The notes under the pieces are model-generated. The model did not search any database. It was not told the DNA's origin and worked only from the letters and a program-made list of their open reading frames with translations. Both the position numbers and the translations under genes were made by a program. Positions 1-64,000 of a DNA stretch of 64,000 nucleotides are shown here, one piece after another; positions within the stretch are counted from its first letter, which is position 1; the number at the start of each line of letters is the position of its first letter. Source of the DNA: Dryocola sp. LX212 (GTDB taxonomy: Bacteria; Pseudomonadota; Gammaproteobacteria; Enterobacterales; Enterobacteriaceae); assembly GCA_041504365.1 (NCBI GenBank), contig CP167917.1, positions 4,030,001 to 4,094,000 on the forward strand, read 5' to 3'.

Positions 1-749
1 ACCATGATCACTCGGTCACCGTCGCCGTCAAACGCGATACCGATGTCGGCTTTCTCAGCCAGCACCCTCTCCTGCAACATACGAACGTCCGTTGCGCCGC
101 ATTTTTCGTTGATGTTCAGACCGTCCGGCTCGCAGCCAACGGCAATAACCTTCGCACCCAGTTCACGCAGCACGTTCGGTGCAATGTGGTAGGTCGCTCC
201 GTTGGCGCAGTCCACAACGATTTTCAGCCCGTTCAGGCTAAGTTCATTCGGGAAAGTCCCTTTGCAGAACTCGATATAGCGACCCGCAGCATCAACGATA
301 CGGCTTGCCTTACCCAGTTCAGCGGAATCCACACAGGTAATCTCTTTTTCCATTTCCGCTTCGATAGCTTCTTCCACGTCGTCCGGCAGCTTAGTCCCGT
401 CGATAGAGAAGAATTTGATCCCGTTATCGTAGAACGGGTTATGGGAAGCAGAAATGACGATACCGGCTTCGGCACGGAAAGCGCGAGTCAGATAAGCCAC
501 TGCTGGCGTTGGCATCGGGCCGGTGAAAGAGGCAGACAGACCCGCAGCCGCCAGGCCAGCCTCAAGGGCCGACTCAAGCATATAGCCAGAAATACGCGTG
601 TCTTTACCGATAATAATTTTACGAGAGCCGTGGCGAGCCAGCACTTTACCGGCGGCCCAGCCAAGCTTCAAAACGAAATCAGGCGTGATTGGGCTGTCGC
701 CCACGCGGCCACGAATGCCATCGGTGCCAAAATATTTACGGTTACTCAT
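1..749 (-). CDS. glmM: Phosphoglucosamine mutase, 3'-truncated by window edge
   Basis: Converts glucosamine-6-phosphate to glucosamine-1-phosphate in the cytosol, a step to UDP-GlcNAc for peptidoglycan and LPS. The first 249 codons are present, opening with [17 protein letters not shown]. The catalytic phosphoserine loop (SASHNP, about residue 100) and the metal-binding loop DGDGDR, close to the left edge, are visible; the later domains lie outside. The ATG is at 747-749. The upstream folP stop codon overlaps the glmM start by 8 bp, so the two are probably translated together from the ftsH-folP-glmM direction. The gene looks intact within the window. Confidence 0.97.
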
Positions 750-1590
750 AGCGTTTGTTTTCCTTCGCTGAAAGTGTGGCCTCGACCACGCGCATGGCTT
801 CTACGGTCTCTTTCACATCGTGTACTCGAATGATGTGCGCCCCCTGCATTGCGGCAATGACCGCGCAGGATAAACTGCCGCTCAGGCGCTGATCGGGCCC
901 GACGTTAAGCAGCTGGCCAACCATTGATTTCCGCGACATTCCAACCAACAGCGGTAGGCCGAAGTGATGGAATGCTGAAAGTCGGGCAAGAAGCTGGTAA
1001 TTATGGCTGAGATTTTTACCGAAACCGAAGCCCGGGTCGAGCAACAATTTTTCTTTTGGGATACCTGCCGCTTCGCAGCGTGCTATTTGCTCAACAAAGA
1101 AGCGATCGACATCGGCAAAGACATCTTTGTACTGCGGAGAGTGCTGCATGCTCTTTGGCTCGCCCTGCATATGCATCAGGCAAACCGGCAACCCTGTTTC
1201 TGCGGCTGCTTCAAGCGCGCCGGGCTCCTGCAGGGAACGGATATCATTGATGATGTGAGCGCCCACTCGCGCAGACTCACGAATCACTTCTGCTTTAGAA
1301 GTATCCACTGAGATCCAGACCTCAAAGCGCTGGGCAATGGCCTCGACCACCGGGATAACACGGGCTAATTCATCCTCAACGCTCACTTCAAGGGCGCCGG
1401 GCCGCGTCGACTCTCCGCCAATATCAATTATTGTCGCCCCTGCGTTAATCATCCCGTTGGCATGCTTAACCGCCTCAATCAGCGAGTTATGCTTCCCGCC
1501 GTCGGAAAACGAATCGGGGGTGACGTTTAAAATCCCCATGACATGAGGATGAGAGAGGTCGAGCGTAGTGCCCTGAGCGTTGAGTTTCAT
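742..1590 (-). CDS. folP: Dihydropteroate synthase
   Basis: Joins p-aminobenzoate to 6-hydroxymethyl-dihydropterin diphosphate, the sulfonamide-sensitive step of folate synthesis. The 282-residue product has the pterin-binding signature [11 protein letters not shown] at residues 22-32, then [11 protein letters not shown] and DPGFGFGK, matching the E. coli enzyme in length and motifs. I chose the ATG at 1588-1590 ([10 protein letters not shown]), the usual enterobacterial start; the frame stays open further upstream only because it runs through the ftsH terminator and the 3' end of ftsH. A Rho-independent terminator separates it from ftsH, so folP-glmM expression depends on read-through or a promoter near 1600. 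Confidence 0.97.
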
Positions 1591-1620
1591 CAAATATCCC
1601 TTGGGTAGACATTTTAAGAC

Positions 1621-1653
1621 AAAAACAAAAAACCCCGGGGCAGGCCCGGGGTT
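1621..1653 (-). terminator. Rho-independent terminator after ftsH
   Basis: A GC-rich inverted repeat (aaccccggg / cccggggtt, 1631-1652) is followed on the minus strand by a T-rich run (complement of the A-rich tract at 1619-1632). It lies between the ftsH stop and the folP start and would end or attenuate ftsH transcription. Confidence 0.85.
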
Positions 1654-1690
1654 TGAATTACTTACCGCAAAAACATTGGTCAGACTCGGC

Positions 1691-3637
1691 TTACTTGTCG
1701 CCCAGCTGTTCTGACATGGTATTACCTGGGTTTGGCGTACGCGGTTCATCGACCGGACGCGGCGCACGAGGTGTACCGTTGTTATCAGAGTTATTACTGC
1801 CGTTGCTGGAGTCTTCCCAACCCGCTGGCGGACGAACATCACGGCGTGCCATCAGATCGTCGATCTGCGGCGCATCGATGGTTTCGTACTTCATCAGCGC
1901 GTCTTTCATAGTGTGCAGGATGTCCATGTTCTCGTTCAGCAGCTGACGTGCACGAGCATAGTTACGCTCGATAAGCAGCTTAACTTCCTGATCGATGATA
2001 CGAGCTGTTTCATCGGACATATGCTTCGCTTTCGCGACTGAACGACCCAGGAAGACTTCACCCTCTTCTTCCGCGTAGAGCAGCGGACCGAGTTTTTCAG
2101 AGAAGCCCCACTGGGTAACCATGTTACGAGCGATGGAAGTCGCGACTTTAATGTCGTTAGACGCACCGGTAGAAACATGTTCCGCACCATAGATGATCTC
2201 TTCTGCAAGACGACCGCCGTACAGCGTAGAAATCTGGCTTTCCAGCTTCTGACGGCTGGCGCTAATCGCGTCACCTTCAGGCAGGAAGAACGTTACGCCA
2301 AGCGCACGGCCACGAGGAATAATGGTCACTTTGTGTACCGGATCGTGCTCAGGTACGAGGCGGCCAATAATCGCGTGTCCCGCTTCGTGGTAGGCGGTGG
2401 ATTCTTTCTGCGCTTCCGTCATCACCATGGAGCGACGTTCCGCACCCATCATGATTTTGTCTTTCGCTTTTTCGAATTCAACCATCGATACCACACGCTT
2501 ATTGCCACGTGCGGCAAACAGCGCAGCTTCGTTCACAAGGTTTGCGAGGTCAGCACCGGAGAAGCCTGGCGTACCGCGAGCAATGATTGCTGCATCGATA
2601 TCTGGTGCCAACGGCACACGGCGCATATGCACCTTCAGGATTTGCTCACGGCCACGAACGTCTGGCAGACCAACCACAACCTGACGGTCGAAACGGCCTG
2701 GACGCAGCAGCGCTGGGTCGAGTACGTCCGGACGGTTAGTCGCGGCGATAACGATAATGCCTTCGTTGCCTTCAAAGCCGTCCATCTCAACCAGCATCTG
2801 GTTCAGCGTCTGCTCACGTTCATCGTGACCGCCGCCCAGACCTGCGCCACGCTGGCGGCCTACGGCGTCGATTTCATCGATAAAGATGATGCACGGTGCG
2901 GCTTTCTTGGCCTGTTCGAACATGTCACGCACACGAGATGCGCCCACACCCACGAACATTTCAACGAAGTCAGAACCAGAAATGGTAAAGAACGGCACTT
3001 TCGCTTCACCCGCGATGGCTTTCGCCAGCAGGGTTTTACCGGTACCCGGAGGGCCAACCATCAGCACGCCTTTCGGGATTTTACCGCCCAGTTTCTGGAA
3101 GCGGCTCGGCTCACGAAGGTACTCAACCAGCTCAGCAACCTCTTCTTTTGCTTCGTCACAGCCTGCAACGTCAGCGAAAGTGGTTTTGATTTGGTCTTCA
3201 GTGAGCATACGCGCCTTGCTCTTGCCGAACGACATGGCACCTTTGCCACCCCCGCCCTGCATTTGGCGCATAAAGAAGATCCAGACCCCAATCAACAACA
3301 GCATTGGGAACCAGGAAATAAAGATAGAAGCCAGTAAGCTCGGCTCTTCAGGCGGTTCGCCTACTACTTTCACATTCTTGGTCAGCAGATTATCAAGCAG
3401 CTTGGGATCGTTAACGGGGATGTAAGTCGTGTATCGGTTACTATCTTTCTTGGTAACTTTGATTTCACGTCCATTGATACTCGCTTCACGAACCTGGTCC
3501 TGGTTCACTTCAGACAGGAAAGTGGAGTAATCCACCCTACGGCCGTTTGACTCGCTGGGCCCAAAGCTCTGGAACACAGACATCAGCACAACCGCGATGA
3601 CCAGCCAGAGTATTAGGTTTTTCGCCATGTCACTCAA
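1691..3637 (-). CDS. ftsH: ATP-dependent zinc metalloprotease FtsH
   Basis: Membrane-anchored AAA+ protease that degrades LpxC, sigma-32, SecY and other substrates. The 648-residue protein has two N-terminal membrane segments (about 8-24 and 102-122), Walker A GPPGTGKT at 195-202, Walker B and SRH motifs in the AAA domain, and the zinc-protease motif HEAGH at about 417-421. The end is the usual flexible Asn/Pro-rich tail. Two starts are possible, MSDMAKN at 3637 and MAKN at 3628; the second gives the shorter form used in many annotations. It follows rlmE at a 47-bp gap, so the two are probably one operon. Confidence 0.98.
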
Positions 3638-3684
3638 GGGATTAACCTCATATTACAACTGTGTTAACAAACAGCGTCAGGGTA

Positions 3685-4314
3685 CTATACTTTGCGCCCG
3701 GTCGCTACAATGTACACTTCACGTGAGCGGGCACGAGAAGAGTCCGGCTTACGAACTTTAACCTTCGTAAACAGGGAGCGAATTTCCCGCAGGTATTCAT
3801 CGAAACCTTCGCCCTGAAACACTTTCACTACAAAACTTCCGCCCGGCGCCAGAACATCACGACACATTTCGAGTGCCAGTTCTACTAAATACATAGCGCG
3901 TGGGATATCGACTGCCGGTGTCCCGCTCATGTTTGGTGCCATATCTGACATGACAACCTGAACTTTACTGTCACCAACACGTTCCAACAGGGCCTTAACG
4001 ACTAATTCATCACGAAAATCGCCCTGAAGGAAATCCACACCAACGATAGGATCCATTGGTAAAAGATCGCAAGCAATGATTCGCCCTTGATTCCCGATTT
4101 CTGTCACAACGTACTGCGACCACCCTCCGGGAGCAGCGCCAAGATCGACAACCGTCATTCCTGGCTTAAAAAGTTTGTCACTTTGCTGTATTTCATCAAG
4201 TTTAAACCAGGCACGGGAACGCAACCCCTTTTTCTGTGCCTGAAGTACATATTTATCGCTAAAGTGTTCCTGCAGCCAGCGACTGGAGCTGGCAGAACGC
4301 TTTTTACCTGTCAT
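3685..4314 (-). CDS. rlmE: 23S rRNA (uridine-2'-O)-methyltransferase RlmE
   Basis: SAM-dependent heat-shock methyltransferase that 2'-O-methylates U2552 in the 23S A-loop during 50S maturation. The 209-residue product starts [20 protein letters not shown] and has the SAM motif [14 protein letters not shown] and the DMAPNMSG motif with the catalytic Asp. The Lys/Asp/Lys/Glu catalytic residues of the FtsJ family are all in recognisable contexts. I used the ATG at 4314, which gives the E. coli length; four extra codons (MEIE) are possible upstream. It is transcribed with ftsH and divergently from yhbY. Confidence 0.97.
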
Positions 4315-4373
4315 CTCAATTTCCAACTTTGTTCATCGTGAGTGGCAGACTGTTAAAAATCAGCACAGCCGAT

Positions 4374-4403
4374 TTGGCGATACACTGGAGATGGCGGTAG
4401 AAT
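4374..4403 (+). promoter_or_regulatory. Candidate sigma-70 promoter for yhbY
   Basis: A -35-like TTGGCG (4374-4379), an 18-bp spacer and a -10-like TAGAAT (4398-4403) stand 36 bp upstream of the yhbY ATG, inside the divergent rlmE-yhbY gap. Seen by eye only; spacing and hexamers are reasonable but not perfect. Confidence 0.45.
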
Positions 4404-4439
4404 GAACCGTTTTCAATCCCAACGTAAGCAAATAATACG

Positions 4440-4733
4440 ATGAATCTGAGTACTAAACAAAAACAGCACCTGAAAGGTCTTGCTCATCCACTCAAGCCAG
4501 TAGTCATGCTGGGCAACAATGGTTTGACCGAAGGGGTACTGGCCGAGATTGAACAAGCACTTGAGCACCATGAGTTAATCAAGGTCAAAGTCGCAACAGA
4601 AGACCGTGAGACAAAGACACTGATTGTGGATGCTATTGTGCGGGAAACCGGCGCCTGTAATGTACAGGTCATCGGTAAAACGCTGGTGCTTTATCGCCCA
4701 TCCAAAGAGCGTAAGATTTCTCTGCCAAAATAA
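4440..4733 (+). CDS. yhbY: CRM-domain ribosome assembly RNA-binding protein YhbY
   Basis: Small cytosolic RNA-binding protein that associates with pre-50S particles. The 97-residue product is a single CRM domain: MNLSTKQKQHLKGLAH at the start, and the conserved loop MLGNNGLTEGVL near residue 24, the equivalent of the GxxG loop. Length and sequence match the E. coli protein. It is monocistronic, divergent from rlmE and convergent with greA, with which it shares a hairpin terminator. Confidence 0.96.
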   Translation: MNLSTKQKQHLKGLAHPLKPVVMLGNNGLTEGVLAEIEQALEHHELIKVKVATEDRETKTLIVDAIVRETGACNVQVIGKTLVLYRPSKERKISLPK

Positions 4734-4765
4734 GCAGATTGTGCAAAATGCCACGCTCTGTGAGT

Positions 4766-4796
4766 TGATAAAAGGCCGCTATGCGGCCTTTTTCCT
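4766..4796. terminator. Bidirectional terminator between yhbY and greA
   Basis: The inverted repeat aaaggccgc / gcggccttt (4771-4792) is followed by T-runs in both directions (TTTTTCC on plus, complement of AAAA on minus). It lies between the convergent yhbY and greA and can serve both. Confidence 0.85.
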
Positions 4797-4838
4797 TTCT
4801 TTACAATACACGATCCCCACGCTCAGTGGGCGTTGTGA

Positions 4839-5315
4839 TTATAAATACTCGACTTTCAGGACTTCGAATTCGACATCGCCGCCAGGCGTACGAATGACCA
4901 CCACATCGTCCTGTTCCTTACCCACCAGACCGCGGGCGATAGGCGAGTTAACAGAAATTAAATTCTGTTTAAAATCAGCTTCATCATCGCCAACGATGCG
5001 ATAAGTTAGCTCTTCATCACTCTCAAGATTCAAAACGGTTACCGTTGCGCCAAAAATGACGCGGCCATTGTTCGGCATTTTGGTAACGTCAATAACCTGA
5101 GCGTTCGATAATTTGGCTTCGATATCCTGGATACGACCTTCGCAGAAACCCTGCTGTTCACGCGCTGCGTGATACTCTGCGTTCTCTTTCAGGTCACCAT
5201 GCTCGCGTGCATCAGCAATCGCGGCAATAATTTCCGGGCGGCGAACGGACTTCAGAAAGTCCAGCTCTTCACGTAATCTTTCAGCGCCACGTAGCGTCAT
5301 CGGAATAGGTTGCAT
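4839..5315 (-). CDS. greA: Transcription elongation factor GreA
   Basis: Binds the RNA polymerase secondary channel and stimulates cleavage of backtracked RNA. The 158-residue product has the N-terminal coiled coil with the acidic tip (the [17 protein letters not shown] segment, about residues 40-56) and the C-terminal FKBP-like domain ending in FEVLKVEYL. It is almost identical to E. coli GreA in sequence and length. The long upstream gap to dacB carries a leader with a possible attenuator. Confidence 0.98.
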
Positions 5316-5397
5316 TTGTTATACCTCTTAAAAACTGTCCTGTTCAGTACCGCCGCAAGCGGCACTGACTTAAGAGCATAGCCAGCGCATTTGCCTG

Positions 5398-5440
5398 GCA
5401 ACAAATAAAAGAAAACTGACCCGGAGCAATGCCCCAGGCC
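5398..5440 (-). promoter_or_regulatory. Hairpin plus T-rich tract in the greA leader (GraL-like attenuator?)
   Basis: On the minus strand a short stem (ggggc / gctcc with one G-U pair, 5421-5435) is followed about 6 bases later by a T-rich stretch (complement of 5400-5415), about 85 bp before the greA start. E. coli produces the short leader RNAs called GraL from this place by premature termination. The position fits, but I did not compare the sequence with GraL, and the stem is weak. Confidence 0.35.
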
Positions 5441-5559
5441 AGGAACGGTTTTCAATTTGATACGTATTTTACCCTGGAGTTCCCTGAGGGTCATCGTTTA
5501 CTTTGCACCGCGATGCACCGTAGTATGGCTGCACGTTTCCAGGTTGTTACCGCGAGATT

Positions 5560-6993
5560 ATGCGATTTTTTAGATTTGTCATTGGATTGACCAGTGCAGT
5601 GGTATTGAACGTTCAGGCCGCTAACGTTGAAGAGTACACCTCCCAGTTACCTGCGGGGGCAAATCTGGCGCTTATGGTGCAAAAGGTCGGTGCACATACC
5701 CCGTCGATTGACTATCACAGTCAGCAGATGGCGCTGCCCGCCAGTACCCAGAAGGTGATTACCGCACTGGCTGCCCTGCTGCAGCTGGGGGCTGATTTTC
5801 GCTTTACCACCACCCTGGAAAGCCACGGGCAGATCGCGAACGGAGTGCTTAACGGCGATCTCATCGCGAGGTTTGGCGGCGACCCGACGTTAAAGCGTCA
5901 GGACATCCGTAATATGGTGGCGGTGCTTAAAAAATCCGGCGTCCAGCAGATTCAGGGGAACGTGCTAATCGACACCTCGGTGTTTGCCAGCCACGACAAA
6001 GCCCCCGGCTGGCCCTGGAACGACATGACCCAGTGCTTCAGCGCACCTCCTGCAGCGGCCATTGTCGACCGCAACTGTTTCTCCGTTTCGCTCTACAGCG
6101 CACCGAAACCAGACGATTTGGCCTTCATCCGCGTCGCTTCATATTATCCCGTGCTGATGGCAAGCCAGGTCCGAACCCTCGCGAAGGGCTCACCGGATGC
6201 TCAGTATTGCGAGCTGGATGTCGTGCCGGGCGACCTTAACCGCTTCACGCTTACCGGTTGTATGACGCAACGCGCAGACCCGCTGCCGCTGGCATTCGCC
6301 ATTCAGGACGGTGCGAGCTATGCGGGGGCAATTCTGAAGGCCGAGCTAAAAGAAGCGGGCATCACCTACACGGGTACCCTGCTTCGCCAGACTCTGGTCA
6401 ACACGCCGGGCACCGTTATCGCCAGTAAACATTCAGCCCCTCTGCATGATTTGCTAAAAATCATGCTCAAAAAATCGGACAACATGATCGCCGACACCGT
6501 CTTCCGGACGATTGGTCATAACCGGTTTGGCGTACCTGGAACCTGGCGCGCAGGCTCAGACGCTGTGCGTCAAATTCTCAGCCAAAAGGCGGGGGTCAAT
6601 TTAGGTAACACTATTGTGGTGGACGGCTCAGGCTTATCCCGCCATAACTTGATTTCACCGGCTACCATGATGCAAGTGCTGCAATACATTGCGCAAAATG
6701 ACAGCCAGCTAAACTTTATTTCTATGCTGCCGCTTGCGGGCTATGACGGCTCTTTACAGTATCGCGCTGGCCTTCATCAGGCGGGCGTCGACGGTAAAGT
6801 TTCCGCGAAAACAGGCTCGCTGCAGGGGGTATATAACCTTGCAGGCTTTATTACCACCGCCAGCGGACAGCGCATGGCCTTCGTGCAGTATTTATCCGGC
6901 TACGCCGTAGAGCCCGCCGATCAACGTAACCGACGTATCCCGCTAGTGCGCTTTGAAAGCCGCCTCTATAAGGATATTTACCAGAATAACTAA
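5560..6993 (+). CDS. dacB: D-Ala-D-Ala carboxypeptidase/endopeptidase PBP4
   Basis: Periplasmic low-molecular-weight penicillin-binding protein that trims pentapeptides and cleaves cross-links. The 477-residue precursor has a signal peptide ending VQA at residue 20. The three active-site motifs are present: STQK (S62, K65), SDN in KKSDNMIADTVF, and KTG in AKTGSLQGVY. Length and motif spacing match the S13 peptidase family including the inserted domain between motifs one and two. It is followed after 3 bp by the response regulator gene, so the three genes to 8714 may be co-transcribed. Confidence 0.96.
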   Translation: MRFFRFVIGLTSAVVLNVQAANVEEYTSQLPAGANLALMVQKVGAHTPSIDYHSQQMALPASTQKVITALAALLQLGADFRFTTTLESHGQIANGVLNGDLIARFGGDPTLKRQDIRNMVAVLKKSGVQQIQGNVLIDTSVFASHDKAPGWPWNDMTQCFSAPPAAAIVDRNCFSVSLYSAPKPDDLAFIRVASYYPVLMASQVRTLAKGSPDAQYCELDVVPGDLNRFTLTGCMTQRADPLPLAFAIQDGASYAGAILKAELKEAGITYTGTLLRQTLVNTPGTVIASKHSAPLHDLLKIMLKKSDNMIADTVFRTIGHNRFGVPGTWRAGSDAVRQILSQKAGVNLGNTIVVDGSGLSRHNLISPATMMQVLQYIAQNDSQLNFISMLPLAGYDGSLQYRAGLHQAGVDGKVSAKTGSLQGVYNLAGFITTASGQRMAFVQYLSGYAVEPADQRNRRIPLVRFESRLYKDIYQNN

Positions 6994-6996
6994 GCG

Positions 6997-7659
6997 ATGA
7001 AACTGCTGATTGTTGAAGACGATTTACTGCTCCAGGAAGGTCTGGCACAAGCGTTGGGCAATGAAGGTTATGCGCTGGATTGCGCAGCAACCGCCGCCCA
7101 GGCCGACGCGTTGATAAAAAGCGGGGAATACAGCCTGATTATTCTTGATCTCGGCCTGCCCGACAAAGACGGGGCCACGCTGCTAAGCCAGTGGCGTCGC
7201 CGTGGCGTAAGCAATCCGGTACTGATTCTTACCGCTCGCGATGCGCTGGAAGACCGGGTTAAAGGCCTGGATTCGGGGGCCGATGACTATCTGGTTAAGC
7301 CTTTTGCGCTGGCAGAACTACAGGCACGCGCAAGAGCGTTGATTCGCCGCTATCAGGGCCAAAGTGATAACCTGATCCAGCATGACGACCTGACGCTAAA
7401 CCTTCAGACGCAGCAGGTTCTGCTGCAGGATCAGCCGCTTGAAATCACGCCGAAAGAGTTTGCCCTGCTTACCCGATTAATGATGCGCATCGGGCAGACC
7501 GTGCATCGAGAAACCTTACAGCAGGATATTTATAGCTGGCAGGACGATCCTGGCTCGAACACCCTTGAAGTCCATATTCATAATCTTCGCCGCAAGCTAG
7601 GCAAGGATCGGATCAAAACCGTGCGGGGCGTTGGCTACCGTCTGGAGAGCCGTTCATGA
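6997..7659 (+). CDS. pmrA: PmrA/BasR-like OmpR-family response regulator
   Basis: The 220-residue protein has a receiver domain with acidic pocket E7/D8/D9, phospho-acceptor D51 (LDLGLPD) and K in LVKPFA. A winged-helix DNA-binding domain follows, with EVHIHNLRRKLG and the terminal TVRGVGYRLE. It resembles BasR/PmrA (VHRETL, SNTLEVHIHNLR) more than other OmpR members but is clearly diverged from E. coli BasR. The partner kinase overlaps it by 4 bp (ATGA). A PmrAB system classically controls lipid A modification in response to iron, acid or polymyxin; whether this dacB-linked pair does so here is inference. A second pmrAB elsewhere in the genome is possible. Confidence 0.8.
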   Translation: MKLLIVEDDLLLQEGLAQALGNEGYALDCAATAAQADALIKSGEYSLIILDLGLPDKDGATLLSQWRRRGVSNPVLILTARDALEDRVKGLDSGADDYLVKPFALAELQARARALIRRYQGQSDNLIQHDDLTLNLQTQQVLLQDQPLEITPKEFALLTRLMMRIGQTVHRETLQQDIYSWQDDPGSNTLEVHIHNLRRKLGKDRIKTVRGVGYRLESRS

Positions 7660-8714
7660 ACAGCATGCGTCGGCGATTAATGGTTTTGCTGGCGCTGATT
7701 TTGCTTTTTTTCCAGCTCATCAGCGTGCTGTGGCTCTGGCATGAAAGCCGCGAGCAGATTGGTTTTCTGGTCAACGAAACCCTGTCCGCCAAATCGCGTA
7801 ACCAGCACGTTGAGAAAGAGATCCGCGAGGCCATTGCCTCATTGCTGGTTCCTTCGCTGGTGATGATCGGCTTTACCCTGCTCTTCTCTTTCTGGGCTAT
7901 CACCTGGATCACACGCCCGCTCAATCGCCTGCGTACCAGCCTTGCCAACCGCTCGGCAGATAATTTATCCCCGCTGCCTATGTTCTCCGACATGGAAGAG
8001 ATGGTTGCCGTCACAACGTCCCTCAATCAGCTTCTGAGCCGTCTTGACAGTACCATTCAGCAAGAGCGCCTCTTTACGGCGGATGCGGCTCACGAACTGC
8101 GTACGCCGCTTGCGGGCCTGCGCCTGCATCTGGAATTAATGGCTAACGCCGGAAATACTCAGGCACCCATGCTGCTCGAGCGTATCGACCTGCTGATGCA
8201 CACCATTGAACAGCTGTTGATGCTTTCAAGGGCAGGTCAGGCGCTGGCAAGCGGACATTACAGCACCCTGACATGGTCAAGCGATATCATTGCACCGTTG
8301 AAAATGGAGATGGAAGAGATGATGGCGCTTCGCAGTCAGACCATCGACTGGCCTGAGGCAAGTACGGCGACGGTCCAGGGCGATGCCGTCCTGCTGCGCC
8401 TGATGCTACGTAACCTACTGGAAAATGCCTCCCGATACAGCCCGGAGCAAAGCGTTATTACGGTCTCTTTCGCGCAGCAGGATAACGGCACAGCGGTCAG
8501 CGTATCCGATCAGGGACCCGGCATTGACGAGCAGCAGCGACAGCTGCTTACCGAACCGTTTCGTCGCATGGACCAGCGCTACGGCGGAAGTGGTCTGGGG
8601 CTAAACATCGTGCAGCGAATAGTCCAGCTGCATCACGGTAGGCTTTTGTTGAATAACCGCCAGCAGCGGAATGGCCTGGACGCCTGCTGCTGGTTACCTG
8701 AGACCATCCAATAA
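7656..8714 (+). CDS. pmrB: PmrB/BasS-like sensor histidine kinase
   Basis: Inner-membrane kinase of 352 residues with two membrane segments (about 8-28 and 64-86). The periplasmic loop between them is only about 35 residues. A HAMP region, H-box AAHELRTPLAGL (H146), N-box NLLENASRYSPEQ and G-boxes DQGPGID and GGSGLGLNI follow. The short loop fits the PmrB/BasS class. ATGA overlap with the response regulator indicates translational coupling. The substrate sensed cannot be read from sequence. Confidence 0.8.
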   Translation: MNSMRRRLMVLLALILLFFQLISVLWLWHESREQIGFLVNETLSAKSRNQHVEKEIREAIASLLVPSLVMIGFTLLFSFWAITWITRPLNRLRTSLANRSADNLSPLPMFSDMEEMVAVTTSLNQLLSRLDSTIQQERLFTADAAHELRTPLAGLRLHLELMANAGNTQAPMLLERIDLLMHTIEQLLMLSRAGQALASGHYSTLTWSSDIIAPLKMEMEEMMALRSQTIDWPEASTATVQGDAVLLRLMLRNLLENASRYSPEQSVITVSFAQQDNGTAVSVSDQGPGIDEQQRQLLTEPFRRMDQRYGGSGLGLNIVQRIVQLHHGRLLLNNRQQRNGLDACCWLPETIQ

Positions 8715-8742
8715 AAAAGGGCCGGAATCTCCGGCCCCTCTT
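8711..8742 (-). terminator. Terminator after obgE
   Basis: Inverted repeat agggccgga / tccggccct (8718-8739) followed on the minus strand by TTTTTTATT. It is 25 bp beyond the obgE stop; on the plus strand it sits just after pmrB but lacks a good T-run. Confidence 0.8.
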
Positions 8743-8767
8743 CACAACACTGAATATTTCTGGCTGT

Positions 8768-10928
<2,161 letters not shown>

Positions 10929-10970
10929 GTCAGCTCCCTGCACTGCTCAAATTTACCGGGCGCAGAATGT

Positions 10971-11000
10971 AAAAAGCCCCGCAACGTGTTGCGGGGCTTC
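10971..11000 (-). terminator. Terminator after rpmA
   Basis: Perfect inverted repeat aagccccgcaac / gttgcggggctt (10974-10999) with a T-run on the minus strand (complement of AAAAA at 10971-10975), 26 bp past the rpmA stop. It separates the ribosomal genes from yhbE-obgE. Confidence 0.92.
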
Positions 11001-11025
11001 AATCCGTTACCGGGACGCGAAAAAC

Positions 11026-11283
<258 letters not shown>

Positions 11284-11297
11284 TTAATCTGCTCCTC

Positions 11298-11666
<369 letters not shown>

Positions 11667-11682
11667 TCACAATAGGGCGCGA

Positions 11683-11711
11683 ATATTACGCAAACACGGA
11701 GCATTTGACAA
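11683..11711 (-). promoter_or_regulatory. Sigma-70 promoter for rplU-rpmA
   Basis: On the minus strand a -35 TTGTCA (11706-11711), exactly 17 bp of spacer and a -10 TAATAT (11683-11688) lie about 75 bp upstream of rplU. Both hexamers are one substitution from consensus. Confidence 0.75.
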
Positions 11712-11869
11712 GCCCGATTGTGCATACACGTAGAAAAAAAACGCAACGTCACACACAACGTTTATCTGACTCGTTTTTTCAGTACAATCTGTACTACATT
11801 ATCACCTCTCTACCGCCACGTTTTTCATATAGACATGTGGTAAACAGGACTGTAAGCCAGACTTTTGCG

Positions 11870-12841
11870 ATGAATTTAGAAAAAATTAATGAGTTAACCG
11901 CGCAAGATATGGCGGGTGTCAACGCGGTCATCCTTGAGCAGCTCAACTCGGATGTCCAATTGATCAATCAGTTAGGCTATTACATCGTTAGCGGTGGTGG
12001 AAAGCGGATACGCCCGATGATAGCTGTTCTGTCCGCACGCGCGCTGGGCTATCAGGGAAGCGCACACGTCAGTATTGCTGCATTGATCGAGTTCATTCAC
12101 ACCGCCACGCTGCTGCATGACGATGTGGTGGACGAATCTGACATGCGTCGTGGTAAAGCAACGGCCAACGCGGCGTTTGGCAATGCTGCCAGCGTTCTGG
12201 TGGGCGATTTTATCTACACCCGCTCCTTCCAGATGATGACCAAACTGGGCTCGCTACGGGTACTGGAGGTCATGTCTGAAGCGGTCAACGTGATTGCAGA
12301 AGGCGAAGTTTTGCAGTTGATGAACTGTAACGACCCGGATATTACTGAAGAAAGCTACATGCGTGTCATTTACAGCAAAACAGCCCGTCTGTTTGAGGCC
12401 GCTTCGCAGTGCTCCAGCATTCTCGCGGGCGCCACTGAAGAGCAGGAACGGGCGCTTCAGGACTATGGCCGCTATATCGGCACTGCTTTCCAGCTGATTG
12501 ACGATTTGCTGGACTACAGTGCTGACGGCCAGACGCTGGGCAAAAATGTTGGCGACGATCTCAACGAAGGCAAGCCAACGCTTCCGCTGCTTCACGCTAT
12601 GCGTAACGGCACCCCGGAACAGGCTAAGATGATCCGTGAGGCCATCGAGCAAGGCAACGGCCGTCACTTATTGCAGCCGGTGCTCGACACCATGGCAGCC
12701 TGTGGCTCCCTGGAGTGGACGCGCCAGCGTGCCGAAGAGGAAGCAGACAAAGCTATTGCCGCCCTGGCTATCCTCCCGGAAAGCGAGTATCGGGAAGCAC
12801 TTATCGCTCTGGCTCACATGGCCGTTCAACGCGATCGTTAA
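11870..12841 (+). CDS. ispB: Octaprenyl diphosphate synthase
   Basis: Trans-prenyltransferase that makes the C40 side chain of ubiquinone and menaquinone. The 323-residue product has the two aspartate-rich motifs DDVVD (84-88) and DDLLD (in QLIDDLLDYS) and the GGKRIRP substrate-binding segment. The ATG at 11870 gives the exact E. coli length; the frame is open upstream for 55 codons into the rplU promoter region but without family similarity. Confidence 0.97.
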   Translation: MNLEKINELTAQDMAGVNAVILEQLNSDVQLINQLGYYIVSGGGKRIRPMIAVLSARALGYQGSAHVSIAALIEFIHTATLLHDDVVDESDMRRGKATANAAFGNAASVLVGDFIYTRSFQMMTKLGSLRVLEVMSEAVNVIAEGEVLQLMNCNDPDITEESYMRVIYSKTARLFEAASQCSSILAGATEEQERALQDYGRYIGTAFQLIDDLLDYSADGQTLGKNVGDDLNEGKPTLPLLHAMRNGTPEQAKMIREAIEQGNGRHLLQPVLDTMAACGSLEWTRQRAEEEADKAIAALAILPESEYREALIALAHMAVQRDR

Positions 12842-12876
12842 ATTTTAAGCGCGCCCTAAAAAGCGCGCTTAAAATT
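12842..12876 (+). terminator. Hairpin after ispB
   Basis: A 13-bp perfect inverted repeat (attttaagcgcgc / gcgcgcttaaaat, 12842-12875) with an 8-base loop begins directly at the ispB stop. The A/T flanks act as U-tracts in either direction. Confidence 0.7.
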
Positions 12877-13073
12877 TCCAGATAATATATTTCCGCACAT
12901 CACACCTCATCCTGATCCTCTTCAGTTTCATCCCGTTTCACCTAATTTTGTGTAACAAAACACAGATCTAACCATTGCCTTTTTTTATTGGAATTTTTAA
13001 AGTGAATTCGTGCTATAAACTCCAGAACAAAATCAATGGCACGACAGGACTGTATCAGCAACAGGGAGGTGAA

Positions 13074-13367
13074 ATGGACAGAAAAAAGCATGACTGGCAC
13101 CCGGCAGATATTATCGCCGCGCTACGGAAAAACGGGACATCTCTTGCCGCAGAGTCCCGCAAAGCGGGTTTAAACTCGGCTACGCTAGCCAACGCGCTGA
13201 GCCGCCCCTGGCCAAAAGGCGAGCAGCTTATCGCTGAAGCGTTGGGAACCAAGCCGTGGTTAATCTGGCCCTCACGTTATTACCATCCAGTGACTAACGC
13301 CTTTATTGACCGTTCGTTACTGATTCGTGAAAAGCGGCAAAAAACCACCGCAGATGAGCAGGAGTGA
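13074..13367 (+). CDS. sfsB: Ner/SfsB-family DNA-binding protein
   Basis: The 97-residue product resembles SfsB/Nlp, a relative of the phage Mu Ner protein: DWHPADIIAALRKNGTSLA at the start, then the helix-turn-helix SATLANALSRPWPKGE and the motif KPWLIWPSRY. The ATG at 13074 is preceded by a strong site (agggaggtgaa). In E. coli this family is linked to maltose metabolism genes; the true role is unclear. In E. coli the next gene is murA; here a terminator and an alkylsulfatase gene follow instead. Confidence 0.88.
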   Translation: MDRKKHDWHPADIIAALRKNGTSLAAESRKAGLNSATLANALSRPWPKGEQLIAEALGTKPWLIWPSRYYHPVTNAFIDRSLLIREKRQKTTADEQE

Positions 13368-13390
13368 CGCGGTTTCAGACCGGCAAAACG

Positions 13391-13424
13391 AAAAACGCCC
13401 ACGCAACCTAAGCTGTGTGGGCGA
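13391..13424 (-). terminator. Terminator after the alkylsulfatase gene
   Basis: Inverted repeat cgcccac / gtgggcg (13396-13423) with an interrupted T-run on the minus strand (CGTTTTTCGTTTT). It lies between convergent sfsB and the sulfatase gene. Confidence 0.7.
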
Positions 13425-13484
13425 ATAAGTGACTAAACCTTATAGTTCAGCCAGCCGCTGCAACCGAAGTCACAGGGCGTAGTC

Positions 13485-15461
13485 CTATGGCGTGACCATG
13501 TTGAACCAGAATTCAAACTTGTCCATATAGCTCATCACTTCATCAAGCTTACTGGCGTCGCCGGTGATTTTCACGTCACCTTTGTCTTTGGCCTGCTGCA
13601 GCGTCTCTTCCTTCAGCACGATGCGGTTAAGCGTATCGCGGGAAAGGTTGATCGTTGCGTCAGCGTTGGCAGCTTCAGAAGCTGGCGTGTGGTTAAGAAC
13701 ACCGTTTTCCAGCTCCAGCTTGTACTTCCCGCCCTGGTCGCCGAAGTCGAAGTTCAGCACAACGTGAGCATTCGCCGCTTTTTCACCGTTGATGTGGACA
13801 GCCATGTAGTCAAAGAACATTTCTGGCGTCATCGCACGTACGGTGTCCGGACTTGCGGTGTTTGGCGTTGCCGCTTTCACTACGCCGTTACGCAGTTCCT
13901 GCGCGCCTGACAGGTAGAAGTTACGCCATGGGCCAGATTCAGCCTGATAGCCCATCTGCTCCAGCGCATCCGCTTCCAGTTCACGAGCAGCCTTGTTATC
14001 TGGATCCGCGAAGACCACGTTGTTCACAACCTGTGCAACCCAGCGGTAGTTACCCTTGTCGAAATCGGCTTTCGCTTTGTTCAGAATATTGTCGGCACCG
14101 CCCATGTATTCCACGAATTTCTTCGCTGACTCTTCCGGTGGCAGCTCATCCAGGGTTGCTGGGTTACCGTTGAACCAGCCGAGATAGAAGACGTAGGTTG
14201 CCTTCACGTCATGGCTGACGGAACCGTAATAACCACGGCTCGCCCAGGTTTTAGCAAGCTTCGGCGGCAGCTTAAAGTTGGCCGCGATTTCGTCGCGGGT
14301 CAAGCCTTCGTTTGCCATACGCAGCGTCTGGTCATTGATGTAACGATACATGTCGCGCTGACCTTTCATCAGGTTGAGGACATTATCTTTACCCCAAGTT
14401 GGCCAGTGGTGCTGGGCGATAATGATTTCGGCATCGTTGCCCCAGCGATCGATAGCGGCATTGATATACTTCGACCAGGCCAGCGGATCGCGGATTTTCG
14501 CGCCGCGCAGGGAGTAGGTGTTGTGCAGGGTGTGCGTCACATCCTCCGCAGCCTCGATCATTTTCTTCTCTTTGACGTACCACAGCATTTCAGACGGTGC
14601 TTCGGAGCCCGGCGCCATCATGAAGTCATAAGTCAAACCATCGATCACTTCTTCCTGACCGGTATGGGTGATGTAGTTGGTTGGCGCCAGCAAAGTCACG
14701 GTGCCGGCAGACGTGGTAGTACCCAGACCCGCACCAACCTGACCTTTCGCATCTGCAGGCAGCACGTTGCCGTACATATAGCTTGCGCGGCGGCTCATGG
14801 CGTTACCTGCCATGATATTTTCGTCAACGGCTGCGCCCATAAAGCCCTGCGGGGCATAAATTTTGACTTTACCCGCTTTAACATCAGCTTCATCTACAAT
14901 GCCGCGTACGCCGCCATAGTGGTCAATGTGGCTGTGGGTGTAGATAACAGCAACGACCGGCTTTTTCCCGCGATTTTTATAATACAAATCCATACCGGCT
15001 TTAGCGGTTTCCGCAGAAACCAGCGGGTCGACAACGGTAACCCCGGATTTACCTTCGATGATCGTCATGTTGGAGAGATCGAGGTTACGGATCTGGTAAA
15101 CGCCGTCGGTCACTTCAAACAGACCGCCGATGTTGATCAGCTGGGACTGACGCCACAGGCTTGGGTTGACGGTATCAGGAGCTTTATCACCCTCTTTAAT
15201 AAAAGCGTACTGCTGAGGATTCCAGATGACATTCCCGGCTTCGCCTTTAATCGCGTCCTGAGGAAGCGCGGCTACAAAGCCTTTATGAGCATTAGCAAAA
15301 TCAGTTTTGTCAGAAAACGGCAGCTGGCCATATAGGGCTTCGTTTGCTTGCTTAGTGGCAGGCGTCGCTTCTTTAGCCGGGGCTGGCGTGGCAGCAGTCA
15401 CGGACAGCGTCGTCAGCAGCCCCGCAACGGCCAGGCTTTTGGCTATCAGATTCAATTTCAT
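13485..15461 (-). CDS. Secreted alkyl/aryl sulfatase, metallo-beta-lactamase fold (SdsA1/YjcS type)
   Basis: Predicted zinc hydrolase that cleaves primary alkyl sulfates such as SDS. The 658-residue precursor has a signal peptide (MKLNLIAKSL to about residue 24), the metal motif THSHIDH (H176, H178, D180, H181) and later MAPGSEAP and AEDVTHTLHN segments typical of this class. A C-terminal SCP2-like domain ends in FEFWFNMVTP. Length matches E. coli YjcS (661) but the sequence is clearly diverged, so I give no symbol. It has a good ribosome binding site (agagg). The divergent IprA-family gene is the likely regulator, by position only. The gap to that gene, 15462-15899, is AT-rich with no other convincing gene. 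Confidence 0.88.
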   Translation of the reverse strand: MKLNLIAKSLAVAGLLTTLSVTAATPAPAKEATPATKQANEALYGQLPFSDKTDFANAHKGFVAALPQDAIKGEAGNVIWNPQQYAFIKEGDKAPDTVNPSLWRQSQLINIGGLFEVTDGVYQIRNLDLSNMTIIEGKSGVTVVDPLVSAETAKAGMDLYYKNRGKKPVVAVIYTHSHIDHYGGVRGIVDEADVKAGKVKIYAPQGFMGAAVDENIMAGNAMSRRASYMYGNVLPADAKGQVGAGLGTTTSAGTVTLLAPTNYITHTGQEEVIDGLTYDFMMAPGSEAPSEMLWYVKEKKMIEAAEDVTHTLHNTYSLRGAKIRDPLAWSKYINAAIDRWGNDAEIIIAQHHWPTWGKDNVLNLMKGQRDMYRYINDQTLRMANEGLTRDEIAANFKLPPKLAKTWASRGYYGSVSHDVKATYVFYLGWFNGNPATLDELPPEESAKKFVEYMGGADNILNKAKADFDKGNYRWVAQVVNNVVFADPDNKAARELEADALEQMGYQAESGPWRNFYLSGAQELRNGVVKAATPNTASPDTVRAMTPEMFFDYMAVHINGEKAANAHVVLNFDFGDQGGKYKLELENGVLNHTPASEAANADATINLSRDTLNRIVLKEETLQQAKDKGDVKITGDASKLDEVMSYMDKFEFWFNMVTP

Positions 15462-15899
15462 TAATTCAACCTCTGGATTTTAGTCTGTGTTTTCGGTGAT
15501 GCAGGCTGCAGTTGCAGCCCGCAAGCAAATTCTGGGAGACATTCGCAAATCGTCAGGTTATTGAAAATAGTTCAACTTACCCAAAATGCAAAAATTAAAA
15601 ATACTAAGAATCGCGCAACAAATGAAGGCCTGTTACGTTTATTTATGGATTTGGTGTCACTGCCCTACACAAATATCGTCATCATAAACATCCAATACCA
15701 GCGCAGCTGTAAACTGTGGCATTTCAAAATATGCTTATTTACTACCCAGCCAACTTTAGTCGATTACTACGGGCAGGGATAGTACCAAATGGGACTATCA
15801 CTACCTGAAAACATCAGAGGATTGATAGGGTTGCATACAAAGACATCCTTCCTTTACATCGCTATACTGAGGGAGATTAGAAATGATATCAGGTGTCTT

Positions 15900-16538
15900 A
15901 TGGAAGCTAGCTTCGAAAACATTCATTCTTATTATCAGTCCCTTAATCTGGAACTTGAGATTGATGGTATCTCTGATAAAGGCGAGCCTCTGATATTTTC
16001 AGCCGCCGATAACCTGCGGGTGGAAGAAGGCTTTATTTATTTCACACTTCAAGGTTCAGTGGCTATCTCACATAAGCACAATGACCTTACAATTGGCAAC
16101 GCTATAGAACTTATGCCAATTGGCTTGATGGAGAGATATTGTCCACATTTGCAGTTCGCATATACATGTATGACACCAGTAAAACTTATTAAAATTTCTT
16201 ATCAGATTTTTGACGATATTTTTTATCAAAGCCCCGAACATATGCATGTGTTATCAAAAATCCAGACTTATATGACCATCTTTTCGCTCGAGTTGCATGC
16301 TGAAAGAAAACAGCTCACCAGCTATCAGACTATAAGACCGATGTTATTCAGGTATCTCTACAGAATGAAAACCTTCCCGGGGGAAACGGAAGGCCTGGCG
16401 AGTTTTATTATCCGCCGCACCAAATTATCACGTACCCACGTATTCCGCGTGCTCGCAGACCTGAAGGAAGGAGGCTATATCACCATGAAGAAGGGCAAAC
16501 TAACCTCAATCAATAAAACTTTGCCGGAAGATTATTGA
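15900..16538 (+). CDS. IprA-family winged-helix regulator
   Basis: The product from the ATG at 15900 is 212 residues. It has a cyclic-nucleotide-binding-like beta domain (FTLQGSVAISHKHNDLTIGN) and a C-terminal winged helix (IIRRTKLSRTHVFRVLADLKE). The ending GGYITMKKGKLTSINK closely parallels E. coli IprA (YaiV), which affects peroxide resistance. I preferred 15900 (preceded by aggtg) to an in-frame ATG at 15789, because it gives the family length. It is divergent from the alkylsulfatase and may control it, but no operator was identified. Confidence 0.72.
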   Translation: MEASFENIHSYYQSLNLELEIDGISDKGEPLIFSAADNLRVEEGFIYFTLQGSVAISHKHNDLTIGNAIELMPIGLMERYCPHLQFAYTCMTPVKLIKISYQIFDDIFYQSPEHMHVLSKIQTYMTIFSLELHAERKQLTSYQTIRPMLFRYLYRMKTFPGETEGLASFIIRRTKLSRTHVFRVLADLKEGGYITMKKGKLTSINKTLPEDY

Positions 16539-16584
16539 TTCGCTGCTCCCCGAGCACTAAAAGTAATTTTTTCACCATCAGGAT

Positions 16585-16615
16585 GTCGGATGACGTTGCG
16601 CTTATCCGACCTACG
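16585..16615. repeat. REP element
   Basis: Palindromic unit gtcggatgacg...cttatccgac followed by ctacg, the same class as the other REP copies in this window. It lies just outside the left rnpB-derived repeat. Confidence 0.8.
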
Positions 16616-16625
16616 AATGCAAACA

Positions 16626-16664
16626 AAACGCCCGCACAATTTTCATCGCGCGGGCGTTTTGTTG
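16626..16664 (-). terminator. Terminator copy downstream of the island operon
   Basis: Stem aacgcccgc / gcgggcgtt with a 16-base loop; on the minus strand followed by TTTTGTTTGC. It is a duplicate of the rnpB terminator and stands downstream of the minus-strand effector genes. Confidence 0.7.
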
Positions 16665-16696
16665 AATGGTTGAAGCTGACCGATAAGTCGGGTTCG
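16626..16696. repeat. Left direct repeat of rnpB 3' end and terminator
   Basis: 71 bp matching 19624-19694 at 69 positions in the same orientation. It contains a copy of the last about 28 nt of rnpB plus its whole terminator. The interval between the two copies is the effector island. It may be an attachment site, or a displaced member of an ancestral tandem array of rnpB 3' repeats such as E. coli carries. Confidence 0.9.
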
Positions 16697-16851
16697 TTCA
16701 ACCATACGTCAGGCATCTACAGCGCTGGGGTTGTGTTGTGTCGCAGACTGTAACTTACTTTGTGTGACAGATATAGCGATTAACAAGCAAAAGAAAGGCC
16801 GGGACTAAGCGCCCAGCCATTCACCAACAGATTAAACCTGTCAAAGCAGGG

Positions 16852-17064
16852 TTAACTTTCCTTTCGGCCATACCGGAATTCTTCACGCGCTTCATTCAAG
16901 CTCATGATATTAGCTCCACCAGCATAATCATGATCGCCGCTCTGTACTGAATCATTTTCCCAGCCACAGACAGGGCATATTTCGAAACTCCCCTCTCCGC
17001 TAATCTCGAATTGTTCACAGCAAAGGCATAACATCTTGGCCTCAAAAATTTGCGATTTATTCAT
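16852..17064 (-). CDS. CPCC-family cysteine-rich small protein
   Basis: The 70-residue product has two Cys pairs, CLCC (residues 12-15) and CPVCGW (about 29-34), then WENDSVQSGDHDYAGGAN and SLNEAREEF, the layout of the CPCC (cysteine-rich CPCC) domain. This family is often found near polymorphic toxins. The start at 17064 overlaps the immunity gene by 8 bp; a start at 17085 is also possible. It is last gene of the island operon. A role as second immunity or accessory factor is inference. Confidence 0.65.
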   Translation of the reverse strand: MNKSQIFEAKMLCLCCEQFEISGEGSFEICPVCGWENDSVQSGDHDYAGGANIMSLNEAREEFRYGRKES

Positions 17065-17314
17065 CACGAAAGCCGGGTTTGCCATTGGCTTTACGCCATT
17101 CTTTGATTTCTTGAACAATCGCGAGCGGCCCGCTTTTCCCTTCCTCCGGGTAGTACAACAAATCTGAGCCAGAAGGATGCTCGCAAAGCCTTTCAAACTC
17201 AGCTACAGCAGCCATATGAGCACTTTCTGAGGGATAGGTATCGTGGTAGATGCCCTCAACAAATGAGAGGAAATCAGCCTCGCTGAAATCAGTAATTTTT
17301 TTACCCATTGCCAT
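17057..17314 (-). CDS. Colicin E/pyocin DNase-type immunity protein
   Basis: Binds and neutralises the colicin-type DNase encoded just upstream. The 85-residue product has the Im2/Im7/Im8/Im9 pattern: ITDFSEADFLSFVEGI, then EFERLCEHPSGSDLLYYPEE (helix III region) and IVQEIKEWRKANGKPGF at the end. Length matches Im9 (86). The start at 17314 has a ribosome binding site (gagg, 8 bases) and overlaps the end of the toxin gene by 14 bp, the usual toxin-immunity coupling. Confidence 0.92.
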   Translation of the reverse strand: MAMGKKITDFSEADFLSFVEGIYHDTYPSESAHMAAVAEFERLCEHPSGSDLLYYPEEGKSGPLAIVQEIKEWRKANGKPGFRDE

Positions 17315-18968
17315 TTTGTGTTCCTCGGTGAATTTCAATATGACGCTTAGGTGTTGCAACTCCTAAATTATCGACATCATAAACAGCGCCACCATTTTGT
17401 ATTTCTTCAATATGATGAAGTTCATGCTTGACCCTTAACCCCATTCTTTCCGTTTTCCTAACGTAAGGCGCCCGACCATTCTTCATGGTAGCTAAACTAC
17501 CCGGATCAAATTGTCTTGATAGTTCAGGGTCTTTGCTCACTTCTTGCCAGAATGCTTCTCTGAAACCATCAAAATTGGAGAAGGTGCGCCCACGCAGTTT
17601 ATCAGCAATCTGAGACGGAATCGGAGAGCCATTCCCCTGACCCGCATCGGCTAACCATGTGTCTGTAACCTTCTGCCCCTTGCCTGTGACTTGCCCAGGC
17701 AGATTACGTAGATAGATGTAAATCGGGTCAAATGTCCCGGCTGGATGTACCAGAATATAATCCCGGAATGAACGTTCTCCCGGTGCAGGTGTTTCCGTTG
17801 ACCACGGGCTGTTAATTTCGCTTTCAGGGTAAACCAGCACATTCGGAGGGATGTATACGTTATCCTGATTGCCGGTCTTGAAAGGTGAAGCATATCCCGG
17901 ATCGTCAGGTGTCCAGACGATTGTCGGCTTGTTTGCACCATCTTCCCAAAACTCGTAATTTCCGGTGGTTGTGTTCTTCTGGAGCATACGCACAGGCACT
18001 TTGTCTTGTCCGCCTCTGGCGCTGACGTGGAAGCCTTTCGGTCTCATGGTGCCGTACTGGTCAGCCTCCCAGCGAAAGCGAACGCGGGTTGGAACATCTT
18101 CTTTATTTCGGGCGGCCTGCTCAAGGCGCATCCTGTCGATATAGTCCTGCTCGCCACTGTTGAGTTTCGGCGAGTAGAACATACCAAACAGAAAAACAGT
18201 TGTGGGATTGGGGGCTATCCAGCGACCAGCGGTTGCAAAATTCCCGCCTATTTTCTGCAATGCAGCATATCCAGCTTCGGTTGCTGCGCCTGTCGTAATC
18301 CCGGTAGTTGTCGCGGCTCTTGCTGTTGCCATTCCTGCTGTTGCAGCGGCGTTAGTTGTGTCCGGAGAGCTGAAAAGACGCTTATACCACGGGCGATTGT
18401 CTTCTGGTGGTGGTGATGGTTCGGCTGTCTTATGTTTCTTTGCCGCCTGAGCGTGTTGAACAGGTTCTTCTATCGGTTGTTCTCCTTGAGGAGTTACACG
18501 GTAATAGCCAGCATGACCGAAATTATCAACGGATTCCTGATCAGTTCCTGCGTCAGTGCAGCCTTCACCGCGCAAACAGGATTTTGCAAAAACGGGTAGA
18601 GCAGTAAGGGCAGCCTCAGCGGCGGTGGCTTTGTTTACTGTTGGTTCTGAAACATCTAAGGAGTCATTGACCTGCACCGTTCCGAGGGCAATAAGGAAGT
18701 TTGAGCCCATTGGGCAATCACAGTGAATAGTCGAACCATCTACGGCGACAGCTTCACTGTTCGTTTGTCGGTGATCCCCTGTAACGATTACGCCAACTTT
18801 TCCGCATTTCGGGCAAGGTGTGGTCTTATCGCCAATGTAAAGTTTCCACTTGCCCATAACCGACATACCAGGACGAGCGGCAATACATTGTGCACCTGTA
18901 GAGGTTTTATCTCCATGTAGCCCAACATTTTTACCGTGAACAGTGCAGCCCCTGTTAACTGATGCCAT
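17301..18968 (-). CDS. PAAR / S-type pyocin / colicin-DNase effector (probable T6SS cargo)
   Basis: A 555-residue antibacterial DNase. The N-terminus is a PAAR-type domain with glycine, CPKCGK and AVDGSTIHCDCPMGSN motifs (about 1-100). A low-complexity Ala/Thr and Pro linker leads to an S-type-pyocin domain (about 280-430). The last 130 residues are a colicin E9-like HNH DNase: GSPIPSQIADKLRGRTF, FWQEVSKDPELSRQF, and metal/catalytic residues H518, H519, N534, H543 and H547 in the HHIEE...PKRHIEIH motif. The PAAR domain suggests loading on a VgrG spike of a type VI secretion system; no T6SS genes are in the window. The 153-residue upstream gene is probably co-transcribed. Confidence 0.9.
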   Translation of the reverse strand: MASVNRGCTVHGKNVGLHGDKTSTGAQCIAARPGMSVMGKWKLYIGDKTTPCPKCGKVGVIVTGDHRQTNSEAVAVDGSTIHCDCPMGSNFLIALGTVQVNDSLDVSEPTVNKATAAEAALTALPVFAKSCLRGEGCTDAGTDQESVDNFGHAGYYRVTPQGEQPIEEPVQHAQAAKKHKTAEPSPPPEDNRPWYKRLFSSPDTTNAAATAGMATARAATTTGITTGAATEAGYAALQKIGGNFATAGRWIAPNPTTVFLFGMFYSPKLNSGEQDYIDRMRLEQAARNKEDVPTRVRFRWEADQYGTMRPKGFHVSARGGQDKVPVRMLQKNTTTGNYEFWEDGANKPTIVWTPDDPGYASPFKTGNQDNVYIPPNVLVYPESEINSPWSTETPAPGERSFRDYILVHPAGTFDPIYIYLRNLPGQVTGKGQKVTDTWLADAGQGNGSPIPSQIADKLRGRTFSNFDGFREAFWQEVSKDPELSRQFDPGSLATMKNGRAPYVRKTERMGLRVKHELHHIEEIQNGGAVYDVDNLGVATPKRHIEIHRGTQNGNG

Positions 18969-18978
18969 AGTGACCGCC

Positions 18979-19440
18979 TTATTTCAGAAAGTTAACTGGC
19001 AACGTTTCCCCGGCATGGACTGCTCTTCTGACGTTTCCTTGCGGACTACTGATGATTTCATCGCCGTTGTCGAGTGAGCTACCGACAAGAGCGGCTGAGT
19101 CACCTGAAATATTTCCTACCCCGGTGCTAATCTTCGCGGTAGTACCATCTGGATAACGAACCTCATCCCCCACAAGTGAAATATTTAATCGCACACCCTC
19201 CTCAATTTCGATCTGCTGCCCGTTGTATTCACTAAAAACCGTTCCTCCGTCGCGGGTTAAGCTGCCTTCCGTAGCAACCAGATAAGCGGCTGTAACCGGA
19301 TGGGCAAGGTTGTAGGCGTTTCTTTCAGCGATCAGACCACGGGCTTCTTCGTTCATTTCCGCAAGCTGTTCTGCTGTGAATGGTGACTGGTCAAAGGCTG
19401 CCAGCATTTCGGCAGCAAGTTTATTGGTGTACTGTTTCAT
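18979..19440 (-). CDS. Hypothetical protein upstream of PAAR effector
   Basis: A 153-residue soluble protein with a strong ribosome binding site (agaggg, 5 bases), ending 10 bp before the effector gene. The N-terminal third is helical and acidic; the rest is Gly/Ser/Thr-rich, with SLTRDGGTVFSEYNGQQ and a tail VRRAVHAGETLPVNFL. I see no signal peptide or membrane segment and do not recognise the family; it does not look like the DUF1795 (EagR) chaperones. Position suggests an adaptor, chaperone or co-effector for the PAAR protein. Confidence 0.7.
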   Translation of the reverse strand: MKQYTNKLAAEMLAAFDQSPFTAEQLAEMNEEARGLIAERNAYNLAHPVTAAYLVATEGSLTRDGGTVFSEYNGQQIEIEEGVRLNISLVGDEVRYPDGTTAKISTGVGNISGDSAALVGSSLDNGDEIISSPQGNVRRAVHAGETLPVNFLK

Positions 19441-19550
19441 AAGTCCCTCTACATGTTATACAAACAATCCATTAGGTCATTTTACAAGCAATAACCACAT
19501 GCGCAACAGGTATTAAACTTAAGTAAAACTGAGTTTCGTGACATTCGGTT

Positions 19551-19606
19551 AAGCTGACCGATAAGCCGCTTTTTATCATGAAGAGTGTCGTGGACAGTCA
19601 TTCATT
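19551..19606. repeat. Decayed tandem copy of the rnpB 3' end
   Basis: aagctgaccgataagccg at 19551-19568 and gtcgtggacagtcattcat at 19587-19605 repeat rnpB segments at 19672-19689 and 19696-19714, in the same order. The interval between the two segments differs, so it is an imperfect tandem duplicate about 110-120 bp from the functional copy. Confidence 0.85.
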
Positions 19607-19623
19607 CGTCCCTTGCACAAAGC

Positions 19624-19662
19624 AAAACGCCCGCACAATTTTCATCGCGCGGGCGTTTCGTT
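19624..19662 (-). terminator. rnpB terminator
   Basis: Stem aacgcccgc / gcgggcgtt with T-run on the minus strand (GCGTTTTGC), immediately 3' of the mature RNA. Confidence 0.85.
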
Positions 19663-19666
19663 GAAT

Positions 19667-19694
<28 letters not shown>
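19624..19694. repeat. Right direct repeat (native rnpB 3' end and terminator)
   Basis: Native partner of the 71-bp repeat at 16626-16696, covering the rnpB terminator and the last about 28 nt of rnpB. Confidence 0.9.
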
Positions 19695-20045
<351 letters not shown>

Positions 20046-20052
20046 GGCGCGA

Positions 20053-20081
20053 AGTATAATGGGTTTGCCTGCCCGTGTCAC
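20053..20081 (-). promoter_or_regulatory. rnpB promoter
   Basis: On the minus strand -35 GTGACA (20076-20081), 17-bp spacer, -10 TATACT (20053-20058), then 7 bases to the first G of rnpB. It fits entirely in the 42-bp gap after the garK stop, so rnpB has its own strong promoter. The -10/+1 interval ttcgcgcc is GC-rich, like stringent-control discriminators. Confidence 0.85.
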
Positions 20082-20087
20082 GCCCGG

Positions 20088-21233
20088 TCAGCCCGTTATT
20101 CGCATCCCCACCGCCACGGTGGCGGCAATGTCCCTGGAGGCACGATAAATGTTCTCAAACGCGTTCTTCAGCGCGTCTTCTAACGTGCCAATGCTGTTCA
20201 GCACGCTAAAGACGGCATCGATACCGTACTGATGCACGACGGCCACATCGCTGGTTAGTGACCCTGCTATACCAATAACAGGTTTGTGATACTTCATGGC
20301 GACGGCGGCGACGCCCACCGGCACTTTGCCCCGGATGCTCTGGCTGTCCATGCGCCCTTCCCCGGTAACCACAAGCGAACAGTCATGGATATGCTCTTCA
20401 AGATTCAGCGCCTCGGTGACAATCTCAATCCCGCTGCGCAGCTCCGCGCCCAAAAACGCCATTAACGCGGCTCCCATGCCACCTGCGGCACCCGCTCCGC
20501 AAGCGTGCTTCACGTCTACACGCAGATGCTTTTTGATCACGTTGGCAAAATGATCCAGATTGCGATCCAGTTCAAGGATCATCGCTTCGCTGGCCCCTTT
20601 TTGCGGGCCGAAAATTCTGGAGGCTCCGTTTTCACCCACCAGCGGGTTAGTTACGTCGCACGCTACCCTGATCGTGCAGTCCTGCAGGCGCTCGTCCAGC
20701 CCCGTCACGTCAATGTTATTCAGACTAAGAAGATGACCACCGCCCGGACCGATCTCTTTGCCTTCAGCATCAGTAAGATTCGCACCCAGCGCCTGAACCA
20801 TTCCCGCCCCACCGTCGTTGGTGGCACTCCCGCCGATACCAATAATGATATTACGCGCCCCTTTATCCAGCGCACGAAGAATCAGCTCGCCGGTGCCGTA
20901 GGAAGTGGTCATTAATGGATTACGCTGTTCAAGGGGAACCAGAGCAAGACCGCTGGCCTCTGCCATCTCGATAAATGCCGTTATGCCGTCGCCGGACATT
21001 CCCCAACCTGCAGAGACTGGCGCCCCCAGCGGGCCGGTCACGGTAGCGACCATTTTAGTGCCCTGCGTTGCGCCGATCATGGCATCGACCGTTCCTTCCC
21101 CGCCGTCGGCTACCGGGACCGAAATATACTGCGCATCAGGAAATATCTCGCGAAATCCTTTTTCAATAGCCTGGGCCACATCCACCGCCGAGAGGCTTTC
21201 TTTATAAGAGTCGGGTGCGATAACGATTTTCAT
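20088..21233 (-). CDS. garK: Glycerate 2-kinase
   Basis: Phosphorylates D-glycerate to 2-phosphoglycerate, last step of galactarate/glucarate breakdown. The 381-residue product begins MKIVIAPDSYKESLSAVDVA and has the conserved GIGGSATNDGGAGMVQALGA and VTGEGRMDSQSIRGKVP motifs of the GarK/GlxK family. I used the ATG at 21233, matching E. coli length. It is last gene of garPLRK; a hairpin terminator upstream may reduce its share of operon transcript. Confidence 0.96.
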   Translation of the reverse strand: MKIVIAPDSYKESLSAVDVAQAIEKGFREIFPDAQYISVPVADGGEGTVDAMIGATQGTKMVATVTGPLGAPVSAGWGMSGDGITAFIEMAEASGLALVPLEQRNPLMTTSYGTGELILRALDKGARNIIIGIGGSATNDGGAGMVQALGANLTDAEGKEIGPGGGHLLSLNNIDVTGLDERLQDCTIRVACDVTNPLVGENGASRIFGPQKGASEAMILELDRNLDHFANVIKKHLRVDVKHACGAGAAGGMGAALMAFLGAELRSGIEIVTEALNLEEHIHDCSLVVTGEGRMDSQSIRGKVPVGVAAVAMKYHKPVIGIAGSLTSDVAVVHQYGIDAVFSVLNSIGTLEDALKNAFENIYRASRDIAATVAVGMRITG

Positions 21234-21261
21234 AGTCTGTCCATGCCTGGTCGGGTCTGAG

Positions 21262-21287
21262 AAAAACCGGGCACCCGGAGGTGCCCG
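21262..21287 (-). terminator. Intra-operon terminator between garR and garK
   Basis: 8-bp perfect stem cgggcacc / ggtgcccg with loop cgga (21268-21287) followed on the minus strand by GTTTTTC. It would allow only partial read-through into garK. Confidence 0.75.
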
Positions 21288-21292
21288 TCTCA

Positions 21293-22183
21293 TTACTTAG
21301 CGACTTCAACCTTCGCCAGTTTTTCGTAATAGCAGGCAATCGCACTGTGATCGTCGTTGCCGTGGCCGTCTGCACGCAGGGCCTGCATCATCTCCATAAC
21401 TGCTGCGGTCAGCGGCAGCTGCGCGCCAACGCCGTGGGAAGTATCCAGCGCGTTCGCCAGATCTTTGATGTGCAGATCGATGCGGAAACCTGGCTTGAAG
21501 TTGCGATCCAGCACCATCGGCGCTTTCGCATCCAGCACGGTGCTGCCCGCAAGGCCACCACGGATCGCCTGGAATACCAGCTCAGGGTTCACGCCTGCTT
21601 TGGTCGCCAGTACCAGGGCTTCAGACATTGCCGCAATGTTCAGCGCCACAATCACCTGATTTGCCAGCTTGGTCACGTTACCCGCACCAATGTCGCCGGT
21701 ATGCACCACGGAACTCGCCATCGCCTTCAGCAGATCGTAGTACTTATCGAAAATCGCTTTATCACCACCGACCATCACGGACAACGTGCCATCGACAGCT
21801 TTTGGCTCTCCGCCGCTGACCGGTGCATCCAGCATATCGATGCCTTTTGCCTTCAGCGCTTCGCTGATTTCACGGCTCGCCAGCGGTGCGATAGAACTCA
21901 TATCAATGACCACAGTGCCAGGCTTTGCCCCTTCAATAATGCCGTTTTCACCCAGCGCAACTTCTTTCACGTGCGGAGAGTTTGGCAGCATGGTGATGAT
22001 CACATCACACTGCTCGGCGATATCCTTCGGCGTTGCCGCCGTTTCTGCACCCGCAGCGATAACCTCAGCAATAACCTCTGCGTTACGGTCGGCAACCACC
22101 AGGGAATAACCGGCTTTAATGAGGTTTTTACTCATTGGTTTACCCATGATGCCAAGGCCAATAAAACCAACTTTCAGTGTCAT
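21293..22183 (-). CDS. garR: Tartronate semialdehyde reductase (2-hydroxy-3-oxopropionate reductase)
   Basis: NAD(P)H-dependent reduction of tartronate semialdehyde to D-glycerate. The 296-residue product has the Rossmann motif GFIGLGIMGKPM (6-17), the substrate-binding DAPVSGGEPKA and the catalytic lysine in GAGNVTKLANQ, all typical of the 3-hydroxyisobutyrate dehydrogenase family. It follows garL at a 27-bp gap in the gar operon. Confidence 0.96.
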   Translation of the reverse strand: MTLKVGFIGLGIMGKPMSKNLIKAGYSLVVADRNAEVIAEVIAAGAETAATPKDIAEQCDVIITMLPNSPHVKEVALGENGIIEGAKPGTVVIDMSSIAPLASREISEALKAKGIDMLDAPVSGGEPKAVDGTLSVMVGGDKAIFDKYYDLLKAMASSVVHTGDIGAGNVTKLANQVIVALNIAAMSEALVLATKAGVNPELVFQAIRGGLAGSTVLDAKAPMVLDRNFKPGFRIDLHIKDLANALDTSHGVGAQLPLTAAVMEMMQALRADGHGNDDHSAIACYYEKLAKVEVAK

Positions 22184-22210
22184 AATTCAGTCTCTCTCTT
22201 TAGATGGTGG

Positions 22211-22981
22211 TTATTTTTTAAAAGAATCTGCAAGTTTCTGGGTAGCAGAGCGGAAGCAACCCAAATCGCTGCCTACGGCAACAAAAGTGGCGCCCCATTC
22301 CAGATAGCGGCGGGCATCTGCTTCAACCGGCGCCAGGATCCCCGCTGGTTTGCCGTGCGCTTTGGCACGCGCAAAAATGTGCTTAATACATTGCTGTACT
22401 TCCGGATGTGAAGCGTTACCCAGGTGGCCTAATGTGGCAGCCAAATCGCTTGGGCCAACAAAAATACCGTCCACGCCGTCGGTGGCCGCAATGGCATCCA
22501 CGTTATCCACGCCCTGCTGGCTCTCGATCTGCACCAGGATGGTGATGTTCTGATTCGACTGGTTGAAATAATCCGGCACGGTGCCAAACATATTGGCGCG
22601 GTGGGAAACCGACACGCCGCGGATCCCTTCCGGTGGGTAACGAGTAGAAGAGATGGCCAGCGCCGCTTCCGGCTGCGTTTCCACAAACGGGATCAAGAAG
22701 TTATAAAACCCGATATCCAGCAGGCGCTTAATGATCACCGGGTCGTTAGTCGGCGCGCGGACCACGGCGGCGCTTTCGCTGCCTTTCAGTGCCATCAGCT
22801 GGGGGATGAACGTGGTGACATCGTTCGGCGCATGTTCGCCGTCCAGCACAATCCAGTCGAACCCTGCCAGACCCAGCACTTCGGTGCTGATCGGGTTTGC
22901 CAGCGCGGACCAGCAGCCGATTTGCGTCTGCTGCGCCTTCAGGGCGGCCTTGAATTTATTCGGGAATACGTTGTTATTCAT
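22211..22981 (-). CDS. garL: 5-keto-4-deoxy-D-glucarate aldolase
   Basis: Cleaves 5-keto-4-deoxy-glucarate (and 2-keto-3-deoxy-glucarate) to pyruvate and tartronate semialdehyde. The 256-residue product belongs to the HpaI/GarL class II metal-dependent aldolases: LDGEHAPND near residue 46, the Glu/Asp metal ligands in [11 protein letters not shown] and [15 protein letters not shown]. Length equals the E. coli enzyme. Confidence 0.96.
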
Positions 22982-23007
22982 CTGCTTTACCTTAAAGTTT
23001 TCGTTGC

Positions 23008-24339
23008 TTACTTCTGCAATTCCAGACGCTTGATGTCACCCACCACGAACAGGTAGCAAATCATCGCCATCAGGGCGGAACAGCCGACAAACACCAGGGC
23101 TGCGTTAAAGGAGTGCAGCTCGCTGACCAGATAGCCAATCACCAGCGGCGTCACGATGGAGGCCACGTTACCAAACACATTGAACATCCCGCCGCACAGC
23201 CCAACAATCTCTTTTGGTGCCGTATCGGAAATCACCGGCCAGCCCAGCGCGCCAAAACCCTTGCCGAAGAACGCCAGCGCCATCAGGAAAACAACCAGCG
23301 TGGTGTTATTGGTGTAATTACAAAGAATGATTGTTGATGCCAGCAGCATACCCAGCACAATCGGCAGCTTACGGGCAAAGGTCAAAGTACGGCCGCGTTT
23401 AATCAGATGGTCAGAGAACACGCCGCCCAACACGCCACCTGCAAAACCGCAAAGCGCCGGGATGGAGGCCACCAGGCCCACCTTCAGAATCGACATGCCC
23501 TTTTCCTGCACCAGGTAAATCGGGAACCAGGTTAGGAAAAACCAGGTAATCGTATTAATGAAATACTGCCCGAAGAACACGCCGAGCATCATGCGGCTGC
23601 TCAGTAATTGCTTGATGTAGTGCAGTTTCGGGCCGCTGTCCGCGCTCTTCTCTTTTTTGTGGTCCATATCCACCACCGCGCCGCCTCTGGAGATGAAATC
23701 CAGTTCTTCGCTGGACATACGCGGGTGGTCGGTCGGGTTATGGATTAACTTAGCCCACACGAAGGTCAGCACGAAGCCTATTACGCCCATCACGGTAAAG
23801 ACGTGCTCCCAGCCCCAGGCAAAAGTCAGCCAGCCAAGTAGCGGAGAGAAAAGCGCCAGCGAGAAATACTGCGCCGAGTTAAAAATCGCGGAAGCGGTGC
23901 CGCGCTCCTTCGTCGGGAACCAGGCCGCTACTATACGGGCGTTGGCCGGGAAAGAAGGCGCTTCGGAGAAGCCAAGCATAAAGCGCATGAAGAACATGGA
24001 GATACCGGCATAAGCCAGCGGTATCATGCCCACGAATCCCTGCGTAAAGGTAAACAGCGACCAGAAAAACAGGCTCCAGGTGTAGACCTTTTTCGAGCCG
24101 AAGCGGTCAAGCAGCCAGCCGCCGGGGATCTGCATCAGCAGATAGGCCCAGCCGAAGGCGGAGAAGATATAGCCGACGGAAATGGCGCTCAGATGCAGCT
24201 CTTTGGCAACTTCAGAACCGGCAATGGAAAGCGTGGCACGGTCCGCATAGTTAATGGTCGTCACAATAAAGATAATTAATAATATTAAATATCGGGTGTG
24301 ATGCCCTTTTTTTGATTCAACGACAGTGTCCAAAATCAT
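23008..24339 (-). CDS. garP: Galactarate/glucarate/glycerate MFS transporter
   Basis: Inner-membrane permease of the anion:cation symporter (ACS) branch of the MFS, 443 residues with about 12 membrane segments. It begins [20 protein letters not shown] and has [12 protein letters not shown], the R-x-E-region [19 protein letters not shown] and [19 protein letters not shown], close to E. coli GarP. First gene of the minus-strand garPLRK operon, divergent from garD. Confidence 0.95.
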
Positions 24340-24615
24340 TTATACATCCTCTGAGTCGAATACAGCTTGCAAGGATCTGTTATTTATAAGCTGCGACGAA
24401 ACCAATATATTTTGGATTTATATCGCGGATGGTAATTAGCCTGGTGTTGATAATACGCAATACAGTATAGTCAGCATGAAATAGCCGGGCATTAGGCATC
24501 TGCACAATAAACAATTTATAATTGGTTATAAGTTTGAGCACAGGCACATCTTTATGGGGCGCATTGCACAGATTTTCAGATTGCCCTCCTTACGGCGCAG
24601 GGGCTGAACAGATTA

Positions 24616-24631
24616 AGTGATCTCCGTCACA
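24616..24631. promoter_or_regulatory. Candidate CRP site in the garP-garD intergenic region
   Basis: agtga-tctccg-tcaca matches the CRP consensus tgtga-N6-tcaca at 9 of 10 positions, about 100 bp upstream of garD in the 393-bp divergent gap. Known E. coli gar genes are activated by CdaR; I could not identify a CdaR site. The rest of the gap (24340-24732) holds no gene. Confidence 0.5.
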
Positions 24632-24732
24632 TTCTTATTTCTCGCGACCTGACATTCTTTATTCAACAAGTGAGCAAATCACATTTTAAATTATCTAATT
24701 AACTTTCAGGTAATATCTGGAGAGTAGTGACA

Positions 24733-26304
24733 ATGTCAAAGATAGAAATTAAAGAACACGCGCCCGCGGCGTTTTATATTAAGGTTCATGAAACCGACAA
24801 TGTCGCTATTATTGTTAACGACAATGGTTTGAAAGCGGGCACTCAATTCCCGGACGGCCTGACCCTAATTGAACATATCCCGCAGGGGCATAAAGCCGCG
24901 CTGGTCGATATCCCGGCCCACGGCGAAATCATCCGTTATGGGGAAGTCATCGGCTATGCGGTGCGTGATATCCCGCAGGGAAGCTGGATCGACGAATCCT
25001 TAGTAGAACTCCCGAAAGCTCCGCCGCTGAATACGCTGCCGCTGGCAACGAAAGTACCGGCTCCGCTGCCGCCGCTGGAAGGCTACACCTTTGAGGGTTA
25101 TCGTAACGCAGACGGCAGCGTGGGTACTAAAAACCTGCTCGGCATCACTACCAGCGTGCACTGCGTGGCGGGCGTCGTGGATTACGTAATCAAAATCATC
25201 GAGCGCGATCTGCTGCCGCACTACCCGAACGTTGACGGCGTAGTTGGCCTCAATCATCTGTACGGCTGCGGCGTGGCGATCAACGCCCCGGCAGCGGTTA
25301 TTCCTATCCGCACTATTCATAACATTGCGCTGAACCCGAACTTTGGCGGCGAAGTGATGGTCATTGGCCTGGGCTGCGAAAAGCTCCAGCCGGAGCGCCT
25401 GCTGGAAGGCACCGACGACGTGCAGGCGATTGCCGTAGAAGATGCGAGCATCGTACGGTTGCAGGACGAGCATCACGTTGGCTTTAAATCGATGGTGGAC
25501 GATATTCTTCAGGTTGCCGAACGCCACCTGCACAAGCTCAACCAGCGCCAGCGTGAAACTTGCCCCGCATCTGAACTGGTTGTCGGGATGCAGTGCGGAG
25601 GCAGCGACGCCTTTTCCGGCGTAACGGCCAACCCTGCGGTGGGCTTCGCGTCAGATCTGCTGGTGCGCTGCGGCGCAACGGTTATGTTCTCGGAAGTCAC
25701 CGAAGTGCGTGACGCCATACATCTGTTAACGCCGCGCGCCATCAACGAAGAGGTGGGCAAACGCCTGTTGGAAGAGATGGCGTGGTACGACAACTATCTG
25801 GATATGGGGCAAACCGACCGCAGCGCTAACCCTTCTCCGGGCAACAAAAAAGGCGGCCTGGCAAACGTGGTGGAAAAGGCGCTGGGCTCCATTGCCAAAT
25901 CCGGCCAGAGCGCAATTGTCGAAGTGTTATCTCCGGGCCAGCGTCCAACCAAGCGCGGGCTGATTTACGCGGCTACGCCAGCCAGCGATTTCGTCTGCGG
26001 TACGCAGCAGGTCGCATCAGGCATTACGGTACAGGTCTTTACGACCGGACGCGGTACGCCATACGGCCTGCTGGCAGTGCCGGTGATTAAAATGGCCACT
26101 CGCACCGCGCTGGCCAACCGCTGGCACGACCTGATGGATATCAACGCGGGCACCATCGCCACCGGCGAGGCAACCATTGAGGACGTTGGCTGGGAGCTGT
26201 TCAGATTTATTCTGGATGTCGCAAGCGGCCGCAAGCAAACCTTCTCGGACCAGTGGGGCTTGCACAACGCGCTGGCAGTATTTAACCCGGCACCGGTCAC
26301 CTGA
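24733..26304 (+). CDS. garD: Galactarate dehydratase
   Basis: Iron-dependent UxaA-family dehydratase converting galactarate to 5-keto-4-deoxy-D-glucarate. The 523-residue product has an N-terminal SAF domain ([14 protein letters not shown]), then [16 protein letters not shown], the cysteine-containing [23 protein letters not shown] and [12 protein letters not shown]. It is nearly identical to E. coli GarD. I used the ATG at 24733 (ribosome binding site ggagag); a GTG two codons earlier is in frame. It is divergently transcribed from garPLRK. Confidence 0.97.
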
Positions 26305-26309
26305 TGCCC

Positions 26310-26341
26310 AAAACAAAAGCGGGTAACACCTCGTTACCCGT
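26310..26341. terminator. Terminator between garD and the YmgB-like gene
   Basis: 8-bp stem cgggtaac / gttacccg (26320-26340). The T-run is good on the minus strand (CTTTTGTTTTG), serving the convergent small gene; for garD the tract is poor. Confidence 0.65.
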
Positions 26342-26350
26342 CTCAAGGCA

Positions 26351-26593
26351 TTAAGGCAGCCTCCCCGACGCGCCGGTGCGGAAAATCACAAACTCTAGCA
26401 GCTGCCGATAGGTGTCCAGCGTCAGAATATCTTTCTCGTTCTCAATGCGCGCAATCAGCGTCGCGATCACATCCTTATTCGATAAATTCCTGCCCGACAT
26501 GAGCAGCTCCAGCACGACGCTTCCCATCCGCTGCGGCGCGTCGCTGGCGTAAAGCTCAGCGATGGACAGCGTGCTGTCAGCGGGCATTTTCAT
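26351..26593 (-). CDS. YmgB/AriR-family small regulator
   Basis: The 80-residue helical protein carries the family signature: VVLELLMSGRNLSNKDVIAT, LIARIENEKDILTLDTYRQ and LEFVIF, paralleling E. coli AriR (YmgB), a biofilm and acid-resistance connector protein that can bind DNA as a dimer. I chose the ATG at 26593 because it has a clear ribosome binding site (gaggga); an in-frame ATG seven codons earlier does not. Monocistronic, with an AT-rich upstream region. Confidence 0.75.
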   Translation of the reverse strand: MKMPADSTLSIAELYASDAPQRMGSVVLELLMSGRNLSNKDVIATLIARIENEKDILTLDTYRQLLEFVIFRTGASGRLP

Positions 26594-26614
26594 ATTATTC
26601 CCTCTTAAAGACAT

Positions 26615-27171
26615 CTTTTTCTCCGGATTCAGATATAAGCGTAAAATGCGATAAGTCTTATAACCACAATTTCATCAAGGAAAATCTAGATTAGATCCGT
26701 GAGAATTCAAGGGTAAAATTGATATTTAAAACAGGATGACTCATTTGTGTTTATATGTGCCGGATATTTTTAACTTTCGCACAATAATAAATCTTGTTTT
26801 TATGAAATTTTAAATTTATTTTTAGCATTTTATGGAAACCTATCCTGATGGTGGATAGATCAATTTTTAATCATCTCAAAAGCCGTTTAATCAAATCAGA
26901 TAAATCTTAATTATTTGGATTATTGGAAATAGGACGATCGCGGTTTACAGATTTATTAATATCCTTTTGAATGTTATGTGTGTGATGTAAAAAGAAAACA
27001 TAAAAATGATCGTTTTCAATGCGTTATGGGAAAAATAGCCTACACTGATAAACACGGAATTGATTAAGATGAGAAGTTGCATGATGACTCACGCCCCCCC
27101 TTTGGTATTTATAACTCTATGGATTAAGGAGATTAAATCATAATATCTTCACGCCTCGACAACAGGGAGAA
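26615..27171. other. AT-rich noncoding stretch
   Basis: About 560 bp, visibly richer in A/T than its surroundings, with long A/T runs and no convincing gene on either strand. It may hold promoters of the flanking small genes and resembles H-NS-bound DNA, but no specific site is identifiable. Confidence 0.5.
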
Positions 27172-27240
27172 GTGGCTATTATCCATGCTTTTTTATTTCT
27201 CGGCTTTTTAGGTGAGAAAAAAAATAAACGGGGGAAGTAA
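27172..27240 (+). CDS. Possible 22-codon ORF abutting the next gene
   Basis: GTG start after gggagaa, product beginning MAIIHAFLFLGFLGEKK with a hydrophobic core and basic end. Its TAA is directly followed by the ATG at 27241. The spacing from the ribosome binding site is very short, so translation is uncertain. Confidence 0.25.
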   Translation: MAIIHAFLFLGFLGEKKNKRGK

Positions 27241-27585
27241 ATGAAGTGGGAGGTGGTTGATTCAATCGTAAACCCAGAAACCGGGATGATCTTCGCATGT
27301 ATTCTTACCGCCCGGGAGTTGAAATTCATCATCTGGCATAAAAGCACAAAAGCGTTGTTGCCAGGCGATCAATTAGCTACCAGTAATTTAGGCTTTTTTA
27401 TTAATGGGAAAACAGCACGGCTCGAGCTGTGTAATATCAGCCCCTTTAACGTCACGCTCTGGGGTACCCTGTTTCGCCAGTCCCGGTGCCCCGGAAACGC
27501 AGAGGTGAAGCCTGACCGGTGCGAATATGACGGCGTTTGCCATTTCACCACATGCCCTTATGGCCTGGTGCGAACGCCGCCGTGA
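27241..27585 (+). CDS. Hypothetical protein with C-terminal cysteines
   Basis: A 114-residue protein preceded by a strong ribosome binding site (ggggaagtaa). The N-terminal part is beta-rich (MKWEVVDSIVNPETGMIFAC, LGFFINGKTARLELCNISPF). The last 35 residues carry four cysteines in RCPGN...DRCEYDGVCHFTTCPYG, which could bind a metal or form disulfides. No signal peptide. I do not recognise the family. It converges with rsmI, leaving 3 bp between stop codons, and sits after an AT-rich region, suggesting horizontal acquisition. Confidence 0.55.
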   Translation: MKWEVVDSIVNPETGMIFACILTARELKFIIWHKSTKALLPGDQLATSNLGFFINGKTARLELCNISPFNVTLWGTLFRQSRCPGNAEVKPDRCEYDGVCHFTTCPYGLVRTPP

Positions 27586-27588
27586 GGG

Positions 27589-28455
27589 TTATTTCTCGCT
27601 GTTTTCTAACGCATATTTATAAAGCGCATTTTTCTTCACGCCGTGAATCTCAGCAGCGAGAGCGGCGGCTTTTTTAAGCGGCAGCTCCGTTTGCAGCAGC
27701 GCCAGCGTGCGCAGCGCGTCAGCAGGCAAGGCGTCGTCGGTCGGCGCTTTGAAGCCCTCAACAATTAATACCATCTCACCTTTTCGGCGGTTTTCGTCTT
27801 CTTTTACCCACGCTGCCAGCTCGCCGATTGGCGCGCCATGAATCGATTCCCATGTTTTAGTCAGCTCGCGGGCCAGAACGACGTAGCGGGATTCACCGAG
27901 CACCGCGCAGATATCGTCTAAACTGTCGATCAGGCGATGCGTTGACTCGTAAAAGATCAGCGTACGGGGCTCTTGCTCAATGGCCTTAAGCGCATCGCGG
28001 CGTCCTTTCGATTTGGCAGGCAGGAAACCTTCATAGCAGAAGCGATCCGATGGCAGTCCCGCCGCGCTCAGCGCCGCAATGGCGGCACAGGGGCCAGGCA
28101 ACGGCACGATGCGAATACCGGCTTCACGGCAGGTACGGACAAGATGGTAGCCCGGATCGTTAATCAGCGGCGTTCCGGCATCGGAAACCAGCGCAATACT
28201 CTGCCCTTCCTGTAATTTTGCCAGTAGGGTTTCTGATTTTTGTTGCTCATTATGATCATGCAGTGCGAACAGCCGCGCATTAATGGCAAAATGCTGCAGC
28301 AGCAAACCGGTATGACGGGTATCCTCAGCGGCAATCAGATCAACGCCTTGCAATACGGCTAACGCCCGCTGTGTAATGTCGCCAAGGTTGCCGATGGGGG
28401 TCGGAACGATGTAGAGCGTGCTGGCAGAAATCGCCGCCGATTCGAGTTGTTTCAT
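27589..28455 (-). CDS. rsmI: 16S rRNA (cytidine-2'-O)-methyltransferase RsmI
   Basis: Methylates the ribose of C1402 in 16S rRNA. The 288-residue tetrapyrrole-methylase-fold protein has [42 protein letters not shown], the SAM-binding [19 protein letters not shown] and the C-terminal RsmI HTH domain ([19 protein letters not shown]). Near-identical to E. coli. Divergent from lpoA, as in other enterics. Confidence 0.97.
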
Positions 28456-28517
28456 TGTTTCATCCGTATTGCCGATTTAATATTGAACACTGAGAAGAAA
28501 AATTCACTGGATACAGA

Positions 28518-30584
28518 ATGCTACCGTCTAAATTAATTCGTTCTAAAGCCGGGCGCTGTCTGCCTGTGGTACTTGCCGCACTATTTTTCGCCGGCTGTAC
28601 CACGAAAACGCCAGACCCGTCCGCCGCTCACATGCAGGGCGAAGCCACTGCGGATTCTGCGTATTACCTGCAGCAGATGCAGCAAAGCGCAGATGATAGC
28701 AAGACCACATGGCAATTACTCGCCATTCATGCGCTGCTGACCGAAGGCAAGACCCAGCAGGCGGTACAGCTGTATAACCAGCTGCCGAAAGAGATGGATG
28801 ATACCCAGCGCCATGAGCAGAGCCTGCTGGCTCCAGAGATCAAAATCGCGCTGAAGGATTATGCCGGGGCCAGCGCCCTGCTGGCGAAGCTGGATCCTGC
28901 CGGGTTTAACAAAAATCAGCAGGCCCGCTACTATCAGGCCATTATTGATGCCAGCCAGAATCGCCCTTCTCTTGAGCTTCTGCGTGCCTATATCGCACAG
29001 GAACCCATGCTGACGGGTAAGGCACACCAGCAGAATATCGACGGCACCTGGCAGGCTCTGTCGGCGCTGACCGCTGCCCAGATGAACAGCATGGTAATTA
29101 ATGCAGACGAAAACGTGCTGCAGGGCTGGCTGGATCTGCAGCGCGTCTGGAACGACAACCGTAACGATCCCAATATGCTTAAAGCAGGCATCAAAGACTG
29201 GCAAACGCGTTATCCGCTAAACCCCGGCGCGAAAACGCTGCCGACTCAGCTGAGTAATATGCAAAATTATCAGCAGGCGTCAGTAGGTAAAATTGCCCTG
29301 CTGCTGCCGCTAAACGGCCAGGCGGCCGTCTTCTCCCGCACTATCCAGCAGGGGTTTGAGGCTGCGAAGAATAGTGGCACCGCGCCTGTTTCCGCGCTGA
29401 GCGCACCCGCGCAGGCGCCTGATACCGCCACCCCAGCGGCTACCGATCCTGCCACCACCCAGCCGACGGATGATGCTAACGCCGTCGCCAGCCCGTCTGC
29501 CGCATCGGTCAGCGATTTAACCAACGAACAGCCTGCCGAACAGCAGCCTGCTGCACAGCCATCACAACCGTCGGTGCAGAGCGCCACCGCGGCTCCGGCC
29601 AACCCATCGGCTGAAGTGAAGGTCTATGACACCAGCTCACAGCCGCTGGAGCAGATTCTGGCTCAGGCCCAGCAGGACGGCGCGACGCTGGTAGTCGGCC
29701 CGCTGCTTAAAAACAACGTGGAGAAACTTGCCACCAGCACGACATCGTTGAACGTGCTGGCACTGAACCAGCCAGAGGGCGTGCAAAATCGTCCCAACAT
29801 CTGCTATTTCGCGCTTTCACCGGAAGATGAAGCTCGCGATGCCGCTGATCATATCTGGCAGCAGGGACATCGCGCACCGCTGCTGCTGCTGCCAGGCTCG
29901 ACGCTGGGTGACCGCGTTGCCAAAGCGTTCAGCACCGAGTGGCAGAAACTGGGCGGCGGTATCGTTCTGCAGCAGAAGTTTGGCGGCGTGGGCGAACTGA
30001 AGCGGGGGATTAACAGTGGCTCCGGTATTGCGTTAACCGGCACGCCGGTGGCGGCTTCTGCGCCGCAGCAGGAAGCGGTAACGATTGGCGGCCTGACAAT
30101 TCCGGCTCCACCAACGGATGCGCAAATCACCGCAGGCTCCGGCGGCCACGTTGATGCCGCCTATATCATCGCTACGCCAGAAGAAATTGCGCTTATCAAG
30201 CCAATGATCGCCATGCGCACCGGCAGCCGCAGCAGCGCGCAGCTTTACGCCAGCTCCCGCAGCTCCGGCGGCGTTAACGGCCCGGACTTCCGTCTGGAGA
30301 TGGACGGCCTGCAGTTTAGCGAAATTCCAATGCTCTCCGGCGGCAACCCGTCGCTGCAGCAGCAGGCATTAAGTGCCGTGCGTAACGACTATTCCCTGGC
30401 TCGCCTGTACGCCATGGGCGTGGATGCCTGGTCGCTGGCCAACCACTTCTCCCAGATCCGTCAGGTGCCGGGCTACCAGGTCAGCGGCAATACCGGCACG
30501 CTGTCCGCAAGCCAGGACTGCGTCATTAACAGGAAGTTAAATTGGCTGAAATTCTCTCAGGGCCAGATCGTCCCGGCAAACTGA
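28518..30584 (+). CDS. lpoA: Outer-membrane lipoprotein activator of PBP1A
   Basis: Activates PBP1A from the outer membrane. The 688-residue precursor has a lipobox LFFAGC with C27 as the lipidated residue. An N-terminal TPR-like helical region (about 30-255) is followed by a long Pro/Ala/Gln/Thr-rich linker (about 290-365) and a periplasmic-binding-protein-like C-terminal domain ([17 protein letters not shown]). The linker makes it about ten residues longer than E. coli LpoA. Its 3' end overlaps yraN by 43 bp. Confidence 0.96.
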
Positions 30585-30937
30585 GTCGTCAACAGGCAGG
30601 CGCGCACTTTGAGCTTCAGGCGCGCCGCTTTCTTGAGCGCAAAGGACTGCGCTTCATTGCTGCAAACGTCCATCTGCACGGCGGCGAAATCGACCTCATC
30701 ATGAAACAGCACAAGGTGATTGTGTTTGTCGAAGTGCGCTATCGCCGCAGCAACCACTTTGGTGGCGCGGCTGCCAGCATCACCCGCAGTAAACAACAAA
30801 AGCTGCTGCTTGCCGCAAGGAATTGGCTTGCCCGCACGTCCGGCAGCTTTGATACTGTGGATTGCCGTTTCGATGTGGTAGCCTTCACCGGTAATGAAAT
30901 AGAGTGGTTGACCAACGCGTTTACCGCAGATTTTTAA
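30542..30937 (+). CDS. yraN: UPF0102 family protein YraN
   Basis: A 131-residue protein of the Holliday-junction-resolvase-like fold: [49 protein letters not shown]. These carry the E...D...E-x-K-like core (EIDLI, VEVRYR) of the UPF0102 family; molecular role unknown. The start is a TTG at 30542 with a good site (aggaag) inside the end of lpoA, giving the same length as E. coli YraN. Confidence 0.92.
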
Positions 30938-30956
30938 AGCAACCAGGTAGAACAAC

Positions 30957-31547
30957 GTGCTCGAAAGAATCAAAGTCTGCTTCACGGAAAGTATCCAAAC
31001 CCAGATTGCCGCCGCGGAAGCTCTGCCAGATGCTATCTCCCGTGCAGCCATGACGCTGGTTCAGTCGCTGCTTAACGGCAATAAAATTCTCTGCTGCGGT
31101 AACGGCACGTCTGCAGCCAACGCCCAGCACTTCGCAGCGAGCATGATCAACCGCTTCGAAACCGAGCGGCCGAGTTTACCTGCCATTGCACTGAATGCGG
31201 ATAACGTGGTCTTAACCGCTATCGCCAACGACCGTTTGCATGATGAAGTGTATGCCAAACAGGTGCGGGCGTTAGGGCAGACGGGCGATGTGCTGCTGGC
31301 GATTTCTACCCGCGGCAATAGTCGTGATATCGTCAAAGCGGTTGAAGCTGCCGTGACCCGCGATATGACCATCGTGGCGCTTACCGGCTATGATGGCGGG
31401 GAGCTGGCCGGTTTACTAGGACCGCAGGACGTGGAAATCCGCATCCCTTCTCACCGCAGCGCACGCATTCAGGAAATGCATATGCTGACGGTGAACTGTC
31501 TATGTGATTTGATTGATAACACGTTATTCCCTCACCAGGATGATTAA
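30957..31547 (+). CDS. diaA: DnaA initiator-associating protein DiaA
   Basis: SIS-domain tetramer that binds DnaA and promotes initiation at oriC. The 196-residue product has the SIS core [38 protein letters not shown] and [12 protein letters not shown], and is almost identical to E. coli DiaA apart from its first residues. The start is a GTG at 30957. It is 19 bp after yraN and 9 bp before dolP. Confidence 0.96.
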
Positions 31548-31556
31548 GGAGTACAG

Positions 31557-32132
31557 ATGAAGGCCTTTAAGCCACTTGCAGTCCTTATTACCGCGATATT
31601 GCTACAAGGTTGTGTTGCTGCCGCAGTTGTCGGCACTGCCGCCGTCGCGACGAAAACCGCAACGGACCCACGCTCCGTCGGCACCCAGGTTGATGATGGT
31701 ACGCTGGAAGTTCGCGTGAACAGCGCGCTGAACAAAGATGCTCAGATCAAGAAAGATGCGCGCTTCAACGTGACGGCTTATCAGGGTAAAGTGCTGCTGA
31801 CCGGGCAAACGAAAAACACCGAGCTGGCCTCCCGTGCCAAACAGATCGCGCTGGGCGTAGAAGGCACGACCGAGGTGTATAACGAAATACGTAACATCGC
31901 GCCAGTGGGCTTGGGCACGGCATCGTCAGATACCTGGATCACCACTAAAGTTCGCTCGCATCTGCTGTCCAGCGATCAGGTGAAGTCCTCCAACATCAAG
32001 GTGACGACTGAAAACGGCGAAGTGTTCCTGCTGGGTCTGCTGACCGAAAGAGAAGGCAAAGCAGCGGCGGATATCGCCAGCCGCGTCAGCGGCGTGAAGC
32101 ACGTGACCACCGCGTTTACCATTCTGAAGTAA
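31557..32132 (+). CDS. dolP: Division and outer-membrane stress-associated lipoprotein DolP
   Basis: Outer-membrane lipoprotein that supports BAM function and envelope integrity. The 191-residue precursor has lipobox LLQGC (C19) and two BON domains (about 45-115 and 125-190; GKVLLTGQTKNTELASRAK and GEVFLLGLLTEREGKAAAD). Last gene of the lpoA-yraN-diaA-dolP run. Confidence 0.96.
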   Translation: MKAFKPLAVLITAILLQGCVAAAVVGTAAVATKTATDPRSVGTQVDDGTLEVRVNSALNKDAQIKKDARFNVTAYQGKVLLTGQTKNTELASRAKQIALGVEGTTEVYNEIRNIAPVGLGTASSDTWITTKVRSHLLSSDQVKSSNIKVTTENGEVFLLGLLTEREGKAAADIASRVSGVKHVTTAFTILK

Positions 32133-32141
32133 GCATTGCTG

Positions 32142-32189
32142 ATCCGCCCTACCGACACGTAGGGTGGATAAGCGCAGCGTCATCCACCG
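32142..32189. repeat. REP element between dolP and the regulator gene
   Basis: agggtggataagcgcagcg...catccaccg plus a partial facing copy (gatccgccctacc), between two convergent genes. Confidence 0.8.
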
Positions 32190-32200
32190 AAAAGCTCAAA

Positions 32201-34111
32201 TCAAAAACGGCTCAGACACGCCACCGCCACCGCGCTGAAACTCGTAAAGTCCCTGCACTCCCGCAGCTTTGTCATCGCCCTTTCGCGAAGAAACGTCACG
32301 AAAATATCGTAAATCGCCATCGCCTCTTCGTATTCGCTTTTGCTGATCGCCAGCAGGAAGATAACGTGCGCGGTTTCGTCACCCCAGCTGATGCCGTGCG
32401 GGGCAAGCACGGTATAGACCACGGTTTTGTTGGCCATCAGGCCAAGGGAGTGCGGTAGCGCTATGCCTTCGCCGAGCATGGTGCTGACTATCGCTTCCCG
32501 CTCTACAACCGATGGATAAAAGTCATCACTGACGTAGCCTTCCTGCTCCAGCTGCCCGCACAGCTGGCTAAAGAGTTGCTGCTGGGTAACCGGCTCGTCA
32601 ATGACCAGGAAGTGGCGGGCATCGAAGAACTTTTCCAGCATGTAGGGGCGTGTTCTGTCCACCAGCACCAGCTTGCCCAGCTGTTCAAGCTGATACTCCG
32701 TCGGGAACGGCGACATCGCCACGATCGGCTTATCCTTTTCGTGGATGCGCGCGGTGGTAATCACAAAATCCTCTTCAACGCTGCCCAGCAGCTCGTATTC
32801 ACGCAGGGAAATAATGCGCGTCACCTCGATTTGCGGGTACTTCCGCAGCAGCATCGCCTGAATCATGCGTACCGTAGAGTTGCCCGTATCGCACACCAGC
32901 AGCGCACGCGGATGTCGCTGGTAGCCGATGTTGTAGTGCCTCTCCAGCCCCACGCCGATATGCAGCACCAGAAAACCAATTTCGTTTTCGCTGATGGCAT
33001 AGGGCGTGTATTTGCCCCAGCTCGACACCGCGGCCAGCGTCATGTCATAGGCCATCGGGTAGTGCTGCTTGATGTTGGACAGCAGCGGATTAGGAATATT
33101 GATCTGATAGCGCACGCGGGTAATCATCGTTTTGATGTGCGTGAGCAGGTCGGCATGCAGCTGGGTATCAGCCAGCATGTTGTAGTTATAGTGGGTGTTG
33201 ATGTAGCGCAGGATATAATTTACCAGCGCTTCGTCATCGTCGGCGCTGATGGCGCTCGGCGCCACATCCTGCACCTGCCGCGCCGCAATATGTACCTGAA
33301 GCCACTGCTCTTCCGCTTCGGACAGCGCTTTACCCGCCAGCTGCCGCAGCAGGTCAGCTATCTGCCGCGCGGCCGCCCGGACGTCATCCTCCACGTTATC
33401 GGCGGTAAACTCTGCAAGCGGGTAGCCTTCGCTGATGCGGCGCACCGCCACCGCGCAGTACAGGCGGATAAACCGCTCCCCTTCGTCCGTCAGGCGAATG
33501 CGACAACGGGTGAAGCAGTCATGCAGCTCCGTCGCAAGCAGTGCCGGGACGCCAGCATTGAGCGCCTCTTCGGTGAGTAATGGGTTATCGCCGTCTTCCT
33601 GCTGCAGCTCCCAGAGCAGGTCCGTCAGGCAGGCGCGCATTGCCGTTTCGCTGCCAAACAGCTTCATGCCGTGGCGCGGACGCGTTTCAATGGTCAGATT
33701 ATAGCGGGCCAGCCACTCGCGCACTTCGGCCATATCGCTTTGCAGGGTCGCCCGGCTGACAAACCACTCGTCCGCCAGATCTTCCAGCTTCAAAGAAAAG
33801 GCCGAGGTCAGAAAGCGGACGATGAGGTAGTGAACCCGCTCAGGCGAGGTTCGGGGAATACGTAGCTGCCGTGATGGTTGTTGTACCAGCGCCTCATAAC
33901 GTTCGGCATCTTCGATAATCAGCTGATAGCCTTCGCCGCGGGCAAGGGTAAACTGCGCACCATGCCCGGCGAGCAGCGTATTCAGCGCCGTGATATCAGT
34001 CCGTACCGTGCGGGTGGAAACTGACAGACGCCGCGCCAGTTCGTCCTGGGGCAGCGTCTCGGTTTGTAGCATCTCAAACAGCTGGGACAGGCGAAGGTTG
34101 GGGAATCGCAA
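32201..34111 (-). CDS. PTS-sensing regulator with HTH, two PRDs, EIIB and EIIA modules
   Basis: A 636-residue BglG/MtlR-type regulator: two N-terminal helix-turn-helix regions (about 1-60 and 85-160), PRD1 (about 195-285, with H197 and H274), PRD2 (about 300-395, with H319 and H384). A Gat-type EIIB-like domain with C407 (LLVCDTGNST) and a fructose-type EIIA domain with H554 (GIALPHS) follow. Such proteins are phosphorylated by HPr and by the cognate EII, and switch operon expression with substrate flux. Starts at TTG 34111 with site aaggaaac. Last gene of the ten-gene operon, so probably its regulator; this implies that the operon's transporter is PTS-like. Confidence 0.85.
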   Translation of the reverse strand: MRFPNLRLSQLFEMLQTETLPQDELARRLSVSTRTVRTDITALNTLLAGHGAQFTLARGEGYQLIIEDAERYEALVQQPSRQLRIPRTSPERVHYLIVRFLTSAFSLKLEDLADEWFVSRATLQSDMAEVREWLARYNLTIETRPRHGMKLFGSETAMRACLTDLLWELQQEDGDNPLLTEEALNAGVPALLATELHDCFTRCRIRLTDEGERFIRLYCAVAVRRISEGYPLAEFTADNVEDDVRAAARQIADLLRQLAGKALSEAEEQWLQVHIAARQVQDVAPSAISADDDEALVNYILRYINTHYNYNMLADTQLHADLLTHIKTMITRVRYQINIPNPLLSNIKQHYPMAYDMTLAAVSSWGKYTPYAISENEIGFLVLHIGVGLERHYNIGYQRHPRALLVCDTGNSTVRMIQAMLLRKYPQIEVTRIISLREYELLGSVEEDFVITTARIHEKDKPIVAMSPFPTEYQLEQLGKLVLVDRTRPYMLEKFFDARHFLVIDEPVTQQQLFSQLCGQLEQEGYVSDDFYPSVVEREAIVSTMLGEGIALPHSLGLMANKTVVYTVLAPHGISWGDETAHVIFLLAISKSEYEEAMAIYDIFVTFLRERAMTKLRECRDFTSFSAVAVACLSRF

Positions 34112-34156
34112 TGCAGTTTCCTTTTCTTAAACGGGTGCACGGGCGGCCCGGCAAAG

Positions 34157-35308
34157 CTATTTCACGGGGGAGAACACCAGCTGTGAAGGGCTTCCGACCG
34201 CCACGTAATCGTCAATAAACGACAGCTTGCCGTCCGGCTTCGCCACGCTGAAACGCGTGATATTGTCGCTTCTCTGATTCATAGCGTAGAGATAATTGCC
34301 GCTGCTATCGAGTGTAAGCGTGCGGGGGTAGTCGCCACGCGTCCAGATATCGCCCTGATGGGTCAGGGTACCGTTAGCCGACACGGTAAAGTGTGCGATG
34401 CTGTTATGCAGGCGATTCGCCACGTACAGCTGCTTTCCATCGTGACTCAGGACAAGGCCCGCCGCGAAACTGGTGCCCTTATAACCCTTTGGCAGCGCAG
34501 AGATCGTTTTGCCTTCGGTTAAGGTGCCCTTAGCCGTATCGAGCTGATAATGGGTAAGCGTCGAGGACTCTTCGTTGATCAGCCACAGACCGTCGCCATC
34601 TGGCGTAAACACAAAATGGCGTGGCCCGGCACCTTTGGAAGAAGCGGCAATAAACGGCGGATCGTTTGGCGTCAGCCTGCCGGTTGCATCATCGAAACGA
34701 TACTGATAGATCCGATCGAGTCCCAGATCGGTAGAAAAGACAAACTTACCGCTCGGATCGGCGGAGATCATATGCGCATGCGGCCCGTTATGATCGCTGG
34801 CCGCAAAACTGCCTTCAACGGCGGCTTCCGGCTTCGCCGCGCCCGGCTGGCCTTCATCCTGTTTCGTGTCCGTGGCTTCACCCAGGCTACCGTCCTGTTT
34901 AATCGGCAGCACGGCAATGGTGCCGCTGACATAATTGGCGACCAGCAGATGGCGTCCGCTCGGTGTCAGAGACAAATAAACCGGCCCGTCACCGCCAGAA
35001 GCAACCTGGTTTAATTCAGTCAAATCTCCATCTTCGCCAATGCGCAGAGCAGCAACCACGCCATTCTCCGCCTCGCTCGCCACGTACAGCGTTTTGCCCT
35101 CTTCAGAGGCGGTGAGCTGAGCGGCATTCGGCAGCTGATTCACCAACGTTTTATTGCTGAGCGCGCCGGTTTTCGTATCCACCTGAAAGCGATAAACGCC
35201 CTCTCCGTTCGGGTTGTAAGTCCCTACCCATGCGAACTGCGGCTGGGCCGCTGCCGTCCCGGCCACCATAGCAAATGATGCGATAAGCAGATTACGTGTT
35301 GCAGGCAT
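34157..35308 (-). CDS. Periplasmic lactonase-family beta-propeller protein
   Basis: A 383-residue member of the seven-bladed-propeller lactonase family (PF10282 type, which includes cytosolic 6-phosphogluconolactonase Pgl). It differs from Pgl in having a signal peptide (MPATRNLLIASFAMVAGTAAA, cleaved near residue 21). Repeats such as PSGRHLLVANYVSGTIAV, PSGKFVFSTDLGLDRIYQY and DSSGNYLYAMNQRSDNITRF mark the blades. Probably opens a sugar lactone in the periplasm. It is 101 bp downstream of the aldolase, past a BIME, and 45 bp upstream of the regulator. Confidence 0.82.
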   Translation of the reverse strand: MPATRNLLIASFAMVAGTAAAQPQFAWVGTYNPNGEGVYRFQVDTKTGALSNKTLVNQLPNAAQLTASEEGKTLYVASEAENGVVAALRIGEDGDLTELNQVASGGDGPVYLSLTPSGRHLLVANYVSGTIAVLPIKQDGSLGEATDTKQDEGQPGAAKPEAAVEGSFAASDHNGPHAHMISADPSGKFVFSTDLGLDRIYQYRFDDATGRLTPNDPPFIAASSKGAGPRHFVFTPDGDGLWLINEESSTLTHYQLDTAKGTLTEGKTISALPKGYKGTSFAAGLVLSHDGKQLYVANRLHNSIAHFTVSANGTLTHQGDIWTRGDYPRTLTLDSSGNYLYAMNQRSDNITRFSVAKPDGKLSFIDDYVAVGSPSQLVFSPVK

Positions 35309-35333
35309 TGGAGATCCTCGATGTTGGTTTAAT

Positions 35334-35402
35334 GGTAGATGGCACTGCGCTTACCCACCCCACGATCGCCCGCCAGGCAGATAAGAGCATCATCATCCGC
35401 CG
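35334..35402. repeat. Degenerate BIME (two facing REP units) within the operon
   Basis: ggtagatggcactgcgcttacccacc faces ccaggcagataagagcatcatcatccgcc; both resemble the REP units elsewhere here but with several changes. It separates the aldolase from the lactonase gene and may stabilise the upstream mRNA. Confidence 0.6.
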
Positions 35403-35409
35403 TTGCGTT

Positions 35410-36150
35410 TTAACCAACCAGCTTCTTAGTCATTTCCAGCAGAGTAGCAACATCGTGCGGACGGGTGTTACCGCTCGCCTTATCAATGATAGAGCTGTAG
35501 ATGTGCGGGATAACTTTGCTGACGCCCGCATCCAGCGCGATCTTGAGGATTTCTTCGTAGTTTTCCAGATCGATCCCGCCCGTTGGCTCGAGCCAGAAAT
35601 CGTGTTTTGCACAGGCCTCCGCTACCGCCCGGAACTCATCACGGCATTCCAGACCGCCCATCGGGAAGTACTTAATGGAGCTGCCGCCCATATCTTTCAG
35701 CAACTTGATGGCGGTTTCAACCGGTACAATGCCGTCCGGCGCTTTCGAACTAAGCGGCCCGGTGGAGATTTTTACCCTGCCAACGGTGCCGGTCGGGGAG
35801 ACAAGTCCGTTTACTACGGATTCATTTTGCCCAAGCAGCGCGCGTGACATCCCCACGCCAGTAAAGACCTGGTTAACGTGCTGCGGCTGAACCTGACGGG
35901 AGATTTCGCTAACCATCGCCGACTGATTCGGATCGCCAGCGCCAAGGCCCACGGAAAGCGCGTTATCGATAAGCGCCGCATAATCGCGCATATCCGCCAC
36001 CGCACTATCAACGTCCGGATAATTTTTGGATAGCACACCCACCAGCACATGCCCTTCGGCCGCATCATAAATCTCTTTGGCATTCTCTTTAGAGCCAGCC
36101 AGTACATTCAGGCAAACGCGATCGCGGTAAAAGTTAGGGGTTAGTTTCAT
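35410..36150 (-). CDS. dagF: 2-dehydro-3-deoxy-phosphogluconate aldolase (DgaF/DagF type)
   Basis: Cleaves KDGP to pyruvate and glyceraldehyde-3-phosphate. The 246-residue product is of the PF07071 KDGP-aldolase family: begins MKLTPNFYRDRVCLNVLAGS, has VLVGVLSKNYPDVDSA, GPLSSKAPDGIVPVETAI, IKYFPMGGLECRDEF and WLEPTGGIDLENYEEI. It is the family used in the D-glucosaminate pathway (dga genes), not the Eda family. ATGA overlap with the upstream PLP-enzyme gene indicates consecutive steps. Confidence 0.88.
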   Translation of the reverse strand: MKLTPNFYRDRVCLNVLAGSKENAKEIYDAAEGHVLVGVLSKNYPDVDSAVADMRDYAALIDNALSVGLGAGDPNQSAMVSEISRQVQPQHVNQVFTGVGMSRALLGQNESVVNGLVSPTGTVGRVKISTGPLSSKAPDGIVPVETAIKLLKDMGGSSIKYFPMGGLECRDEFRAVAEACAKHDFWLEPTGGIDLENYEEILKIALDAGVSKVIPHIYSSIIDKASGNTRPHDVATLLEMTKKLVG

Positions 36151-37265
36151 GCCTGATTCTCCTGGCTGGTATTCGCTTTAATGCACTGATAAATAATGTC
36201 TAACTGCTGCGGGCTGACGCTGCGTACGTCGGCTTCAATAATGCCTTCGTTCGCCTTGTAGCCGCGGAAGAAAATGGCGTACTCACCCTGTTTAAGGACG
36301 CTGACCAGCTCGCCCGTTGAAATACCAATCGCGGCTTCGTCGAACTTAATTTCCGTGCGGGCGATATCGCGGCCTGCGGCATCCCACACCACGCGGGCGC
36401 TCACGCCGTTCAGTGTATTAAGGCTGCCGATAAACGGCGTCATTTTCTGCACCATCTCTTCGCCGCTCTCTTTGGGCGCGGTGAGGTAGTGCTCAATAGC
36501 GCAGGTCAGGCCAAGAATACCTTCTTTGCCCACCTTCATGGCGCGACCTATCCCACCAGTTTGCAGCTTCACCCACTCGACGTACTGCTGCCTGCCGATA
36601 ACCAGACCGCTGGTTGGCCCTTCAATTGCTTTCGCACCGCTGTAGATCACCAGATCTGCGCCCGCGCGGTAATAGCACTGCAAATCCTCTTCCGCCGCCG
36701 CGTCGACAATCAGCGGCAGATTATGCTTGCGGGCAACCACAACGGCCTGCTCCACGCTGAGCATGCTTTTCTGCACTGAGTGGTGTGATTTGATATACAG
36801 GATGGCCGCCGTGTGCGGGGAAATCGCCGCCGCCAGCTGGTCCGCCGAACATTCGTTGGCGTAACCCGCTTCGACAATTTTGCCGCCGCCCAGGTTAACC
36901 ATGGTGCCGACCGGTGCGCCAAAGTTCACGTTGTGGCCTTTTGGCAGCACGATTTCGTTATTTTCCAGCTTACTGCCATGCAGATTTTCGATCTGCCACT
37001 GATTATCTTTCACCAGCACCGCCGCAACGGACTGGGCGATCCCGGCAGAGGCGCAGGAGACAACGGTCGCCGCTTCCACATCCAGCAGCTTCGCGATGTA
37101 CTCGCCGGTTTTGTTGACCAGATCTTTCATTTCAAAATAGTGATTCATGCCGTTGGTGACGGCTTCCACCACCTCCGGACGCGGGGTCGAAACGCCCAGT
37201 GCGGTCATACGCCCGGATGCATTAATCACCTGTTTTAAATTATATTTCTCATAGACTGAAGGCAT
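36147..37265 (-). CDS. SelA-like PLP enzyme (DgaE-type amino-sugar-acid ammonia-lyase)
   Basis: A 372-residue fold-type I PLP enzyme related to selenocysteine synthase: begins MPSVYEKYNLKQVINASGRM, has the substrate segment HNVNFGAPVG, the PLP-binding IVDAAAEEDL and Schiff-base lysine K212 (SGAKAIEGPTSG). In the glucosaminate pathway DgaE converts D-glucosaminate-6-phosphate to KDGP plus ammonia. Coupling to the KDGP aldolase supports the same reaction here. I chose the ATG at 37265 with family similarity starting at once; upstream frame is noncoding. Confidence 0.85.
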   Translation of the reverse strand: MPSVYEKYNLKQVINASGRMTALGVSTPRPEVVEAVTNGMNHYFEMKDLVNKTGEYIAKLLDVEAATVVSCASAGIAQSVAAVLVKDNQWQIENLHGSKLENNEIVLPKGHNVNFGAPVGTMVNLGGGKIVEAGYANECSADQLAAAISPHTAAILYIKSHHSVQKSMLSVEQAVVVARKHNLPLIVDAAAEEDLQCYYRAGADLVIYSGAKAIEGPTSGLVIGRQQYVEWVKLQTGGIGRAMKVGKEGILGLTCAIEHYLTAPKESGEEMVQKMTPFIGSLNTLNGVSARVVWDAAGRDIARTEIKFDEAAIGISTGELVSVLKQGEYAIFFRGYKANEGIIEADVRSVSPQQLDIIYQCIKANTSQENQA

Positions 37266-37275
37266 GTTCTTTTCC

Positions 37276-38379
37276 TTATTCGCAATCAAACCACTTACCG
37301 CCGCGGACGGCGGCAAGGGCCACGAGCAGCCGATCGCCGGTGAGCGTCTGCTGTTCAGAATCGGTGAACAGCGTCGGCTGGCGCTTAAGTTCAAAAATAG
37401 TCAGATCGCCGTCCAGGCCAACCACTAACCGGCCTTTATGCTGCAGCCGCAGGCCGTCCGCCGCATGAGCGGTAACGCAGTCAATCACCTGCGGCAGGGA
37501 AAGGCCGATGGAGAGGAATTTGGACATCACCGCGCCCAGGCTGTGTACCGGGCCGTTTATGCGGTTGCGACAGTAGATATCGGAGCTGATGGTGTGCGGC
37601 AGAATGCCCTGGCCGATGGCGATTTTCGCCACTTCAAAGCTGAAGCTGGCCGTGCCGTGACCCACGTCCAGACGTACGCCGCAAGCAATGGCTTTGGCAA
37701 CGGAAGCGCGCAGTTCACCCGCAGGGTTCAGGATGCGGTTCGGCTTGCCGTTGTAGCAGTGGGTAATAATATCGCCGCTGGAGAGCAGCTCGGTAATTTC
37801 GTCCAGGTCCGGCGGGTTGTTGCCGATGTGCACCATCATCGGCAGGTCGCCGTTTTCACGCTGGATTTCTTTGGCACGCTCAAGAGGTTTGATGCCGTTA
37901 GCGCCGACCACGCTGCTGCTCATGCGCGCTTTAATACCGACGATAAAACCTGGGTGGCGCTTCACCGCGTCACGCACGGCAACTTTGTCGATGTTCGCCA
38001 TGTCAGACAGCTCGTTCTGGGCAATCAGACCAACGCGAGAGATGTTCAGCAAGGCGTAAACGTCAGTCTGTGCTTTGCGGGTCAGCTCGTAAAACTCATC
38101 AATGTCATCCGCGCCGGTACTGCCCGCATCGACCACGGTAGTGACGCCGGTCGCGACGCCAACGCTGTCAGGATCGTCATGATAAATCGGGGATTTGGAG
38201 TAGCAGTGGACGTGGGAATCAATCCAGCCTGCGCTGACGTAATACTCGCCGCTAAGCTGGCGCTCCTCGCGTGCCTCGCCAGTCACCTCGCCCAGGGCCG
38301 CAATCTTGCCGTCCTTCAGCGCAATGTCGATAACCGTATCGTCCACCAGGCGGGCCTGACGCAGGATTAAGTCGAACAT
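37276..38379 (-). CDS. Amidohydrolase/deacetylase (EF_0837 type)
   Basis: A 367-residue TIM-barrel metal amidohydrolase. H56-x-H58 in GWIDSHVHCYSKSP binds metal, K150 in IVGIKARMS is the probable carboxylated bridging lysine, and later His/Asp ligands lie in MVHIGNNPP, ITHCYNGKPN and GHGTASFSF. It resembles dihydroorotase- and NagA-like deacetylases and belongs to the family conserved beside the DUF4310-4312 genes in other bacteria. It probably removes an acyl group from an amino-sugar acid before the PLP step. Downstream gene starts 10 bp later. Confidence 0.8.
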   Translation of the reverse strand: MFDLILRQARLVDDTVIDIALKDGKIAALGEVTGEAREERQLSGEYYVSAGWIDSHVHCYSKSPIYHDDPDSVGVATGVTTVVDAGSTGADDIDEFYELTRKAQTDVYALLNISRVGLIAQNELSDMANIDKVAVRDAVKRHPGFIVGIKARMSSSVVGANGIKPLERAKEIQRENGDLPMMVHIGNNPPDLDEITELLSSGDIITHCYNGKPNRILNPAGELRASVAKAIACGVRLDVGHGTASFSFEVAKIAIGQGILPHTISSDIYCRNRINGPVHSLGAVMSKFLSIGLSLPQVIDCVTAHAADGLRLQHKGRLVVGLDGDLTIFELKRQPTLFTDSEQQTLTGDRLLVALAAVRGGKWFDCE

Positions 38380-38428
38380 GGTTTTCTCCTTTATGGGCGG
38401 ATGGCACAGGCCGCCATCCGCCGCTGTG

Positions 38429-39070
38429 TTACAGCGCGACCGGGAAGATCGCACCCAGGATCATCGCGCCCAGAATTGCGCCGCCGGTAATAGGCTTGCC
38501 CCAGAGGTAGAACAGCAGGGAGCCCACCAGCGAACCGATGCCGATAGGAATAGAAGCGGTCATTGCGCTGAGGATAATCAACGGCCCAAGGAAGCGGCCA
38601 GAAGCGTTACCCGCCCCCATCATCACGTCCGCCCCGTAGGTGGAGTCGCTCTGATTGATGGTGAACTTACGCGCCAGAATAATGATGTAGCCAACGGCCA
38701 GGCCAAGCACCAGTCCTGTGACCAGCGATGCCCCGAAGTTAGCCACCGGGAAGACAAAGCCTGCACCCAGCAGCAGCGCCGGAACGCCAAGGCCAATACC
38801 GGTCTGAATGGCCCCACCGATATCCAGAATCCCCACCAGCGAACCTTCGATGATGCGGGCAAACAGGAAGCTTGCACCAAATGCAGCGACCGCACCGTAA
38901 GCCCCGGTATCAATCCCCGCACGCAGCATGGAAACGAAGGCTACTTCGTTAAAGGCACCAATGCCGTACAGGTAGTACATGTGTGTCCCGGCGAACACGC
39001 CGGAAGAAAGCAGGCCAACAAAAATCGGGAACGACCAGTCGGCATACCAGAACCCTTTATTCTCTTCCAT
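38429..39070 (-). CDS. DUF4310-family integral membrane protein
   Basis: A 213-residue inner-membrane protein with about six hydrophobic segments, starting MEENKGFWYADWSFPIFVGL. Glycine-rich helices (GIGLGVPALLLGAGFVFPVA; VTGLVLGLAVGYIIILA) and the ending YLWGKPITGGAILGAMIL suggest a channel or permease component. The function of the family is not established. With DUF4311 it probably forms the membrane part of an uncharacterised uptake system. Confidence 0.8.
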   Translation of the reverse strand: MEENKGFWYADWSFPIFVGLLSSGVFAGTHMYYLYGIGAFNEVAFVSMLRAGIDTGAYGAVAAFGASFLFARIIEGSLVGILDIGGAIQTGIGLGVPALLLGAGFVFPVANFGASLVTGLVLGLAVGYIIILARKFTINQSDSTYGADVMMGAGNASGRFLGPLIILSAMTASIPIGIGSLVGSLLFYLWGKPITGGAILGAMILGAIFPVAL

Positions 39071-39080
39071 TGCAGGCTCC

Positions 39081-39857
39081 TTATTTTCCGCTCATTGAGT
39101 TATGGATCAGATCCAGCCAGTTCGGCACGGTCAGATGGAAGGATTCGATCATCTTCATGTCGAAGCCGCGGAAGAATGCGCTCAGGACGAACAGGGCGAC
39201 AATCGCGCTCATCATCACTTTGGTGACGCGGTTCCAGCCGCTCTCTTCCACGCCTTTACCAATCAGGATCCCCAGCACCAGGCCCGGTACGGCGTTGCCC
39301 ATGATCAGCTGCGCGCAGCCGCCGAAGATGGTCGCCCAGAAGCCAGATTTTTTACCGGCATCAATCGCCGCCAGCCAGAAAATAACCGGCATCACGGTGT
39401 TCACCAGCAGGTTTGCGGCAGGCACCAGCACCTTAACGGCGGTAACCTGAAGTGCTTCTGGCACGGCGGAGGCGGTAGAGTTAAGGAAAGCGACCACGAA
39501 CATGCCAATCAAGCCGCAGGCGATGGCCATCTTTTTCGGGTCGTGCAGGGTTTCGGCGACGTTGCGATTTTTGATCATCAGCGCGGCGGCACCCCAGTTC
39601 GGGATAATGCGGTGGTCAACGTCCTGCGTGAAGGCACCCGCTGCAACAGAGGAGGCCCAGGCGTTGAAGAAGAAACCTAAACCAAAGGAGAAATGCGAAG
39701 CCGGGTCACCTTCACAGGAGTTCAGTTCGCCGAGCGTACGAAATGCCCCCATGCCCTGGGATGTTGGCGCATGAAACATTCGGGCAGCCCCGGCGCCAAC
39801 ACCCACGCCGACCAGGCCGCCGATGATGAGCGATTTTATTAATATTATTAAGAACAT
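39081..39857 (-). CDS. DUF4311-family integral membrane protein
   Basis: A 258-residue inner-membrane protein with about six to seven hydrophobic segments: MFLIILIKSLIIGGLVGVGV at the start, conserved polar loops SCEGDPASHFSFGLGFFFN and WGAALMIKNRNVAETLHDP, and membrane helices such as AVPGLVLGILIGKGVEES. Family function not established. Encoded 10 bp before DUF4310; the two probably form a two-subunit membrane complex. Confidence 0.8.
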   Translation of the reverse strand: MFLIILIKSLIIGGLVGVGVGAGAARMFHAPTSQGMGAFRTLGELNSCEGDPASHFSFGLGFFFNAWASSVAAGAFTQDVDHRIIPNWGAAALMIKNRNVAETLHDPKKMAIACGLIGMFVVAFLNSTASAVPEALQVTAVKVLVPAANLLVNTVMPVIFWLAAIDAGKKSGFWATIFGGCAQLIMGNAVPGLVLGILIGKGVEESGWNRVTKVMMSAIVALFVLSAFFRGFDMKMIESFHLTVPNWLDLIHNSMSGK

Positions 39858-39880
39858 CAGTCTGTCCTTTCTGTGTGTTG

Positions 39881-40177
39881 TTATTGTGCGACGAAATCCA
39901 CTTTGTCGAGATTAATGGCCGTCACGTTGACGGTGACGTCCAGCTCCACGCTGAACGTGCGTCGTTCACGCTTCAGAAAGAAGAATAAAAAGGCCTCTTT
40001 CTTAACCTGTACCCGCGCCTGAACAACCTGCACATCCTGTGGCTCAATACGCAGTAAAATACGGGGTGACGACTTGAGCACCGTACCCTGCACGTGGTTC
40101 AGGGCGTCGGCAAAGGCTTTAGCTTTACTGTCGCCGCGCCCGCTCACTCTCACTTTTTCGGAGAAGTGTTCTTTCAT
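39881..40177 (-). CDS. DUF4312-family small protein
   Basis: A 98-residue soluble protein: FSEKVRVSGRGDSKAKAFAD at the start, a central strand-rich region (VQARVQVKKEAFLFFFLKRE) and an end rich in Val/Asp (VELDVTVNVTAINLDKVDF). No catalytic motif is evident. It begins 2 bp after the SFCGS gene ends and likely acts with it as a cytosolic component of the same system. Confidence 0.78.
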   Translation of the reverse strand: MKEHFSEKVRVSGRGDSKAKAFADALNHVQGTVLKSSPRILLRIEPQDVQVVQARVQVKKEAFLFFFLKRERRTFSVELDVTVNVTAINLDKVDFVAQ

Positions 40178-40179
40178 AC

Positions 40180-40542
40180 TCAGCTGCCGTGCTTCTTGTT
40201 CCAGGCCTGGACCAGGCGCTCGCCCAGCTCTTCTTTATCCATAAAGCCAAAGCCCAGCACGTTGTTGCCTTCGTTAATTGCCGTCACGCCTTCCTCAACG
40301 GAGCGCATGCCGTATTTTGCTTTGTAGCCGTGTTTGGTCTGCGCGGTAATTGCGCCCGCACCGCCGCTGCCGCAGAAGGAGATGCCGAAGCTGGCGTTCT
40401 CGGCTTTCATCACGTCGCCCAGCTTCATGTCGGCGGCCATACCAGGGATCACCACTGCACGGCCACCCGCTTTTTCGATCCCTGCCGCAACTTTCTGGCC
40501 TTTGCCCAGACGATCGCCAATCACTACGGTAATTTGTTCCAT
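40180..40542 (-). CDS. Glycine-rich SFCGS-family protein
   Basis: A 120-residue cytosolic protein carrying the family motif SFCGSGGAG with C57. The order strand-turn-helix (ITVVIGDRLGKGQKVAAGIE, AVVIPGMAADM) followed by a cysteine in a glycine/serine loop resembles the phosphocysteine loop of PTS EIIB proteins; that likeness is my inference. The start at 40542 has a good site (ggag, 8 bases). Confidence 0.8.
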   Translation of the reverse strand: MEQITVVIGDRLGKGQKVAAGIEKAGGRAVVIPGMAADMKLGDVMKAENASFGISFCGSGGAGAITAQTKHGYKAKYGMRSVEEGVTAINEGNNVLGFGFMDKEELGERLVQAWNKKHGS

Positions 40543-40559
40543 GTGTGTCTCCTGATTAT

Positions 40560-40895
40560 TCAAAGATTGTCTTTAGCGACTTCAAAATGCACCGACAGCA
40601 GCCACGCCTCTTCCGCCGGTAAATTGCCAAACAGATCCACCACCTCTCTGGCCATTGCCAGCGAGTCGGGGGAGATCTCATCGAACAGCTCCTCTTCCAC
40701 CTCCGGCAGCGGCTCACCGGTTAAAGACCGATGGACCATGGCACGAACGTGGGACTCGAGCATCTGCTCCTGCACCTCGTTCGGCGTGATATTTCTTGTC
40801 TGATATAGCGCGCTGATAAACGCCAGCACGTTTTCCGTCATCTGCGTGGCATCACGACTTTCAGCTTCACCAACCTTTACCGCTCCGTTATTCAC
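40560..40895 (-). CDS. Stand-alone PRD-domain protein
   Basis: First gene of the operon. The product from the GTG at 40895 is 111 residues, a single PRD (MTENVLAFISALYQTRNITP, MLESHVRAMVHRSLTGEPLP, AWLLSVHFEVAKDNL) with conserved histidines of the kind phosphorylated by PTS proteins. A GTG at 40970 would add 25 residues but would run through a 20-bp palindrome, whereas 40895 has site tgagg at good spacing and gives the usual family length. Probably a phosphorylation-sensing partner. Confidence 0.72.
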   Translation of the reverse strand: MNNGAVKVGEAESRDATQMTENVLAFISALYQTRNITPNEVQEQMLESHVRAMVHRSLTGEPLPEVEEELFDEISPDSLAMAREVVDLFGNLPAEEAWLLSVHFEVAKDNL

Positions 40896-40963
40896 ACCAG
40901 GTACCTCATTCGCTGCTATGGCTCTAAGGTATCGACGGGGGTTATTGGTTTGTAGCGAGTTGT

Positions 40964-40983
40964 TTTCCACTTCGAAGTGGAAA
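40964..40983. promoter_or_regulatory. Perfect 20-bp palindrome upstream of the operon
   Basis: TTTCCACTTCGAAGTGGAAA is a perfect 20-bp inverted repeat with no loop, about 70 bp upstream of the first gene's start. It has the form of a dimeric-repressor or activator operator, or of an RNA hairpin in the leader. Confidence 0.6.
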
Positions 40984-41047
40984 TCCCACCCTCGACAGTG
41001 ATCTATTCCACATAAAATGCAGGGATCACGATAATCCGCTGGTTTTG

Positions 41048-41063
41048 TGTGATTCAGGTCACG
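41048..41063. promoter_or_regulatory. Candidate CRP site upstream of the sugar-acid operon
   Basis: tgtga-ttcagg-tcacg matches tgtga-N6-tcaca at 9 of 10 positions. It is about 65 bp upstream of the palindrome, in the only noncoding region before the operon, and fits catabolite control of a sugar-acid pathway. Confidence 0.6.
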
Positions 41064-41168
41064 TGATTAACAGGTGAAATAGATCAATGGCAGTGATGTT
41101 TTTTGCGTGAAAGTGTGACGTGGGTGGATTTTTGAGTCGGTGATTGGAAAGGCTTATGGTGAACACCC

Positions 41169-41200
41169 GCCGGATGACGCTGCGCTTATCCGGCCTACAA
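41169..41200. repeat. REP element left of the IS110 element
   Basis: gccggatgacgctgcgcttatccggc followed by ctacaa. One of the two REP units flanking the insertion. Confidence 0.85.
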
Positions 41201-41260
41201 AACCGTCCGTGCCGTAAGGTCGTTGCCGTAGGGTCGTTGTCGTAGCTACCGTCTTGAACG

Positions 41261-42247
41261 TCAAGCGGTAGCTGCATAATTTTCATCCCATGGCAGGCGT
41301 GTTTTCAGCACCCCGAAGCACATGTGCACCAGCTTGCGCATTACTGCACCCAGCGCCGCCTTCTTTGCCTTCCCTCTCGCTATCAGCCTTTCGTATATCT
41401 CTTTCGCCGGTTTATTCCACCGGCTGGCGCTCATTGCCGCCACATACAGCTTCGCTCTTATCCCCGACGGCCCTGTTTTCGACATGTGAGGACGCCCACG
41501 CACCGAGCTTCCCGACGTTTTTTCCACCGGTGTGATGCCCAGATACGCCGCCACCTGCGAGGCACTTCTGAACGCGCCGTCTTTCAGGATAGCCAGCATT
41601 TCCCGGCCTACCTGATCCTTTACACCCTTAATCGATTTCAGCAGATCAAGATCTGCTTTCAGCCCCGGATCGTTGTCCGTGTGGTCTGTAATGAGCCTTT
41701 CTATCCGCTCCAGCTCGTCGCTCAACCAGCTGTGAGTCCGCTGGAGCGAGGTGATAACTTCCCGCGGCGTGGCCGTGGAGTGGGCTTTTTCCAGCCGGTT
41801 TGCCGTCCGCTGAACGTCTTCTTTCAGCGCATCGCGCTGACGCAGGAGTGCCCTGAGCTTGCGAACTTCAGGCGATGGAGGCACCCAGGGTTCCGGGTGT
41901 TTCAGCTCGCCGTAACAGGCCAGAACGAAGGCATCAACCCTGTCGTTTTTGGTGAGGATATTCATCCCACAGGCAAATTCGCGCACGCGGTGGGGATTGG
42001 CCATACAGACCTTAACACCGGCATCATGAAGACCGTATGCCAGGTTCTCGTGATAGATACCGGTCGCTTCCAGTACCACGGTGACGCTATCAGACGGGCA
42101 CTTCTGAGCGTCGAGCCAGTCCGTGACCCTACGGGCCACGCCGGGTTCATTGGTGAAAACCTTGTGCTTTTTCTTGCCTTTAACACCAGCAGCAAGCAGA
42201 CAGATATCGATTTTATTTTTACTGACATCAACACCGAGAGTGAACAT
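41261..42247 (-). CDS. IS110-family recombinase (transposase)
   Basis: A 328-residue DEDD transposase: N-terminal RuvC-like domain with D7 (LGVDVSKNKID), E in VLEATGIYHE and D/D in KNDRVDAFVLA, then a coiled region and the C-terminal Tnp20-like domain (AYLGITPVEKTSGSSVRG, KTGPSGIRAKLY) holding the catalytic serine. A good ribosome binding site (aaaggag) precedes the ATG at 42247. The gene appears intact. Confidence 0.95.
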   Translation of the reverse strand: MFTLGVDVSKNKIDICLLAAGVKGKKKHKVFTNEPGVARRVTDWLDAQKCPSDSVTVVLEATGIYHENLAYGLHDAGVKVCMANPHRVREFACGMNILTKNDRVDAFVLACYGELKHPEPWVPPSPEVRKLRALLRQRDALKEDVQRTANRLEKAHSTATPREVITSLQRTHSWLSDELERIERLITDHTDNDPGLKADLDLLKSIKGVKDQVGREMLAILKDGAFRSASQVAAYLGITPVEKTSGSSVRGRPHMSKTGPSGIRAKLYVAAMSASRWNKPAKEIYERLIARGKAKKAALGAVMRKLVHMCFGVLKTRLPWDENYAATA

Positions 42248-42256
42248 ATTTTGTCT

Positions 42257-42450
42257 CCTTTCACCTGAGCCAACACGTCATTCCAGCCTTGTACATACGA
42301 AGTCAGAGCTTCTGGTTACCGTTCGGATTTTGAGTGACGTGAAAGGTGAAACGGAGGGCTTAAGCTACAAAGAAAGATCGGCGTCTTCAGGGTGGATACA
42401 AGCTTCCTCCGTTTCGTGTAACCGGTAGCTAACCAGCTACCGGTTCAAGA
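42257..42450 (-). ncRNA. Candidate IS110 bridge RNA
   Basis: Noncoding end upstream of the recombinase. On the minus strand it forms a stem aaacggagg / cctccgttt (42406-42414 with 42349-42357) whose loop holds TATCCACCCT (42389-42398), identical to the REP flank beside the element, and TTTGTAG (42365-42371), complementary to CTACAAA, the sequence that follows a REP unit such as 41169. A second stem (acgtca / tgacgt) encloses TACAAG (42288-42293), complementary to the element's own left end CTTGTA. This is the layout of target- and donor-binding loops of known bridge RNAs. Transcription is inferred. Confidence 0.65.
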
Positions 42451-42454
42451 TACA

Positions 42455-42484
42455 AGGGTGGATAAGCGCCAGCGCCATCCACCG
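42455..42484. repeat. REP element right of the IS110 element
   Basis: agggtggataagcgccagcgccatccaccg, the other part of the interrupted BIME. The remaining 42485-42602 up to mdcR contains no gene. Confidence 0.85.
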
Positions 42485-42602
42485 AAATCAGCGAGCTTCG
42501 CTTCACTGCCTGACGCATAAAGCCCGGAGAGAATGACATCACGACAGCAGATGTTTACTATCATCTACCCTGGCACTCTCCCTAACCCAATGAGCTCTCT
42601 CC

Positions 42603-43568
42603 ATGAAAATCGACGCAGAAATCACCTTCCGTAAGCTTGAGATTTTTATGGCGTTTATGGAGAAGGGAAATATTGCCCGCACGGCGGATGCGCTGGGGAT
42701 CAGCGGCGTGAGCGTTCACCGCGCGCTGCATACGCTTGAAGAAGGCGTGCGCTGCCCGCTGTTTATCCACAAGGGGCGCAACCTTGTGCCCTTGCCTTCC
42801 GCCGTTACGCTTCTGGAATACAGCAAAGAAGCCGTTACGCTTCTGGAATACAGCAAAGAAGCCGTTGCACTTATGGAGCGTGGTATTCAGGAAACTCGCC
42901 AGGCGGCGGGCATAGGCCAGGGGCGGTTGCGCATCGGCACACTTTATTCACTGACTCTGGAAACCGTGCCGCGTCTGATCATGGGCATGAAGATCCGCCG
43001 CCCCGAGCTGGAGCTTGATCTGACGATGGGGTCGAACGATCTGCTAGTGAATATGCTGGAAGACGGCGTGCTGGATGCGATCCTCATCTCGGTATCAGAA
43101 ATCGAGCTCGATCCGGGACTCGAAACGCTGCCGCTATTCCAGGATAACATTTTTCTTGCCGCTCCGGCCTCCTACCCGTTAGATACCAGCAAGCTTGCCG
43201 ATCTTCACGACTTCCACGACCAGAAATTTGTTTCGCTGGCGGAAGGGTTCGCCACCTATAACGGCTTCCAGGAAGCGTTTCATATTGCTGGTTTTGAGCC
43301 GCAGATCGTCACGCAGGTGAACGATATTTTCTCGATGCTGAGCCTGGTGCAGGCGGGCGTGGGCCTGTCTTTGGTGCCGGGGCGCATGAAGAAGGTATAC
43401 GAGAATTCGATCCAGCTGTGTGAGCTTGCCGAGCCGTACCAGATGAAGCAGCAGATCGCGATAGTCTTCGCCCGCAACCGCGAGCTGGACCCGAACCTGC
43501 TGGCGCTGGCCGCCGAAGGGCGCATGTACGCCCGAACGTTTGCCGATACCCCTAACGCGCCGCTTTAA
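42603..43568 (+). CDS. mdcR: LysR-family regulator of malonate decarboxylase genes
   Basis: A 321-residue LysR protein: N-terminal winged HTH (ITFRKLEIFMAFMEKGNIAR, GISGVSVHRALHTLEE), linker helix and effector domain ending TFADTPNAPL. Position beside mdcA-H and similarity to MdcR indicate activation of the mdc operon by malonate. Odd feature: an exact 30-bp tandem duplication (42801-42860) repeats AVTLLEYSKE in the linker helix, adding ten residues without frameshift. The gene is convergent with mdcH, separated from it by a toxin-antitoxin pair. Confidence 0.88.
   Translation: MKIDAEITFRKLEIFMAFMEKGNIARTADALGISGVSVHRALHTLEEGVRCPLFIHKGRNLVPLPSAVTLLEYSKEAVTLLEYSKEAVALMERGIQETRQAAGIGQGRLRIGTLYSLTLETVPRLIMGMKIRRPELELDLTMGSNDLLVNMLEDGVLDAILISVSEIELDPGLETLPLFQDNIFLAAPASYPLDTSKLADLHDFHDQKFVSLAEGFATYNGFQEAFHIAGFEPQIVTQVNDIFSMLSLVQAGVGLSLVPGRMKKVYENSIQLCELAEPYQMKQQIAIVFARNRELDPNLLALAAEGRMYARTFADTPNAPL
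42801..42860. repeat. Perfect 30-bp tandem duplication inside mdcR
   Basis: Units 42801-42830 and 42831-42860 are identical; both begin gccgttacgcttctgg and end cagcaaagaa. In frame, ten codons. Confidence 0.97.
43549..43568. repeat. 20-bp direct repeat, left of the toxin-antitoxin pair
   Basis: cccctaacgcgccgctttaa, covering the last codons and stop of mdcR. Identical to 44272-44291. Confidence 0.95.
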
Positions 43569-43648
43569 AGTCTGGTGTGCGACAGATTGCCAGCGCTTGC
43601 CCGATGGCAGGCCAAAGTGACATCATGGCTTAACAAGTTTAATATCAT

Positions 43649-43659
43649 TGGTGACACCA
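43649..43659. promoter_or_regulatory. Candidate antitoxin operator
   Basis: tggtgacacca palindrome flanked on both sides by atatcat, 23 bp before the antitoxin start, where the autoregulatory operator of such modules usually lies. Confidence 0.45.
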
Positions 43660-43681
43660 GAGATATCATCGGGAGATCATT

Positions 43682-43972
43682 ATGACGACGACACTGCGCC
43701 AGACCACGACTCTGCGGATCGACCAGGAAATGAAAGACCGGTTGAAAACCCTGGCAGACGACCGCCACAGCTCTGCGCATGCTCTGATGCTGGAAGCCAT
43801 CGTTGAATATGTCGAACGAGAAGAGAAGCGTAGCCGGTACCGCAAAGAAGCCGAGGCTGCCTGGCTGGCCTATCAGGAAACGGGCCAACATATTACGGCC
43901 GAGGAGACGATAACCTGGCTGGAGTCGTGGGGAACAAACGCTGAGCAGGATGCTCCGGCATGCCACAAGTAA
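43682..43972 (+). CDS. Ribbon-helix-helix antitoxin
   Basis: A 96-residue antitoxin: RHH DNA-binding N-terminus (TTTLRIDQEMKDRLKTLADD, SSAHALMLEAIVEYVEREE) and a charged C-terminal tail that would wrap the toxin (WLAYQETGQHITAEETITWL). Good ribosome binding site (gggagatc). It overlaps the toxin gene by 13 bp. CopG/RelB-like class; exact family not fixed. Confidence 0.87.
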   Translation: MTTTLRQTTTLRIDQEMKDRLKTLADDRHSSAHALMLEAIVEYVEREEKRSRYRKEAEAAWLAYQETGQHITAEETITWLESWGTNAEQDAPACHK

Positions 43973-44265
43973 TTGTTTCCGAAAGCGCCCGCCAGGATTT
44001 ACAACGTTTGCAGGAATTCCTGAAAGCTAAAAACGTGCTGGCAGCGAAGAAAGCCGCTGAGATACTGATCCGTGGCATTCGACAGTTACAATCGATGCCC
44101 AAAATTGGGCGGCCCGTAGCCAATCTCCCGCTGGAATATCAAGAACTGATTATCGAATTCGGCAGCAGCGGATATGTCATGCTCTATCGCTACGACGAGC
44201 TAACCGACAACATTGTGATCCTGAAGATAAAGCATCAGAAAGAAGCCGGATATCAGCAGCCTTAG
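43960..44265 (+). CDS. RelE/ParE-family toxin
   Basis: A 101-residue toxin: VSESARQDLQRLQEFLKAKN, SMPKIGRPVANLPLEYQELI and GYVMLYRYDELTDNIVILKI-KHQKEAGY, the RelE/ParE fold with conserved Arg and Tyr residues. Whether it cleaves mRNA (RelE) or targets gyrase (ParE) cannot be read from sequence. Paired with the upstream antitoxin, the unit is wedged between mdcR and mdcH by a 20-bp duplication. Confidence 0.88.
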   Translation: MPQVIVSESARQDLQRLQEFLKAKNVLAAKKAAEILIRGIRQLQSMPKIGRPVANLPLEYQELIIEFGSSGYVMLYRYDELTDNIVILKIKHQKEAGYQQP

Positions 44266-44271
44266 CCTCTT

Positions 44272-44291
44272 CCCCTAACGCGCCGCTTTAA
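44272..44291. repeat. 20-bp direct repeat, right of the toxin-antitoxin pair
   Basis: cccctaacgcgccgctttaa, identical to 43549-43568; here it covers the last codons and stop of mdcH on the minus strand. Confidence 0.95.
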
Positions 44292-45183
44292 CCCGTTGCG
44301 CCAGGCGGGCGATGGTGCTCACACTGTTGTTTTCACGGCACAACGTATCGCCTTCACGGAACGCCTGACGGGTTAAGCCCGTGAGCACGCTGCCCGGCGG
44401 CATTTCGATTGCCAGGCGCACGTCGCGCTCGTTGGCGGCGACCATCGCATCGCGCCAGCGCACGGTTCGCGACATGTTCAGTGCTAAATCATCGGCAATA
44501 CGTTCCGGCTGCCAGAGCACGCGCCCTGTGCTGCCGCTGAGGTAAGCACTGCGCGGGCGGTTTAGCGTCACGTCCGCAAACGCCTGCTGAAGTTTCAGAG
44601 CAGGTTCACTCAACAATTCACAATGCGAAGGAACGCTGACCGCCAGCCGTTTCGCCTTCTGCGCACCTTTAGCCAGGGCTTTCTGCGCCACGCTCGCCAT
44701 ATCTTCATCACGACCAGCAATCACAATCTGCTGCTCGGCATTGATATTGGCAATATAGGTGCTGCTGCCTTCCACAAGCTTTTCGACCTGGCTGAGCTGT
44801 AAACCTGTGATAGCGGTCAGCCCATAGCCGTGCGGGTAAGCCTGCTCCATCAGGTCACCGCGCAGGGCCACCAGACGCAGCGCGTCCTCGAACCCTAACG
44901 CTCCGGCCACCACCGCCGCGGGGAAAGCGCCAATGGATAATCCGGCGACCATATCCGGTACCACGTCGTTGCGCTCAAGCTCCTCCGCCCAGGCCACGCC
45001 CGCAATCAGCAGACAGAGCTGCACGGCGCGGGTATGTTTCAGGGCATCGGGGGAATCTAAAGAATCTGTTTCGTCGCCAAGAACGGCGCGAACTCGCGAC
45101 AGAATGTCGCTGTCATGCGGTAACTGCTGCAACATGCCTGCACGCTGCGTTCCCTGTCCGGGAAAGGTAAAGAGGATTTTCAT
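44275..45183 (-). CDS. mdcH: Malonate decarboxylase malonyl-CoA:ACP transacylase (epsilon)
   Basis: Loads malonyl onto the MdcC carrier to start the catalytic cycle. The 302-residue FabD-like protein has the N-terminal GQGTQRAGML loop, nucleophile S83 (GLSIGAFPAA) and the active-site His in VSVPSHCELL. It overlaps mdcG by 4 bp (ATGA). Last gene of the mdc operon, running into a 20-bp direct repeat. Confidence 0.93.
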   Translation of the reverse strand: MKILFTFPGQGTQRAGMLQQLPHDSDILSRVRAVLGDETDSLDSPDALKHTRAVQLCLLIAGVAWAEELERNDVVPDMVAGLSIGAFPAAVVAGALGFEDALRLVALRGDLMEQAYPHGYGLTAITGLQLSQVEKLVEGSSTYIANINAEQQIVIAGRDEDMASVAQKALAKGAQKAKRLAVSVPSHCELLSEPALKLQQAFADVTLNRPRSAYLSGSTGRVLWQPERIADDLALNMSRTVRWRDAMVAANERDVRLAIEMPPGSVLTGLTRQAFREGDTLCRENNSVSTIARLAQRVKAAR

Positions 45184-45800
45184 GCTTCTCCCTCAAACGC
45201 CCACGGATCGCTGACTAACTGCGGGCCGCTGCTGGTTTTCAGCAAAACTCGCCCTTCCCGCAGCCACTCGGCCAGCGCAAAAGCGCCCCGTGGGGTTTCA
45301 ATTTGCGTATCGGCGCGGCACAAAAGCCTGCCGATAAACTGCTGCCATTCCGCCAGCGCAACGCGGTCAACGCGATGCGGACAGCGAATCAGCAGGTCGA
45401 GATCGCTGTCCGCATGTAGCACCGGTACTTCCGTTGCCAGCGCGTAGCCAACGCTACCGGTTACCCCCCAGGTCCAGGGCCACTCACGCAGTACGAGCTG
45501 GATGGCACCCTGTACCGGAGGCATTGAGACAAATGGGGAGTTGACCAACACGTCGTGGGAGGCGAGCGCTTCTGGTGAAACAATGCGTTTCACCTTTGCT
45601 GCATTGACCCAGCCACCTGCGCGCTGATCGCGGCGCATTCCTCGAACGCCTACCGGAATGCGCCCTTCACGGTTCACATCACGCCTCACCACCACCGGCA
45701 GCGCCGGGCGCCACTGGCCAGCTACCCATGCTTCGCTGATACCTTCGAGCGCATCGCGATCGGCAAGCCAGAGTAAATCGTGTGGGCGTGGTATGGTCAT
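45180..45800 (-). CDS. mdcG: Phosphoribosyl-dephospho-CoA transferase (holo-ACP synthase)
   Basis: Attaches the triphosphoribosyl-dephospho-CoA prosthetic group to Ser25 of MdcC. The 206-residue nucleotidyltransferase-like protein begins MTIPRPHDLLWLADRDAL and has the metal-binding HADSDLDLLIRCP and EGRIPVGVRG motifs of the MdcG family. It lies 3 bp from mdcF and overlaps mdcH. Confidence 0.93.
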   Translation of the reverse strand: MTIPRPHDLLWLADRDALEGISEAWVAGQWRPALPVVVRRDVNREGRIPVGVRGMRRDQRAGGWVNAAKVKRIVSPEALASHDVLVNSPFVSMPPVQGAIQLVLREWPWTWGVTGSVGYALATEVPVLHADSDLDLLIRCPHRVDRVALAEWQQFIGRLLCRADTQIETPRGAFALAEWLREGRVLLKTSSGPQLVSDPWAFEGEA

Positions 45801-45803
45801 GAA

Positions 45804-46763
45804 TTACATTCCTGAAGTCAGCGAGATAAACAGCGGTAGCGACAGGATAGAGAGCACGGAGCTTAGCAGCAACACTGCTTCTGCATCCGGGGACTGCACG
45901 CCGAAGCGGTTACCGAAGACCACACCGAAGAAGCCAGCGGACAGCGCAATCATCAGGATAGCGGTGACGGCAACCGGACCGGTCAGGCCGAGCGCCAGCA
46001 CGATGCCCCAGGCGATGAACGGCTGAATCAGCAGCTTGGTGATGGTGGCGAAACAAACCATGGTGTTAATTTTCAGCTTACGAGCGGAAAGGATCACACC
46101 GGTCAGGAACAGCGCCGCAGCCGTTGCGGACAGGCCAAGCGGTTTGATAGACGACAGCAGCAGGTCCGGCATGCGGATACCAATTGCCGACAGCACCACG
46201 CCCAGCAGCGGACCCCAAACGATAGGTTTTTTCAGTGAACGCCACATCAGCACCGGCAGCATCGAAAGGGTTGAACCCGTAGCTTCGCCAGCGGCAAGCG
46301 CTTTTTCACGCTCGAGGATCATGAGGCAAAACGGCGTCATCAGTACGGAACCACACGCAATAGAAACCGCAACGGACAGTGATGTTGCAGAACCTTCACC
46401 CAGCACGCTACCCAGAATCGGCAGGCCAAGGGCCGCGTAGTTAGGCAGCGCCACGGTCAGCGTCAGTACTGCCGCATCCTGAGGAGATTTTTTAAAGACT
46501 TTGGTTGCTGTGAAATAGATTGCCGCGTAGGTCACCCACATGGCCAACACCAGCACCACAATCAGCGGTGACTGTTTAACAATCCCTTCCCACGGTGTCT
46601 GCACCGTTGCGCTGAACAGAGCTGCAGGCAGGGCAAAATCCATTACGAAGATATTGAGCAGAGACACATTTTTGTTGTCGACCATTTTCGCTTTACCCGC
46701 GAAAAAGCCCAGCAGCATAATGACGAAAATCGGAGCAAGAGCATGAACAATTACGTAAGTCAT
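45804..46763 (-). CDS. mdcF: Malonate transporter, AEC family
   Basis: Inner-membrane auxin-efflux-carrier-type permease of 319 residues with about ten helices in two halves: MTYVIVHALAPIFVIMLLGF at the start, NYAALGLPILGSVLGEGSA and the C-terminal PVAVTAILMIALSAGFFGVV. Gene position inside the mdc operon identifies malonate as substrate. Good ribosome binding site (aggtg). Confidence 0.92.
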   Translation of the reverse strand: MTYVIVHALAPIFVIMLLGFFAGKAKMVDNKNVSLLNIFVMDFALPAALFSATVQTPWEGIVKQSPLIVVLVLAMWVTYAAIYFTATKVFKKSPQDAAVLTLTVALPNYAALGLPILGSVLGEGSATSLSVAVSIACGSVLMTPFCLMILEREKALAAGEATGSTLSMLPVLMWRSLKKPIVWGPLLGVVLSAIGIRMPDLLLSSIKPLGLSATAAALFLTGVILSARKLKINTMVCFATITKLLIQPFIAWGIVLALGLTGPVAVTAILMIALSAGFFGVVFGNRFGVQSPDAEAVLLLSSVLSILSLPLFISLTSGM

Positions 46764-46836
46764 AACTTCACCTGTAGTTGAAAAAGAGTTCCAGCACTGG
46801 TGCGATGATTATTTTTTCAGACGATGTTTTTTTATC

Positions 46837-46855
46837 GGGCACGTCGGGCGTGCCC
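46837..46855. promoter_or_regulatory. Intercistronic hairpin between mdcE and mdcF
   Basis: 7-bp stem gggcacg / cgtgccc in the 123-bp mdcE-mdcF gap. On the transcribed minus strand no U-tract follows it, so it is more likely an RNA-stability or processing element than a terminator. Confidence 0.5.
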
Positions 46856-46886
46856 ATCTTCCGTCTGGCAGGTCTGTCTTCAGTGC

Positions 46887-47687
46887 TTACCAGCTTGCAC
46901 GCATACGTTCACGAACAAGGGCTGAGCTATGGCGATTCTTAGCATGCAGCCTGTTTTTCAGGGTGTTATCTGTGCGAGCTTCGCGAACGGCCATCACCAG
47001 CGCGGCGTTCACTTTGTTGAGATCGTCTGCTTCTGGCGCCTGCGGATTAGCAATATCCAGCAGGTTTGAAAGCAGGCCGAGGGTTTCGTAGTTGCTGATG
47101 TCGTAGGCCATTGGCGGAATAGTCGCCGCCAGCTTTTCCAGCGCATCAACGGTACGCAGCGTGATACGGGCCGCAGACTCTTTACCCATCGCGTGGATCA
47201 TCACGCCGGAGTCATTAAAGGCGATTAGGCGGTTTGCCTGGTAGCCGTGGGCCAGAAACGCCCCGGACATTGCCTTACCAACAATCAACCCCACAACCGG
47301 GTGCCCTGCCAGGCGAGCATTGGCGTAAGCCCCTGCGGCACCGGCCAGCGCCTGGTGAATACCGAAGCCTTCTTCACGGCGACCGTAGGCCTGGCTCGGC
47401 ACGTCGATGACTGCGACAATGGCGCGCTTCTCGGCTTTGTCCGCGTCTTCCGCGATGGTTTCGCTGACAACTTTCGCCAGCGTCCAGCCTTCAAGCAGGC
47501 CTACTTCACCGCCAGCGGCACGTGGGTAATGGTTATTTTCGTCAGGGACTACCGCGATAAAACGCGCGGCCTTACCTTCAACTTCGCCATCAGCGACCTG
47601 TACGGACGGGCACAGACCGGGCATGCGCGCAGCACCCGCGGTCAGCTTGTCCAACCAGACGGCGGCGCGATTCAGTTTCTGGCTCAT
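46887..47687 (-). CDS. mdcE: Malonate decarboxylase gamma subunit
   Basis: Co-decarboxylase subunit of the biotin-independent enzyme; with MdcD it removes CO2 from malonyl-S-carrier. The 266-residue carboxyltransferase-fold protein has IDVPSQAYGRREEGFGIHQA, GLIVGKAMSGAFLAHGYQ and IAFNDSGVMIHAMGKESAAR. Its start overlaps the mdcD stop by one base. Confidence 0.94.
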   Translation of the reverse strand: MSQKLNRAAVWLDKLTAGAARMPGLCPSVQVADGEVEGKAARFIAVVPDENNHYPRAAGGEVGLLEGWTLAKVVSETIAEDADKAEKRAIVAVIDVPSQAYGRREEGFGIHQALAGAAGAYANARLAGHPVVGLIVGKAMSGAFLAHGYQANRLIAFNDSGVMIHAMGKESAARITLRTVDALEKLAATIPPMAYDISNYETLGLLSNLLDIANPQAPEADDLNKVNAALVMAVREARTDNTLKNRLHAKNRHSSALVRERMRASW

Positions 47688-48517
47688 TACTGTTTCTCCC
47701 CAAAAAGCTGTTTGATCTGTTCGGCATCGGCCTGCTTGCTGGTGTCGAAGTTAGCCAGGCGATCCAGATACCAGGCGTAGTTATCGGTGCGGTGCTTAGC
47801 GGGAACGCCTTTTGCAATAGCGTCGTTAACCGCCTGCTTAACCGCGTTCACCCCGTCGCCGACCAGTGCATCTACCAGGCCACTCTGGTAGCGGACTTCA
47901 CCACCGGTCATGCTCCAGATGAACGGACGGTCGCGGGAATCGTATTCGTCGATACCGGCTTCCTGTTCGATAACCTGCGGGCCATTCAAGCCAAGACGAG
48001 CTTCGCGGGTCACAATCAGATAGCTACACAGAGCTGCGGCGATGGACATCCCACCGAAGCAGCCGACGGTCCCAGCAATCACGCCAACAACGGGGGTGTA
48101 GCGGCGCAGATCAACAATCGCGGCGTGGATATCAGCAATTGCCGCCAGGCCAAGGTTGGCTTCCTGAAGGCGCACACCGCCGGTTTCAAGGCAAAGAACA
48201 GCCTGGGTCGGAATGCCGTTGCGGTTGTCTTCTGCCGCCAGCTCGAGGGCCGCCGCCATTTTCGCACCGGACACCTCGCCCATGCTGCCGCCCTGGAAGG
48301 AGCCTTCGATAGCAATCACTACCGCGGGTCCACCGTTAATGGTGCCTTTTGCGACAACCATGCCATCGTCAGACTGCGGCACGATGCCCTGAGCGCCTAA
48401 CCAAGGGGAAACAATGCCGTCGAACGGGTCGAGCAGTTCGTGGTAGCTGCCGTCGTCGAGCAGCAGGCGGGCACGCTCACGCGCTTTGAGTTCGATAAAA
48501 CTGCGGTCGTCACGCAT
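47687..48517 (-). CDS. mdcD: Malonate decarboxylase beta subunit
   Basis: Decarboxylates the malonyl-carrier thioester. The 276-residue carboxyltransferase-like protein has RARLLLDDGSYHELLDPFDG, CLETGGVRLQEANLGLAAIA and TVGCFGGMSIAAALCSYLI. It overlaps mdcC by 8 bp and mdcE by 1 bp. Confidence 0.94.
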   Translation of the reverse strand: MRDDRSFIELKARERARLLLDDGSYHELLDPFDGIVSPWLGAQGIVPQSDDGMVVAKGTINGGPAVVIAIEGSFQGGSMGEVSGAKMAAALELAAEDNRNGIPTQAVLCLETGGVRLQEANLGLAAIADIHAAIVDLRRYTPVVGVIAGTVGCFGGMSIAAALCSYLIVTREARLGLNGPQVIEQEAGIDEYDSRDRPFIWSMTGGEVRYQSGLVDALVGDGVNAVKQAVNDAIAKGVPAKHRTDNYAWYLDRLANFDTSKQADAEQIKQLFGEKQ

Positions 48518-48809
48518 GGATCACCTCTTCAAATACTTGTTCGATACGAATGCGGGCCACGCCCGGCGTCGCGCCAAAATCGTGGATCAGCATCTGCCCC
48601 GCAGGCAGACTGCCGAGCGCGGCCAGGCGGCCAAACAGGGCCTGCCAGCGCTGCTCGCTGTTATCCACGGAGGTGGTGATATCGACGGTCAGCGCATCGC
48701 CTTCGGCGGCGGTGAACAAAACTTCCATATCGCCGGAGCCAACCACGCCGGACAGCGCTTTGCCGCTGACGGTACGGGTTGCCGGAAATGACAATGTAAT
48801 GTGTTCCAT
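48510..48809 (-). CDS. mdcC: Malonate decarboxylase acyl carrier protein (delta)
   Basis: Carries the acetyl/malonyl group on a triphosphoribosyl-dephospho-CoA arm. The 99-residue product has the attachment serine S25 in GVVGSGDMEVL, then TTSVDNSEQRWQALFGRL and HDFGATPGVARIRIEQ. Start at 48809 precedes the mdcD overlap. Confidence 0.94.
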   Translation of the reverse strand: MEHITLSFPATRTVSGKALSGVVGSGDMEVLFTAAEGDALTVDITTSVDNSEQRWQALFGRLAALGSLPAGQMLIHDFGATPGVARIRIEQVFEEVIHA

Positions 48810-48817
48810 AACACCCT

Positions 48818-49702
48818 CTATAAGTGTGAATGTTGCGGTAATGGGGTGACGCGAGCCTCATCGCAGGCGATGCGGTCCATCAGCAGCGTGGCGGCAAGCA
48901 GGTCAGCCGCGCCGCCCGGTGAGGCGTTAAGCGCGAGCATCTGCTTATCCAGTTTTGCGAGCGCCTCGTGGCCTGCGGCCTGTGCGGTTCCACCAGCAGC
49001 CAGCACGCTTCGCGCGCCGTTCTGCATCGTCTCAAGCCCTACGAGGCCCGCGCGTGACAGCACGCAGGTATCGCTAAGCGACGTCATGATGGCCATCAGC
49101 GCATCAAGACGAGCCTGCTGCTCGGTGGCACCAGCTTCGCGACTGCGGCGTAGCTGCGGCAGGGCCAGACGCATAACGTGCGGGAAGCCCTGCTGCGCTT
49201 CTTCGCGTGCGCCGGGAACCTGATAACGCCTTGTGGCGCGTAACCCCTTACTGAAAATTTTTGGTGCCGAGCTGTCGGGTAAACCGGCGAGCTTCGCCGC
49301 ACTCGCGGCTATCTCTTCGCTGCTGCCTTCCATGCCGTGCATGGCGGCGGCAGACACCAGTAAACCCAGCGCCCAGATAGCCCCCCGGTGAGTGTTCACT
49401 CCGCCGGTGGCTTCCATCATCTGCGCTTCGCCTTCGCGGCCCAGGCGGCCAACCAGCTGACGCAGGGCGATATCCGCCGGGCGCTTCCAGCTTTGCAGCG
49501 CCAGCGCATGAAACGTCGGGGAGAGGCTGCGCGCCGAGCGCTCCATCAGGCTTAACGTTAAGTCGTGATGGGCGCCGTTTCCCCGACTGTCCACAAGACC
49601 GGGCTTCGGGCTTAAACGAGCTTCTTCAATCATGCTTTGGGTGGCAACCCTTGCAAGCCATTGCGCGCTGCCCTCAACCCCAGTCTGTGGCTGTAGTTTC
49701 AT
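48818..49702 (-). CDS. mdcB: Triphosphoribosyl-dephospho-CoA synthase
   Basis: Makes the prosthetic-group precursor from ATP and dephospho-CoA. The 294-residue CitG-family protein has EEARLSPKPGLVDSRGNGAH, the TGGVNTHRGAIWALGLL signature and SDTCVLSRAGLVGLE. I chose the ATG at 49702, which overlaps the mdcA stop by one base (TGATG); the frame is open 16 codons upstream inside mdcA. Confidence 0.94.
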   Translation of the reverse strand: MKLQPQTGVEGSAQWLARVATQSMIEEARLSPKPGLVDSRGNGAHHDLTLSLMERSARSLSPTFHALALQSWKRPADIALRQLVGRLGREGEAQMMEATGGVNTHRGAIWALGLLVSAAAMHGMEGSSEEIAASAAKLAGLPDSSAPKIFSKGLRATRRYQVPGAREEAQQGFPHVMRLALPQLRRSREAGATEQQARLDALMAIMTSLSDTCVLSRAGLVGLETMQNGARSVLAAGGTAQAAGHEALAKLDKQMLALNASPGGAADLLAATLLMDRIACDEARVTPLPQHSHL

Positions 49703-51357
49703 CACCAGCTCCGGAATTTCGCAGGTGGGTTGTACAGGCCGTCGGACCACTCAACGAGATCCGCTACGCTGCTGGCTGCCAGCAGGGAACGGGTCGCGTC
49801 GCTGCGGCGAATGCCCATATCTTCCGGGAAGACCACTTTGCCGCTATGGCGCAATTGGGCGACACGTTTAGCATCAACGCCCAGGCCGATATCGGTGATC
49901 CCGGCAACAGAAGCCACCATCGCGCGGCGTTCTTCCATGCTTTCAGCACGATAGAGATACGCGATGCCTTCTTCGGTCAGCACGTGGGTGACGTCATCGC
50001 CGTAAATCATCACCGGCGCTAACGGCATACCGGAGGATTTCGCCACGTCCAGCGCATCGAGTTTTTCAACGAATGTTGGCTTCACGCCCGCCTGGAAAGT
50101 TTCCACCATCTGCACAACGAGCTTACGACCGCGCTCCATCATGTCTGGTTTGTTCTGCATCGCGAGCCAGGCTGGCGTTGCGTGACGACGACCGTGCGGG
50201 TCGTGGCCCATGTTAGGCGCGCCGCCGAAACCGGACAGGCGACCCCGGGTTACCGTGGAGGAGTTGGCAAAGCCGTCAACCTGCAGGGTAGAGCCGATGA
50301 ACATGTCGACCGCGTACTGACCTGCCAGCTGGCACATTGCACGGTTGGAACGCATGGAGCCGTCTGCACCGGTAAAGAAGATGTCCGGACGAGCGCGGAT
50401 ATACTCTTCCATGCCCAGCTCGCCGCCAAAGCAGTGCACGCTTTCGACCCAGCCGCTTTCAATTGCTGGGATCAACGTCGGATGCGGATTCAGCGTCCAG
50501 TGTTTACAGATTTTGCCCTTCAGGCCCAGCTGTTCGCCGTAGGTTGGCAGCAGCAGCTCAATGGCGGCGGTGTTGAAGCCGATACCGTGGTTCAGCGACT
50601 GCACCTGATGCTCCGCGTAGATGCCTTTAATCGCCATCATCGCCATCAGGATGTGTTCCTGCTTGATCAGGCGCGGGTCGCGGGTAAACAGCGGTTCGAT
50701 AAAGAACGGCTTGTCGGCAACAACAACATAGTCAATCCAGGATCCCGGAATATCCACACGCGGCAGGTCGCATTCATCGTCAACCAGTTCATTAACCTGG
50801 GCGATAACGATGCCGTCATGGAAGGCGGCGGCTTCAACCAGCGCCGGGGTATCTTCGGTGCTGGCGCCCGTATAGAGGTTACCTTTGCGGTCAGCCTTGA
50901 AGCCGGCAATCAGCGCCACGTTTGGCGACAGGTCCACATACAGACGGGAATAGAGTTCGATATAGGTATGGATGGCGCCAATCTCGAGCTGACCGTCTTC
51001 AAGCAGCTGCGAAATGCGCAGACTCTGGGTGCCAGAGAAAGCGAAATCAAGCTTGCGTGCGATACCTTTTTCAAAGATATCGAGGTGCTCGCTGCGCCCT
51101 ACGCTCGGCATAATCATATGCAGGTCGTGAACTTTAGATGGGCTGACTTCCGCGAGCATGCGGGAAAGGAAATCCGCCTGCTTCTGGTTGTTCCCTTCAA
51201 GTACCACGCGATCGCCTGGGGCAATCAGTCGTTCCAGCATATCAACAAGGCCTTCAGTAGGAAGAACCTTGCCCTGCACGTTGGTGGAAGCCATGCGCCG
51301 CAGCTTCTCTAAGCGACGTGAATTCCACACTCGTGCTGGCTTTTGGGAAGCCTTCAT
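49702..51357 (-). CDS. mdcA: Malonate decarboxylase alpha subunit (acetyl-ACP:malonate transferase)
   Basis: Swaps acetyl for malonyl on the MdcC carrier. The 551-residue CoA-transferase-like protein has GDRVVLEGNNQKQADFLSRM, FVDLSPN-region VALIAGFKADRKGNLYTGAS, LNHGIGFNTAAIELLLPTYG and GFGGAPNMGHDPHGRRHATP. First gene of mdcABCDEFGH. The 51358-51629 upstream region carries its promoter by position, but I found no clear hexamers and no MdcR site. Confidence 0.95.
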   Translation of the reverse strand: MKASQKPARVWNSRRLEKLRRMASTNVQGKVLPTEGLVDMLERLIAPGDRVVLEGNNQKQADFLSRMLAEVSPSKVHDLHMIMPSVGRSEHLDIFEKGIARKLDFAFSGTQSLRISQLLEDGQLEIGAIHTYIELYSRLYVDLSPNVALIAGFKADRKGNLYTGASTEDTPALVEAAAFHDGIVIAQVNELVDDECDLPRVDIPGSWIDYVVVADKPFFIEPLFTRDPRLIKQEHILMAMMAIKGIYAEHQVQSLNHGIGFNTAAIELLLPTYGEQLGLKGKICKHWTLNPHPTLIPAIESGWVESVHCFGGELGMEEYIRARPDIFFTGADGSMRSNRAMCQLAGQYAVDMFIGSTLQVDGFANSSTVTRGRLSGFGGAPNMGHDPHGRRHATPAWLAMQNKPDMMERGRKLVVQMVETFQAGVKPTFVEKLDALDVAKSSGMPLAPVMIYGDDVTHVLTEEGIAYLYRAESMEERRAMVASVAGITDIGLGVDAKRVAQLRHSGKVVFPEDMGIRRSDATRSLLAASSVADLVEWSDGLYNPPAKFRSW

Positions 51358-51629
51358 TATTAACCTCCTGATTCAGCGAATCATTTTGATTTGCTTTAGT
51401 CTGATTAAATTGTGCGCTTACCTCTTTAGGGTATCAATTAAGGCCACGGGCGAATTATTAGCCTGAGAGTAATAATCATGGCAACGATTTGCGATCGGGT
51501 TCGAAGACGGGTGAGGGGATTATGGGCTAGCGGTACAGGCGGTTGTTTATACTTGAGAAGTAGGCCCTAACCCTCTCGCCCTGTTAAAGGGACGGAAGGA
51601 GGGAAAGGGTGGATATTAAGAAAAAACGA

Positions 51630-51984
51630 TTAAGACTTACGAACCTCGATCTTCAGCGTATCGGTGTAGGCCACGCGCACGCTCTGGTTTACTTTCAAAT
51701 CTTTCAGATGGGCCTGGAAATCGGGGTTGTCCACCCTCACGGTTTTCTGCCCGCCTTTCGGCCCTTCGAAGGTCACTTCGTTCTTCTTCAGATCGATGTG
51801 TTTGATTTACAGCTCAACGTTAACCTGGCGGAACGCTTCATGCTGCGGGTCGCCTTTGGTTGCTGGCGCGGCACCGTTGGTGGAAGAAGCCGTGGGCGCG
51901 GATTTATCCACCTTGGTGTCTAACGCTACGGCGGCGGAATGAGTCACCGTGGTATCCACAATATCACCCGCTTTCAGAAGACAA
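51630..51984 (-). pseudogene. Remnant of a conserved hypothetical gene
   Basis: On the minus strand a coding-like frame reads LKAGDIVDTTVTHSAAVALD through NVEL, an in-frame TAA at 51807-51809, then IKHIDLKKNEVTFEGPKGGQ to TLKIEVRKS and a stop at 51630. There is no start: the frame runs without Met into the end of cybC. The C-terminal part resembles secreted proteins with an oligonucleotide-fold-like repeat (ATV/DLKKNEVTFEGPKG type). Both the loss of the N-terminus and the stop mark it as decayed. Confidence 0.7.
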
Positions 51985-51993
51985 AGGCGGGGC

Positions 51994-52383
51994 TTAACGA
52001 TACTTTTTATGGTAGGTGTTGCGGGTACCTTTAAAGGCTTCGGCGGCAGCCTGGGCCTCTTTCACTTTTCCCGCATCAGCGAGTTTAATGGCACCGTCAA
52101 TCTGGCCGACTAAAAGGTCCAGCCCGTGCCGGAAATCTTTCATTTTTGCACTATCCGGCGCTTCATTTTCAAGCTTAGGTGGGGTGCCTTTTTGCGCATC
52201 CAGCGCGGCGGTACGCATGTTGGTGAGCGAGGTTTTCAGCTCGGCGGCGCTGTCGGTGCTCATCACGGTTTTGTAGTTCTCCGCGATGGTGTCCATGTCA
52301 TCGCCCACGTCTGCCGCCTGGGCGGCTGTGGTGAAGAGGAAGGATGAGACTGCCAACATTGCAAACAAGTTCTTACGGATCAT
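51994..52383 (-). CDS. cybC: Soluble cytochrome b562
   Basis: Periplasmic four-helix-bundle haem protein; physiological partner unknown. The 129-residue precursor has a signal peptide cleaved after AAQA (residue 23). Haem ligands are Met7 and His102 of the mature protein (M30 and H125 of the precursor; ADVGDDM and RNTYHKKYR). Intact, unlike the truncated form reported in some E. coli K-12 sequences. It follows pmbA after a terminator-like hairpin. Confidence 0.95.
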
Positions 52384-52403
52384 TTATGTACCTTATTAAT
52401 ATG

Positions 52404-52433
52404 TTGAAGAAGGGCGCAGCAGGATGCGCCCTT
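52404..52433 (-). terminator. Hairpin terminator after pmbA
   Basis: Stem aagggcgca / tgcgccctt (52410-52433) followed on the minus strand by TTCTTC. Only a moderate U-tract, so read-through to cybC is likely. Confidence 0.55.
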
Positions 52434-52440
52434 TACCGTT

Positions 52441-53793
52441 CTACTGCCCGGCGATCTTCATCTCCGGTAACAGCACTGAACCACACTGGATGTTACTGCG
52501 TTTCTCGATATCACTGCCCACTGTGACCATCTCGCGCCACATGTCTTTTAAGTTGCCGGCGATGGTGATTTCGCTCACCGGGTACTGAATCTCGCCGTTT
52601 TCTACCCAGAAGCCGGACGCTCCGCGTGAGTAGTCGCCGGTAATGCCGCTTACGCCCTGCCCCATCAGTTCCGTCACCACCAGCCCGGTGCCCATCTCTT
52701 TGAGCATGCCGTCAAAGTCGAGGCCACGGCCTTCGATACGCCAGTTATGGATGCCGCCCGCATGACCCGTACTTTTCAGGCCCAGCTTGCGAGCGGAATA
52801 GTTGGTCAGCAGCCACTGTTGCAGGATGCCTTCTTTAATGATGTCGCGGCGCTCCGTGCGCACGCCTTCACTGTCGAACGGCGTGGAGGCCAGGCCTTTC
52901 AGCAGGTGCGGATGTTCTTCAATGGTCAGCCATTCCGGCAGGATTTGCTTACCGAGGTGATCGAGCAGGAACGTTGATTTACGGTAAACCGCGCCGCCGG
53001 CGATAGCACCAACCAAATGCCCGAACAGGCCGGTAGCGACTTCCGCTGCAAAAATAACGGGCGCTTTCATGGTAGAGAGTTTAAGCGGAGAAAGGCGGGA
53101 CAGCGTGCGTCGGGCGCATTCGGCACCGACCCACTCCGGGCTTTCCAGATCTTCGATTGCGCGCCCGATGGTGTAAGCGTAATCGCGCTCCATTTCGCCG
53201 TTAACTTCGGCGATAACGCAGCTGGAAAGCGAGTGGCGCGTCGAACAGTAGCTTTGCAGCATGCCGTGGCTGTTGCCGAAAACTTTAATGCCGTAGTGGC
53301 TGTTGAAGCTGCCGCCTTCGGTATTGGTAATGCGTTTATCCACGTTCAGGGAAGCGTTTTCGGCACGCGCGGCCAGCTCAATGGCGCGGTCGGCGTCCAT
53401 CTCTACCGGGTGGAAAAGGTCCAGATCCGGCGCGTCGAAGGCCAGCAGCTCTTTGTCCGCCACGCCCGCGTACGGGTCTGGCGAGGTGTAGCGAGCGATA
53501 TCCAGAGCGGCCTGCACGGTGCGCGCTACGGCGTCAGGGCTTAAATCCGTGGTGGAGGCGCTGCCTTTACGATTCTGATGATAAACGGTGATGCCGAGGG
53601 CACCATCGCTGTTAAATTCAACGTTTTCAACCTCACCGTAGCGAGTGCTTACGCCAATGCCCGTGGTTTTGCTGACGGCAACTTCTGCGCCATCGGACTG
53701 CGCGGAAGCCAGTTCGAGTGCCTGTGAAACCGCCTGTTCAAGCGTCTTGCGTTGTTCTGCTACCTGCGTGTTTACTTTCATCGCGACTGCCAT
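52441..53793 (-). CDS. pmbA: TldE/PmbA metalloprotease subunit
   Basis: Forms a heterodimeric protease with TldD, involved in microcin B17 maturation and CcdA degradation. The 450-residue product has [20 protein letters not shown] near the N-terminus, [15 protein letters not shown], and the C-terminal [20 protein letters not shown] and [20 protein letters not shown]. The metal site is in the TldD partner. Start at 53793 gives the E. coli length. Divergent from darP. Confidence 0.96.
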
Positions 53794-53891
53794 AATCTAA
53801 GGTGAGTTAATTAAGTCTAACAGGAACAGAACAATTTCGCAGTGAACAGGCTTTACTGTTAGAATTAGCCACTTTTTTTTAGGAGCCTAAT

Positions 53892-54443
53892 ATGACTAAG
53901 CAGCCCGACGACTGGCTCGATGACGTCCCCGATAATGAAAACGAAGACGACGACGATGAGATTATCTGGGTCAGTAAAAGCGAAATTAAACGCGATGCCG
54001 AAGAGCTTAAGCGCTTAGGCATGGAGCTGATGGAGTTGGGCAAAAACGCGCTCGACAAAATCCCTCTGGACGATGACCTGCGCGCCGCCATTGAGCTGGC
54101 GCAGAAGATCAAAAAGGAAGGCCGCCGCCGTCAGGTACAGCTGATTGGTAAAATGATGCGCTCCCGCGACATGGATCCGATCCGCCAGGCGCTGGATAAG
54201 CTGAAGAACCGCCACAACCAGCAGGTTGCGCTGTTCCACAAGCTGGAAGCCCTGCGTGACCGTCTGGTAGAAGAAGGCGACGACGCAATGACCGAAGTGC
54301 TGCGCCTGTACCCGGATGCCGACCGCCAGCAGCTGCGCGTACTGATCCGCAACGCCCAGAAAGAAAAAGCGGCCAATAAGCCGCCGAAGTCCTATCGCCA
54401 GATCTTCACCTATCTGCGCGAGCTGGCCGAAAGCCAGGATTAA
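53892..54443 (+). CDS. darP: Ribosome biogenesis factor DarP (YjgA)
   Basis: Associates with late 50S intermediates and helps the peptidyl-transferase centre fold. The 183-residue, highly charged helical protein starts with an acidic tail ([18 protein letters not shown]) and has the DUF615 core [19 protein letters not shown] and RSRDMDP-like [19 protein letters not shown]. Close to E. coli in length and sequence. Confidence 0.96.
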
Positions 54444-54444
54444 T

Positions 54445-54472
54445 ATTAAGGCCCGCAAGCGGGCCTTAATTA
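54445..54472. terminator. Terminator after darP
   Basis: Perfect stem attaaggcccgc / gcgggccttaat (54445-54470) with AT-rich flanks, 1 bp past the darP stop. Confidence 0.8.
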
Positions 54473-54487
54473 TTGGTAAATGCTATT

Positions 54488-54558
54488 CGTAGGTCGGATA
54501 AGCGCCAGCGCCATTCGACAAAACTGGTGGGTGACGCTGCCGCTTATCCACCCTACGG
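54488..54558. repeat. BIME, two facing REP units
   Basis: cgtaggtcggataagcgccagcg...cattcgac faces gtgggtgacgctgccgcttatccaccctacgg, between convergent darP and the GNAT gene. Confidence 0.8.
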
Positions 54559-54569
54559 ACTCGTCCGTT

Positions 54570-55091
54570 CTAAGCCATCACCACGTCACACAAATCCTTG
54601 TTAAACCGCTGGTACTGCTCTTCGCTAATCTTTTGCGGGTAGCTCAGCACAATCAGAGCGTGATCGGCGAGCCCCTCGTGGTAGCTCGGGTGGACATGCT
54701 CATAGCCATTTTCATGGAAGCCCAGGCTTTGATAGAAGCGCAGGCGCTTCTGGGCGATATCCGTGGTCAGCGGGTCGATTTCCAGAATAATTAATGGGTG
54801 CATTTGCAGGAACTGGCTCAGCATTCGCTTGCCGTAACCCTGCGCACGCAGCCTGCCGTTTACCGCCAGGTGCTCAATATAGGTGTAGCCGCTATAGCGC
54901 CATGCGCCAATCATGCCGATAAACTGCTCGCCGTCGAACCATGCCAGCAGCTCGTAGCGCTCGTTTTCCAGCGCGCTGGCTTTGGCCTGCGGCTCTCGCT
55001 TTTCATGCAGGGGAAACGCGCTTTCATACAGCGCGTCAACCTCGGCAAACCACGGGGAAGTCATCCCCGCTATTCTTTTAATCGTCAGCAT
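54570..55091 (-). CDS. GNAT-family N-acetyltransferase
   Basis: A 173-residue acetyltransferase: FAEVDALYESAFPLHEKREP at the start, the acetyl-CoA-binding IEHLAVNGRLRAQGYGKRML loop (R/Q-x-x-G-x-G/A form) and RLRFYQSLGFHENGYEHVHP. Substrate unknown. It starts one base after the permease gene ends, so the two are co-translated; it may modify or detoxify the permease substrate. Confidence 0.85.
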   Translation of the reverse strand: MLTIKRIAGMTSPWFAEVDALYESAFPLHEKREPQAKASALENERYELLAWFDGEQFIGMIGAWRYSGYTYIEHLAVNGRLRAQGYGKRMLSQFLQMHPLIILEIDPLTTDIAQKRLRFYQSLGFHENGYEHVHPSYHEGLADHALIVLSYPQKISEEQYQRFNKDLCDVVMA

Positions 55092-55092
55092 A

Positions 55093-56436
55093 TTAATCGA
55101 TCAGATGGGCAATATCGTCGTAATCCACCGACGGCGGCGATTTACGCAGGAAGTCGGTGAGGAACAGCAGATAGCAGAAGCCAATCCCCAGCCAGACCAG
55201 GCCGACAATCATCGCGTCGCGCTCAAGGTTAACCCACAGCCAGACGGACATCACGAAACCGATAATCGGCAGCAGGCCATACTTGATCATCGCACTCGTC
55301 CCGCGGCGCTTTTCGTTAATCAGGAAGTGTTTCACCACGCTGAGGTTAACGAAGATGAACGCGCCCAGCGCACCGAAGCTGATCATGGAAACGACCAGCC
55401 CAAGATCCAGGAACAGCGCGGACAGGGAAATAGCCGCCACGAACAGAATCGCGCGGTACGGCGTGTGGAACTTCTTGTGCAGATGGAAGAAGATTTTACG
55501 CGGCAGCACGCCTTCACGCCCCATGGCGTAGAAGATGCGGGAAACCCCGGTCTGCGCGGTCATCGCCGAGGCGTAAACGCCGGTCAGGTAGGCGGCCATA
55601 AAGAAATTGTACATCCACTTGCCGCCGACTTTCTCAGACACCACCAGGCTTGCGGTGTCCTGCACCGGGATCAGCGACTGCCAGTCCGGGTAGGCCAGAT
55701 GCGCGGCATAAGAGACGGCCATAAAAATCGCGCCCGCCACAACCACGGTGATCAGAATTGCGCGCGGCAGGGTCCGTTTCGCGTCGTGGGCTTCTTCAGC
55801 CATTGTCGCAATCGCGTCAAAACCAAGAAACGCGAGACACAGAACAGCCGCGCCGGAGAGCAGACCGGCAAAGTCGCCTGCCCCCACCAACAGCGGCTTC
55901 ATTAAGGCCGCTGGACTCAAATCAGCTTCGCTGAACGACAGCGCGATAAACAGCACGATGAACACCATCTGCGCCGCAATCAGTGAGAAGTTCACCGATG
56001 TCATCAGGCGTACGCCCAAAATATTCAGCAGGCTCACCGAGGCTATACAGGCCACCACAAACACGGAGGCGGGAATAGCCGGAAAGGCCTCATGCAGGAA
56101 GATCCCCAACACTAAGTAGTTAAGAATTGGCAGGAAGAGGTAGTCCAGAATCTGCGCCCAGCCGACCAGAAAGCCCACCTTACCGCCGAAGCTGCGCTGC
56201 ACATATGAGAACGCCGATCCGGCCAGCGGTAACGCGCTGGTCATGCGGCAGTAGCTCAGGGCAGTAAACAGGATGGTGATAATCGTCAGGAGATAGGCGA
56301 TGGGCAGATGGCCATGGCTCAGCACCGTTACCTGGCCGTAGGTGGTAAACACACCCAGCGGGACCATATAAGCGAGGCCAAATGCGACGAGCGCAGGCGT
56401 TTTGAGGACTCTTCGCAACTGAATATTTTGTGGCAT
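55093..56436 (-). CDS. APC-family amino acid/polyamine permease (PuuP/PlaP-like)
   Basis: A 447-residue permease with about 12 membrane segments: LRRVLKTPALVAFGLAYMVP, LAGSAFSYVQRSFGGKVGFL, VLCLAFLGFDAIATMAEEAH-DAKRTLPRA (the APC signature). It resembles the E. coli putrescine importers PlaP and PuuP in layout, so a polyamine or related amine substrate is plausible. I chose the ATG at 56436 with site ggaga. Located 253 bp downstream of the amidohydrolase gene, past a BIME. Confidence 0.82.
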   Translation of the reverse strand: MPQNIQLRRVLKTPALVAFGLAYMVPLGVFTTYGQVTVLSHGHLPIAYLLTIITILFTALSYCRMTSALPLAGSAFSYVQRSFGGKVGFLVGWAQILDYLFLPILNYLVLGIFLHEAFPAIPASVFVVACIASVSLLNILGVRLMTSVNFSLIAAQMVFIVLFIALSFSEADLSPAALMKPLLVGAGDFAGLLSGAAVLCLAFLGFDAIATMAEEAHDAKRTLPRAILITVVVAGAIFMAVSYAAHLAYPDWQSLIPVQDTASLVVSEKVGGKWMYNFFMAAYLTGVYASAMTAQTGVSRIFYAMGREGVLPRKIFFHLHKKFHTPYRAILFVAAISLSALFLDLGLVVSMISFGALGAFIFVNLSVVKHFLINEKRRGTSAMIKYGLLPIIGFVMSVWLWVNLERDAMIVGLVWLGIGFCYLLFLTDFLRKSPPSVDYDDIAHLID

Positions 56437-56608
56437 TACCGTATCATCTCCTGGTGAAACAAAGCACCGACTGGTTTTCCTGCCGAGGCAGGGGAATTTA
56501 GAAAACGGCGGATTTTGGCACAAGGGGTGGGGGTTGGAAAGGCGGTTATTATTAATTAGCCATTATAGTCAATGAAGTTTGTCACAAATCAGAAAATCCA
56601 CGCAGAAA

Positions 56609-56682
56609 CGGTGGATGACGCTTCGCTTATCCACCCTACGCCTGCGATTTGTAGGGCGGATAAGCAGCCAGCATCATCCGCC
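56609..56682. repeat. BIME, two facing REP units
   Basis: cggtggatgacgcttcgcttatccaccctacg and gtagggcggataagcagccagcatcatccgcc, between the amidohydrolase and permease genes. Confidence 0.85.
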
Positions 56683-56689
56683 AGATTGC

Positions 56690-58417
56690 TTAGGACTGGT
56701 ACACGATTTTCCCACCAACCAGCGTGCGCATAACCTTCGTCTGGTACACCTTCTCCACCGGCTGTTCGAACAAATTGTTTTCCAGCACGATGGCGTCCGC
56801 CAGCTTGCCGACTTCCAGCGAGCCGATGTACTGCTCGCGGGCAATCATGTATGCCGCATCGATGGTCGCTGAACGCAATGTTTCAATCAGCGTCAGGTCA
56901 CGGTCGGTATCCAGACGTGGGCCAGCCGGGTTGCCTTCGCTGTCCCAGGCGCGACGGGTCATGCCCACCTGCAGGTTGTACCATTCGTCCAGACGGTCAA
57001 TCGGCCAGTCGCTGCCGTACGCCAGGCGCGCACCTGCGTCCAGGAAACGGGCCGCTGGCTCCATATGCTCAAAACGCGCGTCGCCCAGCATTTCGCGCTC
57101 TTCATCAATCAGTACGCCCGGCAGTCCGCCCCACTGGTAGGAGAGCACCGCCGTCGCGCCCAGCTTCGCGAAACGATCGTACTGATGCGGCGCAACCAGC
57201 TCGTTGTGCGCAAGGCCAGGACGAACGTCTTTGCCCGGATAAGCGGCTCGCATCTTCTCCACTGCGTTCAGCACCATCTCGATTGCGCCGTCGGCAACGG
57301 TGTGGGTGTGCGGGTGAATGCCAGCGCGGCCACATTCCACCATCAGGGCTTCGAGAACGGGCGCGGTAAAATAGAGATCGCCGTAACGCTCGCTCGGCTG
57401 CCAGTCAGGCGCATCGTGCGTGCCACGGTTCTCGCGGTAAGGTTCCAGCAGCGAGGCGGTCATGGTAGGCGGCTGAAGCACACCGTCCACAAAGAATTTT
57501 ACGTGCGTGGTGCCGAAGCCCGGCGCTGGCGTCCATTCGGCATCGTTCCAGGCACGGTTAAACTCGGCGATTTCTTCGATGGCGCGCGCGGCATCCTGCG
57601 GACCGTCAACGCTGTCCGGCGTCACTTCTTTGGCCCCCAGCATACGCACCGTCAGTTCGCCACGGTCACGCAGCACGGCAAAGGCTTCCAGCTGCTCCGC
57701 AAACACGCGCGTATCCATTACCGTCGTCACGCCCTGCTGGTTAAGCACCTGCTGGACGTGGGTCGCAATCTGTACGTTTTGCTCCGGCGTGCCGGAGGGG
57801 ATGCTGTCAAAGGCGCGCATGGCTGGCGCATCTTCCAGAATACCGGTCAGGCGGCCTGCATCGTCGCGGGCAATTTTACCGTCCGCAGGGATCGGCGTGT
57901 TTTCATCGATGCCCAGCATTTCCAGCGCGCGGCTATTGGCCGCCAGGGTGTGGCAGTCGTTAGAGAATAGCGCCACCGGACGTTTCGTATTAAGCGTGTC
58001 CAGCGCTTCGCGGCTCATATCCGCGCCGACCGGCGTCATCGCCTGACGCTGCCACGCGCGCACGGTCAGCCAGTCGTTTTCACCGGTGAACGGGTCGTTA
58101 TCGATGTGCTTCTGGATGATCGCCAGCGTCTCTTCTACCGAGAGCGCGGCATAGTTCAGGTTGCAGCCGCGAAGTTGCTTGCCGCCCCAGAACGGGTGCA
58201 TGTGGCTGTCGATGATGCCGGGCAACATCACCTTGCCCTGCAGGTCGATAACCTCGGTTTCCGGCCCGGCCAGCAGCATAACCTCTTCATCGCTGCCCAC
58301 GGCAACGATATAACCTTCACCAATCGCGATAGCCTGACAAAAGGTGTCATGCTCATCAGCGGTATAAATAGTGCCGTTGTGGTAAACGACATCCACAGTT
58401 TGGGTGTTTACAGTCAT
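56690..58417 (-). CDS. YtcJ-like metal-dependent amidohydrolase
   Basis: A 575-residue amidohydrolase of the YtcJ/EXOENZYMES-REGULATORY type: metal pair H72-x-H74 in GIIDSHMHPFWGG, VKFFVDGVLQPPTMTAS (usual FxDG motif with the metal ligand nearby), HPHTHTVADGAIEMVL and YGSDWPIDRLDEW near the end. No signal peptide, so cytosolic. Physiological substrate unknown. The start at 58417 precedes the family similarity directly. With the downstream permease and GNAT genes it forms a small accessory set between mpl and darP. Confidence 0.82.
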   Translation of the reverse strand: MTVNTQTVDVVYHNGTIYTADEHDTFCQAIAIGEGYIVAVGSDEEVMLLAGPETEVIDLQGKVMLPGIIDSHMHPFWGGKQLRGCNLNYAALSVEETLAIIQKHIDNDPFTGENDWLTVRAWQRQAMTPVGADMSREALDTLNTKRPVALFSNDCHTLAANSRALEMLGIDENTPIPADGKIARDDAGRLTGILEDAPAMRAFDSIPSGTPEQNVQIATHVQQVLNQQGVTTVMDTRVFAEQLEAFAVLRDRGELTVRMLGAKEVTPDSVDGPQDAARAIEEIAEFNRAWNDAEWTPAPGFGTTHVKFFVDGVLQPPTMTASLLEPYRENRGTHDAPDWQPSERYGDLYFTAPVLEALMVECGRAGIHPHTHTVADGAIEMVLNAVEKMRAAYPGKDVRPGLAHNELVAPHQYDRFAKLGATAVLSYQWGGLPGVLIDEEREMLGDARFEHMEPAARFLDAGARLAYGSDWPIDRLDEWYNLQVGMTRRAWDSEGNPAGPRLDTDRDLTLIETLRSATIDAAYMIAREQYIGSLEVGKLADAIVLENNLFEQPVEKVYQTKVMRTLVGGKIVYQS

Positions 58418-58441
58418 TTTTCTGCGCTCTTTCAGCGTGGG

Positions 58442-58472
58442 TAAAAAAAATGCCAGCCGGGCAGGCTGGCAT
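58442..58472 (-). terminator. Terminator after mpl
   Basis: Stem atgccagcc / ggctggcat (58450-58472) followed on the minus strand by a run of eight or nine T. It isolates mpl from the amidohydrolase gene. Confidence 0.88.
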
Positions 58473-58493
58473 GAATACATAATAGTTGCTTAA

Positions 58494-59861
58494 TTACCGC
58501 GCGGCTTTTTTTGCCAGGCCGTCGAGTAATTTTTGATGGATACCGCCGAAGCCGCCGTTGCTCATCACCAGGATGTTATCCCCCGGCTGGGCGGTTTTCA
58601 GGATCATCTCCACCAGCGAATCCACGTCGGCGCTACAGTGCGCGGGCTGGATGCAGGCTTCTGCTACTTCCACCACCTGCCACGGAATATGCGGTGGCTG
58701 CAGCAGGAACACTTCGTCAGCGCGGCCCAGAGAGGGCGCCAGGTCATCTTTGCTGTGGCCCATTTTCATGGTGTTGGAGCGAGGTTCCAGCACGGCGAGG
58801 ATGCGCGCGGTGCCGCCTACTTTGCTGCGCAGCGCCGCAAGGGTCGCCAGAATAGCCGTTGGGTGGTGGGCGAAATCGTCATAGACGGTTACGCCATTTT
58901 CTTCACCGCGCAGTTCCAGACGGCGACGCGCGTTCACGAAGGTGTCCAGCGCCTTAGCGGCATCTGCCGGAGCCACGCCGACATGACGGGCGGCAGCAAT
59001 GGCCATCAGGCCGTTGTGCATGTTGTGTTCACCCACCAGCTGCCAGTTCACTTCCCCTACGCGTTCGCCGTCGAGCAGCACTTCCCAGTGGGAGGCATCC
59101 GCATTGAGCTTTTTCGCCAGCCAGTGGCCCTGCTCGCCTACCAGCTCCTGCTCGCTCCAGCAGCCCATCGCCATGGTCTGCCTGATATTCACGTCGTTTT
59201 CTGGCCAGATGATTTTCCCCTGCCCCGGCACGATGCGCACCAGATGGTGGAACTGTTTCTGAATCGCCTTCAGGTCGTCGAAGATATCCGCGTGGTCGAA
59301 CTCGAGGTTGTTGAGGATCAGCGTGCGCGGGCAGTAATGCACGAATTTGGAACGCTTGTCGAAGAATGCGCAGTCGTATTCGTCGGCTTCAATCACGAAG
59401 AACGGGCTGTCGCCCAGGCGCGCGGAAACGTCGAAGTTCCCCGGTACGCCGCCGATCACAAAGCCTGGCTTATAGCCGCAGGCTTCCAGAATCCACGTGG
59501 CCATACCGGCGGTGGTGGTTTTACCGTGGGTGCCCGCTACCGCGATAACCCAGCGGTCGCGCAGAACGAAATCATGCAGCCACTGCGGCCCGGACATGAA
59601 CGGGATGTTCTTTTCCAGCACGGCTTCCACGCACGGGTTGCCGCGCGTCATGGCGTTGCCGATGATCACTAAATCAGGCTGCGGCTCGAGCTGGCTCGCA
59701 TCGTAGCCCTGAATCAGGGAGATGCCCTGCTCTTCAAGTAACGTGCTCATTGGCGGGTAAACGTTGGCGTCTGAACCGGTGACTTCATGGCCCAACGTAC
59801 GAGCCAGCATAGCCAGTCCGCCCATAAAGGTGCCACAAATCCCTAGAATATGAATGCGCAT
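58494..59861 (-). CDS. mpl: UDP-MurNAc:L-Ala-gamma-D-Glu-meso-DAP ligase
   Basis: Recycles the murein tripeptide by ligating it to UDP-MurNAc. The 455-residue Mur ligase has MRIHILGICGTFMGGLAMLA, the P-loop AVAGTHGKTTTAGM, the NLEFDHADIFD segment and the C-terminal YDDFAHHPTAILATLAAL with the DDFAHHP motif. Length and motifs match E. coli Mpl. Divergent from fbp. Confidence 0.97.
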   Translation of the reverse strand: MRIHILGICGTFMGGLAMLARTLGHEVTGSDANVYPPMSTLLEEQGISLIQGYDASQLEPQPDLVIIGNAMTRGNPCVEAVLEKNIPFMSGPQWLHDFVLRDRWVIAVAGTHGKTTTAGMATWILEACGYKPGFVIGGVPGNFDVSARLGDSPFFVIEADEYDCAFFDKRSKFVHYCPRTLILNNLEFDHADIFDDLKAIQKQFHHLVRIVPGQGKIIWPENDVNIRQTMAMGCWSEQELVGEQGHWLAKKLNADASHWEVLLDGERVGEVNWQLVGEHNMHNGLMAIAAARHVGVAPADAAKALDTFVNARRRLELRGEENGVTVYDDFAHHPTAILATLAALRSKVGGTARILAVLEPRSNTMKMGHSKDDLAPSLGRADEVFLLQPPHIPWQVVEVAEACIQPAHCSADVDSLVEMILKTAQPGDNILVMSNGGFGGIHQKLLDGLAKKAAR

Positions 59862-60045
59862 ACAAAACTATCCTTTCTCTGTTTGGCGCACATTCTACCC
59901 GCATGTTAACGGGGGGAGAACTGTAATTCAGGATATTCCTTAAATTGCTGGCGCGATTCACCTGAGCGCGACTCTTTGATAGTTTGTTAAGATTGTTGCC
60001 ATAGCTTTACGTCATTTACTCAACCGCAAATGCAGGGAAAGTGTT

Positions 60046-61044
60046 ATGAAAACGTTAGGTGAATTTATTGTCGAGAAGCAGCACGAGTTCTCCCACGCAA
60101 CCGGCGAGCTTACTGCTTTACTGTCGGCGATAAAGCTGGGCGCCAAGATCATCCACCGCGATATCAACAAGGCCGGCCTGGTCGATATCCTGGGTGCCAG
60201 CGGCGCTGAAAACGTGCAGGGCGAGGTTCAGCAAAAACTCGATTTGTTCGCGAATGAAAAGCTTAAAGCCGCGCTGAAGGCCCGAGGGATCGTCGCGGGG
60301 ATCGCTTCTGAAGAAGAAGACGACATTGTCGTGTTCGACGGCGCGGAGCATGCAAAATATGTAGTGCTGATGGACCCGCTTGACGGCTCATCTAACATTG
60401 ATGTCAACGTCTCCGTTGGCACCATCTTCTCCATCTATCGCCGCGTCACGCCGGTTGGCTCTCCCGTTACCGAGGAAGATTTCCTCCAGCCGGGTAATAA
60501 ACAAGTGGCGGCAGGCTATGTCGTTTACGGCTCCTCCACCATGCTGGTTTATACCACCGGCTGCGGCGTTCACGCCTTCACCTACGACCCGTCTCTGGGC
60601 GTGTTCTGCCTCTCCCAGGAGCGCATGCGTTTCCCGCAGAAAGGCAACACCTACTCCATTAACGAAGGCAATTACATCCGCTTCCCGACCGGCGTGAAGA
60701 AGTACATCAAGTTCTGCCAGGAAGAAGACAGCTCCACGCAGCGCCCGTACACCTCGCGCTACATTGGTTCCCTGGTAGCAGATTTCCACCGTAACCTGCT
60801 CAAGGGCGGCATCTACCTTTACCCAAGCACCGCCAGCCACCCGGATGGGAAGCTGCGTTTGCTCTATGAAGGTAACCCGATGGCGTTCCTGGCCGAGCAG
60901 GCGGGCGGCAAGGCGAGCGATGGCAAAGAGCGCATTCTGGATATCATTCCGGAAACCCTGCACCAGCGCCGTCCGTTCTTCGTCGGCAACGAGCATATGG
61001 TCGATGACGTAGAGCGGTTTATCCGCGAGTTCCCGGACGCTTAA
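60046..61044 (+). CDS. fbp: Fructose-1,6-bisphosphatase class I
   Basis: Gluconeogenic hydrolysis of fructose-1,6-bisphosphate, inhibited by AMP. The 332-residue product has the metal-binding acidic motifs [11 protein letters not shown] and [20 protein letters not shown] and the substrate-binding [34 protein letters not shown]. Equal in length and nearly identical to E. coli Fbp. The start has a good site (gggaaag). Monocistronic. Confidence 0.98.
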
Positions 61045-61059
61045 GCTTCAGGGAATTTT

Positions 61060-61133
61060 CGGTGGATGACGCTATTGCTTATCCCGCTACGGATAGCGAT
61101 TTGTAGGGCGGATAAGCGCAGCGTCATCCGCCG
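61060..61133. repeat. BIME, two facing REP units
   Basis: ggtggatgacgctattgcttatcccgctacgg and gtagggcggataagcgcagcgtcatccgcc fill the whole gap between convergent fbp and the chemoreceptor gene, ending 1 bp before the latter's stop codon. Confidence 0.85.
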
Positions 61134-61134
61134 T

Positions 61135-62688
61135 TTAACAGCGGAAGCTGGCCATCGCGGCCACCAGCTGCTGCGACTGCTCCTCCAGCGAGCGGGTTGC
61201 GGCGGACGACTGCTGTACCAGCGCGGCGTTCTGCTGCGCTGCCTCATCCATCTGGCTTACCGCAATGTTCACCTGCTCGATGCCGTGGCTCTGTTCGTTT
61301 GAAGCGCTGGCAATCTGGCGCATCAGCTTCGTCATCCGCGTCACCTCTTCGGCAATCTCATCCATCGTTTCACCTGCCTGCTGGGCCAAATCGCGGCCTT
61401 CACCGACGTGGTTCTGCGAATCGGAAATCAGCGTGCGGATCTCTTTGGCGGCCTCCGCGCTGCGGCTTGCCAGCGTGCGAACTTCGCCTGCGACAACCGC
61501 AAATCCACGGCCCTGCTCCCCCGCCCTCGCGGCCTCCACCGAGGCGTTCAGCGCCAGGATGTTGGTCTGGAAGGCAATCCCGTCAATTACGCTGAGAATG
61601 TCGGCGATACGATCGGAGCTTGAGGCGATATCCCGCATTTTTTCAATCACGTAGCAAACCATTTCGCTGCCCCGGTCGGCGGTATCGGAGACATCTTTCG
61701 CCAGCTTATGGGCCTGTTCGGCGTTATCGGCGTTCTGTTTCACCGTCGCGGTGATCTGTTCCATGCTGGCGGCGGTCTGCTCCAGCGACGTGGCGGTAGA
61801 CTCGGTGCGCTGGGCGAGATGCAGGTTGCCTGCCGTCAGCTCACGGCTGCCGGTATCAATCTGCAAACTGGCGTCGCGCACGCGTCCAACGGACTCCGTC
61901 AGCGAGTTGCGCATGGCGGCAATGGCGCTGGCCAGACGACCAAACTCATTTTTCCCGGCGGGCGGCAGCTCGCGAGTCAAATCCCCTTCGGCGACGTGTT
62001 CCAGCTGTTCAATAGACAGGTTCAGCGGCTTAAGCAGCAGGTGGCGCAGCGCCAGCCACACCAGCACGATGATCCCGGCGGTTAGCAGCGCCGCGATGAT
62101 AATCAGCGTCAGCACGATTTTCTTTTGCAGCTGAACGGCGGCAACCTCGTCGTTACCGCGCTGCTCCCCCCACTGGCGGAAAATCTGCAGGTCGGTATCA
62201 AACTTCTGCGCCAGCGGGATCAGGCCGTTTTCCAGAAGGTCATAATAGTCATCCGGGCTCTGTTTGCCGAGCGCGGCCATCATCGGGGTGATGCCCTTCG
62301 CCTGATAATCGGCGTAGGTTTGCGACAGGTTTTTGATCAGCTGATTACCCTCTTCGCTGTCCACGCCGCCGTCGATAAAGCTCTGAATGTCCTGCCGCGC
62401 CTGGGCCACTTCGCCGGTCACGGTACTGGCGGATTTCGCCGCCTCCTCCAGCATGCCGATTTCCATCTGGCGCACGGCCTGCCCGGCTTCGTTGCGGGCG
62501 CGCAGCAGGGCGGTGTAGCCGTCGGTCAGGCGCACCATCTGCTCGCCCTGCAGGCGGTTGATTTTTTCGAGTGAGCTGGAGCTTTGTTGCAGAGCAAAAA
62601 TACCTATGCCGCTGACGACCAGCAGCAGAAATGTCATGACCGCCAACAGCGTTAGCAGCCCCGTACGTATCGACAGATTTCTCAGCAT
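61135..62688 (-). CDS. Methyl-accepting chemotaxis protein
   Basis: A 517-residue chemoreceptor of the Tar/Tsr architecture: membrane segment at about 12-32, a periplasmic four-helix ligand-binding domain (about 35-190), second membrane segment (about 192-214), HAMP ([20 protein letters not shown]) and the signalling domain with the tip [20 protein letters not shown]. The C-terminus FRC lacks the NWETF-type pentapeptide that binds CheR/CheB, so it would be a low-abundance-type receptor that relies on others for adaptation. Ligand unknown. Confidence 0.92.
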
Positions 62689-62781
62689 GCTTCTTTCCCG
62701 GTGACTTAGAGGTGAAAACTCGTGGAGACGTTATCGGCAGCCACCGGGGAAAGTTTAGACGATTTACGCTAATTCAAGATG

Positions 62782-63783
62782 TTACGGCTTAGTTACCGCA
62801 ACGCTAACGCGTTTAACAGGGGAGCTTTGCCTGTTCTCCCACAGTACCGTCAGGCCCCGCTGCAGGGCGATAAAAATAAACAGTAAAATGCCGATGGCGA
62901 TCTTCGTCCACCAGGAGCTGAGCGTGCCGTCGAAGTTAATATAGGTCTGGATCAGCCCCTGAATCGCCACGCCGAACAGCGTGCCCAGCACGGTGCCTAC
63001 CCCGCCGCTCAGCAGCGTACCGCCGATCACCACGGAGGCAATGGCGTCCAGCTCCACGCCCATGCCCGCCAGCGCATAGCCAGCGGAGGTATAAACGGAA
63101 AAGACGATACCCGCGAGCGTAGCCAGCCCGGTTGAAAGCATGTAGATGCGCACGGTAGTACTGCGCGTTGAGATGCCCATCAGATTTGCAGAGGTCGCGC
63201 TGCCGCCAATCGCATAAACCTGATTCCCGAAGCGGGTACGGTGGGCAAGGAAAATACCTATCACCACCACTGCCAGCATCAGCAGCCCCATTGCGCTTAA
63301 GCGCCCACCGCCGGGAATGCGCCACGCAAGGCTTGAAAGCGTGTCGTAGATGGGGTGGTTGATGGGAATCGACTCTTCGGAGACCAGATAGCTGACTCCG
63401 CGCAGGAAGAACATCCCGGCAAGGGTGATAATAAACGCCGGGATTTTCAGCGCGTCGATGAGCAGCCCCATAAACGCCCCAAAGGCACAGCCCATTAACA
63501 GCACCAGCGGGAAGGCCATCAGCGGCGACAGCCCCCAGAAGCCAATCGCTTTAGCGAGAAACACGCCGGTAAAGGCAATCACCGAGCCGACCGACAGGTC
63601 GATGCCGCCGGATAGAATCACAAAAGTCATGCCTACGGCGATAATCCCCAGAAAAGCATTGTCGGTCAGAATGTTGCAAATCACCCTGGTGGAGGCGAAG
63701 CCGGGAAACTGCGTCAGGCAGTACAGGTAGCCCAGCACAAAAACCGCCAGGGTTATCATCAGCGGCAAGTTACGTTTGATCAT
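62782..63783 (-). CDS. yjfF: Galactofuranose ABC transporter permease
   Basis: Inner-membrane permease of the YtfQRT-YjfF importer for galactofuranose. The 333-residue product has about nine membrane segments of the BPD_transp_2 (ribose/galactose) family: GMTFVILSGGIDLSVGSVIA, ITLAGMFFLRGVSYLVSEES and ASVVIGGTLLSGGVGTVLGT (the EAA-like loop). The ATG at 63783 overlaps the ytfT stop region by 14 bp. Last gene of the operon in the window. Confidence 0.94.
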   Translation of the reverse strand: MIKRNLPLMITLAVFVLGYLYCLTQFPGFASTRVICNILTDNAFLGIIAVGMTFVILSGGIDLSVGSVIAFTGVFLAKAIGFWGLSPLMAFPLVLLMGCAFGAFMGLLIDALKIPAFIITLAGMFFLRGVSYLVSEESIPINHPIYDTLSSLAWRIPGGGRLSAMGLLMLAVVVIGIFLAHRTRFGNQVYAIGGSATSANLMGISTRSTTVRIYMLSTGLATLAGIVFSVYTSAGYALAGMGVELDAIASVVIGGTLLSGGVGTVLGTLFGVAIQGLIQTYINFDGTLSSWWTKIAIGILLFIFIALQRGLTVLWENRQSSPVKRVSVAVTKP

Positions 63784-64000
63784 GGCGGCGAAGTCCTTTG
63801 AGCAGAGCAATAAAACGCGGCGACTGCACGATCAGCACGCACATCACCACCACGGCTTTCACGACCTGGTTAAGCTCAGGCTGGAAGCCGGAAAGCAGGA
63901 TGCCGGTGTTCATGCCCTGGATAATCAGCGCGCCCACGACGGAGAGCGCGATGTTAAAGCGCCCGCCCATCAGCGACCCGCCGCCGATCACCACCGCCAG
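63770..64000 (-). CDS. ytfT: Galactofuranose ABC transporter permease, C-terminal part
   Basis: The last 76 codons and stop of YtfT; the rest lies beyond the right edge. The visible end has the transporter loop VVIGGGSLMGGRFNIALSVV, GALIIQGMNTGILLSGFQPE and FIALLKGLRRHDQT, matching the C-terminus of E. coli YtfT. It partners YjfF as the second permease subunit. Confidence 0.93.
   Translation of the reverse strand: MAVVIGGGSLMGGRFNIALSVVGALIIQGMNTGILLSGFQPELNQVVKAVVVMCVLIVQSPRFIALLKGLRRHDQT

Follow-up and report, generated by a model that had tools for sequence, protein, structure and literature searches.

A conserved operon predicted to catabolize an N-acylated amino-aldonate, in which an SFCGS/DUF4310-4312 set seems to take the place of transporter and kinase

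Main finding

In the window (the whole 64,000-nucleotide stretch of Dryocola sp. LX212 DNA that was analysed), ten genes form an operon in which the SFCGS, DUF4312, DUF4311, and DUF4310 products, here called the DUF set, seem to take the place of a transporter plus a kinase, judging from a small sample of four related operon types without the set. The amidohydrolase, DgaE-like lyase, and DgaF encoded beside them point to a pathway that yields pyruvate and glyceraldehyde-3-phosphate from an N-acylated 2-amino-aldonate. Our model as a whole, to which we give slightly less than an even chance, is that the operon serves the catabolism of an N-acylated 2-amino-2-deoxy-aldonate taken up with phosphorylation by DUF4311/4310 together with SFCGS/DUF4312.

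The operon and its distribution

The minus strand carries all ten reading frames within 32201-40895 (Table 1), and Pfam and NCBIfam profile matches confirm the families that the first-pass annotation had named. The start it had given for the PRD gene, GTG 40895, is also the likely one, as the resulting 111 aa fit the annotated relatives (107-112 aa); the frame is open to GTG 40970, and this longer version overlaps the palindrome described below.

Table 1. Genes of the operon and candidate control elements upstream of it (window coordinates).
Feature	Position	Strand	Evidence
Small PRD-domain protein	40560..40895	-	TIGR03582 (EF_0829/AHA_3910), 130.8 bits vs cut-off 69.35
SFCGS protein, 120 aa	40180..40542	-	TIGR03577/PF14272
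DUF4312 protein, 98 aa	39881..40177	-	PF14189/TIGR03578
DUF4311 polytopic membrane protein, 258 aa	39081..39857	-	PF14188/TIGR03580
DUF4310 polytopic membrane protein, 213 aa	38429..39070	-	PF14187/TIGR03579
EF_0837-type amidohydrolase, probable N-deacylase (predicted)	37276..38379	-	TIGR03583; deacetylase family
DgaE-like PLP ammonia-lyase	36147..37265	-	TIGR01437, 599.7 bits vs cut-off 385.3
KDGP aldolase DgaF	35410..36150	-	PF07071; NF047796 and TIGR03581 above cut-off
Lactonase-family 7-bladed beta-propeller	34157..35308	-	PF10282; N-terminal signal-peptide-like stretch by eye
Regulator	32201..34111	-	HTH, Mga, two PRD stretches, EIIA-2 (Pfam); EIIB-like motif VCDTGNS by eye
20-bp palindrome TTTCCACTTCGAAGTGGAAA (TTTCC-N10-GGAAA)	40964..40983	.	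Candidate operator of the operon's regulator
CRP-like site GTGACCTGAATCACAC	41047..41062	-	~80 bp upstream of the palindrome

A survey of the co-occurrence of the four families found them kept together with the enzyme trio: the order PRD-SFCGS-DUF4312-DUF4311-DUF4310-amidohydrolase-DgaE-DgaF-(lactonase)-regulator is retained in 95 of the 103 loci scanned, and the arrangement is therefore not due to chance. Nine genes make up a constant cassette, while the lactonase gene, previously listed as an operon member, is present in the window and optional across loci (45/103). The eight deviating loci comprise E. faecalis with inserted genes, Bartonella with an appended HPr-EI, one locus (L108) that has a distant PTS EIIC lying some kb upstream, two (L044, L150) at contig ends, and three (L036, L160, L162) with deleted, degraded, or partial copies.

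DUF4311 occurs in 96 of the 198 sampled genomes of the window's family, a count that includes one doubtful 27-bit match and one stop-broken copy, in other families of its order, and in 1 of 274 genomes of its class, namely the window's own. DUF4310 was found in 63 of 394 genomes of the order (one as a 31-residue remnant) and SFCGS in 12 of 398 genomes of the phylum, all 12 belonging to the window's family. Plasmid records of E. faecalis and Bartonella likewise contain DUF4311. Seven products score above the cut-offs of TIGR03577, TIGR03578, TIGR03579, TIGR03580, TIGR03581, TIGR03582, and TIGR03583 (EF_0829-EF_0839/AHA_3910-3917), models that carry no assigned function. As these families are already numbered, the novelty would be the function of the cluster, not the cluster.

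DUF4311 is 68% identical to its E. faecalis and 74% to its Bartonella counterpart, DUF4310 72% and 73%, respectively, and DUF4312, the least conserved of the four, 44-51% identical to the proteins of Bartonella, E. faecalis, and two order-level relatives. DUF4310, DUF4311, and SFCGS are conserved more strongly than the amidohydrolase and DgaE; the aldolase (65-71%) about equals the membrane pair, which means that the DUF set is not alone in evolving slowly.

The catabolic enzymes

The catabolic logic proposed at first pass is supported by the presence of DgaE, DgaF, and an amidohydrolase of the deacetylase family. In the amidohydrolase, H56, H58, K150, H184, H207, and D267 are invariant in 101/101 aligned sequences, and these six residues would, as in other members of the superfamily, be metal ligands. 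The aldolase scores 400.1 bits against NF047796 (cut-off 300). The lyase matches the solved DGL of Salmonella at E 5e-87, with His163, the PLP Lys, and Arg301/332/346 paired in the alignment (the lyase numbering starts 9 codons upstream of ATG 37265). The Niallia and Priestia enzymes also have the three Arg, which in Salmonella DGL lie close to the phosphate; as these enzymes may use the unphosphorylated acid, the three Arg do not discriminate.

The D-glucosaminate operon of Salmonella, as given in PMC9529869, consists of the DgaABCD PTS, DgaE, and DgaF, DgaABCD being a mannose-family PTS according to the title of a reference. DgaF and the end products pyruvate and glyceraldehyde-3-phosphate are common to both systems, whereas the window operon is without DgaABCD, adds the amidohydrolase and often the lactonase, has a PRD/EIIA regulator, and encodes a lyase that reaches 377.9 bits against the DgaE equivalog NF047797, below its cut-off of 600.

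In the pathway that we propose, the substrate would be N-acetylglucosaminate or a close analogue, and its lactone would first be opened by a secreted lactonase in those loci, about half of the sample, that encode one. Entry would occur through a membrane core of DUF4311 and DUF4310 with the cytosolic SFCGS and DUF4312, and the substrate would receive phosphoryl groups from HPr/EI at entry or during it. The amidohydrolase would strip the acyl group, the DgaE-like enzyme would form KDG-6-phosphate by eliminating ammonia and water, and DgaF would split the latter into pyruvate and glyceraldehyde-3-phosphate.

Replacement of transporter and kinase

Using DgaF as a probe against plasmid records, we obtained 14 matches at E 1e-10 or better, 11 of them close relatives. 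Six of these 11 carry the DUF set (two from Klebsiella, two from Bartonella, and one each from E. faecalis and A. caviae) and two a mannose-type PTS (L. paracasei); the remaining three have a PTS with IIA, IIB, and IIC (C. difficile plasmid), a PTS EIIC (Niallia), and a GntP symporter (Priestia), respectively. The last three hold the enzyme trio without SFCGS/DUF4310-4312, and each carries an in-operon PfkB kinase (PF00294), as does E. faecalis. When used as queries against 107 loci (those 103 together with a second Bartonella, one Klebsiella, and the two L. paracasei loci), these four kinases found a match in the E. faecalis locus only. The cassette itself has no kinase-sized gap, the exceptions being E. 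faecalis and L165, which has a split aldolase. The DUF-only cassettes show no kinase of this type, and in this they resemble the mannose-PTS glucosaminate operons. Set against the operons with transporter plus kinase, the kinase-free cassettes are the reason why the DUF set seems to replace both. The two distant PfkB-like matches of the window's genome lie elsewhere.

MupG/EIIC operons occur in Firmicutes (C. difficile plasmid, Niallia, part of E. faecalis, and probably L. plantarum, going by a table of PMC9019972). The first three have the amidohydrolase-DgaE-DgaF order of the window. In these operons a PTS EIIC (with IIA and IIB too in C. difficile), a MupG glycosidase, and a PfkB kinase replace the DUF set, except in E. 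faecalis, which has both. The Priestia megaterium plasmid operon shares the trio and an acid transporter within the operon, adds a PfkB kinase and GntR, and differs in that its GntP symporter is non-phosphorylating and comes with the kinase. The earlier proposal that the DUF set is a transporter thus gains from the pairing of the trio, in operons that lack the set, with either a PTS EIIC or a GntP symporter, and DUF4311 and DUF4310 are probably transporter subunits. The statement that no recognisable transporter is present applies to the window operon but not to the E. faecalis cassette, which has the DUF set plus a PTS EIIC, MupG, and the PfkB kinase; this possession of both set and EIIC counts against our model as a whole.

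Phosphorylating uptake by the DUF set is plausible and would fit the lack of a kinase in the operon. An HPr-EI fusion directly follows the regulator on both Bartonella plasmids, and a homologous fusion adjoins a PTS IIBC gene in one annotated Caballeronia context; the Bartonella protein could, however, serve the PRD regulators only. It is rather unlikely that DUF4311/4310 instead form an ordinary acid transporter (ion-coupled or facilitative), with later phosphorylation by a kinase whose gene lies elsewhere, and with SFCGS/DUF4312 as regulatory or enzymatic helpers. A possible KDG kinase elsewhere in enterobacteria means that a kinase-free operon need not imply phosphorylating uptake, and the PfkB-like matches in the window's genome, the Priestia trio with its GntP symporter and kinase, which is compatible with non-PTS entry, and the absence of EIIA/EIIB/EIIC homology from the set all fit such a transporter. 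Against it, the four related-operon kinases match only E. faecalis among the 107 loci, the trio operons examined that have MupG/EIIC or GntP entry do carry a kinase, both the PRD regulators and the HPr-EI fusion of Bartonella suggest a link to the PTS, and SFCGS equals the membrane pair in conservation.

Relatives of the DUF set

The first-pass annotation had proposed a comparison of SFCGS, DUF4312, and the DUF4310-DUF4311 complex with PTS EIIB/EIIC, and at the sequence level no such relationship was found. None of 16 SFCGS and 23 DUF4312 members matches an EIIA or EIIB family, and we rejected SFCGS as an EIIB-like protein by sequence, having detected no EIIB relation. No invariant His was seen in the aligned members of SFCGS and DUF4312, so the set lacks an EIIA step; within the operon, the EIIA-2 domain is confined to the regulator, presumably of the MtlR/LicR type. 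For the regulator, earlier described as PRD-EIIB-EIIA, Pfam bears out two PRD and the EIIA-2, while the EIIB domain has no Pfam match at E 0.1. For 18 DUF4310 and 7 DUF4311 members, the matches listed up to E 5 included no EII family, in a search whose filters drop most matches above 0.1 and whose result concerns sequence, not fold. No sequence link of this pair to any transporter was found, and no mannose-family PTS permease is among the ten gene products.

By sequence, SFCGS instead seems distantly related to RpiB/LacAB, and it shows remote homology to E. coli YhfU. Fourteen of 16 members match PF02502 (RpiB/LacAB; best E 1.7e-4), the window copy reaching 15.8 bits, under the 24.7-bit cut-off; the only two PDB sequences matching at E 1 or better are both RpiB-type (E 0.61 and 0.99); RpiB is among the ten next-best SFCGS-profile matches of 9,999 ORFs; and hhalign aligns 32 columns of the two at E 1.5e-4 (probability 51%). 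Like RpiB/LacAB, SFCGS has a Cys in a C-G-[ST]-G loop: Cys57, in the phosphate-loop-like and RpiB-like CGSGGA, is invariant in 101/101 aligned sequences and would be the best candidate for the last phosphoryl carrier or for phosphate binding. The AlphaFold2 model is of low confidence (pLDDT 63; residues 59-97 below 50), and with it the best Foldseek match was at E 0.086, with no RpiB among the 50 listed.

Kinship with RpiB/LacAB would not imply isomerase function. The similarity is nonetheless what would favour, together with the retained Cys loop, the improbable reading that SFCGS isomerizes or epimerizes a phosphorylated sugar acid, that DUF4310-4312 perform another membrane step (e.g., substrate-coupled ion transport), and that uptake is left to a general transporter. 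The reconstructed pathway needs no isomerase, however, the similarity of the window copy is under the Pfam cut-off, and the set occupies the place of the transporter in related operons.

The SFCGS-YhfU link connects the four families to the E. coli K-12 yhf operon (yhfS, yhfT, yhfU, php, yhfW, yhfX, yhfY, yhfZ), whose products are annotated as putative or uncharacterised only. Both operons encode a PRD protein (YhfY), a Cys-loop protein (YhfU, DUF2620), a polytopic membrane protein, a hydrolase, and PLP enzymes, and Cetobacterium has the order PRD-DUF2620-YhfT. The YhfU- and YhfY-like proteins are reciprocal next-best profile matches among 9,999 ORFs, the PRD profile reaching YhfY-type proteins at E 4e-6 and 8e-5; the hhalign test of YhfU-like and YhfY-like proteins gave E 2.3e-4 (20%, 115 columns) and 3.9e-6 (73%, 116 columns), and the homology is remote. 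In contrast, the yhf enzymes differ, DUF4312 is missing, and the single membrane protein YhfT has no demonstrable homology to DUF4310/4311: hhalign gave E 0.47-0.48 for DUF4311 and 0.085-0.83 for DUF4310, and the shuffle z values for the matching halves were 0.6 and -0.1, which leaves YhfT homology unsupported. The PRD gene adjoins SFCGS in every gene string holding both, and YhfY shares an operon with YhfU, as would suit a purely sensory role of the set, with a membrane receptor and a cytosolic phospho-switch gating the PRD regulators, but we regard this as very improbable, since the cassette would then lack a transporter of its own while operons without the set have one.

The replacement pattern gives the four families a concrete, testable role. 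If uptake by the DUF set is phosphorylating, the PTS would have a new transporter class with a subunit related to sugar-phosphate isomerases. A still wider reading, which we think rather doubtful, is that the set forms a separate class of PTS-driven phosphorylating sugar-acid permease, with an RpiB-derived protein acting as EIIB through a phospho-cysteine or phosphate-binding Cys loop, that YhfT/YhfU is a second, independent or very divergent example, and that PRD plus RpiB-like Cys protein plus membrane protein marks a whole unrecognised group of transporters linked to the PTS.

Upstream control elements

The PRD/EIIA regulator, probably via the TTTCC-N10-GGAAA palindrome, and CRP may govern the operon. 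A TGTGA-N6-TCACA site with at most 1 mismatch is present in 55 of 102 upstream regions, a count given without a chance expectation. The palindrome, allowing up to 2 mismatches, is found in 76 of the 102 and is the sole such site in the 4.7-Mb genome.

Composition and Conservation of the Cassette

The first-pass annotation had placed ten genes on the minus strand at 32201-40895, and all ten are present at those positions. The product families it assigned are named alike by Pfam and NCBIfam, and only the EIIB domain given to the regulator failed to stand fully, being visible as a motif alone. Seven products pass the thresholds of TIGRFAM models that bear the numbers EF_0829-EF_0839 (AHA_3910-3917). 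Since these models share one numbering, their curators appear to have seen the cassette, though the models carry no functional assignment; most of the cluster is already known by number. Our search of the open-access literature returned no paper on DUF4310 or "glycine-rich SFCGS," and for SFCGS, DUF4311, DUF4312, and the EF numbers only papers unrelated by title.

To describe the cassette in its relatives, we scanned 103 loci (L-numbers below), namely three plasmid matches, the best 80 of 499 genome-contig relatives, which are almost all Enterobacterales by title, and 20 picked for diversity, including two known partial loci. The queries were the cassette proteins together with extra E. faecalis and Bartonella genes. 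The order PRD-SFCGS-DUF4312-DUF4311-DUF4310-amidohydrolase-DgaE-DgaF-regulator is kept in 95 of the 103 loci, a count that does not represent independent events because the loci are related. A lactonase precedes the regulator in 45 of these 95, and the frames are closely packed, with median gaps between neighbors of −11 to 109 bp. The eight exceptions are the E. faecalis locus L035 (NZ_CP143580.1), the Bartonella locus L034 with an extra HPr-EI gene, L108 with a PTS EIIC (33% identical) upstream, L044 and L150 at contig ends, the Aeromonas caviae locus L036 (NZ_AP026896.1), from which the amidohydrolase and DgaE are missing, the degraded L160, and L162, a partial DUF4311 standing alone, whose genome has a full cassette as well (L161). 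By family search, DUF4311 was detected in 96 of the 198 genomes from the window's family and DUF4310 in 63 of 394 from its order; across the phylum, 12 of 398 genomes have SFCGS, every one of them a member of the window's family. A weak DUF4311 match elsewhere in the window's own genome (L003) falls on a single membrane segment of another protein, presumably a DjlA-like one, and was taken as chance. No relative was found in the viral contigs scanned, and at the DNA level none of the E. coli genomes searched matched window positions 38400-40970.

Coordinates of features in the window and in related loci
Sequence	Position	Feature
Window	39081-39857	DUF4311; C-terminal half weakly matches DUF2232 (PF09991) in 7/7 closely related members, best E 0.006
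Window	40964-40983	Perfect 20-bp palindrome; likely PRD start 68 bp downstream
Window	41261-42247	Transposase-like frame (328 aa), presumably IS110 type, same strand, directly upstream of the operon promoter region
L035	18501-19225	Aldolase as two overlapping pieces, no listed gene; frame seems broken
L036	10714-11271	DUF4310 and KDGP aldolase fused in one 186-aa frame; either a deletion or an assembly error
L160	9560-13437	Degraded cassette without DUF4312, DUF4311, and DUF4310; DgaE-like gene matched over its length
L162	9838-10650	DUF4311 frame, C-terminally altered, near an aldehyde-dehydrogenase-like gene (by eye)
L165	4699-6684	Aldolase match in two segments separated by about 1 kb, as though insertion-interrupted
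L190	7194-9236	Cetobacterium somerae plasmid; fusobacterial yhf-type cluster, order parallel to the window's

Catabolic Enzymes

The cluster is assigned a catabolic role because its enzymes are known. The aldolase scores above the cut-off of the DgaF equivalog model and the lyase below that of DgaE (378 vs. 600 bits); no second DgaE-like gene above the cut-off was found in the window's own genome. The amidohydrolase matches PDB entries 8wzy ("dihydroorotase," E 1.5e-184) and 2ics ("adenine deaminase," E 1.3e-107), and all 101 aligned sequences share its residues H56, H58, K150, H184, H207, and D267. Conservation was counted from full-length copies only, for DgaE those of 92 loci plus the window. 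In the lyase, numbered from a translation that begins nine codons before the ATG, K221, which we take to be the PLP lysine, H171, R312, R343, and R357 are invariant in all 93, and position 170 is histidine in 92. The protein aligns over its length with the solved Salmonella DGL (E 5e-87), for which PMC9529869 describes His162/His163 and a cluster of Arg301/332/346 where phosphate was docked; in the alignment these correspond to H170/H171 and R312/R343/R357. We considered the arginines as proof of a phosphorylated substrate and dropped them as evidence in spite of their invariance, because Firmicute enzymes that may use the free acid retain them too. An acyl-amino-aldonate would be converted to the amino-aldonate, then to KDG(P), and finally to pyruvate and GAP. 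The chemistry of this chain is well founded, while the exact acid and acyl group are those we infer. Two membrane PQQ dehydrogenases encoded in the window's own genome could produce such lactones in the periplasm.

Related Operons and a Probable Transporter Role of the DUF Set

The first-pass annotation had proposed that the DUF set (SFCGS, DUF4310, DUF4311, and DUF4312) is a transporter, so related operons lacking it should hold another one. Probing plasmid records with DgaF at E 1e-10 gave 14, three of which carry distant aldolases (Alicyclobacillus and two Listeria), leaving 11 for comparison. The DUF set is present in six: two from Klebsiella, two from Bartonella, one from E. faecalis, and the deleted A. 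caviae copy. All the others carry another transporter. The C. difficile record has PTS IIB, IIA, and IIC, MupG, the trio of amidohydrolase, DgaE, and DgaF, and a sugar kinase; in Niallia the trio and a kinase occur with EIIC, MupG, and a GntR-like frame; and in Priestia they are accompanied by GntR and a gluconate symporter. In both L. paracasei records DgaE and DgaF stand with a PTS of mannose type, and amidohydrolase and kinase are missing; their tables list no gene in the 2.2 kb after the aldolase, a stretch that in L217 holds transposase-like frames by eye. By Pfam, Niallia does encode EIIC and MupG, C. difficile EIIC, and Priestia GntP, and each of the three has a PfkB kinase. This replacement supports a probable transporter role for the four DUF families.

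Operons that rely on a symporter, or on a PTS together with the MupG glycosidase, encode a PfkB kinase, and none was found in those using the mannose PTS or the DUF set alone. When the four PfkB kinases of C. difficile, Niallia, Priestia, and E. faecalis were used as queries against 107 loci, E. faecalis gave the sole match. The simplest reading of this small sample of alternatives (five records, four operon types, PfkB-type queries only) is that the DUF set would replace transporter and kinase together. A chromosomal KDG kinase could instead do the missing kinase's job in cassettes with the DUF set, and two distant PfkB-like matches elsewhere in the window's own genome are consistent with this.

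Joint replacement of transporter and kinase would fit uptake with phosphorylation. On both Bartonella plasmids an HPr-EI fusion directly follows the regulator, which favors a requirement for phosphoryl groups from the PTS, at minimum by the PRD regulators. Its nearest plasmid homologs outside Bartonella among the matches listed are about 55% identical (Caballeronia and Paraburkholderia), and in one annotated context a homolog adjoins a PTS IIBC gene. The remainder of the Bartonella HY406 plasmid annotation contains MFS, TonB, and ABC genes along with a type VI secretion system, but no EII. Taken whole, an operon for N-acyl amino-aldonate catabolism in which the DUF set phosphorylates its substrate during uptake, our favored reading of that step, is given slightly less than an even chance.

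The Membrane Proteins and SFCGS

Hydropathy suggests about six membrane segments each in DUF4311 and DUF4310. The window copies share 68–74% identity with those of E. faecalis or Bartonella, compared with 72–76% for SFCGS, 65–71% for the aldolase, 53–60% for DgaE, and 46–54% for the amidohydrolase. No known family besides their own reaches the cut-off for either. The predicted structures of DUF4311 (pLDDT 45.7, unusable) and SFCGS (pLDDT 63, partial) come from alignments that are shallow because they were restricted to window proteins and related loci.

The PTS-type idea of SFCGS as an EIIB-like protein was abandoned: none of 16 diverse members matches PTS_IIB, and in the fold search with the SFCGS model a lactose EIIB structure appears only at rank 22 (E 0.30), amid generic sandwich folds. 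Weak matches to the window SFCGS come from four RpiB/LacAB library models (best 7e-4). Among the 16 members, PF02502 is matched by 14 (best 1.7e-4) and DUF2620, the family of E. coli YhfU, by four (best 0.007). We also ran profiles against 9,999 ORFs taken from all loci. With the degraded SFCGS remnant of L160 set aside, the ten best matches of the SFCGS profile outside SFCGS are eight YhfU and two RpiB (E 0.016 to 0.97), and conversely all 14 best matches of the YhfU profile outside YhfU, among those listed, are SFCGS (E 0.0016 to 0.0051). Direct comparison of the two profiles gives E 2.3e-4 (probability 20%, 115 columns), or 6.5e-3 when the roles are swapped and realignment is omitted. A cysteine motif is present in both: all 101 SFCGS sequences read CGSGGA, and all 22 YhfU rows, in which one gene occurs twice, fit C[NQ][TS]G[AG]G.

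The PRD protein of the cassette is nearest to YhfY, within a large family, and the Cetobacterium yhf-type cluster runs PRD-DUF2620-YhfT-amidase-phosphotriesterase-like-PLP enzyme. Because of these resemblances of SFCGS to YhfU, of the PRD protein to YhfY, and of gene order, the E. coli yhf operon and the cassette share a design. Their membrane proteins, however, show no relationship by any test made. By eye, DUF4311 and DUF4310 together made a convincing split YhfT, but the idea was rejected as unproven: hhalign against YhfT gave E 0.48 and 0.83, respectively (0.47 and 0.085 without realignment; 0.096 for DUF4310 when the chimeric row L036 was also removed), alignment z-scores are near 0 for the matching halves, the raised local z of 2.1–3.2 pairs DUF4310 with the N-terminal half of YhfT, the wrong one for this idea, and YhfT is absent among the matches of both profiles in the 9,999 ORFs.

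Upstream Region

Allowing up to two mismatches, the palindrome upstream of the operon occurs nowhere else in the genome, and its pattern, picked after seeing it, does not occur in shuffles of the window. Among 102 upstream regions, it is found in 61 without a mismatch outside the two central bases and in 76 within two mismatches, and the core TTTCC-N10-GGAAA stands at the best site in 97, including Bartonella. A CRP-like site (up to one mismatch) accompanies the palindrome (up to two) in 47 regions, lying exactly 80 bp upstream in 39 and exactly 29 bp upstream in 10.
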